Shown here: positions 1 to 37,291 of the stretch, in pieces
How positions within the stretch are numbered: the stretch's first letter is position 1
How the letters are laid out: every line of letters starts with the position of its first letter
DNA from: Planctomycetota bacterium
GTDB taxonomy: Bacteria > Planctomycetota > Planctomycetia > Pirellulales > PLA5
Assembly: GCA_003576845.1 (NCBI GenBank)
Contig: QEVJ01000052.1
Span: 1 to 37,291, forward strand
DNA: 37,291 nucleotides
Reading direction: 5' to 3'
The notes under the pieces: model-generated
What the model was told of the DNA's origin: nothing
Databases searched by the model: none
Seen by the model: only the letters and a program-made list of their open reading frames with translations
Position numbers and translations under genes: made by a program

Positions 1-103
1 GCTCGCCCTTCAAATACGAACTCTTCGATTCAACATAAGTACCCAGCAACAAAGAACTTAACCGTGCTATCACTCTCTAAAGTGGCGCTGTCCAACTAGA
101 AAC

Positions 104-502
104 TTAAGATTTCCCTCCGCCCTCGTCGAGCAACTCCCCGAGCCGCTTTTCCTGGTACATCGCCACGAGCTGGTCGAACGTGATATCCATTTTCATCCGC
201 TCTGCGGCGATCCACGCGAGCGTAATCGTTTCGAGGTCCACGCCGGCGAGATACGCCCGCTGGAGGTCGACCTGATGGATCTCGACGCCGCTTTGCCGGG
301 CCATGACGAGGGCGGCGACGACGGCATCGACGTCGACGCGACGGAGGCGCATACCGATGATCTCGAACACCGTAAGCTGCGTCCCGGCCATCGTCGCCCT
401 GAGCCACGGCCGCAACGCCCACAGCGCTAACACGGCCGCGACGCCGATCGGCACGAGGAACACCAGCAACATCACGAGGATCAGAATATTGGGGTCGTTC
501 AT
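104..502 (-). CDS. FloA-like N-terminal domain protein (short, membrane anchored)
   Basis: This 132-residue protein starts with a hydrophobic segment at about residues 5-28, so it should be anchored in the inner membrane. The part after it (VFEIIGMRLRRV, then YLAG and AAERMKMDITF) follows the N-terminal region of flotillin-like FloA (UPF0365), where IGMRLRRV and YLAG are characteristic. FloA is normally about 330 residues and continues into a long SPFH-like core and oligomerising region. Here the protein stops right after the N-terminal domain with a short acidic, glycine-rich tail (LLDEGGGKS). I chose the ATG at 502 because the longer frame adds 39 arginine-rich residues that look like intergenic DNA and include a dispersed repeat. 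It may be a natural short paralogue in a flotillin locus that continues left of the window, or a truncated copy. Function in membrane microdomains is inference. Confidence 0.7.
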   Translation of the reverse strand: MNDPNILILVMLLVFLVPIGVAAVLALWALRPWLRATMAGTQLTVFEIIGMRLRRVDVDAVVAALVMARQSGVEIHQVDLQRAYLAGVDLETITLAWIAAERMKMDITFDQLVAMYQEKRLGELLDEGGGKS

Positions 503-530
503 CGGCCGTGCTCGCGAGCCTGACACAAAC

Positions 531-545
531 CGCAAAGAAGCAAAG
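531..545. repeat. CGCAAAGAAGCAAAG dispersed repeat, copy 1
   Basis: The 15-mer CGCAAAGAAGCAAAG lies upstream of the FloA-like gene and recurs exactly at 3354-3368. Further right, at about 586-599, CTCTGCGTCTTTGG is a loose inverse complement, so the whole 520-618 stretch may be a degraded hairpin. Confidence 0.5.
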
Positions 546-650
546 GCGCGGAGAACGCGCGGCTTAGCAACTCCTCGCAACATCCTCTGCGTCTTTGGCC
601 CTCGGCGGTGCGCGCGCATGGAGACATTTCAGTCCGGCGCACAACTCCAT

Positions 651-1493
651 CTACGCCAGCTTAGCTTTGAGCCCTTCGAGCAACCGCACCGCGTGACCGA
701 CCTCGGCTTTTTGCCGTTCGGGTTGTTGCGGGATTTCGCGTTCGATGGTGAGCGGGCCGGTGTACCCGATGGCGGCGAGCGTGCGGAGATACGTCTCGAA
801 GCCGACGTCGCCGTGGCCGAGCGGGACTTCCTGGCCCCATTCCTGGCCCGGGTTGGCGGCCCAGCGGCCGTCCTTGCAATGGACGCTACGGACGTACGGG
901 CCGACTTTCCACAGGGCCTGAATTGGGTTGCCCGTGCCATAGAGAATCATGTTGGCCGGGTCGAAGTTAATAAACAGGTTGTCGCGGCGGACGTCGGCGA
1001 TAAAGCGAAGCAGGTCGTCGGCCGTTTCCTGGCCCGTTTCGAGGTGCAGGCTCTGGCCGTTCGCGCGGCAGTGGTCGCAGAGATCGCGCGTCACGTCGAC
1101 GACCTCTCGATACAAGCCGGCCGCGGCGTCGTGCGGGATGAAGCCCAAATGCAGCGCGACCACCGGGCAGCCGAGCAATTTGGCGAAGTCGGCGATCTCC
1201 TTCACTTCGGCGACGCGGGCGGCGCGGGTTTCCGGCGGAACGAGACCGACCGTGCGCGAGGTCGTCGGAATGTCGGCGTAGCTTTCGCCCTCGAAGCCGC
1301 CGAAGACGGCCGTGAGCGTGATCTTCATGCTCGCCAGCCGCATCAGGAAGTTCTCTGCGTGCCGCTCGGTGCGGACGGCCCGCGACGGCGCGTGCAACTG
1401 GATCGTCGGCACGCCCAATTCTTGAGCGACTTCGAGCTTAACGCCCAGCCCGGCATCGAGACTGGCAAACACACCGATCGGCCAACGCGACAT
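651..1493 (-). CDS. Sugar phosphate isomerase/epimerase (TIM barrel, AP-endonuclease-2 family)
   Basis: This 280-residue protein has the layout of the xylose-isomerase-like TIM-barrel family (AP_endonuc_2). Barrel strands carry likely metal and substrate ligands: VVALHLGF, LHLETGQET, FINFDPANM, VRSVHCKDG and, near the C-terminus, PLGHGDVGF and LTIEREI. The Glu, Asp, His and Glu in these strands match the usual divalent-metal site. Members isomerise or epimerise sugars such as inosose, tagatose or hydroxypyruvate derivatives; the substrate cannot be read from the sequence. The start at 1493 (MSRWPIGVF) places the first barrel strand at the N-terminus. An upstream ATG at 1535 would add 14 residues, and neither start has a clear ribosome binding site. 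The gene stands alone, upstream of the FloA-like gene on the same strand with about 150 bases between them. Confidence 0.85.
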   Translation of the reverse strand: MSRWPIGVFASLDAGLGVKLEVAQELGVPTIQLHAPSRAVRTERHAENFLMRLASMKITLTAVFGGFEGESYADIPTTSRTVGLVPPETRAARVAEVKEIADFAKLLGCPVVALHLGFIPHDAAAGLYREVVDVTRDLCDHCRANGQSLHLETGQETADDLLRFIADVRRDNLFINFDPANMILYGTGNPIQALWKVGPYVRSVHCKDGRWAANPGQEWGQEVPLGHGDVGFETYLRTLAAIGYTGPLTIEREIPQQPERQKAEVGHAVRLLEGLKAKLA

Positions 1494-1580
1494 CAGCGAT
1501 ACCCACGTAATCAAAGGAGGGAAGAAGGCCCACAAACGTGACCCGTATGGTACTCAACCGGCGCGCGTTGCGACAGCAGC

Positions 1581-1677
1581 GTAGGGCGGGTCGAACAAGT
1601 CGAACGAAGTGACGCCCACCAAGAATTCGCGTCCAGCGGCAGCTCAGGTGGGCCTCACTTCGTTCGACCCACCCTAC
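1581..1677. repeat. Long inverted repeat, dispersed family A, copy 1
   Basis: The left arm 1581-1619 (GTAGGGCGGGTCGAAC..., ending GCCCAC) and right arm 1648-1677 (GTGGGCCTCACTTCG..., ending CACCCTAC) are inverse complements over about 30 bases, with a 28-base centre. The left arm carries an extra 10 bases made by a partial duplication of TCGAACAAG. A second, more decayed copy is at 33813-33895. It lies between two minus-strand genes. A DNA hairpin element of REP/MITE type is the simplest reading. Confidence 0.75.
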
Positions 1678-1693
1678 CACGTTGACCCGTGCG

Positions 1694-2089
1694 TCAGCCT
1701 TCCTCGATGGCCTTAATTGCCCGTTTGGCGGCGTCGCGGACTTTCTTGTCCTTGTCGTTCTTGGCGAGACGCTTGAGTTCGGGCAAGGCTTCGCGGGCGC
1801 GCGATCGCTGATTGAATAGTCCAACGCAAGCTCTTTCGCGTTCCTTTGCGTCCGGATTCTTCAAGTTCTTGAGGTAGCTCTCGAGCAGCGTCGGTCCAAA
1901 CACGTTCTGGGGCTCCTTGTAGCCCTTTGGGTGTGTGCCGGGCTTGGGGAGTCTGCTCTTCTCGTTTGACTTCTTTTGCTTATTCTTATTCTTGTTCTTC
2001 GCCGACGCTGTTTTGCCGTCCGACGACGACCCGCAACCGACGATCGCCGGCATTGCCAGGAGGGCCAATAGAATCGCTAGCCGCTTCAT
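1694..2089 (-). CDS. Putative lipoprotein with HEAT-like C-terminus
   Basis: This 131-residue protein begins with a lipoprotein signal peptide: MKRLAILLALLAMPAIVGC, with lipobox IVGC and Cys19 as the lipidation site. A low-complexity Lys/Asn stretch (KNKNKNKQKK) follows as a flexible, positively charged spacer. The C-terminal half (PDAKERERACVGL, ALPELKRLAKNDKDKKVR, AAKRAIKAI) has the helix pattern of about two HEAT repeats, a protein-binding fold. Secretion and membrane anchoring are well supported; the partner is unknown. I chose the ATG at 2089; the one at 2101 adds four residues (MAIT). It is not obviously co-transcribed with the isomerase gene, because the long inverted repeat lies between them. 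Confidence 0.75.
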   Translation of the reverse strand: MKRLAILLALLAMPAIVGCGSSSDGKTASAKNKNKNKQKKSNEKSRLPKPGTHPKGYKEPQNVFGPTLLESYLKNLKNPDAKERERACVGLFNQRSRAREALPELKRLAKNDKDKKVRDAAKRAIKAIEEG

Positions 2090-2282
2090 CGTGATCGCCA
2101 CTCTCGCTCTGTGATCCGCGTGCTTCCGGCGGGCGTTCCGTTGCCGCGCCGGTCAGTCCCGAGAATAAACCAAAACCGGCGATCGAGCCACTCCCCGCGA
2201 CGGCGGGTGCGTAAGGCCGAAATCGGCCCCTGCCGCGTACTTTGCTGCGTGGTAGGATTGCGGTCGAGGTTCGTTTGCCACG

Positions 2283-2309
2283 GTAGGACGGATTGCCAAT
2301 CCGTCCTAC
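2283..2309. repeat. 27-base palindrome, dispersed family B, copy 1
   Basis: GTAGGACGGATT and AATCCGTCCTAC are perfect inverse complements separated by 3 bases, giving a compact hairpin. A second copy of the same length with nearly the same arms is at 8909-8935. Both lie between genes. It resembles a REP-type extragenic palindrome. Confidence 0.75.
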
Positions 2310-2355
2310 AGGGACCGAGTCCGTCCCGTTGTTGTCCCTATAGGCTTCACAACCG

Positions 2356-3312
2356 ATGCGTACATTTTTGGTCACCGGCGGCGGCGGTTTTATTGGATCG
2401 CACATCGCGACGGCGCTGCTGAACCGCGGCGACCGCGTCCGCGTGCTCGACAACTTCAGCACGGGGCACCGCTCGAACCTCGCCCATCTGGCAGCGCACG
2501 CATCGGCCGGGCGGTTGGAGATCATCGAGGGCGATTTGTGCGACGCGGCGGCGGTTGCCGATGCGGTCGCCGGCGTGGATGCGATCTTCCATCAAGCCGC
2601 CCTCGCGTCGGTGCCGCGAAGCGTCGAGGCGCCGCTCGATACGAACGCGGCGTGCGTGACCGGGACGGTGACGCTCCTCGACGCGGCCCGCAAGGCCGGC
2701 GTCCGCCGCGTCGTGTACGCCGGATCGAGCAGCGCGTACGGCGACCAGCCGACCAGTTCCAAGCGCGAGACCGATCTGCCCAATCCGCTCTCGCCCTACG
2801 CGGCGGCGAAGCTGGCGGCAGAAGAGTATTGCCGGGCGTTCTATGCGACGTATGGCTTGGAAACGGTCACGATTCGGTATTTCAACGTCTTCGGCCCGCG
2901 ACAGGACCCGAAAAGCCCGTACTCGGCGGTGATCCCGCTGTTCATCACGGCAATGCTCGCGGGCCGGCAACCGGTCGTCTACGGCGACGGGCAGCAATCG
3001 CGCGATTTCACCTACGTCGCCAACGTCGTCCATGCGAACCTGCTCGCGGCCGACGCGCCGAATGTCGCTGGCCGCGTGTTCAACGCCGCCAATGGACGCT
3101 CGACGACGCGTCTGAGCTTGATTGCCCAACTCAACGAACGGCTCGGCACGAGGATTGAGCCGCGGTTCGAACCGGCCCGCGTCGGCGATGTCCGCGAGAG
3201 CATGGCCGACATTAGTCAGGCCCGGGCGATGCTCGGTTACGAGCCGCAGGTCGACTTCGAGACGGGGTTGGGCCTGTCGATCGACTATTATCGGTCCGTG
3301 GCGGGGCGATAG
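2356..3312 (+). CDS. NAD-dependent nucleotide-sugar epimerase (GalE/WbpP-like)
   Basis: This 318-residue extended short-chain dehydrogenase has the NAD-binding GGGGFIGS loop at residues 8-15, an acidic NAD-ribose position after the second strand (VLDN), the catalytic Ser region AGSSSAYG, and the YxxxK pair Tyr148/Lys152. The block RYFNVFGPRQDP is typical of UDP-glucose and UDP-N-acetylglucosamine C4-epimerases, and GDGQQSRDFTYV is the substrate-binding stretch. The expected reaction is reversible C4 inversion of a UDP-hexose for surface polysaccharide synthesis. UDP-Glc and UDP-GlcNAc cannot be separated by eye. The ATG at 2356 fits the family N-terminus exactly. A nucleotide-sugar dehydrogenase at 29481 could use related precursors, but the two genes are far apart. 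Confidence 0.9.
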   Translation: MRTFLVTGGGGFIGSHIATALLNRGDRVRVLDNFSTGHRSNLAHLAAHASAGRLEIIEGDLCDAAAVADAVAGVDAIFHQAALASVPRSVEAPLDTNAACVTGTVTLLDAARKAGVRRVVYAGSSSAYGDQPTSSKRETDLPNPLSPYAAAKLAAEEYCRAFYATYGLETVTIRYFNVFGPRQDPKSPYSAVIPLFITAMLAGRQPVVYGDGQQSRDFTYVANVVHANLLAADAPNVAGRVFNAANGRSTTRLSLIAQLNERLGTRIEPRFEPARVGDVRESMADISQARAMLGYEPQVDFETGLGLSIDYYRSVAGR

Positions 3313-3353
3313 CGGGCATTTCGCAACCGCGAGGCGTTTCGCGACCGGGAGGG

Positions 3354-3368
3354 CGCAAAGAAGCAAAG
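3354..3368. repeat. CGCAAAGAAGCAAAG dispersed repeat, copy 2
   Basis: This is an exact second copy of the 15-mer at 531-545, again between genes. The surrounding 3315-3410 bases are rich in GCGCG and GGCGCG runs and hold no credible gene. Confidence 0.5.
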
Positions 3369-3520
3369 AGTGCGGACTTGGCGCGTGGCGCGCGGCGTCT
3401 TGGCGCGAGGTTCGTACAGCACTGGGCATCGCGGACATGCTTGCTGGCCGCGGCCAGGCAGTCTACAACAGCGTCGGGCGTTGCGGCGAGAAGTGCGAAG
3501 TGAAGCGAGGAGGAATTGCG

Positions 3521-4426
3521 ATGCAGTCGTGGTTTTTGGGTATGTTCTTCGTGGGGATTGGCGTTGCAATGACTGCGTCCGCCAGCGGCGATGACATGTT
3601 GACGCTCGACGCCCGCTCGCAAGTCGCCGACGGCAAGAGCGCCGACGGTTCGGCGAAGTTCAAGACGGTCGAGAAGAAGCTGACTTGGGAGCCGAAGAAG
3701 ACGGCGGTCATCATTTGCGATATGTGGGACGACCACTGGTGCAAAGGAGCGGCGGCCCGAGTCGCCGAAATGGCGCCGGCGATGAACAACGTCGTGGCCG
3801 AGGTTCGCAAGCGCGGCGCGTTCGTCATTCATGCCCCGAGCACGTGCATGGAGTTCTACAAGGACACGCCGCAGCGAAAGCGGGCGAAGGAGGCGAAGTT
3901 CGCGAAAACGCCCGTACCGCTGGCGATCTCGCAACGCTGGGGCACGGCCTGGTGCTGGCCCGACGAGACGAACGAACCCGCATTGCCGATCGACGATTCC
4001 GACATGGGCTGCGACTGCAAAGAAAAGTGCAAGATCCGCGACCCATGGAAGCGGCAAATCGCCACGATCGACATCGCCGACGAGGACGCGATCACCGACA
4101 TCGGACAAGAAACCTACAATCTGCTCACCGAGCGGAAGATCGACAACGTCGTGATGATGGGCGTGCACCTGAACATGTGCGTGCTCGGACGGCCGTTCGC
4201 GATTCGCCAGCTCACGAAACTCGGCAAGAACGTCGTCCTCGTCCGCGACATGACCGACACCATGTACAACTCGCAGATGCCGCCCAAGGTCGATCACTTC
4301 ACCGGCACGGACCTGGTCGTCGGCCACGTCGAGCGCTACTTCTGCCCGTCGATTACCAGCGCCGATCTCGTCGGCGCCGATCTGACCGGCGGGAAGCCGT
4401 TCCGGTTCCGGGAAGATCGCCGCTAG
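3521..4426 (+). CDS. Secreted isochorismatase-like cysteine hydrolase
   Basis: The 301-residue product starts with a Sec signal peptide (MQSWFLGMFFVGIGVAMTASASG), so it is exported. The mature part has the isochorismatase (cysteine hydrolase) fold: the catalytic Asp67 in VIICDMWDDHWC and the nucleophile Cys220 in GVHLNMCVLGRPFAI, the position expected after the strand VVMMGVH. Family members hydrolyse amides, nicotinamide or isochorismate; the substrate here is unknown. An unusual Cys-rich insert (GCDCKEKCK, Cys164/166/170) lies before the catalytic cysteine and could bind metal or form disulfides. The start is fixed by GAGGAGG about 8 bases upstream of the ATG at 3521. The next gene begins 47 bases downstream, so the two may share a transcript. 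Confidence 0.85.
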   Translation: MQSWFLGMFFVGIGVAMTASASGDDMLTLDARSQVADGKSADGSAKFKTVEKKLTWEPKKTAVIICDMWDDHWCKGAAARVAEMAPAMNNVVAEVRKRGAFVIHAPSTCMEFYKDTPQRKRAKEAKFAKTPVPLAISQRWGTAWCWPDETNEPALPIDDSDMGCDCKEKCKIRDPWKRQIATIDIADEDAITDIGQETYNLLTERKIDNVVMMGVHLNMCVLGRPFAIRQLTKLGKNVVLVRDMTDTMYNSQMPPKVDHFTGTDLVVGHVERYFCPSITSADLVGADLTGGKPFRFREDRR

Positions 4427-4473
4427 CGGGACGCGGGATTCGGGGTCTAGGAATCAGCATTCGAGGAACTTGA

Positions 4474-5868
4474 ATGGCCCGGATTTCTTTTTACGGAGCG
4501 GCCGAAACCGTTACCGGGTCAAAGTATCTGGTCGAAGCCGGCAACGCGCGGGTGATGGTCGACTATGGCGCGTTTCAGGGGCTCAAATCGCTGCGCGAAT
4601 TGAATTGGAACCGGCCCGCGTTCGATCCGAAGTCGCTCGACGCGATCGTGCTCACCCACGCTCACATCGACCACATCGGTCTGCTGCCGCGGTTGGTCAA
4701 TCAAGGCTACAAGGGTCCCGTCTACGGCACGCCGCCCACGGTGGAACTCGCCGCGCTGATGCTGCTCGATTCGGCCCACATCAACGAAAGCGACGCGGCC
4801 TATGCCAACCGCAAGGGTTATTCGAAGCACCATCCCGCCTTGCCGCTGTTCGACACTCGCGACGTGCACCACACGTTGCGGCTGATGAAGGCGATTCGCC
4901 GAGATGCGTGGTTCGAGGTCGCGCCGCCGATCTGGATTCGCTACCACGACGCGGGGCATTTGCTCGGCTCGGCGATGATCGAAATGGAGATTCGCGAAGG
5001 ACCGAAGCCGCTAAGGATTCTGTTCTCCGGCGATGTGGGACGCTACGGCGCGCCGCTGTACTTCGACCCGACGCCGCCGCCTCCGTGCGACTACCTCGTC
5101 TGCGAGAGCACCTACGGCGACCGCGATCATCCCGAGGGCGATTTGCTCGACGCCCTCGCCGAGGTCGTCCGGCGGGTTATCGGCCGCGGCGGCGTAATGG
5201 TCATGGCCGCGTTTGCCGTGGGTCGGGCGCAACAGTTGATTTATCTGCTCGAAGTGCTGATGGCCGAGCGGCGGATTCCGGAGATCAAGATTTTTCTCGA
5301 CAGCCCGATGGCCGTCGACGCGACCGAGTTGTTCTGCAAGTATTCCGACGATCACGACTTGAGCGAAGGCAAGTTGCCGGGGCGAGCTTGCGCCATCAAC
5401 GGTCCGCATCTGACGCTCATTCGCACGACCGAGCACTCGAAGCTGCTCAATCAAATCGGCGGGCCGGCGGTGATCGTTTCATCGTCGGGCATGATGACGC
5501 AGGGGCGCATCCTGCACCATTTGCGGCACCGCCTGCCCGACAGGCGGAACACGATTATTTTGGGCGGGTTTCAAGCGGCCGGCACCCGCGGGCGGCAGCT
5601 CGAAGAAAGGGCCAAGTTCATCCGCTTGCATCACCAGGACGTACCCGTGCGCGCCGCGATCGAGAAGATTCCCGGCATGAGCGGCCACGCCGACCGCGGC
5701 GAGTTGCTCAAGTGGCTCGCGCCGCTTCCGGCGCCGCGGCACGCGTTCTTGACCCACGGCGAAAAGCCCGCGGCCGACGCACTCGCCGAAACGCTCCGTC
5801 GCGAGCGGAACTGGAACGTGGCGATTCCGCGGCTCGGGCAGACGTACGAGCTGCTTTCGCCGTCGTAA
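4474..5868 (+). CDS. Beta-CASP metallo-beta-lactamase RNA nuclease
   Basis: The 464-residue protein is a metallo-beta-lactamase of the beta-CASP group, like the archaeal and bacterial CPSF73/Ysh1-type RNases. Motif 2 is THAHIDH at residues 61-67, motif 3 is in HDAGHLLGSA and motif 4 in FSGDVGRYGAP. The beta-CASP domain follows, with VCESTYGDRDH, AAFAVGRAQQL and FLDSPMAV, then GGFQAAGTRGR, IPGMSGHADRGELLKW and FLTHGE as the C-terminal His motifs. It is expected to process or degrade RNA in the cytoplasm using two zinc ions. The ATG at 4474 gives the standard N-terminus (ISFYGAAETVTGSKYLVE). It lies 47 bases behind the isochorismatase-like gene with no visible terminator between them. Confidence 0.92.
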   Translation: MARISFYGAAETVTGSKYLVEAGNARVMVDYGAFQGLKSLRELNWNRPAFDPKSLDAIVLTHAHIDHIGLLPRLVNQGYKGPVYGTPPTVELAALMLLDSAHINESDAAYANRKGYSKHHPALPLFDTRDVHHTLRLMKAIRRDAWFEVAPPIWIRYHDAGHLLGSAMIEMEIREGPKPLRILFSGDVGRYGAPLYFDPTPPPPCDYLVCESTYGDRDHPEGDLLDALAEVVRRVIGRGGVMVMAAFAVGRAQQLIYLLEVLMAERRIPEIKIFLDSPMAVDATELFCKYSDDHDLSEGKLPGRACAINGPHLTLIRTTEHSKLLNQIGGPAVIVSSSGMMTQGRILHHLRHRLPDRRNTIILGGFQAAGTRGRQLEERAKFIRLHHQDVPVRAAIEKIPGMSGHADRGELLKWLAPLPAPRHAFLTHGEKPAADALAETLRRERNWNVAIPRLGQTYELLSPS

Positions 5869-6253
5869 TGCCGAGCCAAGTCTGTAGCCTGTAGGGTGAC
5901 GCCCAATGCCGGTGTCTCGCGGGTTAGCGCAAATTTGGAAAAAATGCCGAAATGGCGCTCGCCAAACTCGCCGAAATCGCTACCATCGTGCGCCAAGGGA
6001 ATCTTTCGAGCACTCGCAACTCTGGCGGGCGGCTTGCAGGATGGCAGGCACACGCGAAAAATTCAGTTGGGATTTTTTCGACCGGTCCCGGCGAACGCCG
6101 CCGAAGCTCGGCGGGCGGCATTGTTCCATCGGGGTAGCCGGTCCCAACGATCCGAATTTCGCTATCGCCGAGCCGCATCGACGGACGCTCCGTTCAGGCG
6201 CGCGGCGCGCCCAGTCCCCGGTCGCTGCCCCCGCGCCTGGCTCGGTTCCCGGC
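5869..6253. other. Intergenic stretch, no convincing gene
   Basis: Open frames run through this stretch in several phases, but their translations are arginine-, serine- and proline-rich without family features. A 7-bp hairpin (CCGCCGA/TCGGCGG, 6098-6114) is present, but no T-run follows it on either strand, so it is not a standard terminator. Confidence 0.5.
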
Positions 6254-6469
6254 ATGGCACACGAAATCGCCAAGCTTCTGCTCGAACATGCCGGCACGTT
6301 TCTCGAACGCAGCGAAGCGATCAAAACGGCCATGAGCATGGGCATGCCGCTCGACGAAATCGAGCGGTTCTTGGACTGGCTCGACGCCACACGCGGCCCG
6401 GTAATGCAGGACCAGGACGAACGACCCGCCGAGAGTGAGGCGGACCGTCCGCTGCCGCCAAAGGGGTAG
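6254..6469 (+). CDS. Small hypothetical protein (71 aa)
   Basis: A 71-residue frame starts at ATG 6254 (MAHEIAKLLLEHAGTFLER) and has the composition of a real protein: an amphipathic helix, then MGMPLDEIERFLDWLDATRG, then a hydrophilic acidic tail ending PLPPKG. The same frame is open further upstream to 5906, but that part reads as non-coding, so I start at 6254. No signal peptide or membrane segment is visible, and I recognise no named domain. Repeated short helices with a DEIE...DWLD pattern suggest a small helical cytoplasmic protein. The start has no strong ribosome binding site, which lowers confidence. It precedes lpxD by 258 bases. Confidence 0.5.
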   Translation: MAHEIAKLLLEHAGTFLERSEAIKTAMSMGMPLDEIERFLDWLDATRGPVMQDQDERPAESEADRPLPPKG

Positions 6470-6727
6470 CCGCAGCGGCGGCCGTTGGAATTGTCCACTG
6501 CTCACCGTCGACGACCCACTTCCACGCCCAAGCGCCGAGCTGCGATCTCTTCCGGTCGCTATTGTCGCCCGACAAGGCGATGAGTTAGATTTCCGCTCTG
6601 CCGCAGGGCAAAGTCGGGCATTGCGTTAGGTTGTGGTGCTAGCATCGCCCGCGTCACGCCGCGGGTCGGACCCGACCCGGCGAACATTTCCCGTCTGGCC
6701 GCCCGCTGTCGGAAAGGATGCCGAACG

Positions 6728-7795
6728 ATGTCTCACACGTTGGCCGAACTGGGCGCGATCGTCGGCGGGTCGATTTCGGGCGATCCGAATACGTGCATTG
6801 TGCGAGCCACGGTAATCGACGACGCGGCCGAGGGCGACATTACGCTCATTGACAAGGCCGAAAACCTCCGGCGGCTGGCCGGTAGCCGGGCCGCAGCGGT
6901 CGTTCTGCCCTCGGATGCGCCCGACGTGGCGATTCCCGCGCTGCGAGTGGCTTCCGTCCACGAGGCCTTTGGACGCCTTGTGACGCTGTTTCGTCCGCGC
7001 GCCGAGGTGCGGCGGATCGGGGTGAGCCCGCTCGCGGCAGTCAGTCCCACGGCGCGAATCGCCGCGGACGTCGACGTGCATCCGTTCGCGGTAATCGGCG
7101 ACGACGTCGAAATCGGCTCGCGGTCGACGATTCACCCCGGCGTTCACGTCATGGCGGGCTGCCGGATCGCCGAAGACGTGACGATCTATTCCAATTCGGT
7201 TCTGTACGAAGGCACGATCGTCGGTCCGCGGGCGGTGATTCACGCCGCGGTCGTGCTCGGCTGCCACGGATTCGGCTACAAGGTCGTCGAAGGCCGCCAC
7301 GAACGGGCCGCGCAGTTCGGACACGTCGAGATTCGCGCCGACGTGGAAATCGGCGCGGGCACGACCATCGACCGCGGCAGCTACGGCCCGACCATCATCG
7401 GCGAAGGCTCGAAGCTCGACGATCAGGTGATGATCGGACACAACTGCCGCATCGGCAAGCACAACCTCATCTGCTCGCAAGTCGGCATCGCCGGCAGCAC
7501 CACCACCGGCGACTACGTGACGATGGCCGGGCAGGTCGGAGTGCGAGACCACGTCCATATCGGCGACCGGGCGATTCTCGGCGCGAAAGCCGGCGTCAGC
7601 AACGACGTGCCGGCCAAGGCGTTCTTCTTCGGCTGCCCCGCGACCCCGGAACGCGAGCAGAAGCTGATGATGGCGTCGTATTCCAAGCTGCCCGAGATGC
7701 GCCGCGAGCTGCGGAAACTTCAGCGACAGGTCGAACAGTTGGCGGAACAACTGCGTGCCAACGGCGACGAAGAGAAGCAATCGTCGGCCGCGTGA
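6728..7795 (+). CDS. lpxD: UDP-3-O-acylglucosamine N-acyltransferase LpxD
   Basis: This 355-residue protein matches LpxD, which transfers a 3-hydroxyacyl chain from ACP to UDP-3-O-acylglucosamine, the third step of lipid A synthesis. Residues 1-100 form the uridine-binding N-terminal domain (MSHTLAELGAIVGGSI...). A left-handed beta-helix of hexapeptide repeats follows, visible as VIGDDVEIG, VHVMAGCRIAEDV, VEIRADVEIGAGTTID. The catalytic His region is VMIGHNCRIGKHNLI and the LGCHGFGYKVVEGRH block is typical. The C-terminus is a coiled helix (LRKLQRQVEQLAEQL) with a polar tail, as in the trimer's C-terminal helices. It heads a two-gene lipid A group with lpxI, though a hairpin repeat separates them. 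It indicates that the organism makes lipid A. Confidence 0.95.
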   Translation: MSHTLAELGAIVGGSISGDPNTCIVRATVIDDAAEGDITLIDKAENLRRLAGSRAAAVVLPSDAPDVAIPALRVASVHEAFGRLVTLFRPRAEVRRIGVSPLAAVSPTARIAADVDVHPFAVIGDDVEIGSRSTIHPGVHVMAGCRIAEDVTIYSNSVLYEGTIVGPRAVIHAAVVLGCHGFGYKVVEGRHERAAQFGHVEIRADVEIGAGTTIDRGSYGPTIIGEGSKLDDQVMIGHNCRIGKHNLICSQVGIAGSTTTGDYVTMAGQVGVRDHVHIGDRAILGAKAGVSNDVPAKAFFFGCPATPEREQKLMMASYSKLPEMRRELRKLQRQVEQLAEQLRANGDEEKQSSAA

Positions 7796-7802
7796 AGTGC
7801 CG

Positions 7803-7956
7803 GTTTCTTAAACACAGAGATCACGGAGGCGGGGCACGGAGGGCATGGAGGAGGAAGCGATGATTGACGAACGATGAGCGACGAACGGAACGACAATCAG
7901 CGTCGAATGTTCATCATTCATCGCTCATCAATCATCACTCATCACTTGCATTCACC
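7803..7956. repeat. Dispersed hairpin repeat family C (CACGGAGG type), copy 1
   Basis: The stretch starts TTTCTTAAACACAGAGA, continues through CACGGAGG units, then alternating ATGATTGACGAACGATGAG and its inverse complement CTCATCAATCATCACTCATC. The same order of motifs occurs at 19059-19256. The outer right arm (CCTCTGTG...) present in that copy is missing here, so this copy is shortened. It separates lpxD from lpxI. Confidence 0.7.
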
Positions 7957-7998
7957 ATCCTCACTCGGCGCCGTTCGCCGCAATTCGACACAACTGAA

Positions 7999-8895
7999 AT
8001 GCTCTCCGTTTCCTCCCCGCCGGCGATTTCCGTTCCTTTCGGCCTGGTTGCCGGTTGGGGTCGGTATCCGCTCGTGGTGGCCGAGGCGGTCGTCGCACAG
8101 CGCCGGCCGCTGGTGGTTGTGGCGGTGAAGGACCATGCCGACCCACGGCTCGCGGAACTCGCCACGGCATTTCGCTGGGTCGGTGTGGCGAAGCTCGGCG
8201 CGGCGATTCGTTTCTTCCGCCGCAACGGCGTGCGCGAAGCGACGATGGCCGGCAAGATTCACAAGGTGAAAATGTTCCAACCGTGGGTGCTTTTGAAGCA
8301 TCTGCCCGACTGGCAGGCGATCAAAACCTTTTGGCCGCACTTCATCGGTCATCGGGCGGACCGTAAGGACGACACGTTGTTGGGTACGCTCGTCGATTTG
8401 TTTGCGCGGCACGGCGTCGACTTTCGTCCCGCGACCGATTTCGTTCCGGAGCTACTCGTGAAACAGGGAACTTTGACTTCGCGCGGTCTGACGGCGGCGC
8501 AACGGGCGGATGTCGCGTTTGGCTGGAATCTGGCCAAGGAAATGGGCCGCCTCGACGTGGGCCAAAGCGTCGCGGTGAAGAACCGCGCCGTCCTCGCGGT
8601 CGAAGCCATCGAAGGGACCGACGAGTGCATCTGCCGGGCGGGCACGCTCTGTCCCGCCGGCGGGTTTACCGTCGTCAAGGTCGCCAAGCCGCAACAGGAC
8701 ATGCGGTTCGACGTCCCGACGATCGGTCTCGGCACGCTCGAAACGATGGTTGCCGCCGGCGCGACCGTCCTGGCCATCGAAGCCGGCAAAACCATCCTCC
8801 TCGACGAGCCGCAGGTGGTCGAGTTCGCCAATCGGCATCGGCTGGCGATCGTGGCGTGCGAACCGAGCGCGATGCCGGCCGAAGAAGCGGCGTAG
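7999..8895 (+). CDS. lpxI: UDP-2,3-diacylglucosamine diphosphatase LpxI
   Basis: The 298-residue product matches LpxI (DUF1009), which hydrolyses UDP-2,3-diacylglucosamine to 2,3-diacylglucosamine-1-phosphate plus UMP, the step done by LpxH in many proteobacteria. Visible family features are the N-terminal FGLVAGWGRYPLVVAE, AGKIHKVKMF, GWNLAKEMGRLDVGQSV, the EAIEGTDECI stretch with the essential Asp at 208, CPAGGFTVVKVAKPQQDMRFD, and the C-terminal TIGLGTLETM. I chose ATG 7999, which fits the family N-terminus. The same frame is open 45 codons further upstream, but that part lies in the repeat at 7803-7956. It follows lpxD on the same strand, consistent with a lipid A pathway cluster. Confidence 0.93.
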   Translation: MLSVSSPPAISVPFGLVAGWGRYPLVVAEAVVAQRRPLVVVAVKDHADPRLAELATAFRWVGVAKLGAAIRFFRRNGVREATMAGKIHKVKMFQPWVLLKHLPDWQAIKTFWPHFIGHRADRKDDTLLGTLVDLFARHGVDFRPATDFVPELLVKQGTLTSRGLTAAQRADVAFGWNLAKEMGRLDVGQSVAVKNRAVLAVEAIEGTDECICRAGTLCPAGGFTVVKVAKPQQDMRFDVPTIGLGTLETMVAAGATVLAIEAGKTILLDEPQVVEFANRHRLAIVACEPSAMPAEEAA

Positions 8896-8908
8896 CGATC
8901 GGGCGACG

Positions 8909-8935
8909 GTAGGACGGATTTCAAATCCGTCCTGC
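8909..8935. repeat. 27-base palindrome, dispersed family B, copy 2
   Basis: GTAGGACGGATT and AATCCGTCCTGC are inverse complements with one mismatch and a 3-base centre. The length and arms are the same as at 2283-2309. It sits 14 bases after the lpxI stop codon. Confidence 0.75.
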
Positions 8936-9041
8936 GGCAATGGTTTCGCCGGTCGTCCGCTCTGTGGCGGTCCCAACGTAGCGCGGCGAGTTCGGGCGGC
9001 GCCCTCGCCACGCTCGCCGTCTTCCGTTCGCAGTTCGGTTT

Positions 9042-9070
9042 TTGACGCCGGACCTTCCTTGACCTATACC
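9042..9070 (+). promoter_or_regulatory. Sigma-70-type promoter for the coiled-coil gene
   Basis: TTGACG at 9042-9047 and TATACC at 9065-9070 are separated by 17 bases, close to the sigma-70 consensus with ideal spacing. It lies about 170 bases before the coiled-coil gene, in the 342-base gap after lpxI. Confidence 0.5.
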
Positions 9071-9237
9071 ACCTTAGGTACTTCTGTCAGTCGCCGGGCT
9101 ATGCGCCCGCGCAGCCGGCATTGGCGGAACGACCGGTCTCCGGCCGCGGACGATACGGGTCGGGGACGCCGCGCCGCGCGCCTTGCGGAGCGGCAAGGAC
9201 ACGCCATTCCCTCCCAGGACGCCGCACCGAAGCCGCC

Positions 9238-11652
9238 ATGGAAGACAGCCGCCTCGCGACCGTGGAACCGACGAGCGACGCCGACGCGCAAGCGCCCGTC
9301 GAGGAACGTCGGCGGCGCTTCGAGGAGCTGCTCGCCCAACAGCGGCGGCAGGTCGAAGCAATCGAGGCCGAACTTTCCGGCCGCGTCGATGCGCTGCTCG
9401 CGCAAGTCGCCGCCGAACGACAAGCCGCCGGCGAAAAGCACGGCGAAGCCGATCAACACTCGGCGGAGTTGCACCATCGCGCCGAGCAGCTCGACCAACG
9501 GTCGGCCGAACTCGAACAACGGGCCGACGAACTCGACCGGCAGTCCGGAGACCTGGATCAGCGAGCCGCTCATCTCGCCGAACGGTTCGCGGAAGTCGCA
9601 CGAAAGTCCTCGGAACTCGACGAACGAATCGCGCAGTTCGACGCACGCTGTGCCGAGCTTGAGCCGAAGCTCGAACAGCTCGACGCGCGCCAGCGGCAGC
9701 TTGCGGACCGCGAGAAGGAGCTGGCCGATCGCGCGTCGGTCTTGGAAGGCGACGCGGCCCGGGTCGAAGCGCGTGCCCGCGAGGTCGAGGAACAATCGCG
9801 GACCAACGCGGAACAGGCGGCGCGGTACGAAGAGCTCGCGGCGGAGTGCGACCGGCACTGCGCGGAGTTGGCCGCGGAGCGCCACAAGCTCGAAGACGAA
9901 CAATCCGCGTGGGAGCAGACCAAGGCTCGAAGCGAACAAGAACGGCAAGCTACCTTGCAAGCCGCGGAGCAGGAGCTGGCCGCGCGTCGTGCGGAGATCG
10001 ACGCCGAGCGCGAAGCGCTCCGGCAGAACCAGGCCGAACTCGAAACGTCGCGGGCCGAGCTCGACGCCTCGGTCGCGCAACACGCCGACGACATCGAACG
10101 CCTGGGCCGCGAGCGGGCGGAATTCGAAGAACGCCGACGCGAGGTCGACGCCGAGCGAGATCGACTCGCCGACGAACGCGCCAAGACCCGCGCACAGCGG
10201 AAGACGATCGCGCAAGAACTACGGCAGCAGCGGGCCGAACATGTCGAAGAGTTCGAGCGGCAGCTTGCCGAAATCGGCCGCCAGCGCGAAGAACTGGCTC
10301 AGCGCGCGAGCGAACTCGACCGCCGCGAAGGGGAACTGGCCGCCGCCAACGGCAAATCGGCCGATGCCGACGAGTTGGTTGCCCGGTTGCGGCACGAGGC
10401 CGACGCCCGCTCGCAACAGATCGACGAACTTCAAGGCCGCGTCGCCGACTTACAGGCGCAGCTCGCCGCCGCCATCGCCGCCGACCGCGATGCCAAGGCC
10501 GTCGTCGAAGAGCTTCGCGCCGAGCACGCCGCAGCGCTCGAAAGGAAGGCCGGCGAGACGGCCGAATCCACGGCGAAACTGACCGAAAGGAATCATCAGC
10601 TCGAAGCCAAGGCGGCGGAACTCGCCGAGCAAGCCCGCCAACACGCCGAACGCGCCGCCGCGCTCGAAGCCCGCGAACGCGAGCTATCCAAGAAAGCCGA
10701 GCACGCGGTCGTCGCCGATGCGCACCGCAAGAAAGTCGCCGACCAGCTCGAAGCTCGCGAATCCGAATTGGCCGCGGTCCAGGCGATGTGCGATCAGTTG
10801 ATCGCCCGCGTGGCCGAGTTGGAGCACGCCAACGACGCTGCCACGGCGCAGGGCGGGTCGTCCACCGAACTGGAAGCGGCGGCGGCCGAGCGCGATGCGC
10901 TCAAGAGCGAGGTCCAAGCGCTCGAACGCCGCGTTCGCGAGGCGGAACGGGCCGCCGCCGAAGCGGCAGAGCGGGCGGCCAGCGCCGGATCGGACGAAGC
11001 CGACGACGAGCTGCGGCAGCGCTTCGAGATGGCCATGCAGGACCTGCGGGAGCAGAAGGCCCGCAACGACGACCTCGAGCAGCGTCTGGCCCATGCGCGC
11101 CGGGCCGCCGCCGCGAGCGCGCCCATTTCCACGGAAGGCTTCGACTGGGAAGCGCAGAAGCGCAAGATGATGGAGTCGCTCGACGACGAGTTCGACGACA
11201 ATAGCGAACAAGACCGCAAGGACCGCCTGGCGATCGAAGACGCCATTCGGATCACCGACACGGCGCTGGCGGCAAAAGATCAAGAGATCGACGAACTCAA
11301 AGACCTGTTGCAGAACCAGAGCAGCAATCTGGGCAACGTCGCGGTCGGCGCCGCGGCGATCGCCCAATTGCTCGACCAGGACGAACTCATCTCGCAGGAG
11401 CGGGAGCGGCTGCGTTTGGCTCAGGAAGATTGGCGCGAGAAGCTCAGAGCGGCCGAAGTCGAGCTGTCGGTCGAACGTGCGAAGATCGCCCGCGAGCGGA
11501 TGATTCTCGACGAGAAATTCCGGCAACTCGAAGAGCACGCGGCACAGCAAAGCCCCGCCGAGCCAGGCCGAGGCGCCGCGGACGACGGCGGCAAAGGCAA
11601 ACGCCGGTGGCTCTCGCGGTTGGGGATTCGCGACACGGATCCGAACAGATAG
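9238..11652 (+). CDS. Large coiled-coil protein with distinct C-terminal module
   Basis: This 804-residue protein is almost entirely heptad-patterned coiled coil from about residue 20 to 640, extremely rich in Glu, Ala, Arg, Leu and Gln (for example EELLAQQRRQVEAIEAELS). It has no signal peptide or membrane segment, so it should be cytoplasmic. The C-terminal 180 residues differ: they include FDWEAQKRKMMESLDDEFDD, then DRLAIEDAIRITDTALAAKD, LLQNQSSNLGNVAVGAAAIA and LRAAEVELSVERAKIARERM, ending in a basic GKGKRRWLSRLG tail. I recall similar C-terminal modules in planctomycete coiled-coil proteins, but I have not checked this. The role could be structural or chromosome-related; it is not an SMC, since there is no Walker A. 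The start at ATG 9238 avoids 39 arginine-rich residues upstream. Confidence 0.85.
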   Translation: MEDSRLATVEPTSDADAQAPVEERRRRFEELLAQQRRQVEAIEAELSGRVDALLAQVAAERQAAGEKHGEADQHSAELHHRAEQLDQRSAELEQRADELDRQSGDLDQRAAHLAERFAEVARKSSELDERIAQFDARCAELEPKLEQLDARQRQLADREKELADRASVLEGDAARVEARAREVEEQSRTNAEQAARYEELAAECDRHCAELAAERHKLEDEQSAWEQTKARSEQERQATLQAAEQELAARRAEIDAEREALRQNQAELETSRAELDASVAQHADDIERLGRERAEFEERRREVDAERDRLADERAKTRAQRKTIAQELRQQRAEHVEEFERQLAEIGRQREELAQRASELDRREGELAAANGKSADADELVARLRHEADARSQQIDELQGRVADLQAQLAAAIAADRDAKAVVEELRAEHAAALERKAGETAESTAKLTERNHQLEAKAAELAEQARQHAERAAALEARERELSKKAEHAVVADAHRKKVADQLEARESELAAVQAMCDQLIARVAELEHANDAATAQGGSSTELEAAAAERDALKSEVQALERRVREAERAAAEAAERAASAGSDEADDELRQRFEMAMQDLREQKARNDDLEQRLAHARRAAAASAPISTEGFDWEAQKRKMMESLDDEFDDNSEQDRKDRLAIEDAIRITDTALAAKDQEIDELKDLLQNQSSNLGNVAVGAAAIAQLLDQDELISQERERLRLAQEDWREKLRAAEVELSVERAKIARERMILDEKFRQLEEHAAQQSPAEPGRGAADDGGKGKRRWLSRLGIRDTDPNR

Positions 11653-11717
11653 GCCGGAGGCGTGAGGCCGGGGGCATGAGGCCCGGAGCCGGCGGAAAGT
11701 CGAAGCAGGCACAAAGT

Positions 11718-11748
11718 AAGCCGCGGGACGGCGAGCGCCCCGCGGCTT
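11718..11748. terminator. Probable bidirectional terminator
   Basis: AAGCCGCGGG (11718-11727) and CCCGCGGCTT (11739-11748) form a perfect 10-bp stem with an 11-base loop between two genes that converge on it. T-rich bases follow on each strand (GTGTTT on plus, ACTTTGT on minus), though neither is a long T-run. Confidence 0.55.
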
Positions 11749-11831
11749 CGAGTGTTTACTGGGAACAGGTTAACGTCGCATTTCGGGCACAAGGACATTC
11801 CCGCGCCCCGCACCCCGAGTCCCGCGCCCCT

Positions 11832-12908
11832 TTAGGCATTGAGCTTTACGTCCGGCGAGCTCGCCACATTGACCCAGACGTGGACGTGCGGATTGCCGCG
11901 GAAGTGCCAGACGAACGCGGGGCCTTCGAGCCGCCAGTTGTCCCACACTTCGTCTTTGTCGTAGTCCGAGTCCTTGAAGAACGCGAGCGCGCATTTATCC
12001 AGCCCGCCTTGCGTCTTGAGTGCCGCGAGGACCTCATCGCGATCGGCCTGACGATAGGGCTCGATCAGCTTCTGCAGCGTCTTTTGCACGAGCTCCTTCT
12101 GGTCGCTCGTCATGTCCGACACGGCGAGGCCGTGGAACGTGCCCTTCTCGCCCCGGAAGCCCGCATCCTGCTCTCGCGGCGTCGTCGCGACGAGCGCCTT
12201 CTCGCGCTGCTTGCCGTCGAGCATCTTGTAGACTTCGTTCGCGGCGATCGCTTGTGGCCAGAACACGTTGTTCGGGTGGCCGGCTTTTTCGTTGAACCCG
12301 CTGGCCGCATGGCCGTAGAAGATCGGGCCTCCGAAAGCGACGTGGTCGGCCGAGTTGCCGTCGCAGCGGAGCGTCATGTGCCGGCCGGTCATCACGAACT
12401 CGAACTTGCCTTCGCCGGGTTTGCCGAAGATGGCGATGTTCTGCTGTTCGCCGAAGCCGCCGGCGTCGTCTTCGAGCTGCTTGTCGATCTTGGCGTGCCA
12501 GTCCTTCTGGATCAGGTTCTCGAAGATCTCGCGGACCATGTGCTGCTGGTCCTCGGTGAAGAAATCGCTGTTGATCTGCGGCTCCGTGATGTGCCAGTTG
12601 TTGGCGACGCGCGTGCGCAAGAGACCGCGGGTCTTATCTTGATGGTCCCACTCGAAGCACACGGTCGAACGCTGCTTCTCGTTGAGCGAATCGTAGAGCT
12701 TCTTGACGATCGACTCAGGCGGATTCGCCACCGACGGCGCCGGCTCCGCGGCGGCGATGACGCGGGGCAGCGCGATCGTCGACAACGCGGCCAAACCGGC
12801 CGCAGCGCCGGTGCGGGCGAGGAATTCGCGGCGATTGACGTTGCTCTTCGACGGCGGCGTGAAGGAAGCGTCGCAGTCCGGGCACGGGCGAGAACGCGAA
12901 AGTGACAT
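11832..12908 (-). CDS. Tat-exported DUF3500 family protein
   Basis: The 358-residue protein carries a twin-arginine signal (NRREFLARTGAAAGLAAL, residues 25-42), so it is exported folded. The mature part matches DUF3500 as I know it: SIVKKLYDSLNEKQRSTVCFEWDH near the start, then EDQQHMVREIFENLI, a GKPGEGKFEFVMTGRHMTLRCDG block, and FGGPIFYGHAASGF. The C-terminus (PAFVWHFRGNPHVHVWVNV) is typical. The biochemical function of DUF3500 is unknown to me. Ahead of the twin arginines is an unusual n-region with CPDC (Cys9, Cys12). The start is set by AAGGAG 8 bases before the ATG at 12908; the longer frame to 13067 overlaps the upstream gene. It follows the 12962-13537 gene by 53 bases and is probably co-transcribed with it. 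Confidence 0.85.
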   Translation of the reverse strand: MSLSRSRPCPDCDASFTPPSKSNVNRREFLARTGAAAGLAALSTIALPRVIAAAEPAPSVANPPESIVKKLYDSLNEKQRSTVCFEWDHQDKTRGLLRTRVANNWHITEPQINSDFFTEDQQHMVREIFENLIQKDWHAKIDKQLEDDAGGFGEQQNIAIFGKPGEGKFEFVMTGRHMTLRCDGNSADHVAFGGPIFYGHAASGFNEKAGHPNNVFWPQAIAANEVYKMLDGKQREKALVATTPREQDAGFRGEKGTFHGLAVSDMTSDQKELVQKTLQKLIEPYRQADRDEVLAALKTQGGLDKCALAFFKDSDYDKDEVWDNWRLEGPAFVWHFRGNPHVHVWVNVASSPDVKLNA

Positions 12909-12961
12909 GGCGGGCTCCTTGAACGGGGGTCGGGATTCGGGGGTCAGGGATTTCGGGGCGA

Positions 12962-13537
12962 TCACTCGCTCTTCTTGTCCTTCTTTTCGAGCACTTCCTT
13001 GAGGGCCTTCTCGACGGCGGGAACGTCCGTCTCGTTCAGCGAAACATACGCGAACCGCGCCGCGCACGTTTCGCCGTCGCTCACCACGGCCGTCAACGAC
13101 GCGCGGTCGTTGACGCCCCAGTTATCCGGGCCAGTCGTCGCTCCAGCATAGACGGCGAGCGCCGTCATTTCCATATTCAGCGACATCTGGGCCTTGGGCA
13201 GGTATTCCTGCGACATCTTCGCATCCGCCGTTAGCCACACGGCGACCACTTGCGAATCTCCGCCGGCCTTCTTGACCGCTGCGTCGAGCGTTTTCAGATA
13301 TCGCGCCATCGGCCGGTCCCAACGGGGCGATTGCACGAACACGTAAATCGTCGGTTTGCCGCGACGCTTCTCGGCGTAGTCGACCTCGTTGTCGGCGAAC
13401 TCCCCGGTCGCGGCGGTCACCTTCAGCGCGGCAGTTTTCGCCCCCGGAACGGGACCGGATTCAACCTGGGCACGAGCGGCGTTTTCCAAAGCCGCTGCCA
13501 CGAAGAACGCGGCGAGAAGCGACGCATGGGCATTCAC
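12962..13537 (-). CDS. Secreted protein, possible thioredoxin-like fold, unknown function
   Basis: From a GTG start at 13537 the 191-residue product has a signal peptide (MNAHASLLAAFFVAAALENAARA) and should be exported. The frame is open further upstream, but no ATG sits near the signal peptide, which decides the GTG. The mature part has KPTIYVFVQSPRWDRPMARYLKTLD and SQVVAVWLTADAKMSQEYL, a strand-helix-strand order like redoxin or thioredoxin-fold proteins. There is no CxxC, only a single Cys near the C-terminus (GETCAARF), so classical disulfide chemistry is unlikely. It ends in a Lys/Glu helix (EKALKEVLEKKDKKSE). It is the first gene of a two-gene unit with the DUF3500 protein, which suggests a shared extracytoplasmic job. 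The fold assignment is weak. Confidence 0.65.
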   Translation of the reverse strand: MNAHASLLAAFFVAAALENAARAQVESGPVPGAKTAALKVTAATGEFADNEVDYAEKRRGKPTIYVFVQSPRWDRPMARYLKTLDAAVKKAGGDSQVVAVWLTADAKMSQEYLPKAQMSLNMEMTALAVYAGATTGPDNWGVNDRASLTAVVSDGETCAARFAYVSLNETDVPAVEKALKEVLEKKDKKSE

Positions 13538-14025
13538 GGCGACACCTATACCTGTTTCTTCGTGCACGAAGGCAAGCGGCTGCGACGTTGCGGGCCGCGA
13601 GGTGCACCCGAAAAACCTCCGATAGTGTAGCGCGCCGCGCTGCCCAAAGATACTAGCCGCCACGTCGCGGGAAGAAACTCCGCCACGGGCCGCCGACGGC
13701 CCGAATCGCGCTGCCCGTGCGGCCGCGGCCTCGAGTTCGTCCCAGGCCTTCGCCGGACGCGGCTCGAATTGCGCGCGATCCCGCCGCTTCGAAGAGCGGG
13801 AGGGCTACAGCGCGAACCAATTTGCCGCCCGCTGCGTCTCAATGGTAGCGGACGCCTGGCTCGGGGCGATTCTTTTCGATCGCACATAATGCGGGCCGCG
13901 TTTCTTGTCCGCTAGATCTTTTCGCGTGGCGCTCTTGCGCCATGCCAATCACGACGGCGCGCCGCAGCGTTGCATCGAGCAACGAACGGCCCGCCGCACA
14001 CACGAAACCGCAAGGAGACCGACCA
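13538..14025. other. Divergent intergenic region, no gene seen
   Basis: About 490 bases separate the minus-strand secreted-protein gene from rnk on the plus strand. I see no credible coding sequence or clear promoter hexamers. The only clear signal is AAGGAG at about 14011, the ribosome binding site of rnk. Confidence 0.5.
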
Positions 14026-14442
14026 ATGCTCACCCGCGAAATCGTCATCACCCACGCCGACCGCCGACGCCTGGGAACGCTGCTCGAGCGAGCAGCCGCC
14101 GACGGCTTGGCCGACGCCCGTTACCTGCACGACCTCGAACACGAACTCGAGCGAGCCGTGGTCGTCGACCCGAGCGAAATCGACGACGACGTCATCACGA
14201 TGAACTCCAAGGTCCGACTCCGCGATCTGGACGCGGACGGCGTCGAAACCTTTACGCTCGTCTACCCGCGCGACGCAAACATCGACGAGAACCGCATCTC
14301 GATCCTCGCGCCGATCGGAACGGCGCTGATCGGATACCGCGTCGGAGATGTCGTCGAATGGCCCGTTCCGAACGGAACGGCCCGCCTGCGCGTCGAGGAA
14401 ATCCTCTATCAACCCGAACGCGCCGGCGTCTTGGATCGATAG
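14026..14442 (+). CDS. rnk: Rnk-type nucleoside diphosphate kinase regulator (GreA/GreB C-terminal fold)
   Basis: This 138-residue protein has an N-terminal helical part (ITHADRRRLGTLLERAAADG...YLHDLEHELERAVVV) followed by the GreA/GreB-like C-terminal domain: VITMNSKVRLRDLDADGVETFTLVYP, NIDENRISILAPIGTALIGYRVGDVVEWPVP. That order is characteristic of Rnk, a Gre-factor homologue that binds RNA polymerase and is named as regulator of nucleoside diphosphate kinase. Its N-terminus is too short for the long coiled coil of GreA, so anti-pausing cleavage activity is not expected. AAGGAG 9 bases ahead of the ATG at 14026 fixes the start. It is convergent with the HAD phosphatase gene, with 36 bases between them. 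Confidence 0.85.
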   Translation: MLTREIVITHADRRRLGTLLERAAADGLADARYLHDLEHELERAVVVDPSEIDDDVITMNSKVRLRDLDADGVETFTLVYPRDANIDENRISILAPIGTALIGYRVGDVVEWPVPNGTARLRVEEILYQPERAGVLDR

Positions 14443-14478
14443 GCGTTCGACGACGGACTCGAGAACTTTCGGTTTGTG

Positions 14479-15381
14479 CTAGAAAACGGGCCCCGCTCGA
14501 CGTTCGGCGTGGATGGTCCCGCGTTGCGACTCCGGCCGCATCGCGGCCCACGTGGCGATGTCCAGCGGCGTGTCGTCTTCGCGGTTAAGGCTCGGAGCGA
14601 ACTCTTCGAGCCGCGACGGCGGCCGAATCAAATCCGCGACCGACTCCAGTATCACGTCCGGCCGATACGCATAGCGCGCCAGGTCTTCGCGGCGGGTCCC
14701 GCCCGACAACACGAGCACCGTGCGATACCCAAGCTGCACGCCGCCCAAGATATCCGTCTCCATCGTATCGCCGATCATGATCGTCTCGCTGGCCATCAGG
14801 CCAATTTCCTTGCGGGCTTCACGCATCATCACGGGGCTGGGCTTGCCGACGCTGAACGCTTTGATGCCCGTGGCCGCTTCGATGAGCGCGACGATCGCGC
14901 CGCACCCGGGGCGAATGCCTTCGTCCGTCGGACAGTTCGGGTCGGGATTCGTCGCAATCAGCTTTGCGCCTTTGGCGACCATTTGCACCGCTCGTTCGAG
15001 CGATTCCGACGACAGCGTGCGGCCTTCGCCGACGACGACGTAATCGGGCGATTTGTCGACGATCGCGTAGCCGTTCTTGTGCAGCGCGTTGAGCAACCCG
15101 CCTTCGCCGATCACGTAAGCGGTTCCACCGGGCTTTTGGCGAGCGAGAAACCGCGCCGTCGCCATCGCACAAGTAAAGACGTGCTTCTCGTCGACCTTGA
15201 TGCCCATGCGGACGAGCTTGGTCGCCACGTCGCGGCGGGTGCGCTGGCTGTTGTTGGTAAGGAATAGGAAAGGAATGCGGCGCGCGAGCAAGGCATTGAT
15301 GAATTCGTCCGCGCCGTCGATCAACTCGCCGCCGCGGTACATCACGCCGTCCATGTCGATCAGAAATCCTCGTTCGAACAT
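14479..15381 (-). CDS. HAD-IIA family phosphatase (NagD-like)
   Basis: The 300-residue product is a HAD-superfamily hydrolase of subclass IIA. Motif I is FLIDMDGVMYRG with Asp9 and Asp11, motif II is FLTNNSQRTRRD, motif III is the Lys in SVGKPSP, and motif IV is MIGDTMETDILGG. The cap domain lies between motifs II and III, with YVIGEGGLL and DYVVVGEGRTL typical of NagD and phosphoglycolate-phosphatase-like members. It dephosphorylates small phosphorylated metabolites in the cytoplasm; the substrate is not readable. A C-terminal extension of about 45 residues (PPSRLEEFAPSLNRED...) goes beyond the usual length. The start at ATG 15381 places motif I at residue 9; the open frame further upstream is arginine-rich and non-coding. 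Confidence 0.9.
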   Translation of the reverse strand: MFERGFLIDMDGVMYRGGELIDGADEFINALLARRIPFLFLTNNSQRTRRDVATKLVRMGIKVDEKHVFTCAMATARFLARQKPGGTAYVIGEGGLLNALHKNGYAIVDKSPDYVVVGEGRTLSSESLERAVQMVAKGAKLIATNPDPNCPTDEGIRPGCGAIVALIEAATGIKAFSVGKPSPVMMREARKEIGLMASETIMIGDTMETDILGGVQLGYRTVLVLSGGTRREDLARYAYRPDVILESVADLIRPPSRLEEFAPSLNREDDTPLDIATWAAMRPESQRGTIHAERRAGPVF

Positions 15382-16033
15382 CCGTACGCGACCTCCCGTA
15401 GATGAAGAGCGCCGCAGACGCATCCGTCGAATGCCCGGCGGCCCGTAAACACGCTGGCAACGAGCAAGCTTTATGCCGCGGCCGCCTGCGAACCGCGAAT
15501 CTAACGCGGATTCCCGGCAACCCGAATCGACTCCACGACAAAGAAGGGACTCGCCGCGTTTTTCGTCACAAACGGCAAGGTTTCCGTAGTCTCCGCTGCC
15601 CGCTTCGCGTGCATTCGACGCCGAGAACTGGATCAAGAACGCCGCCGCGCCCACCACATAGCCGGGTCTTGCTAGCACGATGCGTTGACGTTGCCGCCGC
15701 CGGCTAGCTCGACCGCGTTCCGTGCGGCGCGGGCCGATCGGCCGCCGCCGCGGCGCAGCAGGGAGGCCGTCGAACTCCGTCTCGCGCCTGTGAATCTGCG
15801 TCACCGTCAGGGTTTACCGCGCCCGTGCCCCAAACGCCGAATTTCGCGGCATTCTCGGCGTCGGCGCGATGAATTCGTGCCGCACGCTGCGTCGATAGCA
15901 CAATTGGTCGAAGGCGAACGTCTGCGACAGCGTTCCCTTCCACTCCCGCCGAAAACCGTACGCGAATTCTCTCGCCGTACTCAATGTGTGACGGACACAC
16001 ACAGCACCGCCTTCCAATCATGGAGTGAGGACA
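15382..16033. other. Divergent intergenic region, no gene seen
   Basis: About 650 bases lie between the HAD phosphatase gene and the porin gene, which diverge here. Long open frames on both strands are arginine- and proline-rich and show no family features. The region must hold promoters in both directions, but I see no confident -35/-10 pair. A long 5' leader for the porin is possible. Confidence 0.5.
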
Positions 16034-17470
16034 ATGCGGATCTCGAAGTGGACGATGGCGCTGGCCATCACGGGTCTGTGGTCGGCGCAGAACGCCGCGG
16101 CCCAGACGATTTCGGCGGCCGCCGCCGAATACGATGCGTACTATTCCCAGCCCGCTTCGCCGAGCGATCAAGCCGCGCCTCCGGCTCCGATGGGCGAAGC
16201 GGCGGCGGCGGCTCCCGCCGCTGAAGGCGGATCGTGCGGCTGCGAGCCAGGCGGCGACGACTGCGGATGCCCGACCTGCTGCAACAGCCACTGCGGTTTC
16301 GAACGCTGCTGCGCCCTGGATTGCGGCGATGCCGATACGGTCCGCCTGTTCGACGACATTTGCGGGCTCGAATGCCGCGGCATTAAGGTCTACGGCTGGA
16401 TCGCCGGCGGCGTTACCGCCAACGGCCACAACCCGGTCGACAACTTCAACGGCCCGATGACGTTCAACGATCGCACGGAAGGCCAGCTCAACCAGTTCTA
16501 CGGCGTGATGGAGAAAGCCGTCGACAACGAAGGCTGCGGTTGGGGCTTCGGCGCTCGCGTCGACGTGCTCTACGGCACCGACCATCGCTTGACGATGGCC
16601 CGCGGACTGGAAACACACCGCGATGGCACGAACAAGTGGAACAACGACCGGTTCTACGGCGTGGCGCTGCCGCAAGCGTATTTCGACGTGGCGTACAACG
16701 ACACGACAATCCGCGTCGGGCACATGTACACCACCGCAGGTTACGAGGTCGTCGTCGCACCGGGCAACTTCTTTTACTCGCATACGTACACGCATCAATA
16801 CGGCGAACCGTTCACGCACACCGGTGTGATGTGGATGCAACGGTGGAACGAACGTCTGTCGTTTCACGCCTGCGCCGTTACCGGCTGGGACAACTTCACC
16901 TTTCCGCCCGGCAACACCAAAGGTTCCTTCCTCGGTGGCGCCACGATCACCAGCGAAGACGGCAAGGGCGCATTGGCCTTGGTCGTGACGAGCGGCGAAG
17001 AACCGTCGGTCACAGGTTTCGAGCCCCGAAACTATTTCAGCCTCGTATATAGCCGCAAGTTTCTGTGTGACCGCCTGACTTACGTGCTGCAACACGACAA
17101 CGGCGTGCAGGAAGATGGCGTGGTGAGCACGGTTGGCGCGCCGGTCCAAGACGCCGAATGGTACGGTTTGAGCCAGTACTTCCTGTACCAGCTCAACTGC
17201 TGCTGGTCGGCCGGGATGCGCGTCGAATGGTTCCGCGACGACGACGGCGCCCGCGTCACGGGTCTTGGCAGTGGCAACGCCGTCGCCGGCCAGTCCTTCC
17301 CGGGCAACTTCTGGGACGTGACCTGGGGCCTGAACTGGAAGCCGAACGACAACCTGATCATTCGGCCGGAAGTGCGGTACGACTGGTTCGATGGCGCCGG
17401 AAACCCATACAACGACGGGACCGACACCGAACAGTTCACCGCCGCAGTCGACGTGATCGTCCAGTGGTAG
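16034..17470 (+). CDS. Outer-membrane beta-barrel porin (OmpL/BBP2 type) with Cys-rich N-terminus
   Basis: The 478-residue protein has a Sec signal peptide (MRISKWTMALAITGLWSAQNAAA), an Ala/Pro-rich spacer, then a Cys-rich segment with 12 cysteines between residues 68 and 114 (SCGCEP, CGCPTCC, RCCALDC). From about residue 117 it shows repeated amphipathic beta strands with aromatic girdles (VYGWIAGGV, FYGVALPQAYFDVAYND, TIRVGHMYT, YFLYQLNCCWSAGMRVEWF) and ends in VDVIVQW, a C-terminal aromatic residue usual for outer-membrane proteins. The pattern fits the putative beta-barrel porin-2 family, probably a passive pore. GGAG 8 bases ahead fixes the ATG at 16034. It is a single-gene unit closed by two strong terminators, which suggests high expression. 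The Cys-rich segment may cross-link the protein within the envelope; that is inference. Confidence 0.85.
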   Translation: MRISKWTMALAITGLWSAQNAAAQTISAAAAEYDAYYSQPASPSDQAAPPAPMGEAAAAAPAAEGGSCGCEPGGDDCGCPTCCNSHCGFERCCALDCGDADTVRLFDDICGLECRGIKVYGWIAGGVTANGHNPVDNFNGPMTFNDRTEGQLNQFYGVMEKAVDNEGCGWGFGARVDVLYGTDHRLTMARGLETHRDGTNKWNNDRFYGVALPQAYFDVAYNDTTIRVGHMYTTAGYEVVVAPGNFFYSHTYTHQYGEPFTHTGVMWMQRWNERLSFHACAVTGWDNFTFPPGNTKGSFLGGATITSEDGKGALALVVTSGEEPSVTGFEPRNYFSLVYSRKFLCDRLTYVLQHDNGVQEDGVVSTVGAPVQDAEWYGLSQYFLYQLNCCWSAGMRVEWFRDDDGARVTGLGSGNAVAGQSFPGNFWDVTWGLNWKPNDNLIIRPEVRYDWFDGAGNPYNDGTDTEQFTAAVDVIVQW

Positions 17471-17533
17471 TGCGGCAGCGCCGTACATAACCCACGCGGT
17501 TCCCACCGCAGCCATCGATCGACTCCACAACGC

Positions 17534-17569
17534 ACGCCGGCCGAGATTCTCCCCAATCTCGGCCGGCGT
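17534..17569 (+). terminator. Strong rho-independent terminator after the porin gene
   Basis: A 15-bp perfect stem (ACGCCGGCCGAGATT / AATCTCGGCCGGCGT) closes a 6-base loop CTCCCC and is followed by TGTTTATT. It starts 64 bases after the porin stop codon. Confidence 0.9.
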
Positions 17570-17598
17570 TGTTTATTGAGCCGACGTGTTGTTCATTT

Positions 17599-17624
17599 AG
17601 CCCCCGGTGAACACACCGGGGGCT
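17599..17624 (+). terminator. Second tandem terminator
   Basis: AGCCCCCGGTG and CACCGGGGGCT form a perfect 11-bp stem around AACA, followed by TTGCGTTC. It stands 29 bases after the first hairpin and could back it up or insulate mtaB. Confidence 0.75.
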
Positions 17625-17782
17625 TTGCGTTCGGCACCCAATGCGGCGTCGCCGTGTCGATTCGCTCCATGCCTCCGCGCGGAGCACTCCGCGACATCGC
17701 TGGGCCATCCGCGCCCCGTATGGTCAAATGCCCCAAAACGACCTTCGCCCGCCCGCCGCCCGGTGCGCCGCCCCAATTCGCC

Positions 17783-19090
17783 ATGCCCACCCTCCGCACC
17801 GTCACGCTCGGTTGCAAAGTCAACCAATACGAAACCGAGTTCGTCCGCGAGGGCCTGCTCGCGGCAGGCTACGCCGACGCGCGCCGCGGCGAGGCGGCCG
17901 ACCTGTGCGTCGTCAACACCTGCACCGTCACGCACGAAGGCGACGCCAAGAGCCGGCAAACCATCCGCCGCCTGGCCAAAGATAATCCCGCCGCACGCAT
18001 CGTCGTGATGGGCTGTTACGCCACCCGCGCTCCCAACGAAGTCGCCGCGCTCCCCGGTGTCGCCGAAGTCGTCTCCGACAAGCGCGAGCTGCCCGACTTG
18101 CTCGGCCGCATGGGCGTGGTCGACGTGCCCGACGGAATCTCCAACTTCGCCGGCCACCATCGGGCGTTCATCAAAGTCCAGGACGGCTGCCTTCTGCGGT
18201 GCAGCTTCTGCATTATCCCGCACGTGCGGCCGAATCTTGCCAGCCGTCCGGTCGACGCGATCGTCCGCGAAGCAGAACGCCTCCTCGTGGCCGGGTTTCG
18301 CGAGTTGGTGCTGACCGGCATTCATCTGGGCCACTACGGCGTCGACTTCAATCGCGGCCGAGCGAAGAACGGTTGGCAACGGTTGTCGCACTTGCTCGCG
18401 CGATTGATGGAGATTCTCGAGCATCCTGACGGCGGGCCGTTTCGCGTGCGGCTTTCCAGCATCGAAGCGACGGAGGTCACGCGCGAGTTGCTCGACGTAA
18501 TGGCGGCCCATCCGCGGCGGATTTGCCCGCACTTGCATGTGTCGATGCAGAGCGGTTCCGACGGCGTGCTGCGGCGAATGCGACGCCGCTGGGGTGCGCA
18601 GCGGTTCATCGACCGTTGTCGGCTCGCCCAGCAAACGCTCGATCTTCCGGCGCTGACCACCGACATCATCGTCGGCTTTCCCGACGAGACGGAAGCGGAA
18701 TTCGCCGAAACGTGCCAGGTCGTCGAGGAGCTTGGTTTCTCGAAGATTCACATCTTTCCATTCAGCCCCCGCCGCGGAACGCCGGCGGCGGAGATGACCA
18801 ACCAAGTTGCTCCGGAAGCAAAGGCCGATCGCGTGCGTCGCCTGCGCGAACTGGAATCCAAAACCCGCCGGCGATATCACCAACAGCTCCTCGGGCGGAC
18901 CTTGGATGTTCTCGTACAAGCCCCCGCCGATCGACCTGGCTACGTCTGTGGAACCGCCTGCCGCTACGCACCCGTCGAGCTCCCGGGCAAAATGGACTTG
19001 GAAAGCCAAATCGTCGCCGCCCGTGCAATCGCCACCGACGGCGAGCGAATTCGAGCGGGTTTCTTAAACGCAGAGAGGACACGGAGGTAG
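17783..19090 (+). CDS. mtaB: tRNA t6A37 methylthiotransferase MtaB
   Basis: This 435-residue radical-SAM methylthiotransferase adds a methylthio group to t6A at tRNA position 37. The N-terminal UPF0004 domain has its three cluster cysteines at 11 (LGCKVNQYE), 47 (NTCTVTHEGD) and 78 (MGCYATR). The radical SAM motif is C136-x3-C140-x2-C143 in DGCLLRCSFCIIPHVRP. LGCKVNQYETE and the RLSSIEATEVTRELLDVM, HLHVSMQSGSDGVLRRMRRR and TDIIVGFPDETEAEF blocks fit MtaB rather than MiaB or RimO. A short TRAM-like end follows. The ATG at 17783 gives the family N-terminus. The last 10 or so codons (FLNAERTRR) and the stop codon lie inside a dispersed hairpin repeat, so the original C-terminus has been replaced. 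Confidence 0.92.
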   Translation: MPTLRTVTLGCKVNQYETEFVREGLLAAGYADARRGEAADLCVVNTCTVTHEGDAKSRQTIRRLAKDNPAARIVVMGCYATRAPNEVAALPGVAEVVSDKRELPDLLGRMGVVDVPDGISNFAGHHRAFIKVQDGCLLRCSFCIIPHVRPNLASRPVDAIVREAERLLVAGFRELVLTGIHLGHYGVDFNRGRAKNGWQRLSHLLARLMEILEHPDGGPFRVRLSSIEATEVTRELLDVMAAHPRRICPHLHVSMQSGSDGVLRRMRRRWGAQRFIDRCRLAQQTLDLPALTTDIIVGFPDETEAEFAETCQVVEELGFSKIHIFPFSPRRGTPAAEMTNQVAPEAKADRVRRLRELESKTRRRYHQQLLGRTLDVLVQAPADRPGYVCGTACRYAPVELPGKMDLESQIVAARAIATDGERIRAGFLNAERTRR

Positions 19091-19256
19091 AGCACAGAGG
19101 GGGCACGGAGTTTATTGTTGATTGATGAATGATGAACGAAGAGGGATGAGTGTCTTTACGATTCTGTTCATCGTTCTTCACTCATCAATCATCAATCATT
19201 ACTTGCGTTTCCTCTGTGTCCCTCTGTGCTCCACCTCTGTGCACGCTGTGTTTAGG
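19059..19256. repeat. Dispersed hairpin repeat family C, full copy
   Basis: The left side reads TTTCTTAAACGCAGAG, CACGGAGG, GCACAGAGG, and the right side CCTCTGTGTCCCTCTGTG, CCACCTCTGTGC, GTGTTTAGG; these are imperfect inverse complements. Between them, TGATTGATGAATGATGAAC faces GTTCATCG and CTCATCAATCATCAATCATT. The whole forms a nearly 200-base hairpin. It overlaps the end of mtaB and stops 45 bases before ribF. A shortened copy is at 7803-7956. Confidence 0.8.
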
Positions 19257-19301
19257 TGATTGACTTATCCGTCCCGCTAGACCCCGACCGTCGTTTGACC
19301 C

Positions 19302-20252
19302 GTGCGCCTGATCCTCGACCTAGCGACGTACCCCGAAGACCTCCGCGGCGGCGCGGTGGCGATCGGCAATTTCGACGGCGTGCACGTCGGCCATGCCCGG
19401 ATCGTCGAAACGCTGCTCGCCGAAGCGCGCCGCGTCGGCGGACCCGCCGTCGTGTTCACGTTCGACCCGCACCCCGTCCGATTGCTGCGCCCGGAGGAAG
19501 CGCCGCCGCCCTTGACGTGGACCGCGCGCAAAGCCGAGCTCCTCGCCCGGCTCGGCGTCGATGCGCTCGTCGCTTATCCGACCGACGAAGCCCTCCTGCG
19601 CCTCTCGGCGGAAGAGTTCTTCGGACGAATCGTCGTCCAGGGGCTCGGTGCGTGGGCGATGGTCGAAGGGCCAAACTTCCGCTTCGGCCGCGGGCGTGCG
19701 GGCAACGTCGAATCGCTCGCCGCCATGTGCGACGCCGCCGACATGTCGCTTGCCGTCGTCGAACCCGTCGTCGCCGAAGGCGAAATCGTGTCGAGTTCCC
19801 GCATCCGCCGCCTCATCGCCGCCGGCGACATCGACGCTGCGCGGCCGCTCTTGACCGAACCCTATCGCATTCGCGGCATGGTCGTCCACGGCGCGAAACG
19901 CGGCGCAACGATCGGCTTTCCCACCGCCAACATCGCAGCCGTCGACACGCTCGTGCCCGGAATGGGCGTATATGCCGGCCGCGGATGGCTCCGTTCGAGT
20001 GGCCCGGCAAACGGCAAGGGCGAATCGTGGCCGGCGGCGATCAACGTCGGACCCAATCCAACCTTTGGCGACCACGCACTGAAGATCGAAGCCCATCTCG
20101 TCGGCTGCCAGCGGTCGCTCTATGGCGAAGTTCTCGAAGTCGACTTCGCCGCCCGATTGCGCGACACTCGGCCCTTCGCCAGCGTCGACGAACTCAAAAC
20201 CCAACTTCGCCGCGACGTCGAAGCAGTCGAACACCTGGTATCGAGCCCATAA
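19302..20252 (+). CDS. ribF: Bifunctional riboflavin kinase / FAD synthetase RibF
   Basis: The 316-residue protein matches RibF, which phosphorylates riboflavin to FMN and adenylates FMN to FAD. The N-terminal nucleotidyltransferase domain has AIGNFDGVHVGHARIV (the HxGH motif), VVFTFDPHPVRLL, the PNFRFGRGRAGN block and the ISSSRIR-like stretch VSSSRIRRLI. The C-terminal riboflavin kinase domain begins at about residue 185 with IRGMVVHGAKRGATIGFPTANI, the conserved GxxRGxxxGFPTAN, and later AINVGPNPTFGDHALKIEAHL with its catalytic Glu. The start is a GTG at 19302, and no ATG fits. It follows mtaB on the same strand but is separated by the 200-base hairpin repeat. The 117 bases to the convergent surE hold no clear terminator. 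Confidence 0.93.
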   Translation: MRLILDLATYPEDLRGGAVAIGNFDGVHVGHARIVETLLAEARRVGGPAVVFTFDPHPVRLLRPEEAPPPLTWTARKAELLARLGVDALVAYPTDEALLRLSAEEFFGRIVVQGLGAWAMVEGPNFRFGRGRAGNVESLAAMCDAADMSLAVVEPVVAEGEIVSSSRIRRLIAAGDIDAARPLLTEPYRIRGMVVHGAKRGATIGFPTANIAAVDTLVPGMGVYAGRGWLRSSGPANGKGESWPAAINVGPNPTFGDHALKIEAHLVGCQRSLYGEVLEVDFAARLRDTRPFASVDELKTQLRRDVEAVEHLVSSP

Positions 20253-20369
20253 CCCAGCCCATAACCCGTAGGCCAGGCCAAGCGGCGCAACACCCGGCCA
20301 TCCTCGCAAATGCAAACCCGCGCCGGCCTGACACCCGCCGCTCCGGCCGCATCGCCATCCGCCGCAACG

Positions 20370-21149
20370 TCACCCTTTCCCGTCCCGTTCCAACTCGTCG
20401 AACGTCCAACCGTGCATCGCCGCCACCGCCGCCCGCTTCGTCAAATCGAACTCCAGTGGCGTGATCGTAATGTACCCGTCGGCGAGCGCCGTCAAATCGG
20501 TCTCCGTCGCGTCGTGATGCTCGGGCAAGCGGCCCGCCGCCCAGAAATAACTCCGTCCCCGCGGATCGACCCGCTTCTCGTAGTGCTCCGCATACTGCCG
20601 CACGTCCATCGGCACGATCTTCACCTGCGGCTTGTCCCACAACGCTGCCGTCGGGATGTTCACATTGTAAAGCTGCGGCGTGGGCCCCTTTTGCGCGAGA
20701 ATTCGCTCGATCACCCGCCGCGCAAGCGACGCCGCGCGGTCGAACTCCGGGTGCTGCCGAAACTCCAGCGACACGGCGATGCTCGTCAGCCCGAAGAATG
20801 CCCCTTCGATCGCCGCCGCCACCGTCCCGCTATAGAGCACGTTGATGCCCGCGTTCAGGCCGTAGTTGATCCCGCTCACCACGAGATCGGGCCGCCGCGG
20901 GCAGTATTCCGTCAGGCCCAGCTTCACGCAATCCGCCGGACTCCCCTCGACGGCATATCCCCGCCGCTTGATTCCGTCGAACACCTCGTTGACGATCAGC
21001 GGCGTCAGATACGTGATCGAGTGCCCCACGCCGCTCTGCTCGACCGCCGGCGCAACCAGCGTCACATTGCCCAGCGCCGCCAACTCCTTTTGCAGCGCGG
21101 CGAGGCCGGGGGCGTAAATTCCGTCATCGTTCGTTAGCAGAATCTCCAC
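20370..21149 (-). CDS. surE: 5'/3'-nucleotidase SurE
   Basis: The 259-residue protein matches SurE, a metal-dependent nucleoside monophosphate phosphatase linked to stationary-phase survival. The N-terminus is EILLTNDDGIYAPG with the metal-binding Asp pair, followed by LVAPAVEQSGVGHSIT (conserved Ser), YAVEGSPADCVKLGL and VVSGINYGLNAGINVLYSGTVAAA, the classic SurE signature. The C-terminal part includes YNVNIP and GYITITPLEFDLTK, as in the family. The start is read as GTG at 21149, because that places ILLTNDDG at the N-terminus; upstream ATGs would add over 100 odd residues. A stem-loop at 21269-21311 lies upstream and could be part of its leader. Confidence 0.93.
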   Translation of the reverse strand: MEILLTNDDGIYAPGLAALQKELAALGNVTLVAPAVEQSGVGHSITYLTPLIVNEVFDGIKRRGYAVEGSPADCVKLGLTEYCPRRPDLVVSGINYGLNAGINVLYSGTVAAAIEGAFFGLTSIAVSLEFRQHPEFDRAASLARRVIERILAQKGPTPQLYNVNIPTAALWDKPQVKIVPMDVRQYAEHYEKRVDPRGRSYFWAAGRLPEHHDATETDLTALADGYITITPLEFDLTKRAAVAAMHGWTFDELERDGKG

Positions 21150-21268
21150 GGGCGGAGTCTCGTCGGGGTGCGGTGCGTGCCGGGGCCGAAGGACACTCAA
21201 AGGTTGCCTAAATTGTTCGGAAATGTCCCGGCGCCGAACATTCGCAAACCCCCTCACTCGAAGGAATA

Positions 21269-21311
21269 AATCCGCACGCCTCCGGGAAAGAAACGGGGGG
21301 TTGTGCGGATT
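21269..21311. other. Stem-loop upstream of surE
   Basis: AATCCGCAC (21269-21277) and GTGCGGATT (21303-21311) are perfect 9-bp inverse complements. Inside them CCTCC can pair with GGGGG (one G-T pair), leaving a loop GGGAAAGAAAC or so. It lies 120 bases upstream of the surE start, within a 361-base gap that otherwise holds no gene. It could be a leader structure or a repeat relic. Confidence 0.4.
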
Positions 21312-21510
21312 AATTACGGTCGTACCGGCCAGCAAACCATAATCCCCATCACCATACCAAACCGCCCGCCGGGCGATACCCCAAATTTTTACACCTTCGT
21401 CGCCTTGCCCGCTGACCCGAGAAATGTGCTGGCGAGCCGGCCAATCCCTCGCGATAATTAGTTTGCTCCACTCTCCTAGATCTATGCTCGGTTTGTTTCT
21501 TGGCAACGTC

Positions 21511-21933
21511 ATGATTGGCGAATATAGGCTACTTCGCTCCGCGGGCGGCAAAGGGAACTACGCGCGAGTACGTGTAAGCGTCACTCCGGCGGAAGGTGTC
21601 CATGTTGACGACTGCTTGCCCGAGGTTCCTGATCGGAGGACGGGTGAGGTTAATTCAACGACTTACCCGTCCTGGGTCGAGGCCGCAATGCATGGCGCGT
21701 GGCGGTGCGCTGATGCGGCGGTTCGCGCTGGCCTTGCCAGGGGCTGTCGCGTACGACTTCTACAAGTTATTGGCGCCGTTGTGGACACCGTCCCGGAAAC
21801 CGTCGAATGCGCAGCCGCACAGGCAGTTTGGAAGGCCATGTTTCCTGACTCGGCGGAGTTGGACATGGCCTACGAGGAAGATGCCTGGCACGTTCGTCTG
21901 CCCTGCGTGCGAGCCGATGTCGGCGGAACCTAG
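21511..21933 (+). CDS. Free-standing EF-G domain IV-like protein
   Basis: This 140-residue frame resembles domain IV of elongation factor G by pattern. GGKGNYARVRVSVTPAEG at residues 12-29 parallels the GGRGQYGHV...EP block of EF-G. YPSWVEAAMHGAWRCADAAVRAG parallels the helix with YVPAV...GLEDALENG, and CRVRLLQVIGAVVDTVPETVECAAAQAVWKAM parallels [28 protein letters not shown]. There is no GTPase domain before it; upstream is non-coding. A likely fold is therefore a lone alpha/beta domain IV, the part of EF-G that enters the ribosomal A site. Its job is unknown. ATG 21511 (MIGEYRLL) is preferred, but ATG 21484 in the same frame is possible. The next gene is hicB, 97 bases downstream. Confidence 0.65.
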   Translation: MIGEYRLLRSAGGKGNYARVRVSVTPAEGVHVDDCLPEVPDRRTGEVNSTTYPSWVEAAMHGAWRCADAAVRAGLARGCRVRLLQVIGAVVDTVPETVECAAAQAVWKAMFPDSAELDMAYEEDAWHVRLPCVRADVGGT

Positions 21934-22030
21934 CCATACGAGCGGGCGGCCATGTGTTATGCTCGTAGACCGCACGCTCATCGCGTAGCGCTGCGAAGCA
22001 GGACGATTCACATAACGCGCGAGACGGACC

Positions 22031-22252
22031 ATGAAACGCTACGCCATCGTCATCGAAAAAGCCGCGTCGAATTACGCCGCCTACGTGCCCGATCTGCCCG
22101 GGTGCGTCGCAACGGGGGCGACGCGCGAAGAGACGGAGCAGTTGTTGCGGGAAGCGATCGAGGTACATATCGAAGGGCTGCAACAGGATGGCCTTCCCGT
22201 GCCGGAGCCGATGGCCGCGGTCGATTATTTGGACCTGGAAGTCGGCGTGTGA
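22031..22252 (+). CDS. HicB family antitoxin-like protein (orphan)
   Basis: The 73-residue protein is a compact HicB N-terminal domain: RYAIVIEKAASNYAAYVPDLPGCVATGATREETEQLLREAIEVHIEGLQQDGLPVPEP. The YVPDLPGCVA...T block is the family's RNase-H-like core. It has no C-terminal DNA-binding helix, as in short HicB forms. HicB normally neutralises the mRNA-cleaving toxin HicA, which is encoded next to it. Here the 97 bases upstream are too short for hicA and the 196 bases downstream do not encode one, so it is an orphan. After its stop codon the reading frame continues as a PEP-CTERM-like tail. The start at ATG 22031 fits the family; no strong ribosome binding site is visible. Confidence 0.85.
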   Translation: MKRYAIVIEKAASNYAAYVPDLPGCVATGATREETEQLLREAIEVHIEGLQQDGLPVPEPMAAVDYLDLEVGV

Positions 22253-22339
22253 CGCCTTGCCGAACCGTCCACTGCATTCCTCGCCGCCGCCGGAGTCGTC
22301 GGCACACTCGCCTTCGCACGCCGCAAACGGGCTGCATGA
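22253..22339 (+). pseudogene. PEP-CTERM-like sorting tail, remnant of a lost gene
   Basis: Directly after the hicB stop codon (22250-22252), the same frame reads 28 codons and then TGA at 22337-22339. The translation has the three parts of a PEP-CTERM sorting signal: a short motif AEPST, a hydrophobic helix (AFLAAAGVVGTLAFA) and a basic end (RRKRAA). Exported proteins with this tail are handled by exosortase. There is no start codon or protein body ahead of it, so it looks like the 3' end of a deleted gene. Read-through of the hicB stop codon is an alternative with no other support. Confidence 0.55.
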
Positions 22340-22456
22340 CCGGGATCGGCCCGTGTATCTTGTTTGAGACTCAGGCCGGCGGCGGGCCACGAAGACGCCC
22401 GTCGCTATGAGAATGCCTGATGAACGAACGCGGCGGGACCGCGCGATGTGACTGCC

Positions 22457-23620
22457 ATGTCCTGGCGCGACCTCTTCCTCGAATACCTCGGCCCCGCCGG
22501 TTTCACGGGCATGACCTTCGGCGATTGGCTCCGCGCGCTCGCCGAGAACCGCTTTTGCGTCAATCCGCGCTACTGGCCGGGGGCGGCGAACATCACGGCA
22601 AACTGCCTCGCGAATTCCGCGCTCAAGTGCTGGGAGAACTTCCGCCACGGCCGAGCGATTCGCGCAACGGTCGTCCCGCCGCCGCTGTTCGTCCTCGGCG
22701 TGTGGCGCAGCGGCACGACGCACCTGCACAACCTGCTCGCCCGCGACGAGCGATTCGCCTTTCCCACGACGTTCGAGGTCTTCTATCCGCACACCTTCCT
22801 CTCCACCGAGCGGACGATCAAGCCGTTCATGGCCTTCATGATGCCCGAGCGGCGGCCGCAGGATAACGTGCGGATGGGCATCGACGAGCCGCAAGAAGAC
22901 GAGTTCGCCCTCTGCGGCCTCACGCGGCTCTCGTTCACGCTCGCCTGGGCATTTCCGCGAAACGCGAGCTACTACCGCTTCCTCACGCTCCGCGACGCCA
23001 CGCCCGAGGAGCGCCGCCGCTGGCAACACGCCCTCTATGCGTTCGTGCAGAAGCTCACGTACAAACACCGCAAGCCGCTCATCCTCAAGTCGCCGGCCCA
23101 CATGGGGCGAATCCGCCTGCTGCTCGAAATCTTCCCGAATGCGAAGTTCGTCCACATCCACCGCGATCCGTTCGCCGTCTTCAAGTCGTCGCTCTACACC
23201 TCGCGGGCCGTGACCCACGTCTGGTCGCTCCAGCGCTATGAACCGCCCGACCTGGAAAGCGTCATCCTTCGCCAACATCGCGAAGTGTGGGGCGCTTTCT
23301 TCGAAGAGCGGCGTCTGATTCCGCCCGAGCGGTTCTGCGAGCTGAGCTACGACGACCTGACGCGCGATCCAATCGCCGCCCTGCGGCAAATCTACGCGCG
23401 GCTCGATCTGCCCCCGTTCGACGTCGCCGAGCCGAAGTTTCGCGAATACATCGCGTCGCTCGCCGACTACCGGCGGAACCAGTTCGCCGACCTGCCGCCC
23501 GAACAACGCGAGCGCGTCGTCCGCCAGTGGCGGCGGTGCTTTGACGAATGGGGATACGCGACGCAGGGCGAGCCCCGCGAATCGCCGCGAGAAGAACTCG
23601 AGTCCCGTCCCCTGCCGTGA
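22457..23620 (+). CDS. Sulfotransferase (PAPS-dependent family)
   Basis: The 387-residue protein has the fold of bacterial sulfotransferases. The 5'-phosphosulfate-binding loop is LGVWRSGTTHLHNLLARD at about residues 76-93, and the 3'-phosphate-binding stretch is VHIHRDPFAVFKSSLY. LKSPAHMGRIRLLLEIFPNAKF is the conserved segment leading to it. It transfers a sulfuryl group from PAPS to a hydroxyl or amino acceptor; the acceptor (lipid, sugar or protein) is unknown. No signal peptide or membrane segment is clear, so it is probably cytoplasmic or peripheral. The ATG at 22457 or the GTG at 22448 (three residues more) could be the start. The closest neighbours do not encode PAPS synthesis. Confidence 0.88.
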   Translation: MSWRDLFLEYLGPAGFTGMTFGDWLRALAENRFCVNPRYWPGAANITANCLANSALKCWENFRHGRAIRATVVPPPLFVLGVWRSGTTHLHNLLARDERFAFPTTFEVFYPHTFLSTERTIKPFMAFMMPERRPQDNVRMGIDEPQEDEFALCGLTRLSFTLAWAFPRNASYYRFLTLRDATPEERRRWQHALYAFVQKLTYKHRKPLILKSPAHMGRIRLLLEIFPNAKFVHIHRDPFAVFKSSLYTSRAVTHVWSLQRYEPPDLESVILRQHREVWGAFFEERRLIPPERFCELSYDDLTRDPIAALRQIYARLDLPPFDVAEPKFREYIASLADYRRNQFADLPPEQRERVVRQWRRCFDEWGYATQGEPRESPREELESRPLP

Positions 23621-23732
23621 TTGCCCGCCGAATGGCCCTGGCCGTGCTGTAAGCGCCTCGCGATAATCGACGCCCGGAGCCTCCTCGCCGATCTCCACAT
23701 GGACGCCGCATTACGAGTTCGAGGGTACGGGC

Positions 23733-24941
23733 ATGAAGGTTACGATCGCCGACATTCTCGCCGCCCGCGCACGGATCGCGGACCACGTATTCGCGACGCC
23801 CTGTCCCGAGTCGACGGCACTCTCCGAACTCTGCGGCGCGACCATCTTCTGCAAGCTCGAATACTTGCAGCGGACCGGCTCGTTCAAAGAACGCGGCGCG
23901 GCGAATGCCTTGCTCCAACTCGGCGCCGACCGCCGGCGCCGCGGCGTCATCGCGGCCAGCGCCGGCAACCACGCGCTTGCTCTCGCGTTTCACGGCCAGC
24001 GGCTCGGCATTCCCGTCACCGTCGTCATGCCCCGCTTTGCGCCGCTCATCAAACAGGCCCGCTGCCGCCGCTACCACGCGGAAATCGTGCTCCTCGGCGA
24101 AGACTTCGCCGCCGCAAAGGCGCACGCCGACGAACTCGCCGCCGAACGCGGCCTGACTTACGTCCACGGCTACGACGATCCGGCCATCATCGCCGGCCAG
24201 GGCGTGATCGGTCTCGAAATCGCCGAGCAAGTCCCCGACGCCGATGCGGTGATCGTGCCGATCGGCGGCGGCGGACTCATCGCCGGCATCGGCCTCGCCC
24301 TCGAACACGCTCTCCCGAATGCGGAGCTCATCGGCGTCGAACCCGATCATGCCGCCAAGTACACCGCCGCGCTCGCCGCAGGGCACTGCGTCGTCGTTCC
24401 GCCGCAACCGACGCTGGCCGACGGCCTGGCGATCGCCCGCGTCGGCGAGAACGCCTTCGACATTGCCAAGACCTGCGTCGATCGCGTCGTGACGGTCGAC
24501 GAACAGTCGCTCGCGCTCGCCATCGTGCGGCTCATGGAAATGGAAAAGAGCGTCGTCGAAGGCGCCGGCGCCGCTCCGCTGGCGGCGCTCATCTCCGGCC
24601 AACTCCCGCACCTCGCCGGCAAGCGCGTCGTGCTCGCGCTCTGCGGCGGCAACATCGACCTGGCCATCCTGAGCCGGCTCATCGAGACCGCCCTGGTCGC
24701 CGACGGTCGCCTGACGCGATTCTCCGCCGTCATCAGCGATCGTCCCGGCGGGCTCGCCCGTCTGGCCACGGTCCTCGCCGATGCCGGCGCGAGCATCAAG
24801 GAGATCGCCCACGACCGCGCGTTCGCCGGCCCAGACGTGACGGCCGTCCGCGTCGTCTGCACGGTCGAAACCCGCGACCATGCCCACGCGGAAGAACTCT
24901 TCGCCCGCCTCGCAGCCTGCGGCATCCGCCACGCGCGATAG
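23733..24941 (+). CDS. Threonine dehydratase with ACT domain
   Basis: The 402-residue enzyme is a fold-type II PLP protein. The PLP-binding lysine is Lys52 in the motif GSFKERGA, the substrate loop is ASAGNHA at residues 76-82, and the phosphate-binding glycine loop is GGGGL at 179-183. C-terminal residues from about 325 form an ACT domain (FSAVISDRPGGLARLATVLADAGASIKEI), as in the single-ACT threonine dehydratases. The reaction is deamination of L-threonine to 2-oxobutanoate, for isoleucine synthesis or threonine breakdown. The single ACT domain leaves both roles open, so I give no gene symbol. The ATG at 23733 fits the family. Its stop codon abuts the stop codon of the convergent FG-GAP gene with no base between them. 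Confidence 0.92.
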   Translation: MKVTIADILAARARIADHVFATPCPESTALSELCGATIFCKLEYLQRTGSFKERGAANALLQLGADRRRRGVIAASAGNHALALAFHGQRLGIPVTVVMPRFAPLIKQARCRRYHAEIVLLGEDFAAAKAHADELAAERGLTYVHGYDDPAIIAGQGVIGLEIAEQVPDADAVIVPIGGGGLIAGIGLALEHALPNAELIGVEPDHAAKYTAALAAGHCVVVPPQPTLADGLAIARVGENAFDIAKTCVDRVVTVDEQSLALAIVRLMEMEKSVVEGAGAAPLAALISGQLPHLAGKRVVLALCGGNIDLAILSRLIETALVADGRLTRFSAVISDRPGGLARLATVLADAGASIKEIAHDRAFAGPDVTAVRVVCTVETRDHAHAEELFARLAACGIRHAR

Positions 24942-26249
24942 CTACTCTCCGCGATTCCAATAAATGCGAATGTTATGCGTCGCCCGGCCCACGGCCACGA
25001 TGTCGTTCTTGCCGTCTCCGTCCAAATCGCCCGCCGCCAAATCTTCGACCGCCACACTGCCGGTATCCACGAGCGTTCGCTTCCACTTCGTCGGGTCGAC
25101 GGCTTCGCCGGGCTTGGCGACCGGATCGAACACTCGCACGCCGCGCCGAGCCGCGTTGTCCTTGTCGTCGCGGACGCCGATGATGAGTTCTTCGTCCGAG
25201 TCGGCGTCGAGGTTTGCGCACCACACGGCATGGCCCCACTGCAACTGCTCATCGATCACGTGCCGCGTCCACATCTTCGTCGCCGATTCCGCCTTCGATC
25301 CTTCCGGGCGCGTATAGACCACGACCTGATGCCCGTGCCACGGTTCGATTGCCGCAATGTAATCGCGTCCGTCGGCGAGCTTGCCGTGCTTGAGCTCGCT
25401 CGCCCCGCGGTTCGGCGACGTTTTCTGGTTGCCCTCGCCAATGAGCGTCCGCTTCCAAGTCGCCTTATCGCCGCCCGCGACGCGCTGCAACAAGCTTACG
25501 CCCTCGAAACTCACGACCAAAAGGTCCGTCTTGCCGTCGCCGTCCAGGTCGGTCGGCACGAAATTGTGCGACACGTGAATATCGTCGCACAGCACCTCGA
25601 CCGGCCAGGGCTCGGTCTGCGGCGACTTGGGAATCGAATATGCCAGCATCCGCACGCCCCGCTCGGCGAAGTTCGGCCGCGTCGTGTCGCGGCCCATTAG
25701 CGGCAGGACGACAAGCTCCGGTTTTCCATCGTCGTACAAGTCGATCCACCGAATGCGATGCACGGTCGGCTCTTCGCCGATCCTGTGCAGCGGCCACAGC
25801 TCGCCCTCCTTCTCCGGCTGCGAGAACCATTGGATCGTCCCGCCGGCCCGCGTGTTCAGCGTCCAATCGGCGCCGAGGGCGATATCGAGCCGCCCGTCGC
25901 CGTCGATATCGTGCGGGGCGATGCACACGTTGTCGGCCTTATCCGGCGCGGACATGATCGTGTGCACCTTCCACGACGGGTTCTCGAACCAGATCACCCG
26001 CTTGCTGTCCACGACCAGGATGTCGGGCTTTTTGTCGGCGTTCATGTCGGTAAGCGACACGGCGTAACCGACGGTGACCTTTTCGTCGAGTTCCTGAACG
26101 TCGAACCGCGGGGCGTCGGCTCGGACCGCAACGTTGAACGTCCGACCAATCGCCAATGCCGCGACAACGCAGAGCGCCGCGCGGATTGGCGTCGTGACCC
26201 TTGTAAGCGTGCCGTGTGGCGAACGAATGCACGTGCGGAGAATCGTCAT
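24942..26249 (-). CDS. Secreted FG-GAP/VCBS repeat protein
   Basis: The 435-residue product has an N-terminal signal peptide (hydrophobic AALCVVAALAIG near residues 25-36, then ADAPRF), so it is exported. The mature part is made of FG-GAP repeats with calcium-binding DxDxDG loops: SLTDMNADKKPDILVV, APHDIDGDGRLDIALG, PTDLDGDGKTDLLVV, NLDADSDEELIIG and AGDLDGDGKNDIVAVG. These fold as a beta-propeller, often binding calcium and sugars or proteins on the outside of the cell. Some loops have lost the ideal acidic pattern (NADKKPD). GAAAGGG before the ATG at 26249 supports the start. The ABC ATPase gene is upstream on the same strand with a 164-base gap, and the promoter for this gene may lie there. 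Confidence 0.88.
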   Translation of the reverse strand: MTILRTCIRSPHGTLTRVTTPIRAALCVVAALAIGRTFNVAVRADAPRFDVQELDEKVTVGYAVSLTDMNADKKPDILVVDSKRVIWFENPSWKVHTIMSAPDKADNVCIAPHDIDGDGRLDIALGADWTLNTRAGGTIQWFSQPEKEGELWPLHRIGEEPTVHRIRWIDLYDDGKPELVVLPLMGRDTTRPNFAERGVRMLAYSIPKSPQTEPWPVEVLCDDIHVSHNFVPTDLDGDGKTDLLVVSFEGVSLLQRVAGGDKATWKRTLIGEGNQKTSPNRGASELKHGKLADGRDYIAAIEPWHGHQVVVYTRPEGSKAESATKMWTRHVIDEQLQWGHAVWCANLDADSDEELIIGVRDDKDNAARRGVRVFDPVAKPGEAVDPTKWKRTLVDTGSVAVEDLAAGDLDGDGKNDIVAVGRATHNIRIYWNRGE

Positions 26250-26413
26250 CGTAATCGCCCTTTCGTGCTGGAGAGAGTTTCGGCGATTCCGTCAGGCAGG
26301 CGCGGGCAAAGCATCTCGATGATGGTGAACCGTCCGGCCGCTTTGCCTGACCTACGAGCTACGAGTTAGGAACCAGCCATCAAGCTAATCGAACGCCGAC
26401 GATCCGCCAATCT

Positions 26414-27115
26414 TCACGATGCCGCCGCGGCGGATTCGACGAGTTGGCCCTTGTCGAGGTGCAGTATGCGGTCCGCCCGTTGGGCCGCGCGGGGATCGTG
26501 CGTCACGAGCAGAATCGTTTTGAGCAGCGCCTGCCGCAGTTCACCCAACAGATCGAGGATTTCCTCGGCCGATTTCGCGTCGAGGTCGCCCGTCGGTTCG
26601 TCGGCCACGATCAACAGCGGATCGGTAACGATCGCCCGCGCGATTCCGACGCGCTGCTGCTGCCCGCCGGAAAGCTGACCCGGCCGATGCTTCAGGCGAT
26701 CGCTCAGGCCGACGAGTTCCAGCGCCGTCGTTACTTGCTGCCGCCGCTCGGATGCCGACAGCGGCAACAGCAGCAGCGGCAACTCGACATTCTCGTAAGC
26801 CGAGAGCACCGGCAGCAGGTGATAAAACTGAAAGATGAAGCCGATGCTCCGCGTCCGCCAAGCGGCAAGCTGCCCCTCGGACATGTCGGAGATCCGGTCC
26901 GGGCCAATCCACACTTCGCCAGTCGACGGCCGATCCAGCCCGGCGATCAAGTTCAGCAGCGTCGTCTTCCCCGACCCGCTCGGCCCCATCAAGCCCAAGA
27001 ATTCGCCCTCGGGCACGGACAGCGAAAGCCCATTGAGCACGTCCACCCGCTCGCTGCCGCGCTGGAAGTATTTGTGGACGTTCAGAACGCGGACGATGGT
27101 GGACGGAGCGGCCAT
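26414..27115 (-). CDS. ABC transporter ATP-binding protein, LolD/MacB type
   Basis: The 233-residue ATPase has all core motifs: Walker A GPSGSGKTT at residues 44-52, Q-loop Gln96 (FIFQFYHLLP), signature LSGGQQQR at 148-155, Walker B LLIVADEP with the catalytic Glu, followed by TGDLD, and H-loop LVTHD. DEPTGDLDAKSAEE and FYHLLPVLSAYENVELPL are typical of the LolD/FtsE/MacB group, which works with FtsX-type permeases in lipoprotein release, macrolide export or cell-envelope tension. No such permease is encoded in the window: the downstream neighbour is the FG-GAP gene and upstream is the divergent marR gene. It may pair with a permease elsewhere. ATG 27115 gives a standard N-terminus. Confidence 0.93.
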   Translation of the reverse strand: MAAPSTIVRVLNVHKYFQRGSERVDVLNGLSLSVPEGEFLGLMGPSGSGKTTLLNLIAGLDRPSTGEVWIGPDRISDMSEGQLAAWRTRSIGFIFQFYHLLPVLSAYENVELPLLLLPLSASERRQQVTTALELVGLSDRLKHRPGQLSGGQQQRVGIARAIVTDPLLIVADEPTGDLDAKSAEEILDLLGELRQALLKTILLVTHDPRAAQRADRILHLDKGQLVESAAAAS

Positions 27116-27244
27116 AGCGAGCGAAAGCGAATTCGGCGAGATGCAACGGGTATTGGACCATCCTAGCCGCCGTGAGTCAACCGGAAAAGCCCGCGGCCAG
27201 CGATGCGACCCCGAGGCCGCCCCGAGTTTTTATATGTGCGAACG

Positions 27245-27264
27245 ATAGTTGTCTGGACAAGTAT
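27245..27264. promoter_or_regulatory. 20-bp palindromic operator of the MarR regulator
   Basis: ATAGTTGTCTGGACAAGTAT is a palindrome with one mismatched pair (G opposite G) and a 2-base centre. It lies 24 bases before the ATG of the MarR gene. AT-rich 20-bp palindromes with TTGTC...GACAA half sites are usual MarR-family operators, so autoregulation is likely. Confidence 0.75.
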
Positions 27265-27288
27265 TTTGCCGTTCGTTATCCTGGCAGT

Positions 27289-27819
27289 ATGGCAAAGCTA
27301 TTGAACCGACGGGCGAATGCGGTCGCCGGGCGAGAATTGGCTGCGCCGCCTGGAAACGACACGCGGCGCTTCGACTCCGCCGAGCAGGAGGCGTACCTGA
27401 ACCTGTGGCGAACGTACGACCGCCTCCGCGCGCTCGAAGATGCGTTGTTTGCCGAGTTCGACCTGACCGCTCAGCAGTACAACATCCTGCGGCTGTTGCG
27501 GGCCGAGCGGCCGCGGGGCTTGCCGACCCTGCAACTGGCCGAGCGGCTCGTGTCGCGTGCGCCCGACATCACGCGGATGCTCGACAAGCTCGAAGCGCAG
27601 GGCCGTATCCAGCGCCGCCGCGGAGAGGAGGACCGTCGCACCGTTTTCGCGGCGATAACGCCGGCGGGCGTCGCGCTCGTCAAGCAAATCGCCAAACCGC
27701 TCGCCGAATGCCACCGCCGGCAGTTGGGCCACCTATCGTCCGCCGACCTCAAACAACTCACGCAGCTACTAAAAAAAGCCCGCGGCCCGCACGAAGGCGA
27801 GCGGAGCCAATGGCGATGA
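27289..27819 (+). CDS. MarR-family transcriptional regulator
   Basis: The 176-residue protein carries the winged-helix MarR fold: helices EAYLNLWRTYDRLRALEDALFAEF, then LTAQQYNILRLLRAE, the recognition part LQLAERLVSRAPDITRMLDKLEAQGRI and the wing QRRRGEEDRRTVFAAITPAG. The DRRTVFAAIT wing with two arginines is the DNA-contacting signature. It has an N-terminal extension of about 30 residues. The longer frame to 27172 is not used, because the ATG at 27289 follows the palindromic operator. It probably represses itself and perhaps the downstream halogenase-like gene, which starts 120 bases after its stop. MarR proteins usually respond to phenolic or other aromatic ligands, which would fit a substrate of the flavoenzyme; this is inference. 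Confidence 0.9.
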   Translation: MAKLLNRRANAVAGRELAAPPGNDTRRFDSAEQEAYLNLWRTYDRLRALEDALFAEFDLTAQQYNILRLLRAERPRGLPTLQLAERLVSRAPDITRMLDKLEAQGRIQRRRGEEDRRTVFAAITPAGVALVKQIAKPLAECHRRQLGHLSSADLKQLTQLLKKARGPHEGERSQWR

Positions 27820-27823
27820 CGAG

Positions 27824-27895
27824 GAATGCAAAATGCAAAATGAAGAATGAAAAATGCAGGCTCATTCTGCATTCTTCATTTTGCATTCTGCATTT
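27824..27895. repeat. AT-rich hairpin repeat (AATGCAAAATG type)
   Basis: The left arm (AATGCAAAATGAAGAATG, AAAAATGCAG) and the right arm (ATTCTGCATTCTTCATTTTG...) are inverse complements over about 30 bases around a short GGCTC centre. It begins 5 bases after the MarR stop codon. Its base composition is far more AT-rich than the surroundings. No second copy was seen in the window. Confidence 0.7.
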
Positions 27896-27939
27896 CCGAT
27901 TCAGTTCGATTGCCGTTCAATACATAAGGACGCTCTTTG

Positions 27940-29193
27940 ATGATCGCATCACCAAACGGAAACCAACCCCACGTCGTCGTCATCGGCGGCGGGCCTGCGG
28001 GCACGACCGTCTCGACGCTCGTCGCTCAGCAAGGCTATCGCGTCGAGCTATTCGAGCGCGAGACGTTTCCGCGGTTTCACATCGGCGAATCGCTGATTCC
28101 GCAGACGTATTTCGTGCTCGAACGGCTCAAAATGCTGCCCAAGATGCAGGGCAGCCGCTTCGTCAAGAAGTACAGCGTGCAGTTCGTCAACCAGCGCGGC
28201 AAGCTCTCCGAGCCGTTCTACTTCGTCGAGCACAAGCCGCACGAGTCGTCGCAAACCTGGCAAGTGCTGCGAAGCGAGTTCGACCAGATGATGCTCGACA
28301 ACGCCCGCGAGCAGGGCGTGACTGTCCACGAAGGGGCGCACGTGACGGAAGTGCTGTTCGACGGCGATCGGGCCCGCGGCATTTGCGTCAAGCTCGACGA
28401 TGGCACGATCCGCGAAGTGCTCGCCGACGTCGTGGTCGACGCCAGCGGGCAAAGCACGATGATCATGGACCGGTTCAATCTCCGTGTGTGGGACCCCGAC
28501 CTGAAAAAGGCCGCGCTCTGGACGTATTGGAAAGGCGCCCAGCGCGACACGGGCCGCGACGAAGGCGCGACGATCGTGCTCCAAACCGAAGGCAAACAAG
28601 GCTGGTTCTGGTACATCCCGCTCCACGACGACATCATCAGTGTCGGCGTGGTGGCCGGGTTTGACTATCTGTTCAAGGATCGCCCCACGAAGGATCACGA
28701 GGCGATTTATTTCGAGGAAGTCGCGCGCTGCCCCGGTTTGCAGCCGCGGATCGCGAATGCCGAGCGTGCCGGTCCGTTCCGCGTGCTCAAGGAGTATTCA
28801 TACAAAGCCAAGCGGGCGGCCGGCGACGGTTGGGTTCTCGTCGGCGACGCGTTCGGCTTCTTGGACCCGCTCTATTCGTCCGGCGTGCTGCTGGCGCTCA
28901 AATCGGGCCAGCTTGCCGCCGATGCGATCGTCGACGCCCTCGCGGCCGGCGACACTTCCGCCGCGCGGCTTGGCGGTTGGCAGCCGGACTTCGTCCGCGG
29001 CATGGACCGCATGCGCCGGCTCGTGATCGCCTATTACGAAGGCTTCAGCTTCGGCCTGTTCGTCAAGAACCACCCACATCTAAAGGGCCTGCTGACCGAT
29101 CTCTTGATCGGCGACCTGTTCAAGGACGAAGTGGACGCGGTGTGGGAGCCGATGGAGCAGATTTGGAAGGAAATGACCGCCTCGGCCGGTTAG
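27940..29193 (+). CDS. Flavin-dependent halogenase-like FAD oxidoreductase
   Basis: The 417-residue flavoprotein has the N-terminal FAD-binding GGGPAG (residues 16-21) and FERETFPRFHIGESLIP, typical of halogenases and related monooxygenases. Two further signatures of flavin-dependent halogenases are present: W-x-W-x-I-P as WFWYIP at 222-227, and F-x-x-P-x-x-S-G as FLDPLYSSG at 307-315. RFVKKYSVQF contains Lys76/Lys77 near where halogenases carry the catalytic lysine. It may halogenate an aromatic or pyrrole-type substrate using FADH2 supplied by a reductase. A geranylgeranyl-reductase-like enzyme of the same superfamily remains possible. AAGGA before the ATG at 27940 fixes the start. It follows the MarR gene by 120 bases, across a hairpin repeat. 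No flavin reductase gene is nearby. Confidence 0.8.
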   Translation: MIASPNGNQPHVVVIGGGPAGTTVSTLVAQQGYRVELFERETFPRFHIGESLIPQTYFVLERLKMLPKMQGSRFVKKYSVQFVNQRGKLSEPFYFVEHKPHESSQTWQVLRSEFDQMMLDNAREQGVTVHEGAHVTEVLFDGDRARGICVKLDDGTIREVLADVVVDASGQSTMIMDRFNLRVWDPDLKKAALWTYWKGAQRDTGRDEGATIVLQTEGKQGWFWYIPLHDDIISVGVVAGFDYLFKDRPTKDHEAIYFEEVARCPGLQPRIANAERAGPFRVLKEYSYKAKRAAGDGWVLVGDAFGFLDPLYSSGVLLALKSGQLAADAIVDALAAGDTSAARLGGWQPDFVRGMDRMRRLVIAYYEGFSFGLFVKNHPHLKGLLTDLLIGDLFKDEVDAVWEPMEQIWKEMTASAG

Positions 29194-29480
29194 CTGCCGT
29201 CGGCGCCGATCTCCCTGGGAAACTCAATCCGCCGCGGTCGCTCGAATTGACGCTGCGTGTCTCGCGCGACGCAAACCACCCGAAACTTTCGGACATCCGA
29301 TTCAATCCAAACGGGCCCACCGAACGGCCGTTAGCCAACTCGGCACGTCCGCCTGCTTGACGTTTCTCGCACGGTAAGCTCTGTTTCGGATGGGATTGGC
29401 CGACTCGCGGCTCATGGCCGAAGGCTGCCGATGGCCAACTGTGAAACCAGAATACGCATCCTCTTCTCACCTGCTCTCGC

Positions 29481-30800
29481 ATGTCCGCCACCCTTCGCCG
29501 CGCGATCGAACAGCGCACCGCTACAATTGGCGTCATCGGTCTCGGCTACGTCGGTCTGCCGCTGATTCGTACGTTCATCGCCGCAGGCTACCGCGCGATC
29601 GGCTTCGACGTCGACCAAGCCAAGGTCGATCGCCTGAACGCGGGCCAGAGCTACATCAAGCACATCGACTTCGCGGCTTTGCAAGCAGACATCCGCGAAG
29701 GCCGCTTCTCGCCCACGTCCGACATGTCGCGGCTCAAAGAGGCAGACGCAATTCTGATCTGCGTGCCGACGCCCCTGACCGACACGCGCGATCCCGACTT
29801 GAGCTACGTCGAGGGCACGGCCGAGAAGATCGCGGCGACGCTTCGCAAGGACCAGCTCGTCGTGCTCGAAAGCACGACCTATCCCGGCACGACCCGCGAC
29901 GTCGTGCTGCCGATCCTGGCCAACACCGGACTCAAAGCCGGCCAGGATTACTTCCTCGCCTACAGTCCCGAACGCGAGGACCCCGGCAATCCCGACTTTT
30001 CCGCCGGCAACATCCCGAAAGTCGTCGGCGGGCACGATCCGATAAGCGGCGAGCTCGCGGCAATGCTCTACGGCTCGGTCATTCCCAGTGTCGTGCCGGT
30101 GAGCAACTGCGAAGTCGCTGAAGCCTGCAAGATTCTCGAAAACACCTACCGCGCCGTGAATATCGCGCTGGTCAACGAGCTGAAGATGCTCTACGACCGC
30201 ATGGGCATCGACGTCTGGGAAGTCATCAACGCCGCCAAGACCAAGCCGTTCGGGTTTCAAGCCTTCTATCCCGGCCCGGGCTTGGGCGGGCACTGCATTC
30301 CGATCGACCCGTTCTATCTCACGTGGATCGCTCGGAAGTATCACATGTCGACGCGGTTCATCGAGTTGGCGGGCGAAATCAACGCCCACATGCCGGAATG
30401 GGTCGTCTCCCGCGTCGCCGCCGCACTCAACGACCACGGCAAGCCGATCCGCGGGAGCAAGATCTGCCTCTTGGGCATGGCGTACAAGAAAGACGTCGAC
30501 GACCCGCGCGAAAGCCCGTCGTTCGAGTTGATGGAGCTATTGCGCGAGGCCGGGGCGGACTTCAGCTATAACGATCCTCACGTGCCGAAACTGCCCAAGA
30601 TGCGGCACTGGGACGTGCCGGAAATGCACAGCCAGGAGCTCACGCCCGAATTCCTCGCCGCTCAGGATTGTATGCTGATTTCGACGGACCACTCGGCCTA
30701 CGACTACGACGATATCGTCCGCCACAGCCAGCTCGTCGTCGATACCCGCAACGCGACGAAAAACGTCCGCGAGGGCCGCGAGAAGATTCGCAAGGCGTAG
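29481..30800 (+). CDS. Nucleotide sugar dehydrogenase (UDP-GlcNAc 6-dehydrogenase-like, WbpA type)
   Basis: The 439-residue enzyme belongs to the UDP-glucose/UDP-ManNAc dehydrogenase family, which oxidises the C6 hydroxyl of a UDP-sugar to a carboxylate in two NAD-dependent steps. The NAD loop is GVIGLGYVGLP (residues 17-27), the catalytic Cys is Cys272 in GLGGHCIPIDPFYL, and the lysine block is CKILENTYRAVNIALVNELK. SPEREDPGN and STTYPGTTRDV are typical of the WbpA/WecC side of the family rather than UDP-glucose dehydrogenase, so UDP-GlcNAc or UDP-ManNAc is the best guess. The C-terminal domain has LGMAYKKDVDDPRESPSFELMELL. The ATG at 29481 fits well. The gene is preceded by 287 bases without a gene and stands alone. 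Confidence 0.92.
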   Translation: MSATLRRAIEQRTATIGVIGLGYVGLPLIRTFIAAGYRAIGFDVDQAKVDRLNAGQSYIKHIDFAALQADIREGRFSPTSDMSRLKEADAILICVPTPLTDTRDPDLSYVEGTAEKIAATLRKDQLVVLESTTYPGTTRDVVLPILANTGLKAGQDYFLAYSPEREDPGNPDFSAGNIPKVVGGHDPISGELAAMLYGSVIPSVVPVSNCEVAEACKILENTYRAVNIALVNELKMLYDRMGIDVWEVINAAKTKPFGFQAFYPGPGLGGHCIPIDPFYLTWIARKYHMSTRFIELAGEINAHMPEWVVSRVAAALNDHGKPIRGSKICLLGMAYKKDVDDPRESPSFELMELLREAGADFSYNDPHVPKLPKMRHWDVPEMHSQELTPEFLAAQDCMLISTDHSAYDYDDIVRHSQLVVDTRNATKNVREGREKIRKA

Positions 30801-31413
30801 CGGTGCGACACCGGCAGATTGAGCGTTGCGGCGAAGGATTGCCGTGCGCTGCAGGAGGCGAGTCCTTTCGCCAACCGCATCTCGTCAATCAATCTCGGCG
30901 AATGGATTCGCCTCCTCTGCGGCGCGGCCGGGGTTAATCTATCGAAATCGGGCGGACTGGAAAACCACCCTACGTTGCTTGCAGGCGGCTGTCCGAACGC
31001 GAGAATTCTGCATTTTCTCCGGACAGCCTCGCCATTCTATGTAAACGGAAAGCACGCACGGCGAAACGCGAGAGGCGGTCATTGTCGCTAGAGGGCGACT
31101 GCCTTGGGCTGCCCCAACGCCGGTGGTTTACTTCGTGGTGGTGTGACCGTGGCGTTCGCGGGCGAGCCGGTTCGCATCGGTTTCGCCGTGCGTGTTCCGA
31201 GGATGTTGTCGCGTCGGTTGGCCTGCTCGCAGTCCCGTGATCGGCCTGCACGTGTCCTTCCGACACCTTAGTTTTCGCGGCTAAGGCGAAAAGGTTGCGT
31301 GGAAAGCTACGAAAGTGTGACCGCCAAAGAACGATCCGCCGGCACGTCGATTCTTCGCGACGCCAATGGACGGTTTGCCGAGCCGCAGTTAGCCTTTAGC
31401 TACTCGAAACTGG
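30801..31413. other. Intergenic region with hairpins, no gene seen
   Basis: About 610 bases without a credible protein. GGCTGTCCG (30987-30995) and CGGACAGCC (31020-31028) form a perfect 9-bp stem, with an inner GAGAA/TTCTC pairing. A further hairpin CCTTAG/CTAAGG sits at 31266-31286. No strong promoter pair was found. A structured RNA or a repeat relic is possible. Confidence 0.4.
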
Positions 31414-32094
31414 GTGGCGCGATATCGAGTCACTCTCCTGCCGCGCCGGCAAATTTCGCCGACCAGACGCCGTTACCCGTTTAGGGCACTCGCATTGCCG
31501 CACGATCGCTCCGACCGTCGCCCCCGCAAGCCGAATCGCTCCCCGCAGCGCGGGCCGGTTCGATCCTCGTCCGCGCTTCGCCTCCGATCCGCTGGCCACG
31601 GCGAGTTCGAGCTGCTGCACCCGCGGTGTGTCCTTGAACGTGCGGACGACCTGGATGAAGTCCGCCAGATGATCGCCGCCGGCGAAATCGAGATCGCCGT
31701 CGACGAACTGCGGTGGCTTTTGTCCGGCTGCCACGACTTCGTCGACGCCCACCGGTTGTTGGGCGAGTTGGCCCTGGCCGACGACGATCTCGCCCTAGCC
31801 CGCGGACACTTCGGCATCGCCTATCAACTCGGCACGAAGGCCGCCGGCAACCTGAAGGGGACGCTGCCCTATCGCCTTTCCGGGAACCAAAGCTTTCACG
31901 AGTCCGGCAAGGGGCTCGTCTGGTGCCTGTCGAAGCTCGGCAAACACGACCTCGCCCAGGAAGTCGCCGGCGCCTTGCTGCGGTTCGATCCGACCGATCC
32001 GCTGGGCATTGGGCAGTTGCTCGCCGAACTTGCCGCCGCGGATCAACCTTCGGCCGCGCCGCACGCTGAGGCGCAACGGCCGCACGACCGCTAA
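31414..32094 (+). CDS. TPR-like protein, uncertain start
   Basis: The part from about residue 63 to 208 reads as a real protein: FELLHPRCVLERADDLDEVRQMIAAGEIEIAVDELRWLLSGCHDFVDAHRLLGELALADDDLALARGHFGIAYQLG, then GNLKGTLPYRL, and GKGLVWCLSKLGKHDLAQEVAGALLRFDPTDPLGI. The paired helices with Ala/Leu/Gly positions resemble tetratricopeptide repeats. Residues before that are arginine-rich and look non-coding. No ATG is available near the real start; GTG 31414 and an in-frame TTG at 31495 are options, so the true start is unclear. It precedes the chemotaxis gene by 180 bases on the same strand, and the two could be functionally linked. No signal peptide is seen. Confidence 0.65.
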   Translation: MARYRVTLLPRRQISPTRRRYPFRALALPHDRSDRRPRKPNRSPQRGPVRSSSALRLRSAGHGEFELLHPRCVLERADDLDEVRQMIAAGEIEIAVDELRWLLSGCHDFVDAHRLLGELALADDDLALARGHFGIAYQLGTKAAGNLKGTLPYRLSGNQSFHESGKGLVWCLSKLGKHDLAQEVAGALLRFDPTDPLGIGQLLAELAAADQPSAAPHAEAQRPHDR

Positions 32095-32274
32095 ACGCTC
32101 CGTTTCCCGTCAAACCGATCCTATCGGTTGTCGCAGAAACACCGTCGAGATCGCGGCGTCAAAACTTTCTCAGCTTGCCCGACCTTTGCAATCGAAGAAA
32201 GGGATATCTCAAGGTCTCGTTGCGCGCCAACGGAGGGCGATCGACCAACTTCCTTCGTTCGCGAGGACCAAACC

Positions 32275-33810
32275 ATGGCGGCCAATGTCGGCAAGATTCT
32301 CATGGATAAGGAAATCCTGCTCGAAAGCGGCACGAACGAACTGGAAGTCCTGGTCTTCAACATCGGCGAGTTCTGCTTCGGGATCAACGTCGCCAAGGTC
32401 CGCGAGGTCTTCCCCCGCGGTAACATCACGGCCCTGGCCAAAGCCCATCCCTCGGTCCGCGGCGTGTTCCGGCTCCGCGATCAGGTCATCCCCTGCGTCT
32501 CGCTCGTCGATCACTTGGGCATCGAAGCGACCGGCGCCGATGCCGAGTCGACGACGATCCTTACCGACTTCAATCAACAACAGACCGCGTTCCTCGTCGA
32601 CCGCGTCGAACGGATTCACCGCCTTAGCTGGGAAAAGGTGATGGGGATGCCGCCGCTAGAATCGTTGCGGCAGACCCCCGTGACCGCGGTCGTTCACTGC
32701 GATGGCCGGCTCGTCGTCATGCTCGACTTCGAGATGATCATCGACCAGGTGACGCGGCAGGCCTATCGCGTCGGCCCGATCGAGAATGCGAAAAACTTGC
32801 CTCGCGACCAATTGCGGATCGTCATGTGCGACGATTCGCCCACGATTCGCCAGGCCGTCAGCACGACGCTGCGGACGAGTGGCTACACCCAACTCGAAGT
32901 CTTCGAGAACGGCGCCCAGGCGTGGAAGTGGCTCGAGCGCCGCCTGACCGAAGCGGGAAGCGCCGCCGGCGTCGCCGATCTCGTCATCAGCGACATCGAA
33001 ATGCCGCAGGTCGACGGCCTGCACCTCACGAAGCGGATCAAGGAGCATCCGCAATTGCGCGACCTGCCGGTGCTGCTCTACTCGTCGATCGTCACGCCCG
33101 ACAACGAGAAGAAGGGCCGCGCGGTGGGCGCGAACATGCAGATTTCAAAACCCGAACTCGACAAGATCGTCGAAATTGCCGACGGGCTGATTGCCGACGC
33201 CCGGTCGGGAACGAAAGCCGCGAAGGCGACGCCTTCCGCTTCCGCTCCGCCCCCGCAGCCGGCCGTGCCCGCAAAGAATGCTGCCGCGAACTCGGCGCCC
33301 GCCGCCAAGCTGCCGGTCAAGCCGGCCGCCGAGCTGCAAGCAACCGCGTCTCCCGCGTGCGTTGCTCCCGCCAAGTCAACGCCGGCGCCCTCCGCTCCGG
33401 CCCGCGTTCCGACGGGCGTCAATCCGGCGCTTTGGCAGACCTTCCTCGGCGAGCTTACCGACCACATCGGCAACTTGAATCGCAAGCTCAACGCCATCGC
33501 CGCGGGCGATTTCACGGACGAGGCCGCGAAAGAATTCTTCCGTACGCTCCACACGATCAAGTCGGCGTCGATGGTCATTCCTTGCGACCCAATCACGCAC
33601 GCCACGCACGCGGTCGAAGGCGTTCTGGCGCCGTTCCGCCGCAGCGTCGAAAAGTGGCCGCTTGGCACGCTGACGAACTACGTGAGTTGGCTCGAAGCCA
33701 TCGCCAGCGCCGAGGGCGACGTGAACGTCACGCTGGAGTCCGACCAGCTTCGCCGGCTGATGGCCGAGTTAGGCGAACCGCTCGCCGCGCAAGCGAAGGC
33801 GAAACGCTAA
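32275..33810 (+). CDS. CheV-like chemotaxis protein with C-terminal HPt domain (CheW-REC-HPt)
   Basis: The 511-residue protein joins three chemotaxis domains. Residues 20-165 form a CheW domain (ELEVLVFNIGEFCFGINVAKVREV; GVFRLRDQVIPCVSLVDHLGI). Residues 180-305 form a response-regulator receiver domain with the Asp pair 186-187 (CDDSPT), the phosphorylation site Asp240 in VISDIEMPQVDG, and Lys292. An Ala/Pro-rich linker at about 315-380 leads to a histidine phosphotransfer domain, where His426 in FFRTLHTIKSAS is the expected phosphorylated histidine, as in CheA P1. CheV normally has only the first two parts. It should couple receptors to CheA and could act as a phosphate relay. GAGGA before the ATG at 32275 supports the start. 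No other che genes are in the window. Confidence 0.9.
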   Translation: MAANVGKILMDKEILLESGTNELEVLVFNIGEFCFGINVAKVREVFPRGNITALAKAHPSVRGVFRLRDQVIPCVSLVDHLGIEATGADAESTTILTDFNQQQTAFLVDRVERIHRLSWEKVMGMPPLESLRQTPVTAVVHCDGRLVVMLDFEMIIDQVTRQAYRVGPIENAKNLPRDQLRIVMCDDSPTIRQAVSTTLRTSGYTQLEVFENGAQAWKWLERRLTEAGSAAGVADLVISDIEMPQVDGLHLTKRIKEHPQLRDLPVLLYSSIVTPDNEKKGRAVGANMQISKPELDKIVEIADGLIADARSGTKAAKATPSASAPPPQPAVPAKNAAANSAPAAKLPVKPAAELQATASPACVAPAKSTPAPSAPARVPTGVNPALWQTFLGELTDHIGNLNRKLNAIAAGDFTDEAAKEFFRTLHTIKSASMVIPCDPITHATHAVEGVLAPFRRSVEKWPLGTLTNYVSWLEAIASAEGDVNVTLESDQLRRLMAELGEPLAAQAKAKR

Positions 33811-33812
33811 AT

Positions 33813-33895
33813 GGTAGGCGGTCGAACGAAGTGATGCCCGCCGGCCGTTGCGCGCTGGCTGTCGGTATTGGGCCTCACCTGGTTCGGCTCAGCCA
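33813..33895. repeat. Long inverted repeat, dispersed family A, copy 2 (degenerate)
   Basis: The left part GGTAGGCGGTCGAACGAAGTG...GCCCGCC matches the arm at 1581-1619 closely. The right part TGGGCCTCACCTGGTTCGG matches the 1648-1677 arm with several changes. It lies between the converging CheW-REC-HPt and oxidoreductase genes. Confidence 0.65.
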
Positions 33896-33919
33896 ACGCT
33901 TTCGCGTGCCGGACGCTTG

Positions 33920-34912
33920 CTACGGCTTGAGCACGAGCTTGCCCGCCGTCGCGCCGGACTTGTTGACCGTGCTTTCTTCCTGCAAGCGGTGCGCTTCCGC
34001 CGTTTCGGCGAGCGGCATGACGCGATGAATGCACGGCCTGAGCTTTCCCGACGCCAACCAGGCGCTGATGTCCTCGGCGCACGCCTGCTGCTCTTGCGGC
34101 GTGGCCTTGAACATGACGAAGCCGTAGAGCGAACATCCTTTGACGTAGAACGGGCCGACAGGAAACGTCGGGCGCGCCTCGCGGCCGGCCATAATGATCA
34201 TCCGTCCCCGCTCCGCCAGCATCGCCACGGCCGCGTCGAAGTTCGGCTCGCGAAGCGTTTCCCAGAAGACATTCACGCCTTGCGGAACAAACGCCTTGAC
34301 CCGCTCGGCGATGTTCTCGGTCTTGTAGTTGATCGCCAGGTCGGCTCCCAACTCCCGCGCCTTCGCGACCTTTTCATCCGAGCCGCAAGTTGTCACGACA
34401 CGCGCGCCGAGCGCCTTGGCCATCTGGACCACGGTCGAGCCAACGCCACCGGTGCCGCCGTTGACGAACAGCGTTTCGCCCGGCTGGAGCTTTGCATCGC
34501 GAACGACGCCGAGATGGGCCGTAATGCCGACCAGTGCCGCGGCGGCTGCGACCTCGTCGCTTACGCCGTCGGGCGTAGGATAGAGCCAACACTCGTCCAC
34601 GGCCGCGTACTCGGCGAAGGTTCCCTGCCGGCCCAGCAAGCCCTGGTTCGAACCCCAGACCCGGTCGCCGGCCTTGAATCGCTTTGCAGCCGGTCCCACC
34701 GCCTCGACCGTTCCCGCCAGATCGCAGCCGACGATAAACGGTTTGGGCAGGTCGAATTGGATGGCGCCCGCGCGAATGTAGGTGTCGATCGGGTTGACGG
34801 CGACCGCCCCCACCCGAACGAGGATCTGACTTTCTTGTGGTTCTGGCCTGGGCAGATCGCCAAATTGAATGACGGAAGGCGGGCCGGGCTGGGTAAAGTA
34901 GGCGGCTTTCAT
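33920..34912 (-). CDS. Quinone oxidoreductase-like MDR protein (zeta-crystallin type)
   Basis: The 330-residue protein belongs to the medium-chain dehydrogenase family, quinone oxidoreductase branch. The N-terminus MKAAYFTQPGPPSVIQFGDLPRPEP and the VGCDLAGTVEAVG...GDRVWG block are typical. The NADPH-binding loop is GGTGGVGSTVVQMAKALGARVV with CGSDEKVAKARELGADLAINY. The catalytic zinc-binding residues of alcohol dehydrogenases are absent, and there is no structural-zinc Cys cluster, as expected for the quinone reductase side. The substrate is unknown. It is a single-gene unit, convergent with the CheW-REC-HPt gene, with the family A repeat between them. The start at ATG 34912 fits the family. 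Confidence 0.9.
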   Translation of the reverse strand: MKAAYFTQPGPPSVIQFGDLPRPEPQESQILVRVGAVAVNPIDTYIRAGAIQFDLPKPFIVGCDLAGTVEAVGPAAKRFKAGDRVWGSNQGLLGRQGTFAEYAAVDECWLYPTPDGVSDEVAAAAALVGITAHLGVVRDAKLQPGETLFVNGGTGGVGSTVVQMAKALGARVVTTCGSDEKVAKARELGADLAINYKTENIAERVKAFVPQGVNVFWETLREPNFDAAVAMLAERGRMIIMAGREARPTFPVGPFYVKGCSLYGFVMFKATPQEQQACAEDISAWLASGKLRPCIHRVMPLAETAEAHRLQEESTVNKSGATAGKLVLKP

Positions 34913-35139
34913 AATGCGTGACGAGCGAAGGTTACGAGAATCGTGGAAGCGAGCGAAGCGTTGATTCTACGCCTACGGTGGCGATCCGCCACCCGGCACG
35001 CTGCCATGCAAACCGGCCGCGGCGGAATACCAACACCCAAAGCACGGGACATTTCTATTGGTTGCTAACGCGGTATCCAAACCGGGCAGCTTGCGGGCAT
35101 GCCAACGCGGCGGTAGGCTGATCGTTCGGTCAACTGCCC

Positions 35140-35167
35140 TTGCGTGACGGTTGCCCAAACCTATAAT
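35140..35167 (+). promoter_or_regulatory. Sigma-70-type promoter of the tRNA-Gly gene
   Basis: TTGCGT at 35140-35145 and a perfect TATAAT at 35162-35167 are 16 bases apart. The tRNA starts 90 bases further on. The rest of the 345-base gap after the oxidoreductase gene start holds no gene. Confidence 0.65.
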
Positions 35168-35257
35168 CCGGTAGCCGCCGACAGCGGTCTGCGCCGAGCG
35201 AACCTACCCGTTCGCCCGCCCGTTGTGGTCGTTGGCGGCTGTTGCGGTATGTAACTT

Positions 35258-35330
35258 GCGGGTGTAGCTCAGTTGGTAGAGCACGACGTTGCCAACGTCG
35301 TTGTCGTGGGTTCGAGTCCCATCACCCGCT
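35258..35330 (+). tRNA. tRNA-Gly (GCC)
   Basis: The 73-base sequence folds as a complete cloverleaf: acceptor stem GCGGGTG/CACCCGC, D-arm GCTC-AGTTGGTA-GAGC, anticodon stem CGACG/CGTCG with loop TTGCCAA (anticodon GCC), and T-arm GTGGG-TTCGAGT-CCCAT. The discriminator is T. The 3' CCA is not encoded (CTTTT follows), so it must be added by an enzyme. It lies directly upstream of trigger factor. Confidence 0.97.
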
Positions 35331-35459
35331 CTTTTCGTTCGTTTCGCTTCGAGTTTCCGGCGACGAGGCCTCGCGGCCGCCCAAGCGGCGCTTGCCCGAT
35401 CGTCGCCGCCGCGCGATCAAAACAGTTCTCCGCGCGGAAGCCCACAGGTGATTTGACGT

Positions 35460-37031
35460 ATGGCTCCATCGGACGAAGATCGCAACGCGGCGGCCCTGGC
35501 CGACGAACAAGCCACCAGCGCCGAGCAAGCCGGTGCCGAGCCGACCGATGACGAGGCGGGCCAAGAAGAAGCGCCGCTATCGATCGACAACCTCGAAGCC
35601 AAGATCGAGTCGCCCAGTGCGTGCCGCCGCCACATCACCGTGACGATTTCGGCCGAGGACGTCGCGAAGTATTTCGAGCGCAAGTTCGGCGACCTCGTTC
35701 CGCTTGCGCAGGTGCCCGGCTTTCGTCCCGGCAAGGCGCCGAAAGAACTGGTTCAAGCCCGGTTCCGCAAGGAAGTAACCGAGCAGGTCAAAGGCGCATT
35801 GCTGCTCGACAGCATCGACAAGGTCAACACGCAATACAAGCTGGCGGCGATCAGCGAGCCGGAGTTCGATCTCGAAGCGATCGAAGTCCCGGCGGAAGGC
35901 CCGATGACGTTCGAGTTCGATCTCGAAGTTCGGCCCGATTTCGACATGCCCGAGTGGACGGGGCTGAGCATCGAGCGGCCGATTTACGAGTTTGGCCCGG
36001 CCGACGTCGACCGCCGGTTGCAGAACCTGCTGCACAACGCCGGCCACCTCGTGCCGCACGACGGTCCGGCCGAGTCGGGCGATTACGTCGTCTGCAACCT
36101 CACGTTCCGCCACGACGGCAACGTGCTGTCGCGCGGCGAAGAGGAAACAATCCGCCTGCGGCCCGTTCTGAGCTTCCGTGACGGCCGGATCGAAGACTTC
36201 GACGAAAAGCTCGCGGGCGTCAAGGCCGGCGAAACCCGCGAACTGTCGGCCAGGCTCTCGGCCGACGCCCCCAACGAGAAGCTCCGCGGCCAGGAAGTCA
36301 CGGCCGAAGTCGAAGTGCTCGACGTGAAGAAGCTGGAGCTTCCCGAAATCACGCCGGAATTCTTGGACGAAGTTGGCGGTTACGACAGCGAGGCGGACCT
36401 GCGCGAATCGCTGCTCGCCGATTTGAATCGGCAATTCAAGTTTCGCCAGCAGCAGCATTTCCGCCGCCAGATCACCGCGGCGCTCATCAAGGACGCGAAT
36501 TGGGAGCTGCCGCCGGAAATGCTCAAACGTCAGGCCCAGCGCGAGCTCGAACGGAGCGTTTTGGAACTCCGCCGCAATGGGTTCAGCGAGCAGGAAATTC
36601 TCGCCCACGCCAACGAACTGCGTCAGAACAGCATGACGAACACGGCGCGGGCGCTCAAGGAACACTTCATCCTCGAACGGATCGCCGAGGACAACGGCAT
36701 CGAGGCCGCCGAGTCGGACTACGACGACGAAGTGTATCTCATCGCTCAGCAAAGCGGCGAGAATCCGCGGCGGGTGCGGGCCCGGCTCGAAAAACGCGGC
36801 CTGTGGGACGTGCTTCGCAACCAGATCATCGAGCGCAAGGTGATCGAGCTGGTGCTCGAAAACGCCAGGTTCAAGGACGTGCCCTACAAACCGGAGGCTT
36901 CGGCCGAAGAAACGACCGAGGCCGTCGACCAGGCGGCGGGCGGCGGAGACGCGGGCGAGGACATTCCTCAAGCCAAGTACGGCGCCGGACCTGCGCAACA
37001 AGAACTGCCCACGGACGAGAACAAGCAATAG
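35460..37031 (+). CDS. tig: Trigger factor
   Basis: The 523-residue protein matches trigger factor, the ribosome-bound peptidyl-prolyl isomerase and chaperone for nascent chains. The ribosome-binding signature GFRPGKAP is at residues 87-94. The FKBP-like PPIase domain follows at about 195-290 (ESGDYVVCNLTF; DEKLAGVKAGETRELS), then the long helical chaperone arms (LRESLLADLNRQFKFRQQQHFRRQI; LPPEMLKRQAQRELERSVLELRR). It is longer than the usual 430 or so: about 45 acidic residues precede the N-terminal domain, and an acidic, glycine-rich tail of about 50 residues ends in TDENKQ. The gene follows tRNA-Gly by 129 bases. The next gene, after 214 bases, is probably clpP-like, the common neighbour of tig. 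Confidence 0.95.
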   Translation: MAPSDEDRNAAALADEQATSAEQAGAEPTDDEAGQEEAPLSIDNLEAKIESPSACRRHITVTISAEDVAKYFERKFGDLVPLAQVPGFRPGKAPKELVQARFRKEVTEQVKGALLLDSIDKVNTQYKLAAISEPEFDLEAIEVPAEGPMTFEFDLEVRPDFDMPEWTGLSIERPIYEFGPADVDRRLQNLLHNAGHLVPHDGPAESGDYVVCNLTFRHDGNVLSRGEEETIRLRPVLSFRDGRIEDFDEKLAGVKAGETRELSARLSADAPNEKLRGQEVTAEVEVLDVKKLELPEITPEFLDEVGGYDSEADLRESLLADLNRQFKFRQQQHFRRQITAALIKDANWELPPEMLKRQAQRELERSVLELRRNGFSEQEILAHANELRQNSMTNTARALKEHFILERIAEDNGIEAAESDYDDEVYLIAQQSGENPRRVRARLEKRGLWDVLRNQIIERKVIELVLENARFKDVPYKPEASAEETTEAVDQAAGGGDAGEDIPQAKYGAGPAQQELPTDENKQ

Positions 37032-37127
37032 CGTCGGGGAGCAGGAGTCAGAGGTCGGGAGTCAGGGAGGACGAGTGCCGGCGCGGCCGAGTTTTTTCGA
37101 GGCCCGTCTTTGCACTTGCCCCTCGCC

Positions 37128-37133
37128 TATAAT
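37128..37133 (+). promoter_or_regulatory. -10 element (TATAAT) before the last gene
   Basis: A perfect TATAAT stands 112 bases upstream of the ATG at 37246. The best -35-like hexamer, TTGCAC at 37110-37115, is only 12 bases away, too close for sigma-70, so this is a weak promoter call. Confidence 0.35.
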
Positions 37134-37245
37134 TGGGCAACGGTTCACGCGGGCAAGCGTGAGTCGGTTGTGAGGGTCGTCGGGCACAGGCGTGCCCATC
37201 GCGAAAATCAAATCGTACGTCGTTCGGACGACGAAGGAGTCTTTC

Positions 37246-37291
37246 ATGTTTGACGACGGACGTCGCCAGAGCAGTTCCCCGTTCGGCTTCG
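37246..37291 (+). CDS. Start of a protein gene cut by the window end (possibly clpP)
   Basis: GAAGGAG at about 37233-37239 stands about 6 bases ahead of an ATG at 37246, and the frame is open to the end of the window. Only 15 residues can be read (MFDDGRRQSSSPFGF), too few to identify. In many bacteria tig is followed by clpP and clpX, and the Asp/Ser-rich N-terminus could be a ClpP leader. That identification rests on gene order only. Confidence 0.4.
   Translation, partial: MFDDGRRQSSSPFGF

Follow-up and report, generated by a model that had tools for sequence, protein, structure and literature searches.

The role of CheV phosphorylation is debated, the protein being seen either as a phosphate sink or as a receptor-binding switch, and one gene in a 37,291-nucleotide stretch of a Planctomycetota genome (the window) raises the question of what such an adaptor would do with an HPt domain of its own. 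Ordinary CheV binds receptors in the array and is regarded as a drain on the phosphate of CheA (PMC4742279), and in P. aeruginosa the CheV phospho-mimic D238E binds one receptor tightly, which the unphosphorylated form does not (PMC12691637). The open-access literature searched yielded no CheV with an HPt domain, although other papers may mention one. CheW domain architectures were reportedly surveyed by Vass et al. in 2022.

A CheV extended at its C-terminus

The gene, here CheV-HPt, is an unbroken open reading frame in the window translation. The initial annotation described a CheW domain, a receiver with its phosphorylation site at Asp240 and an HPt domain with His426; the two residues lie exactly where they had been placed and each domain exceeds its curated Pfam cut-off (Table 1), the HPt match (residues 386-457) scoring 32.6 bits where the cut-off is 24.6. 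No match to the P3 dimerisation domain (H-kinase_dim) or the P4 kinase domain (HATPase_c) was found in the protein with Pfam.

Table 1. Features of the CheV-HPt locus in window coordinates
Feature	Position	Strand	Basis
Upstream gene, weakly TPR-like and probably unconnected with the system	31414..32094	+	sub-threshold TPR_14
CheV-HPt gene, CheW-REC-linker-HPt, 511 aa	32275..33810	+	ATG start backed by orthologue alignment
CheW-like adaptor domain, residues 24-158	32344..32748	+	Pfam PF01584, 101 bits
Receiver domain (REC), residues 182-300	32818..33174	+	Pfam PF00072, 68 bits
Asp240 codon, predicted REC phosphorylation site	32992..32994	+	shared without exception by 19 HPt-bearing orthologues and by the CheVs of Phycisphaerae and Bacillota
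Linker rich in Ala and Pro, with predicted disorder, residues 311-383	33205..33423	+	composition and model
HPt domain, CheA-P1 type, about residues 384-480	33424..33714	+	Pfam PF01627, profile match to 1tqg, predicted helices
His426 codon, predicted HPt phosphorylation site	33550..33552	+	conserved 22/22
His445 (+19) to Glu448 (+22) codons, CheA-P1 active-site network partners	33607..33618	+	residue comparison

Alignment shows that the first 310 residues descend from a CheV; widespread domains have not simply come together here by chance. In a collection-wide scan, CheVs of Phycisphaerae and Bacillota form one continuous alignment with residues 11-306 at about 40% identity, and an annotated Bacillus velezensis CheV among the plasmid-borne records is 33% identical. 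The order of CheW then receiver is that of the CheVs of Bacillus, Salmonella, Pseudomonas and Helicobacter, and the N-terminal motif ILLESGTNELE is common to the window protein and Bacillota CheVs. A complete receiver active site (D187, D240, S270/S271 and K292) is invariant among 19 HPt-bearing orthologues and is likewise kept in comparison with the Phycisphaerae and Bacillota CheVs. Foldseek ranks CheW folds highest for the full-length model, and the predicted CheW adaptor domain would couple receptors to CheA in the array.

Beyond the length of an ordinary CheV, the C-terminus carries 200 extra residues, made up of the predicted disordered linker (73 aa, 52% Ala+Pro; 36-171 aa within the family) and the HPt domain. 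That ordinary CheV lacks an HPt holds for every such protein inspected: those of Phycisphaerae, of the rest of the phylum (12 phylum-level CheVs outside the window's order), of Bacillota and of plasmids all end after REC, whereas the window protein continues into a linker and an HPt of the CheA-P1 type. A full-length AlphaFold model, built with an alignment of CheVs without HPt only, has a well-formed CheW and REC; residues 321-374 come out disordered, and five helices occupy 384-510, the latter region with pLDDT of about 52-81 per ten-residue block and below 50 at 435-442. The HPt modelled alone, at moderate confidence, gives no significant Foldseek match (1tqg at rank 2, E 1.1), and VIA-align returns general helical bundles with Z of 8 or less, in a search where missing HPt entries are uninformative. 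Fold prediction, proposed in the initial annotation as a check on the HPt, gives a weak answer: a helical bundle is predicted and a significant Foldseek match is absent.

A CheV match occurs in 42 of 396 genomes of the window's order, and trees split these CheVs into two groups. The first, to which the window protein belongs, holds 21 members with HPt (the window's included), seven whose sequence stops at REC and one, G373, that is truncated where its contig ends; the count of 21 includes one genome (G027) whose HPt lies on a separate contig end and whose assignment to CheV is itself inferred. Another order of the same class contributes one more HPt-bearing CheV (genome G992), bringing the orthologues to 22. 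The HPt region is covered by no match among the plasmid records. Taken from this distribution and the alignments, CheV with an added HPt is a real, conserved and lineage-restricted variant of CheV. The second, well separated group consists of shorter, distinct CheVs without HPt (among them L039 7506-8489, L043 8339-9271, L049 8643-9593, L050 5543-6499 and L051 1247-2194), and both groups are present together in eight genomes of the order.

Type and origin of the HPt domain

In the P1 domain of CheA the phospho-His lies in an HxxK motif, whose Lys (+3) partners it together with a His (+19) and a Glu (+22) further on (H48, K51, H67 and E70 in E. coli; H45, K48, H64 and E67 in T. maritima), and Lys429 (+3), His445 (+19) and Glu448 (+22) of the window protein are presumably the same hydrogen-bond partners. 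A residue comparison covered 22 CheV HPts, 33 CheA P1 domains and nine HPts that stand free or belong to hybrid kinases; almost all of these sequences come from the window's order. The initial annotation had let its reading depend on the conservation of His426, and this residue, together with Lys429, His445 and Glu448, is kept in 22 of the 22 CheV HPts. The histidine at +19 is found in all 22 of these and in 32/33 CheA P1 domains, but in 0/9 free or hybrid-kinase HPts. Against the Protein Data Bank, the only convincing natural relatives of the CheV-HPt profile are CheA P1 domains (1tqg, E 2e-11; 1i5n, E 8e-10; 2ld6; 8c5v). In a maximum-likelihood tree of HPts, those of CheV form one clade (support 100/100), and a branch that unites them with the CheA P1s is split from the remaining HPts at 99/93. 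By residue set, profile and tree, the HPt is of the CheA-P1 type, and these three lines together point to a single origin, most likely from a CheA.

The CheV core tree is compatible with a single gain: it groups 21 of the 22 HPt-bearing CheVs (support 93/67), and a single HPt-bearing clade with G992 added is not rejected (AU p 0.33), a one-clade rejection at p 0.024 having arisen from scoring the contig-cut G373 as lacking the HPt.

The likeness to CheA P1 extends to the profile, the phospho-His with its three partners and the branch of the HPt tree, but CheA P1 sits on a kinase whereas the window HPt sits on an adaptor and has two private residues. Serine, a small residue, stands at +4 in 19 of 22 CheV HPts where 32 of 33 CheA P1 domains have glycine, and proline stands at +10 in 21 of 22 where 29 of 33 have glycine. 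Small residues at +4 are reported to be compatible with phosphotransfer (PMC6341664). Given that in the CheA3P1-CheY6 crystal structure the residue ten places after the phospho-site His51, Gly61, is in contact with the response regulator (PMC2817712), the changes at +4 and +10 may alter the choice of regulator.

These changes at regulator-facing positions raise the possibility that the HPt serves for docking or as a decoy, and would bind the CheA P4 domain or a regulator in competition with CheA P1 and without useful phosphotransfer. The faster evolution of the domain points the same way: identity to the same-genus orthologue is 60% for the HPt, 83-85% for CheW and REC and 49% for the alignable linker, and dN/dS in the same comparison is about 0.31 for the HPt (dN 0.30, dS 0.98) against about 0.10 for CheW and about 0.15 for REC. 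Nevertheless, these ratios indicate that the HPt is kept by purifying selection, less strictly than the rest of the protein, and His426 with its three partners, kept in 22 of 22 sequences, would be dispensable to a module that binds without catalysis. A decoy role is considered improbable.

A separate change is seen in the first of the two HPts of the window genome's CheA1 (L035 4736-5041, on contig C33 of genome G000), which keeps the phospho-His and has Leu and His in place of His+19 and Glu+22, with Ser at +4. The first HPt of CheA1 in the sister species G001 retains the full residue set, and one CheA1 P1 may be degenerating in the window species.

Predicted phosphate flow

It is suggested, as a reading with about an even chance of being correct, that CheV-HPt acts as an extra P1 tethered to the array, which CheA phosphorylates in trans and which donates to a response regulator. 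Its CheW domain would anchor the protein in the chemoreceptor array close to CheA, the P4 kinase domain of a neighbouring CheA would phosphorylate His426 in trans, the long flexible linker would supply the reach of the HPt, and phospho-His426 would donate to the protein's own receiver at Asp240, a site that governs receptor binding and drains phosphate in ordinary CheV, or to a CheY; the array location, the trans phosphorylation by CheA and the identity of the acceptor we infer. There is precedent for the central step in R. sphaeroides, where CheA4 phosphorylates the P1 of CheA3 in trans (PMC2817712; PMC10782961). CheA3 sits in the array, lacks a working kinase domain and has as its identifiable active parts a P1 and a CheW-type domain; CheV-HPt likewise combines these two domains without a kinase and would share the location. 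CheA3 is, however, a degenerate CheA with an N-terminal P1 and no receiver, whereas the window CheV gained a C-terminal P1 in a genome that, unlike the CheA3 case, has complete CheAs besides. Several findings count against an extra P1: first, CheA1 and CheA2 carry P1s of their own, so that none is needed for basic signalling; second, the HPt has its private changes at the regulator-facing +4 and +10; third, the HPt-bearing genes show, with few exceptions, no linkage to cheA, and the fold search with the HPt was not significant. The narrower idea that CheV-HPt is the P1 source for CheAs lacking that domain was rejected, since the two-HPt CheA1 or other CheA P1s persist in the window genome and in 15 relatives scanned for HPts.

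The initial annotation had envisaged a different route, a buffered adaptor or relay in one chain that takes phosphate from CheA, stores it and passes it on. On this reading phosphate would go from CheA P1 to Asp240 and on to His426, where a longer-lived phospho-His would make of CheV a buffered phosphate sink. The presence of a receiver and an HPt on one flexible chain, with both sites invariant, is consistent with such a relay; published work favours a sink role for CheV (PMC4742279; PMC12691637), and a receiver acts on HPt domains in the CheAs of A. caulinodans and P. aeruginosa (PMC10782961). Those hybrid CheAs (ChpA and the A. caulinodans CheA) likewise combine HPt and receiver in one chain, with possible phosphate exchange between them, but contain a kinase core, of which the window protein has none. 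Against the relay, the relay-type HPts of these genomes are without His+19 whereas the window HPt has the CheA-P1 set, and a sink depends on fast hydrolysis of the aspartyl phosphate, which storage on histidine would slow. While the identity of the protein as a CheV and the conservation of His426 stood, the route through Asp240 is thus displaced: given His+19 and Glu+22, direct phosphorylation of the HPt by a CheA kinase is the likeliest path on residue evidence and the more economical. The storage relay ranks second to the extra P1 and is possible, if on balance unlikely.

Should the extra-P1 reading hold, CheV may have taken over the phosphodonor role of the kinase's P1, and the receptors that recruit it would have an output channel of their own, charged by CheA in trans; this is put forward tentatively, with the balance leaning somewhat against it. 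In that event the choice of adaptor, and not kinase activity alone, would set the destination of phosphate, and CheV-HPt would be a second natural P1 working away from the kinase core, of separate origin from the CheA3/CheA4 pair of R. sphaeroides. The protein joins predicted phospho-acceptance and phospho-donation in one adaptor that is conserved in 22 species of one class, and studies of how phosphate moves through arrays would find in it a module ready for use. Its architecture is unusual, yet amounts to one more domain in a pathway that is well known, and it suggests that an adaptor may itself be able to act as a phosphate carrier in the signalling array.

Genomic surroundings

Chemotaxis genes of the window genome lie elsewhere, with cheW, cheR, cheA1, cheC, cheD and cheY on contig C33, cheA2 on C223, two receptors on C73 and cheB on C192; both CheAs have kinase domains. 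In the order as a whole, the seven HPt-less sister CheVs all lie about 2 kb from cheA, as in G020, where the gene order is cheW-mcp-cheR-cheA-cheC-cheD-cheV-ABC1-cheB, whereas none of the 21 HPt-bearing CheVs is beside cheA, the distance being at least about 70 kb where the two are not on different contigs. A Fisher test of HPt against cheA linkage gives 5e-6, a value that is overstated given that the classes are mostly two clades, and the association is a correlation without independent replication. A rule that the HPt marks an orphan gene was rejected for the same reason and in view of G992, where the HPt-bearing CheV lies in a che cluster with cheD and a receiver gene immediately upstream.

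That 21 of the 22 HPt-bearing genes lie outside che clusters raises the possibility that the HPt links the array to a partner from outside chemotaxis, such as a hybrid kinase encoded elsewhere in the genome or a response regulator of another pathway, and there are receiver-domain genes beside CheV at L038 and L042 and a LuxR-type regulator at L040. The HPt is, however, in the CheA-P1 class and not that of hybrid kinases, the neighbours of CheV are not conserved across genera, and one HPt-bearing gene does lie in a che cluster. A partner of this kind is given only a slender chance, and the extra P1 charged by CheA is preferred.

The initial annotation also pointed to a TPR-like gene directly upstream. 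The position is correct, the gene ending 180 bp before the CheV-HPt ATG, and its TPR_14 match in Pfam is sub-threshold (21.3 bits, cut-off 23.5). The gene adjoins CheV only within the same genus, and a functional link to CheV-HPt was therefore rejected. Downstream, on the opposite strand, lies a gene for a zinc-type alcohol dehydrogenase.

Several further observations were made in these loci. An ABC1 atypical kinase-like gene is found directly downstream of clustered CheV in two orders (L047 3907-5451 and L265 7245-8735). Upstream of the G992 che cluster that ends in CheV-HPt, L265 1447-4013 (contig C166) encodes CHASE3 and then a putative PAS-domain start joined to a P3-P4-P5 core of CheA type, in a reading frame that a frameshift interrupts. 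It is the single CheA found that apparently lacks a P1; this may be a real sensor-CheA lacking P1 or the result of an assembly deletion between mcp and cheA, and given the latter possibility it was accorded no weight for the idea of P1 supply. Within the window itself, 27937-29193 (+) encodes an FAD-dependent protein that scores strongly against the tryptophan-halogenase family of Pfam, and 35460-37031 (+) encodes a trigger factor of 523 aa with low-complexity, extended N- and C-terminal tails outside its Pfam domains.
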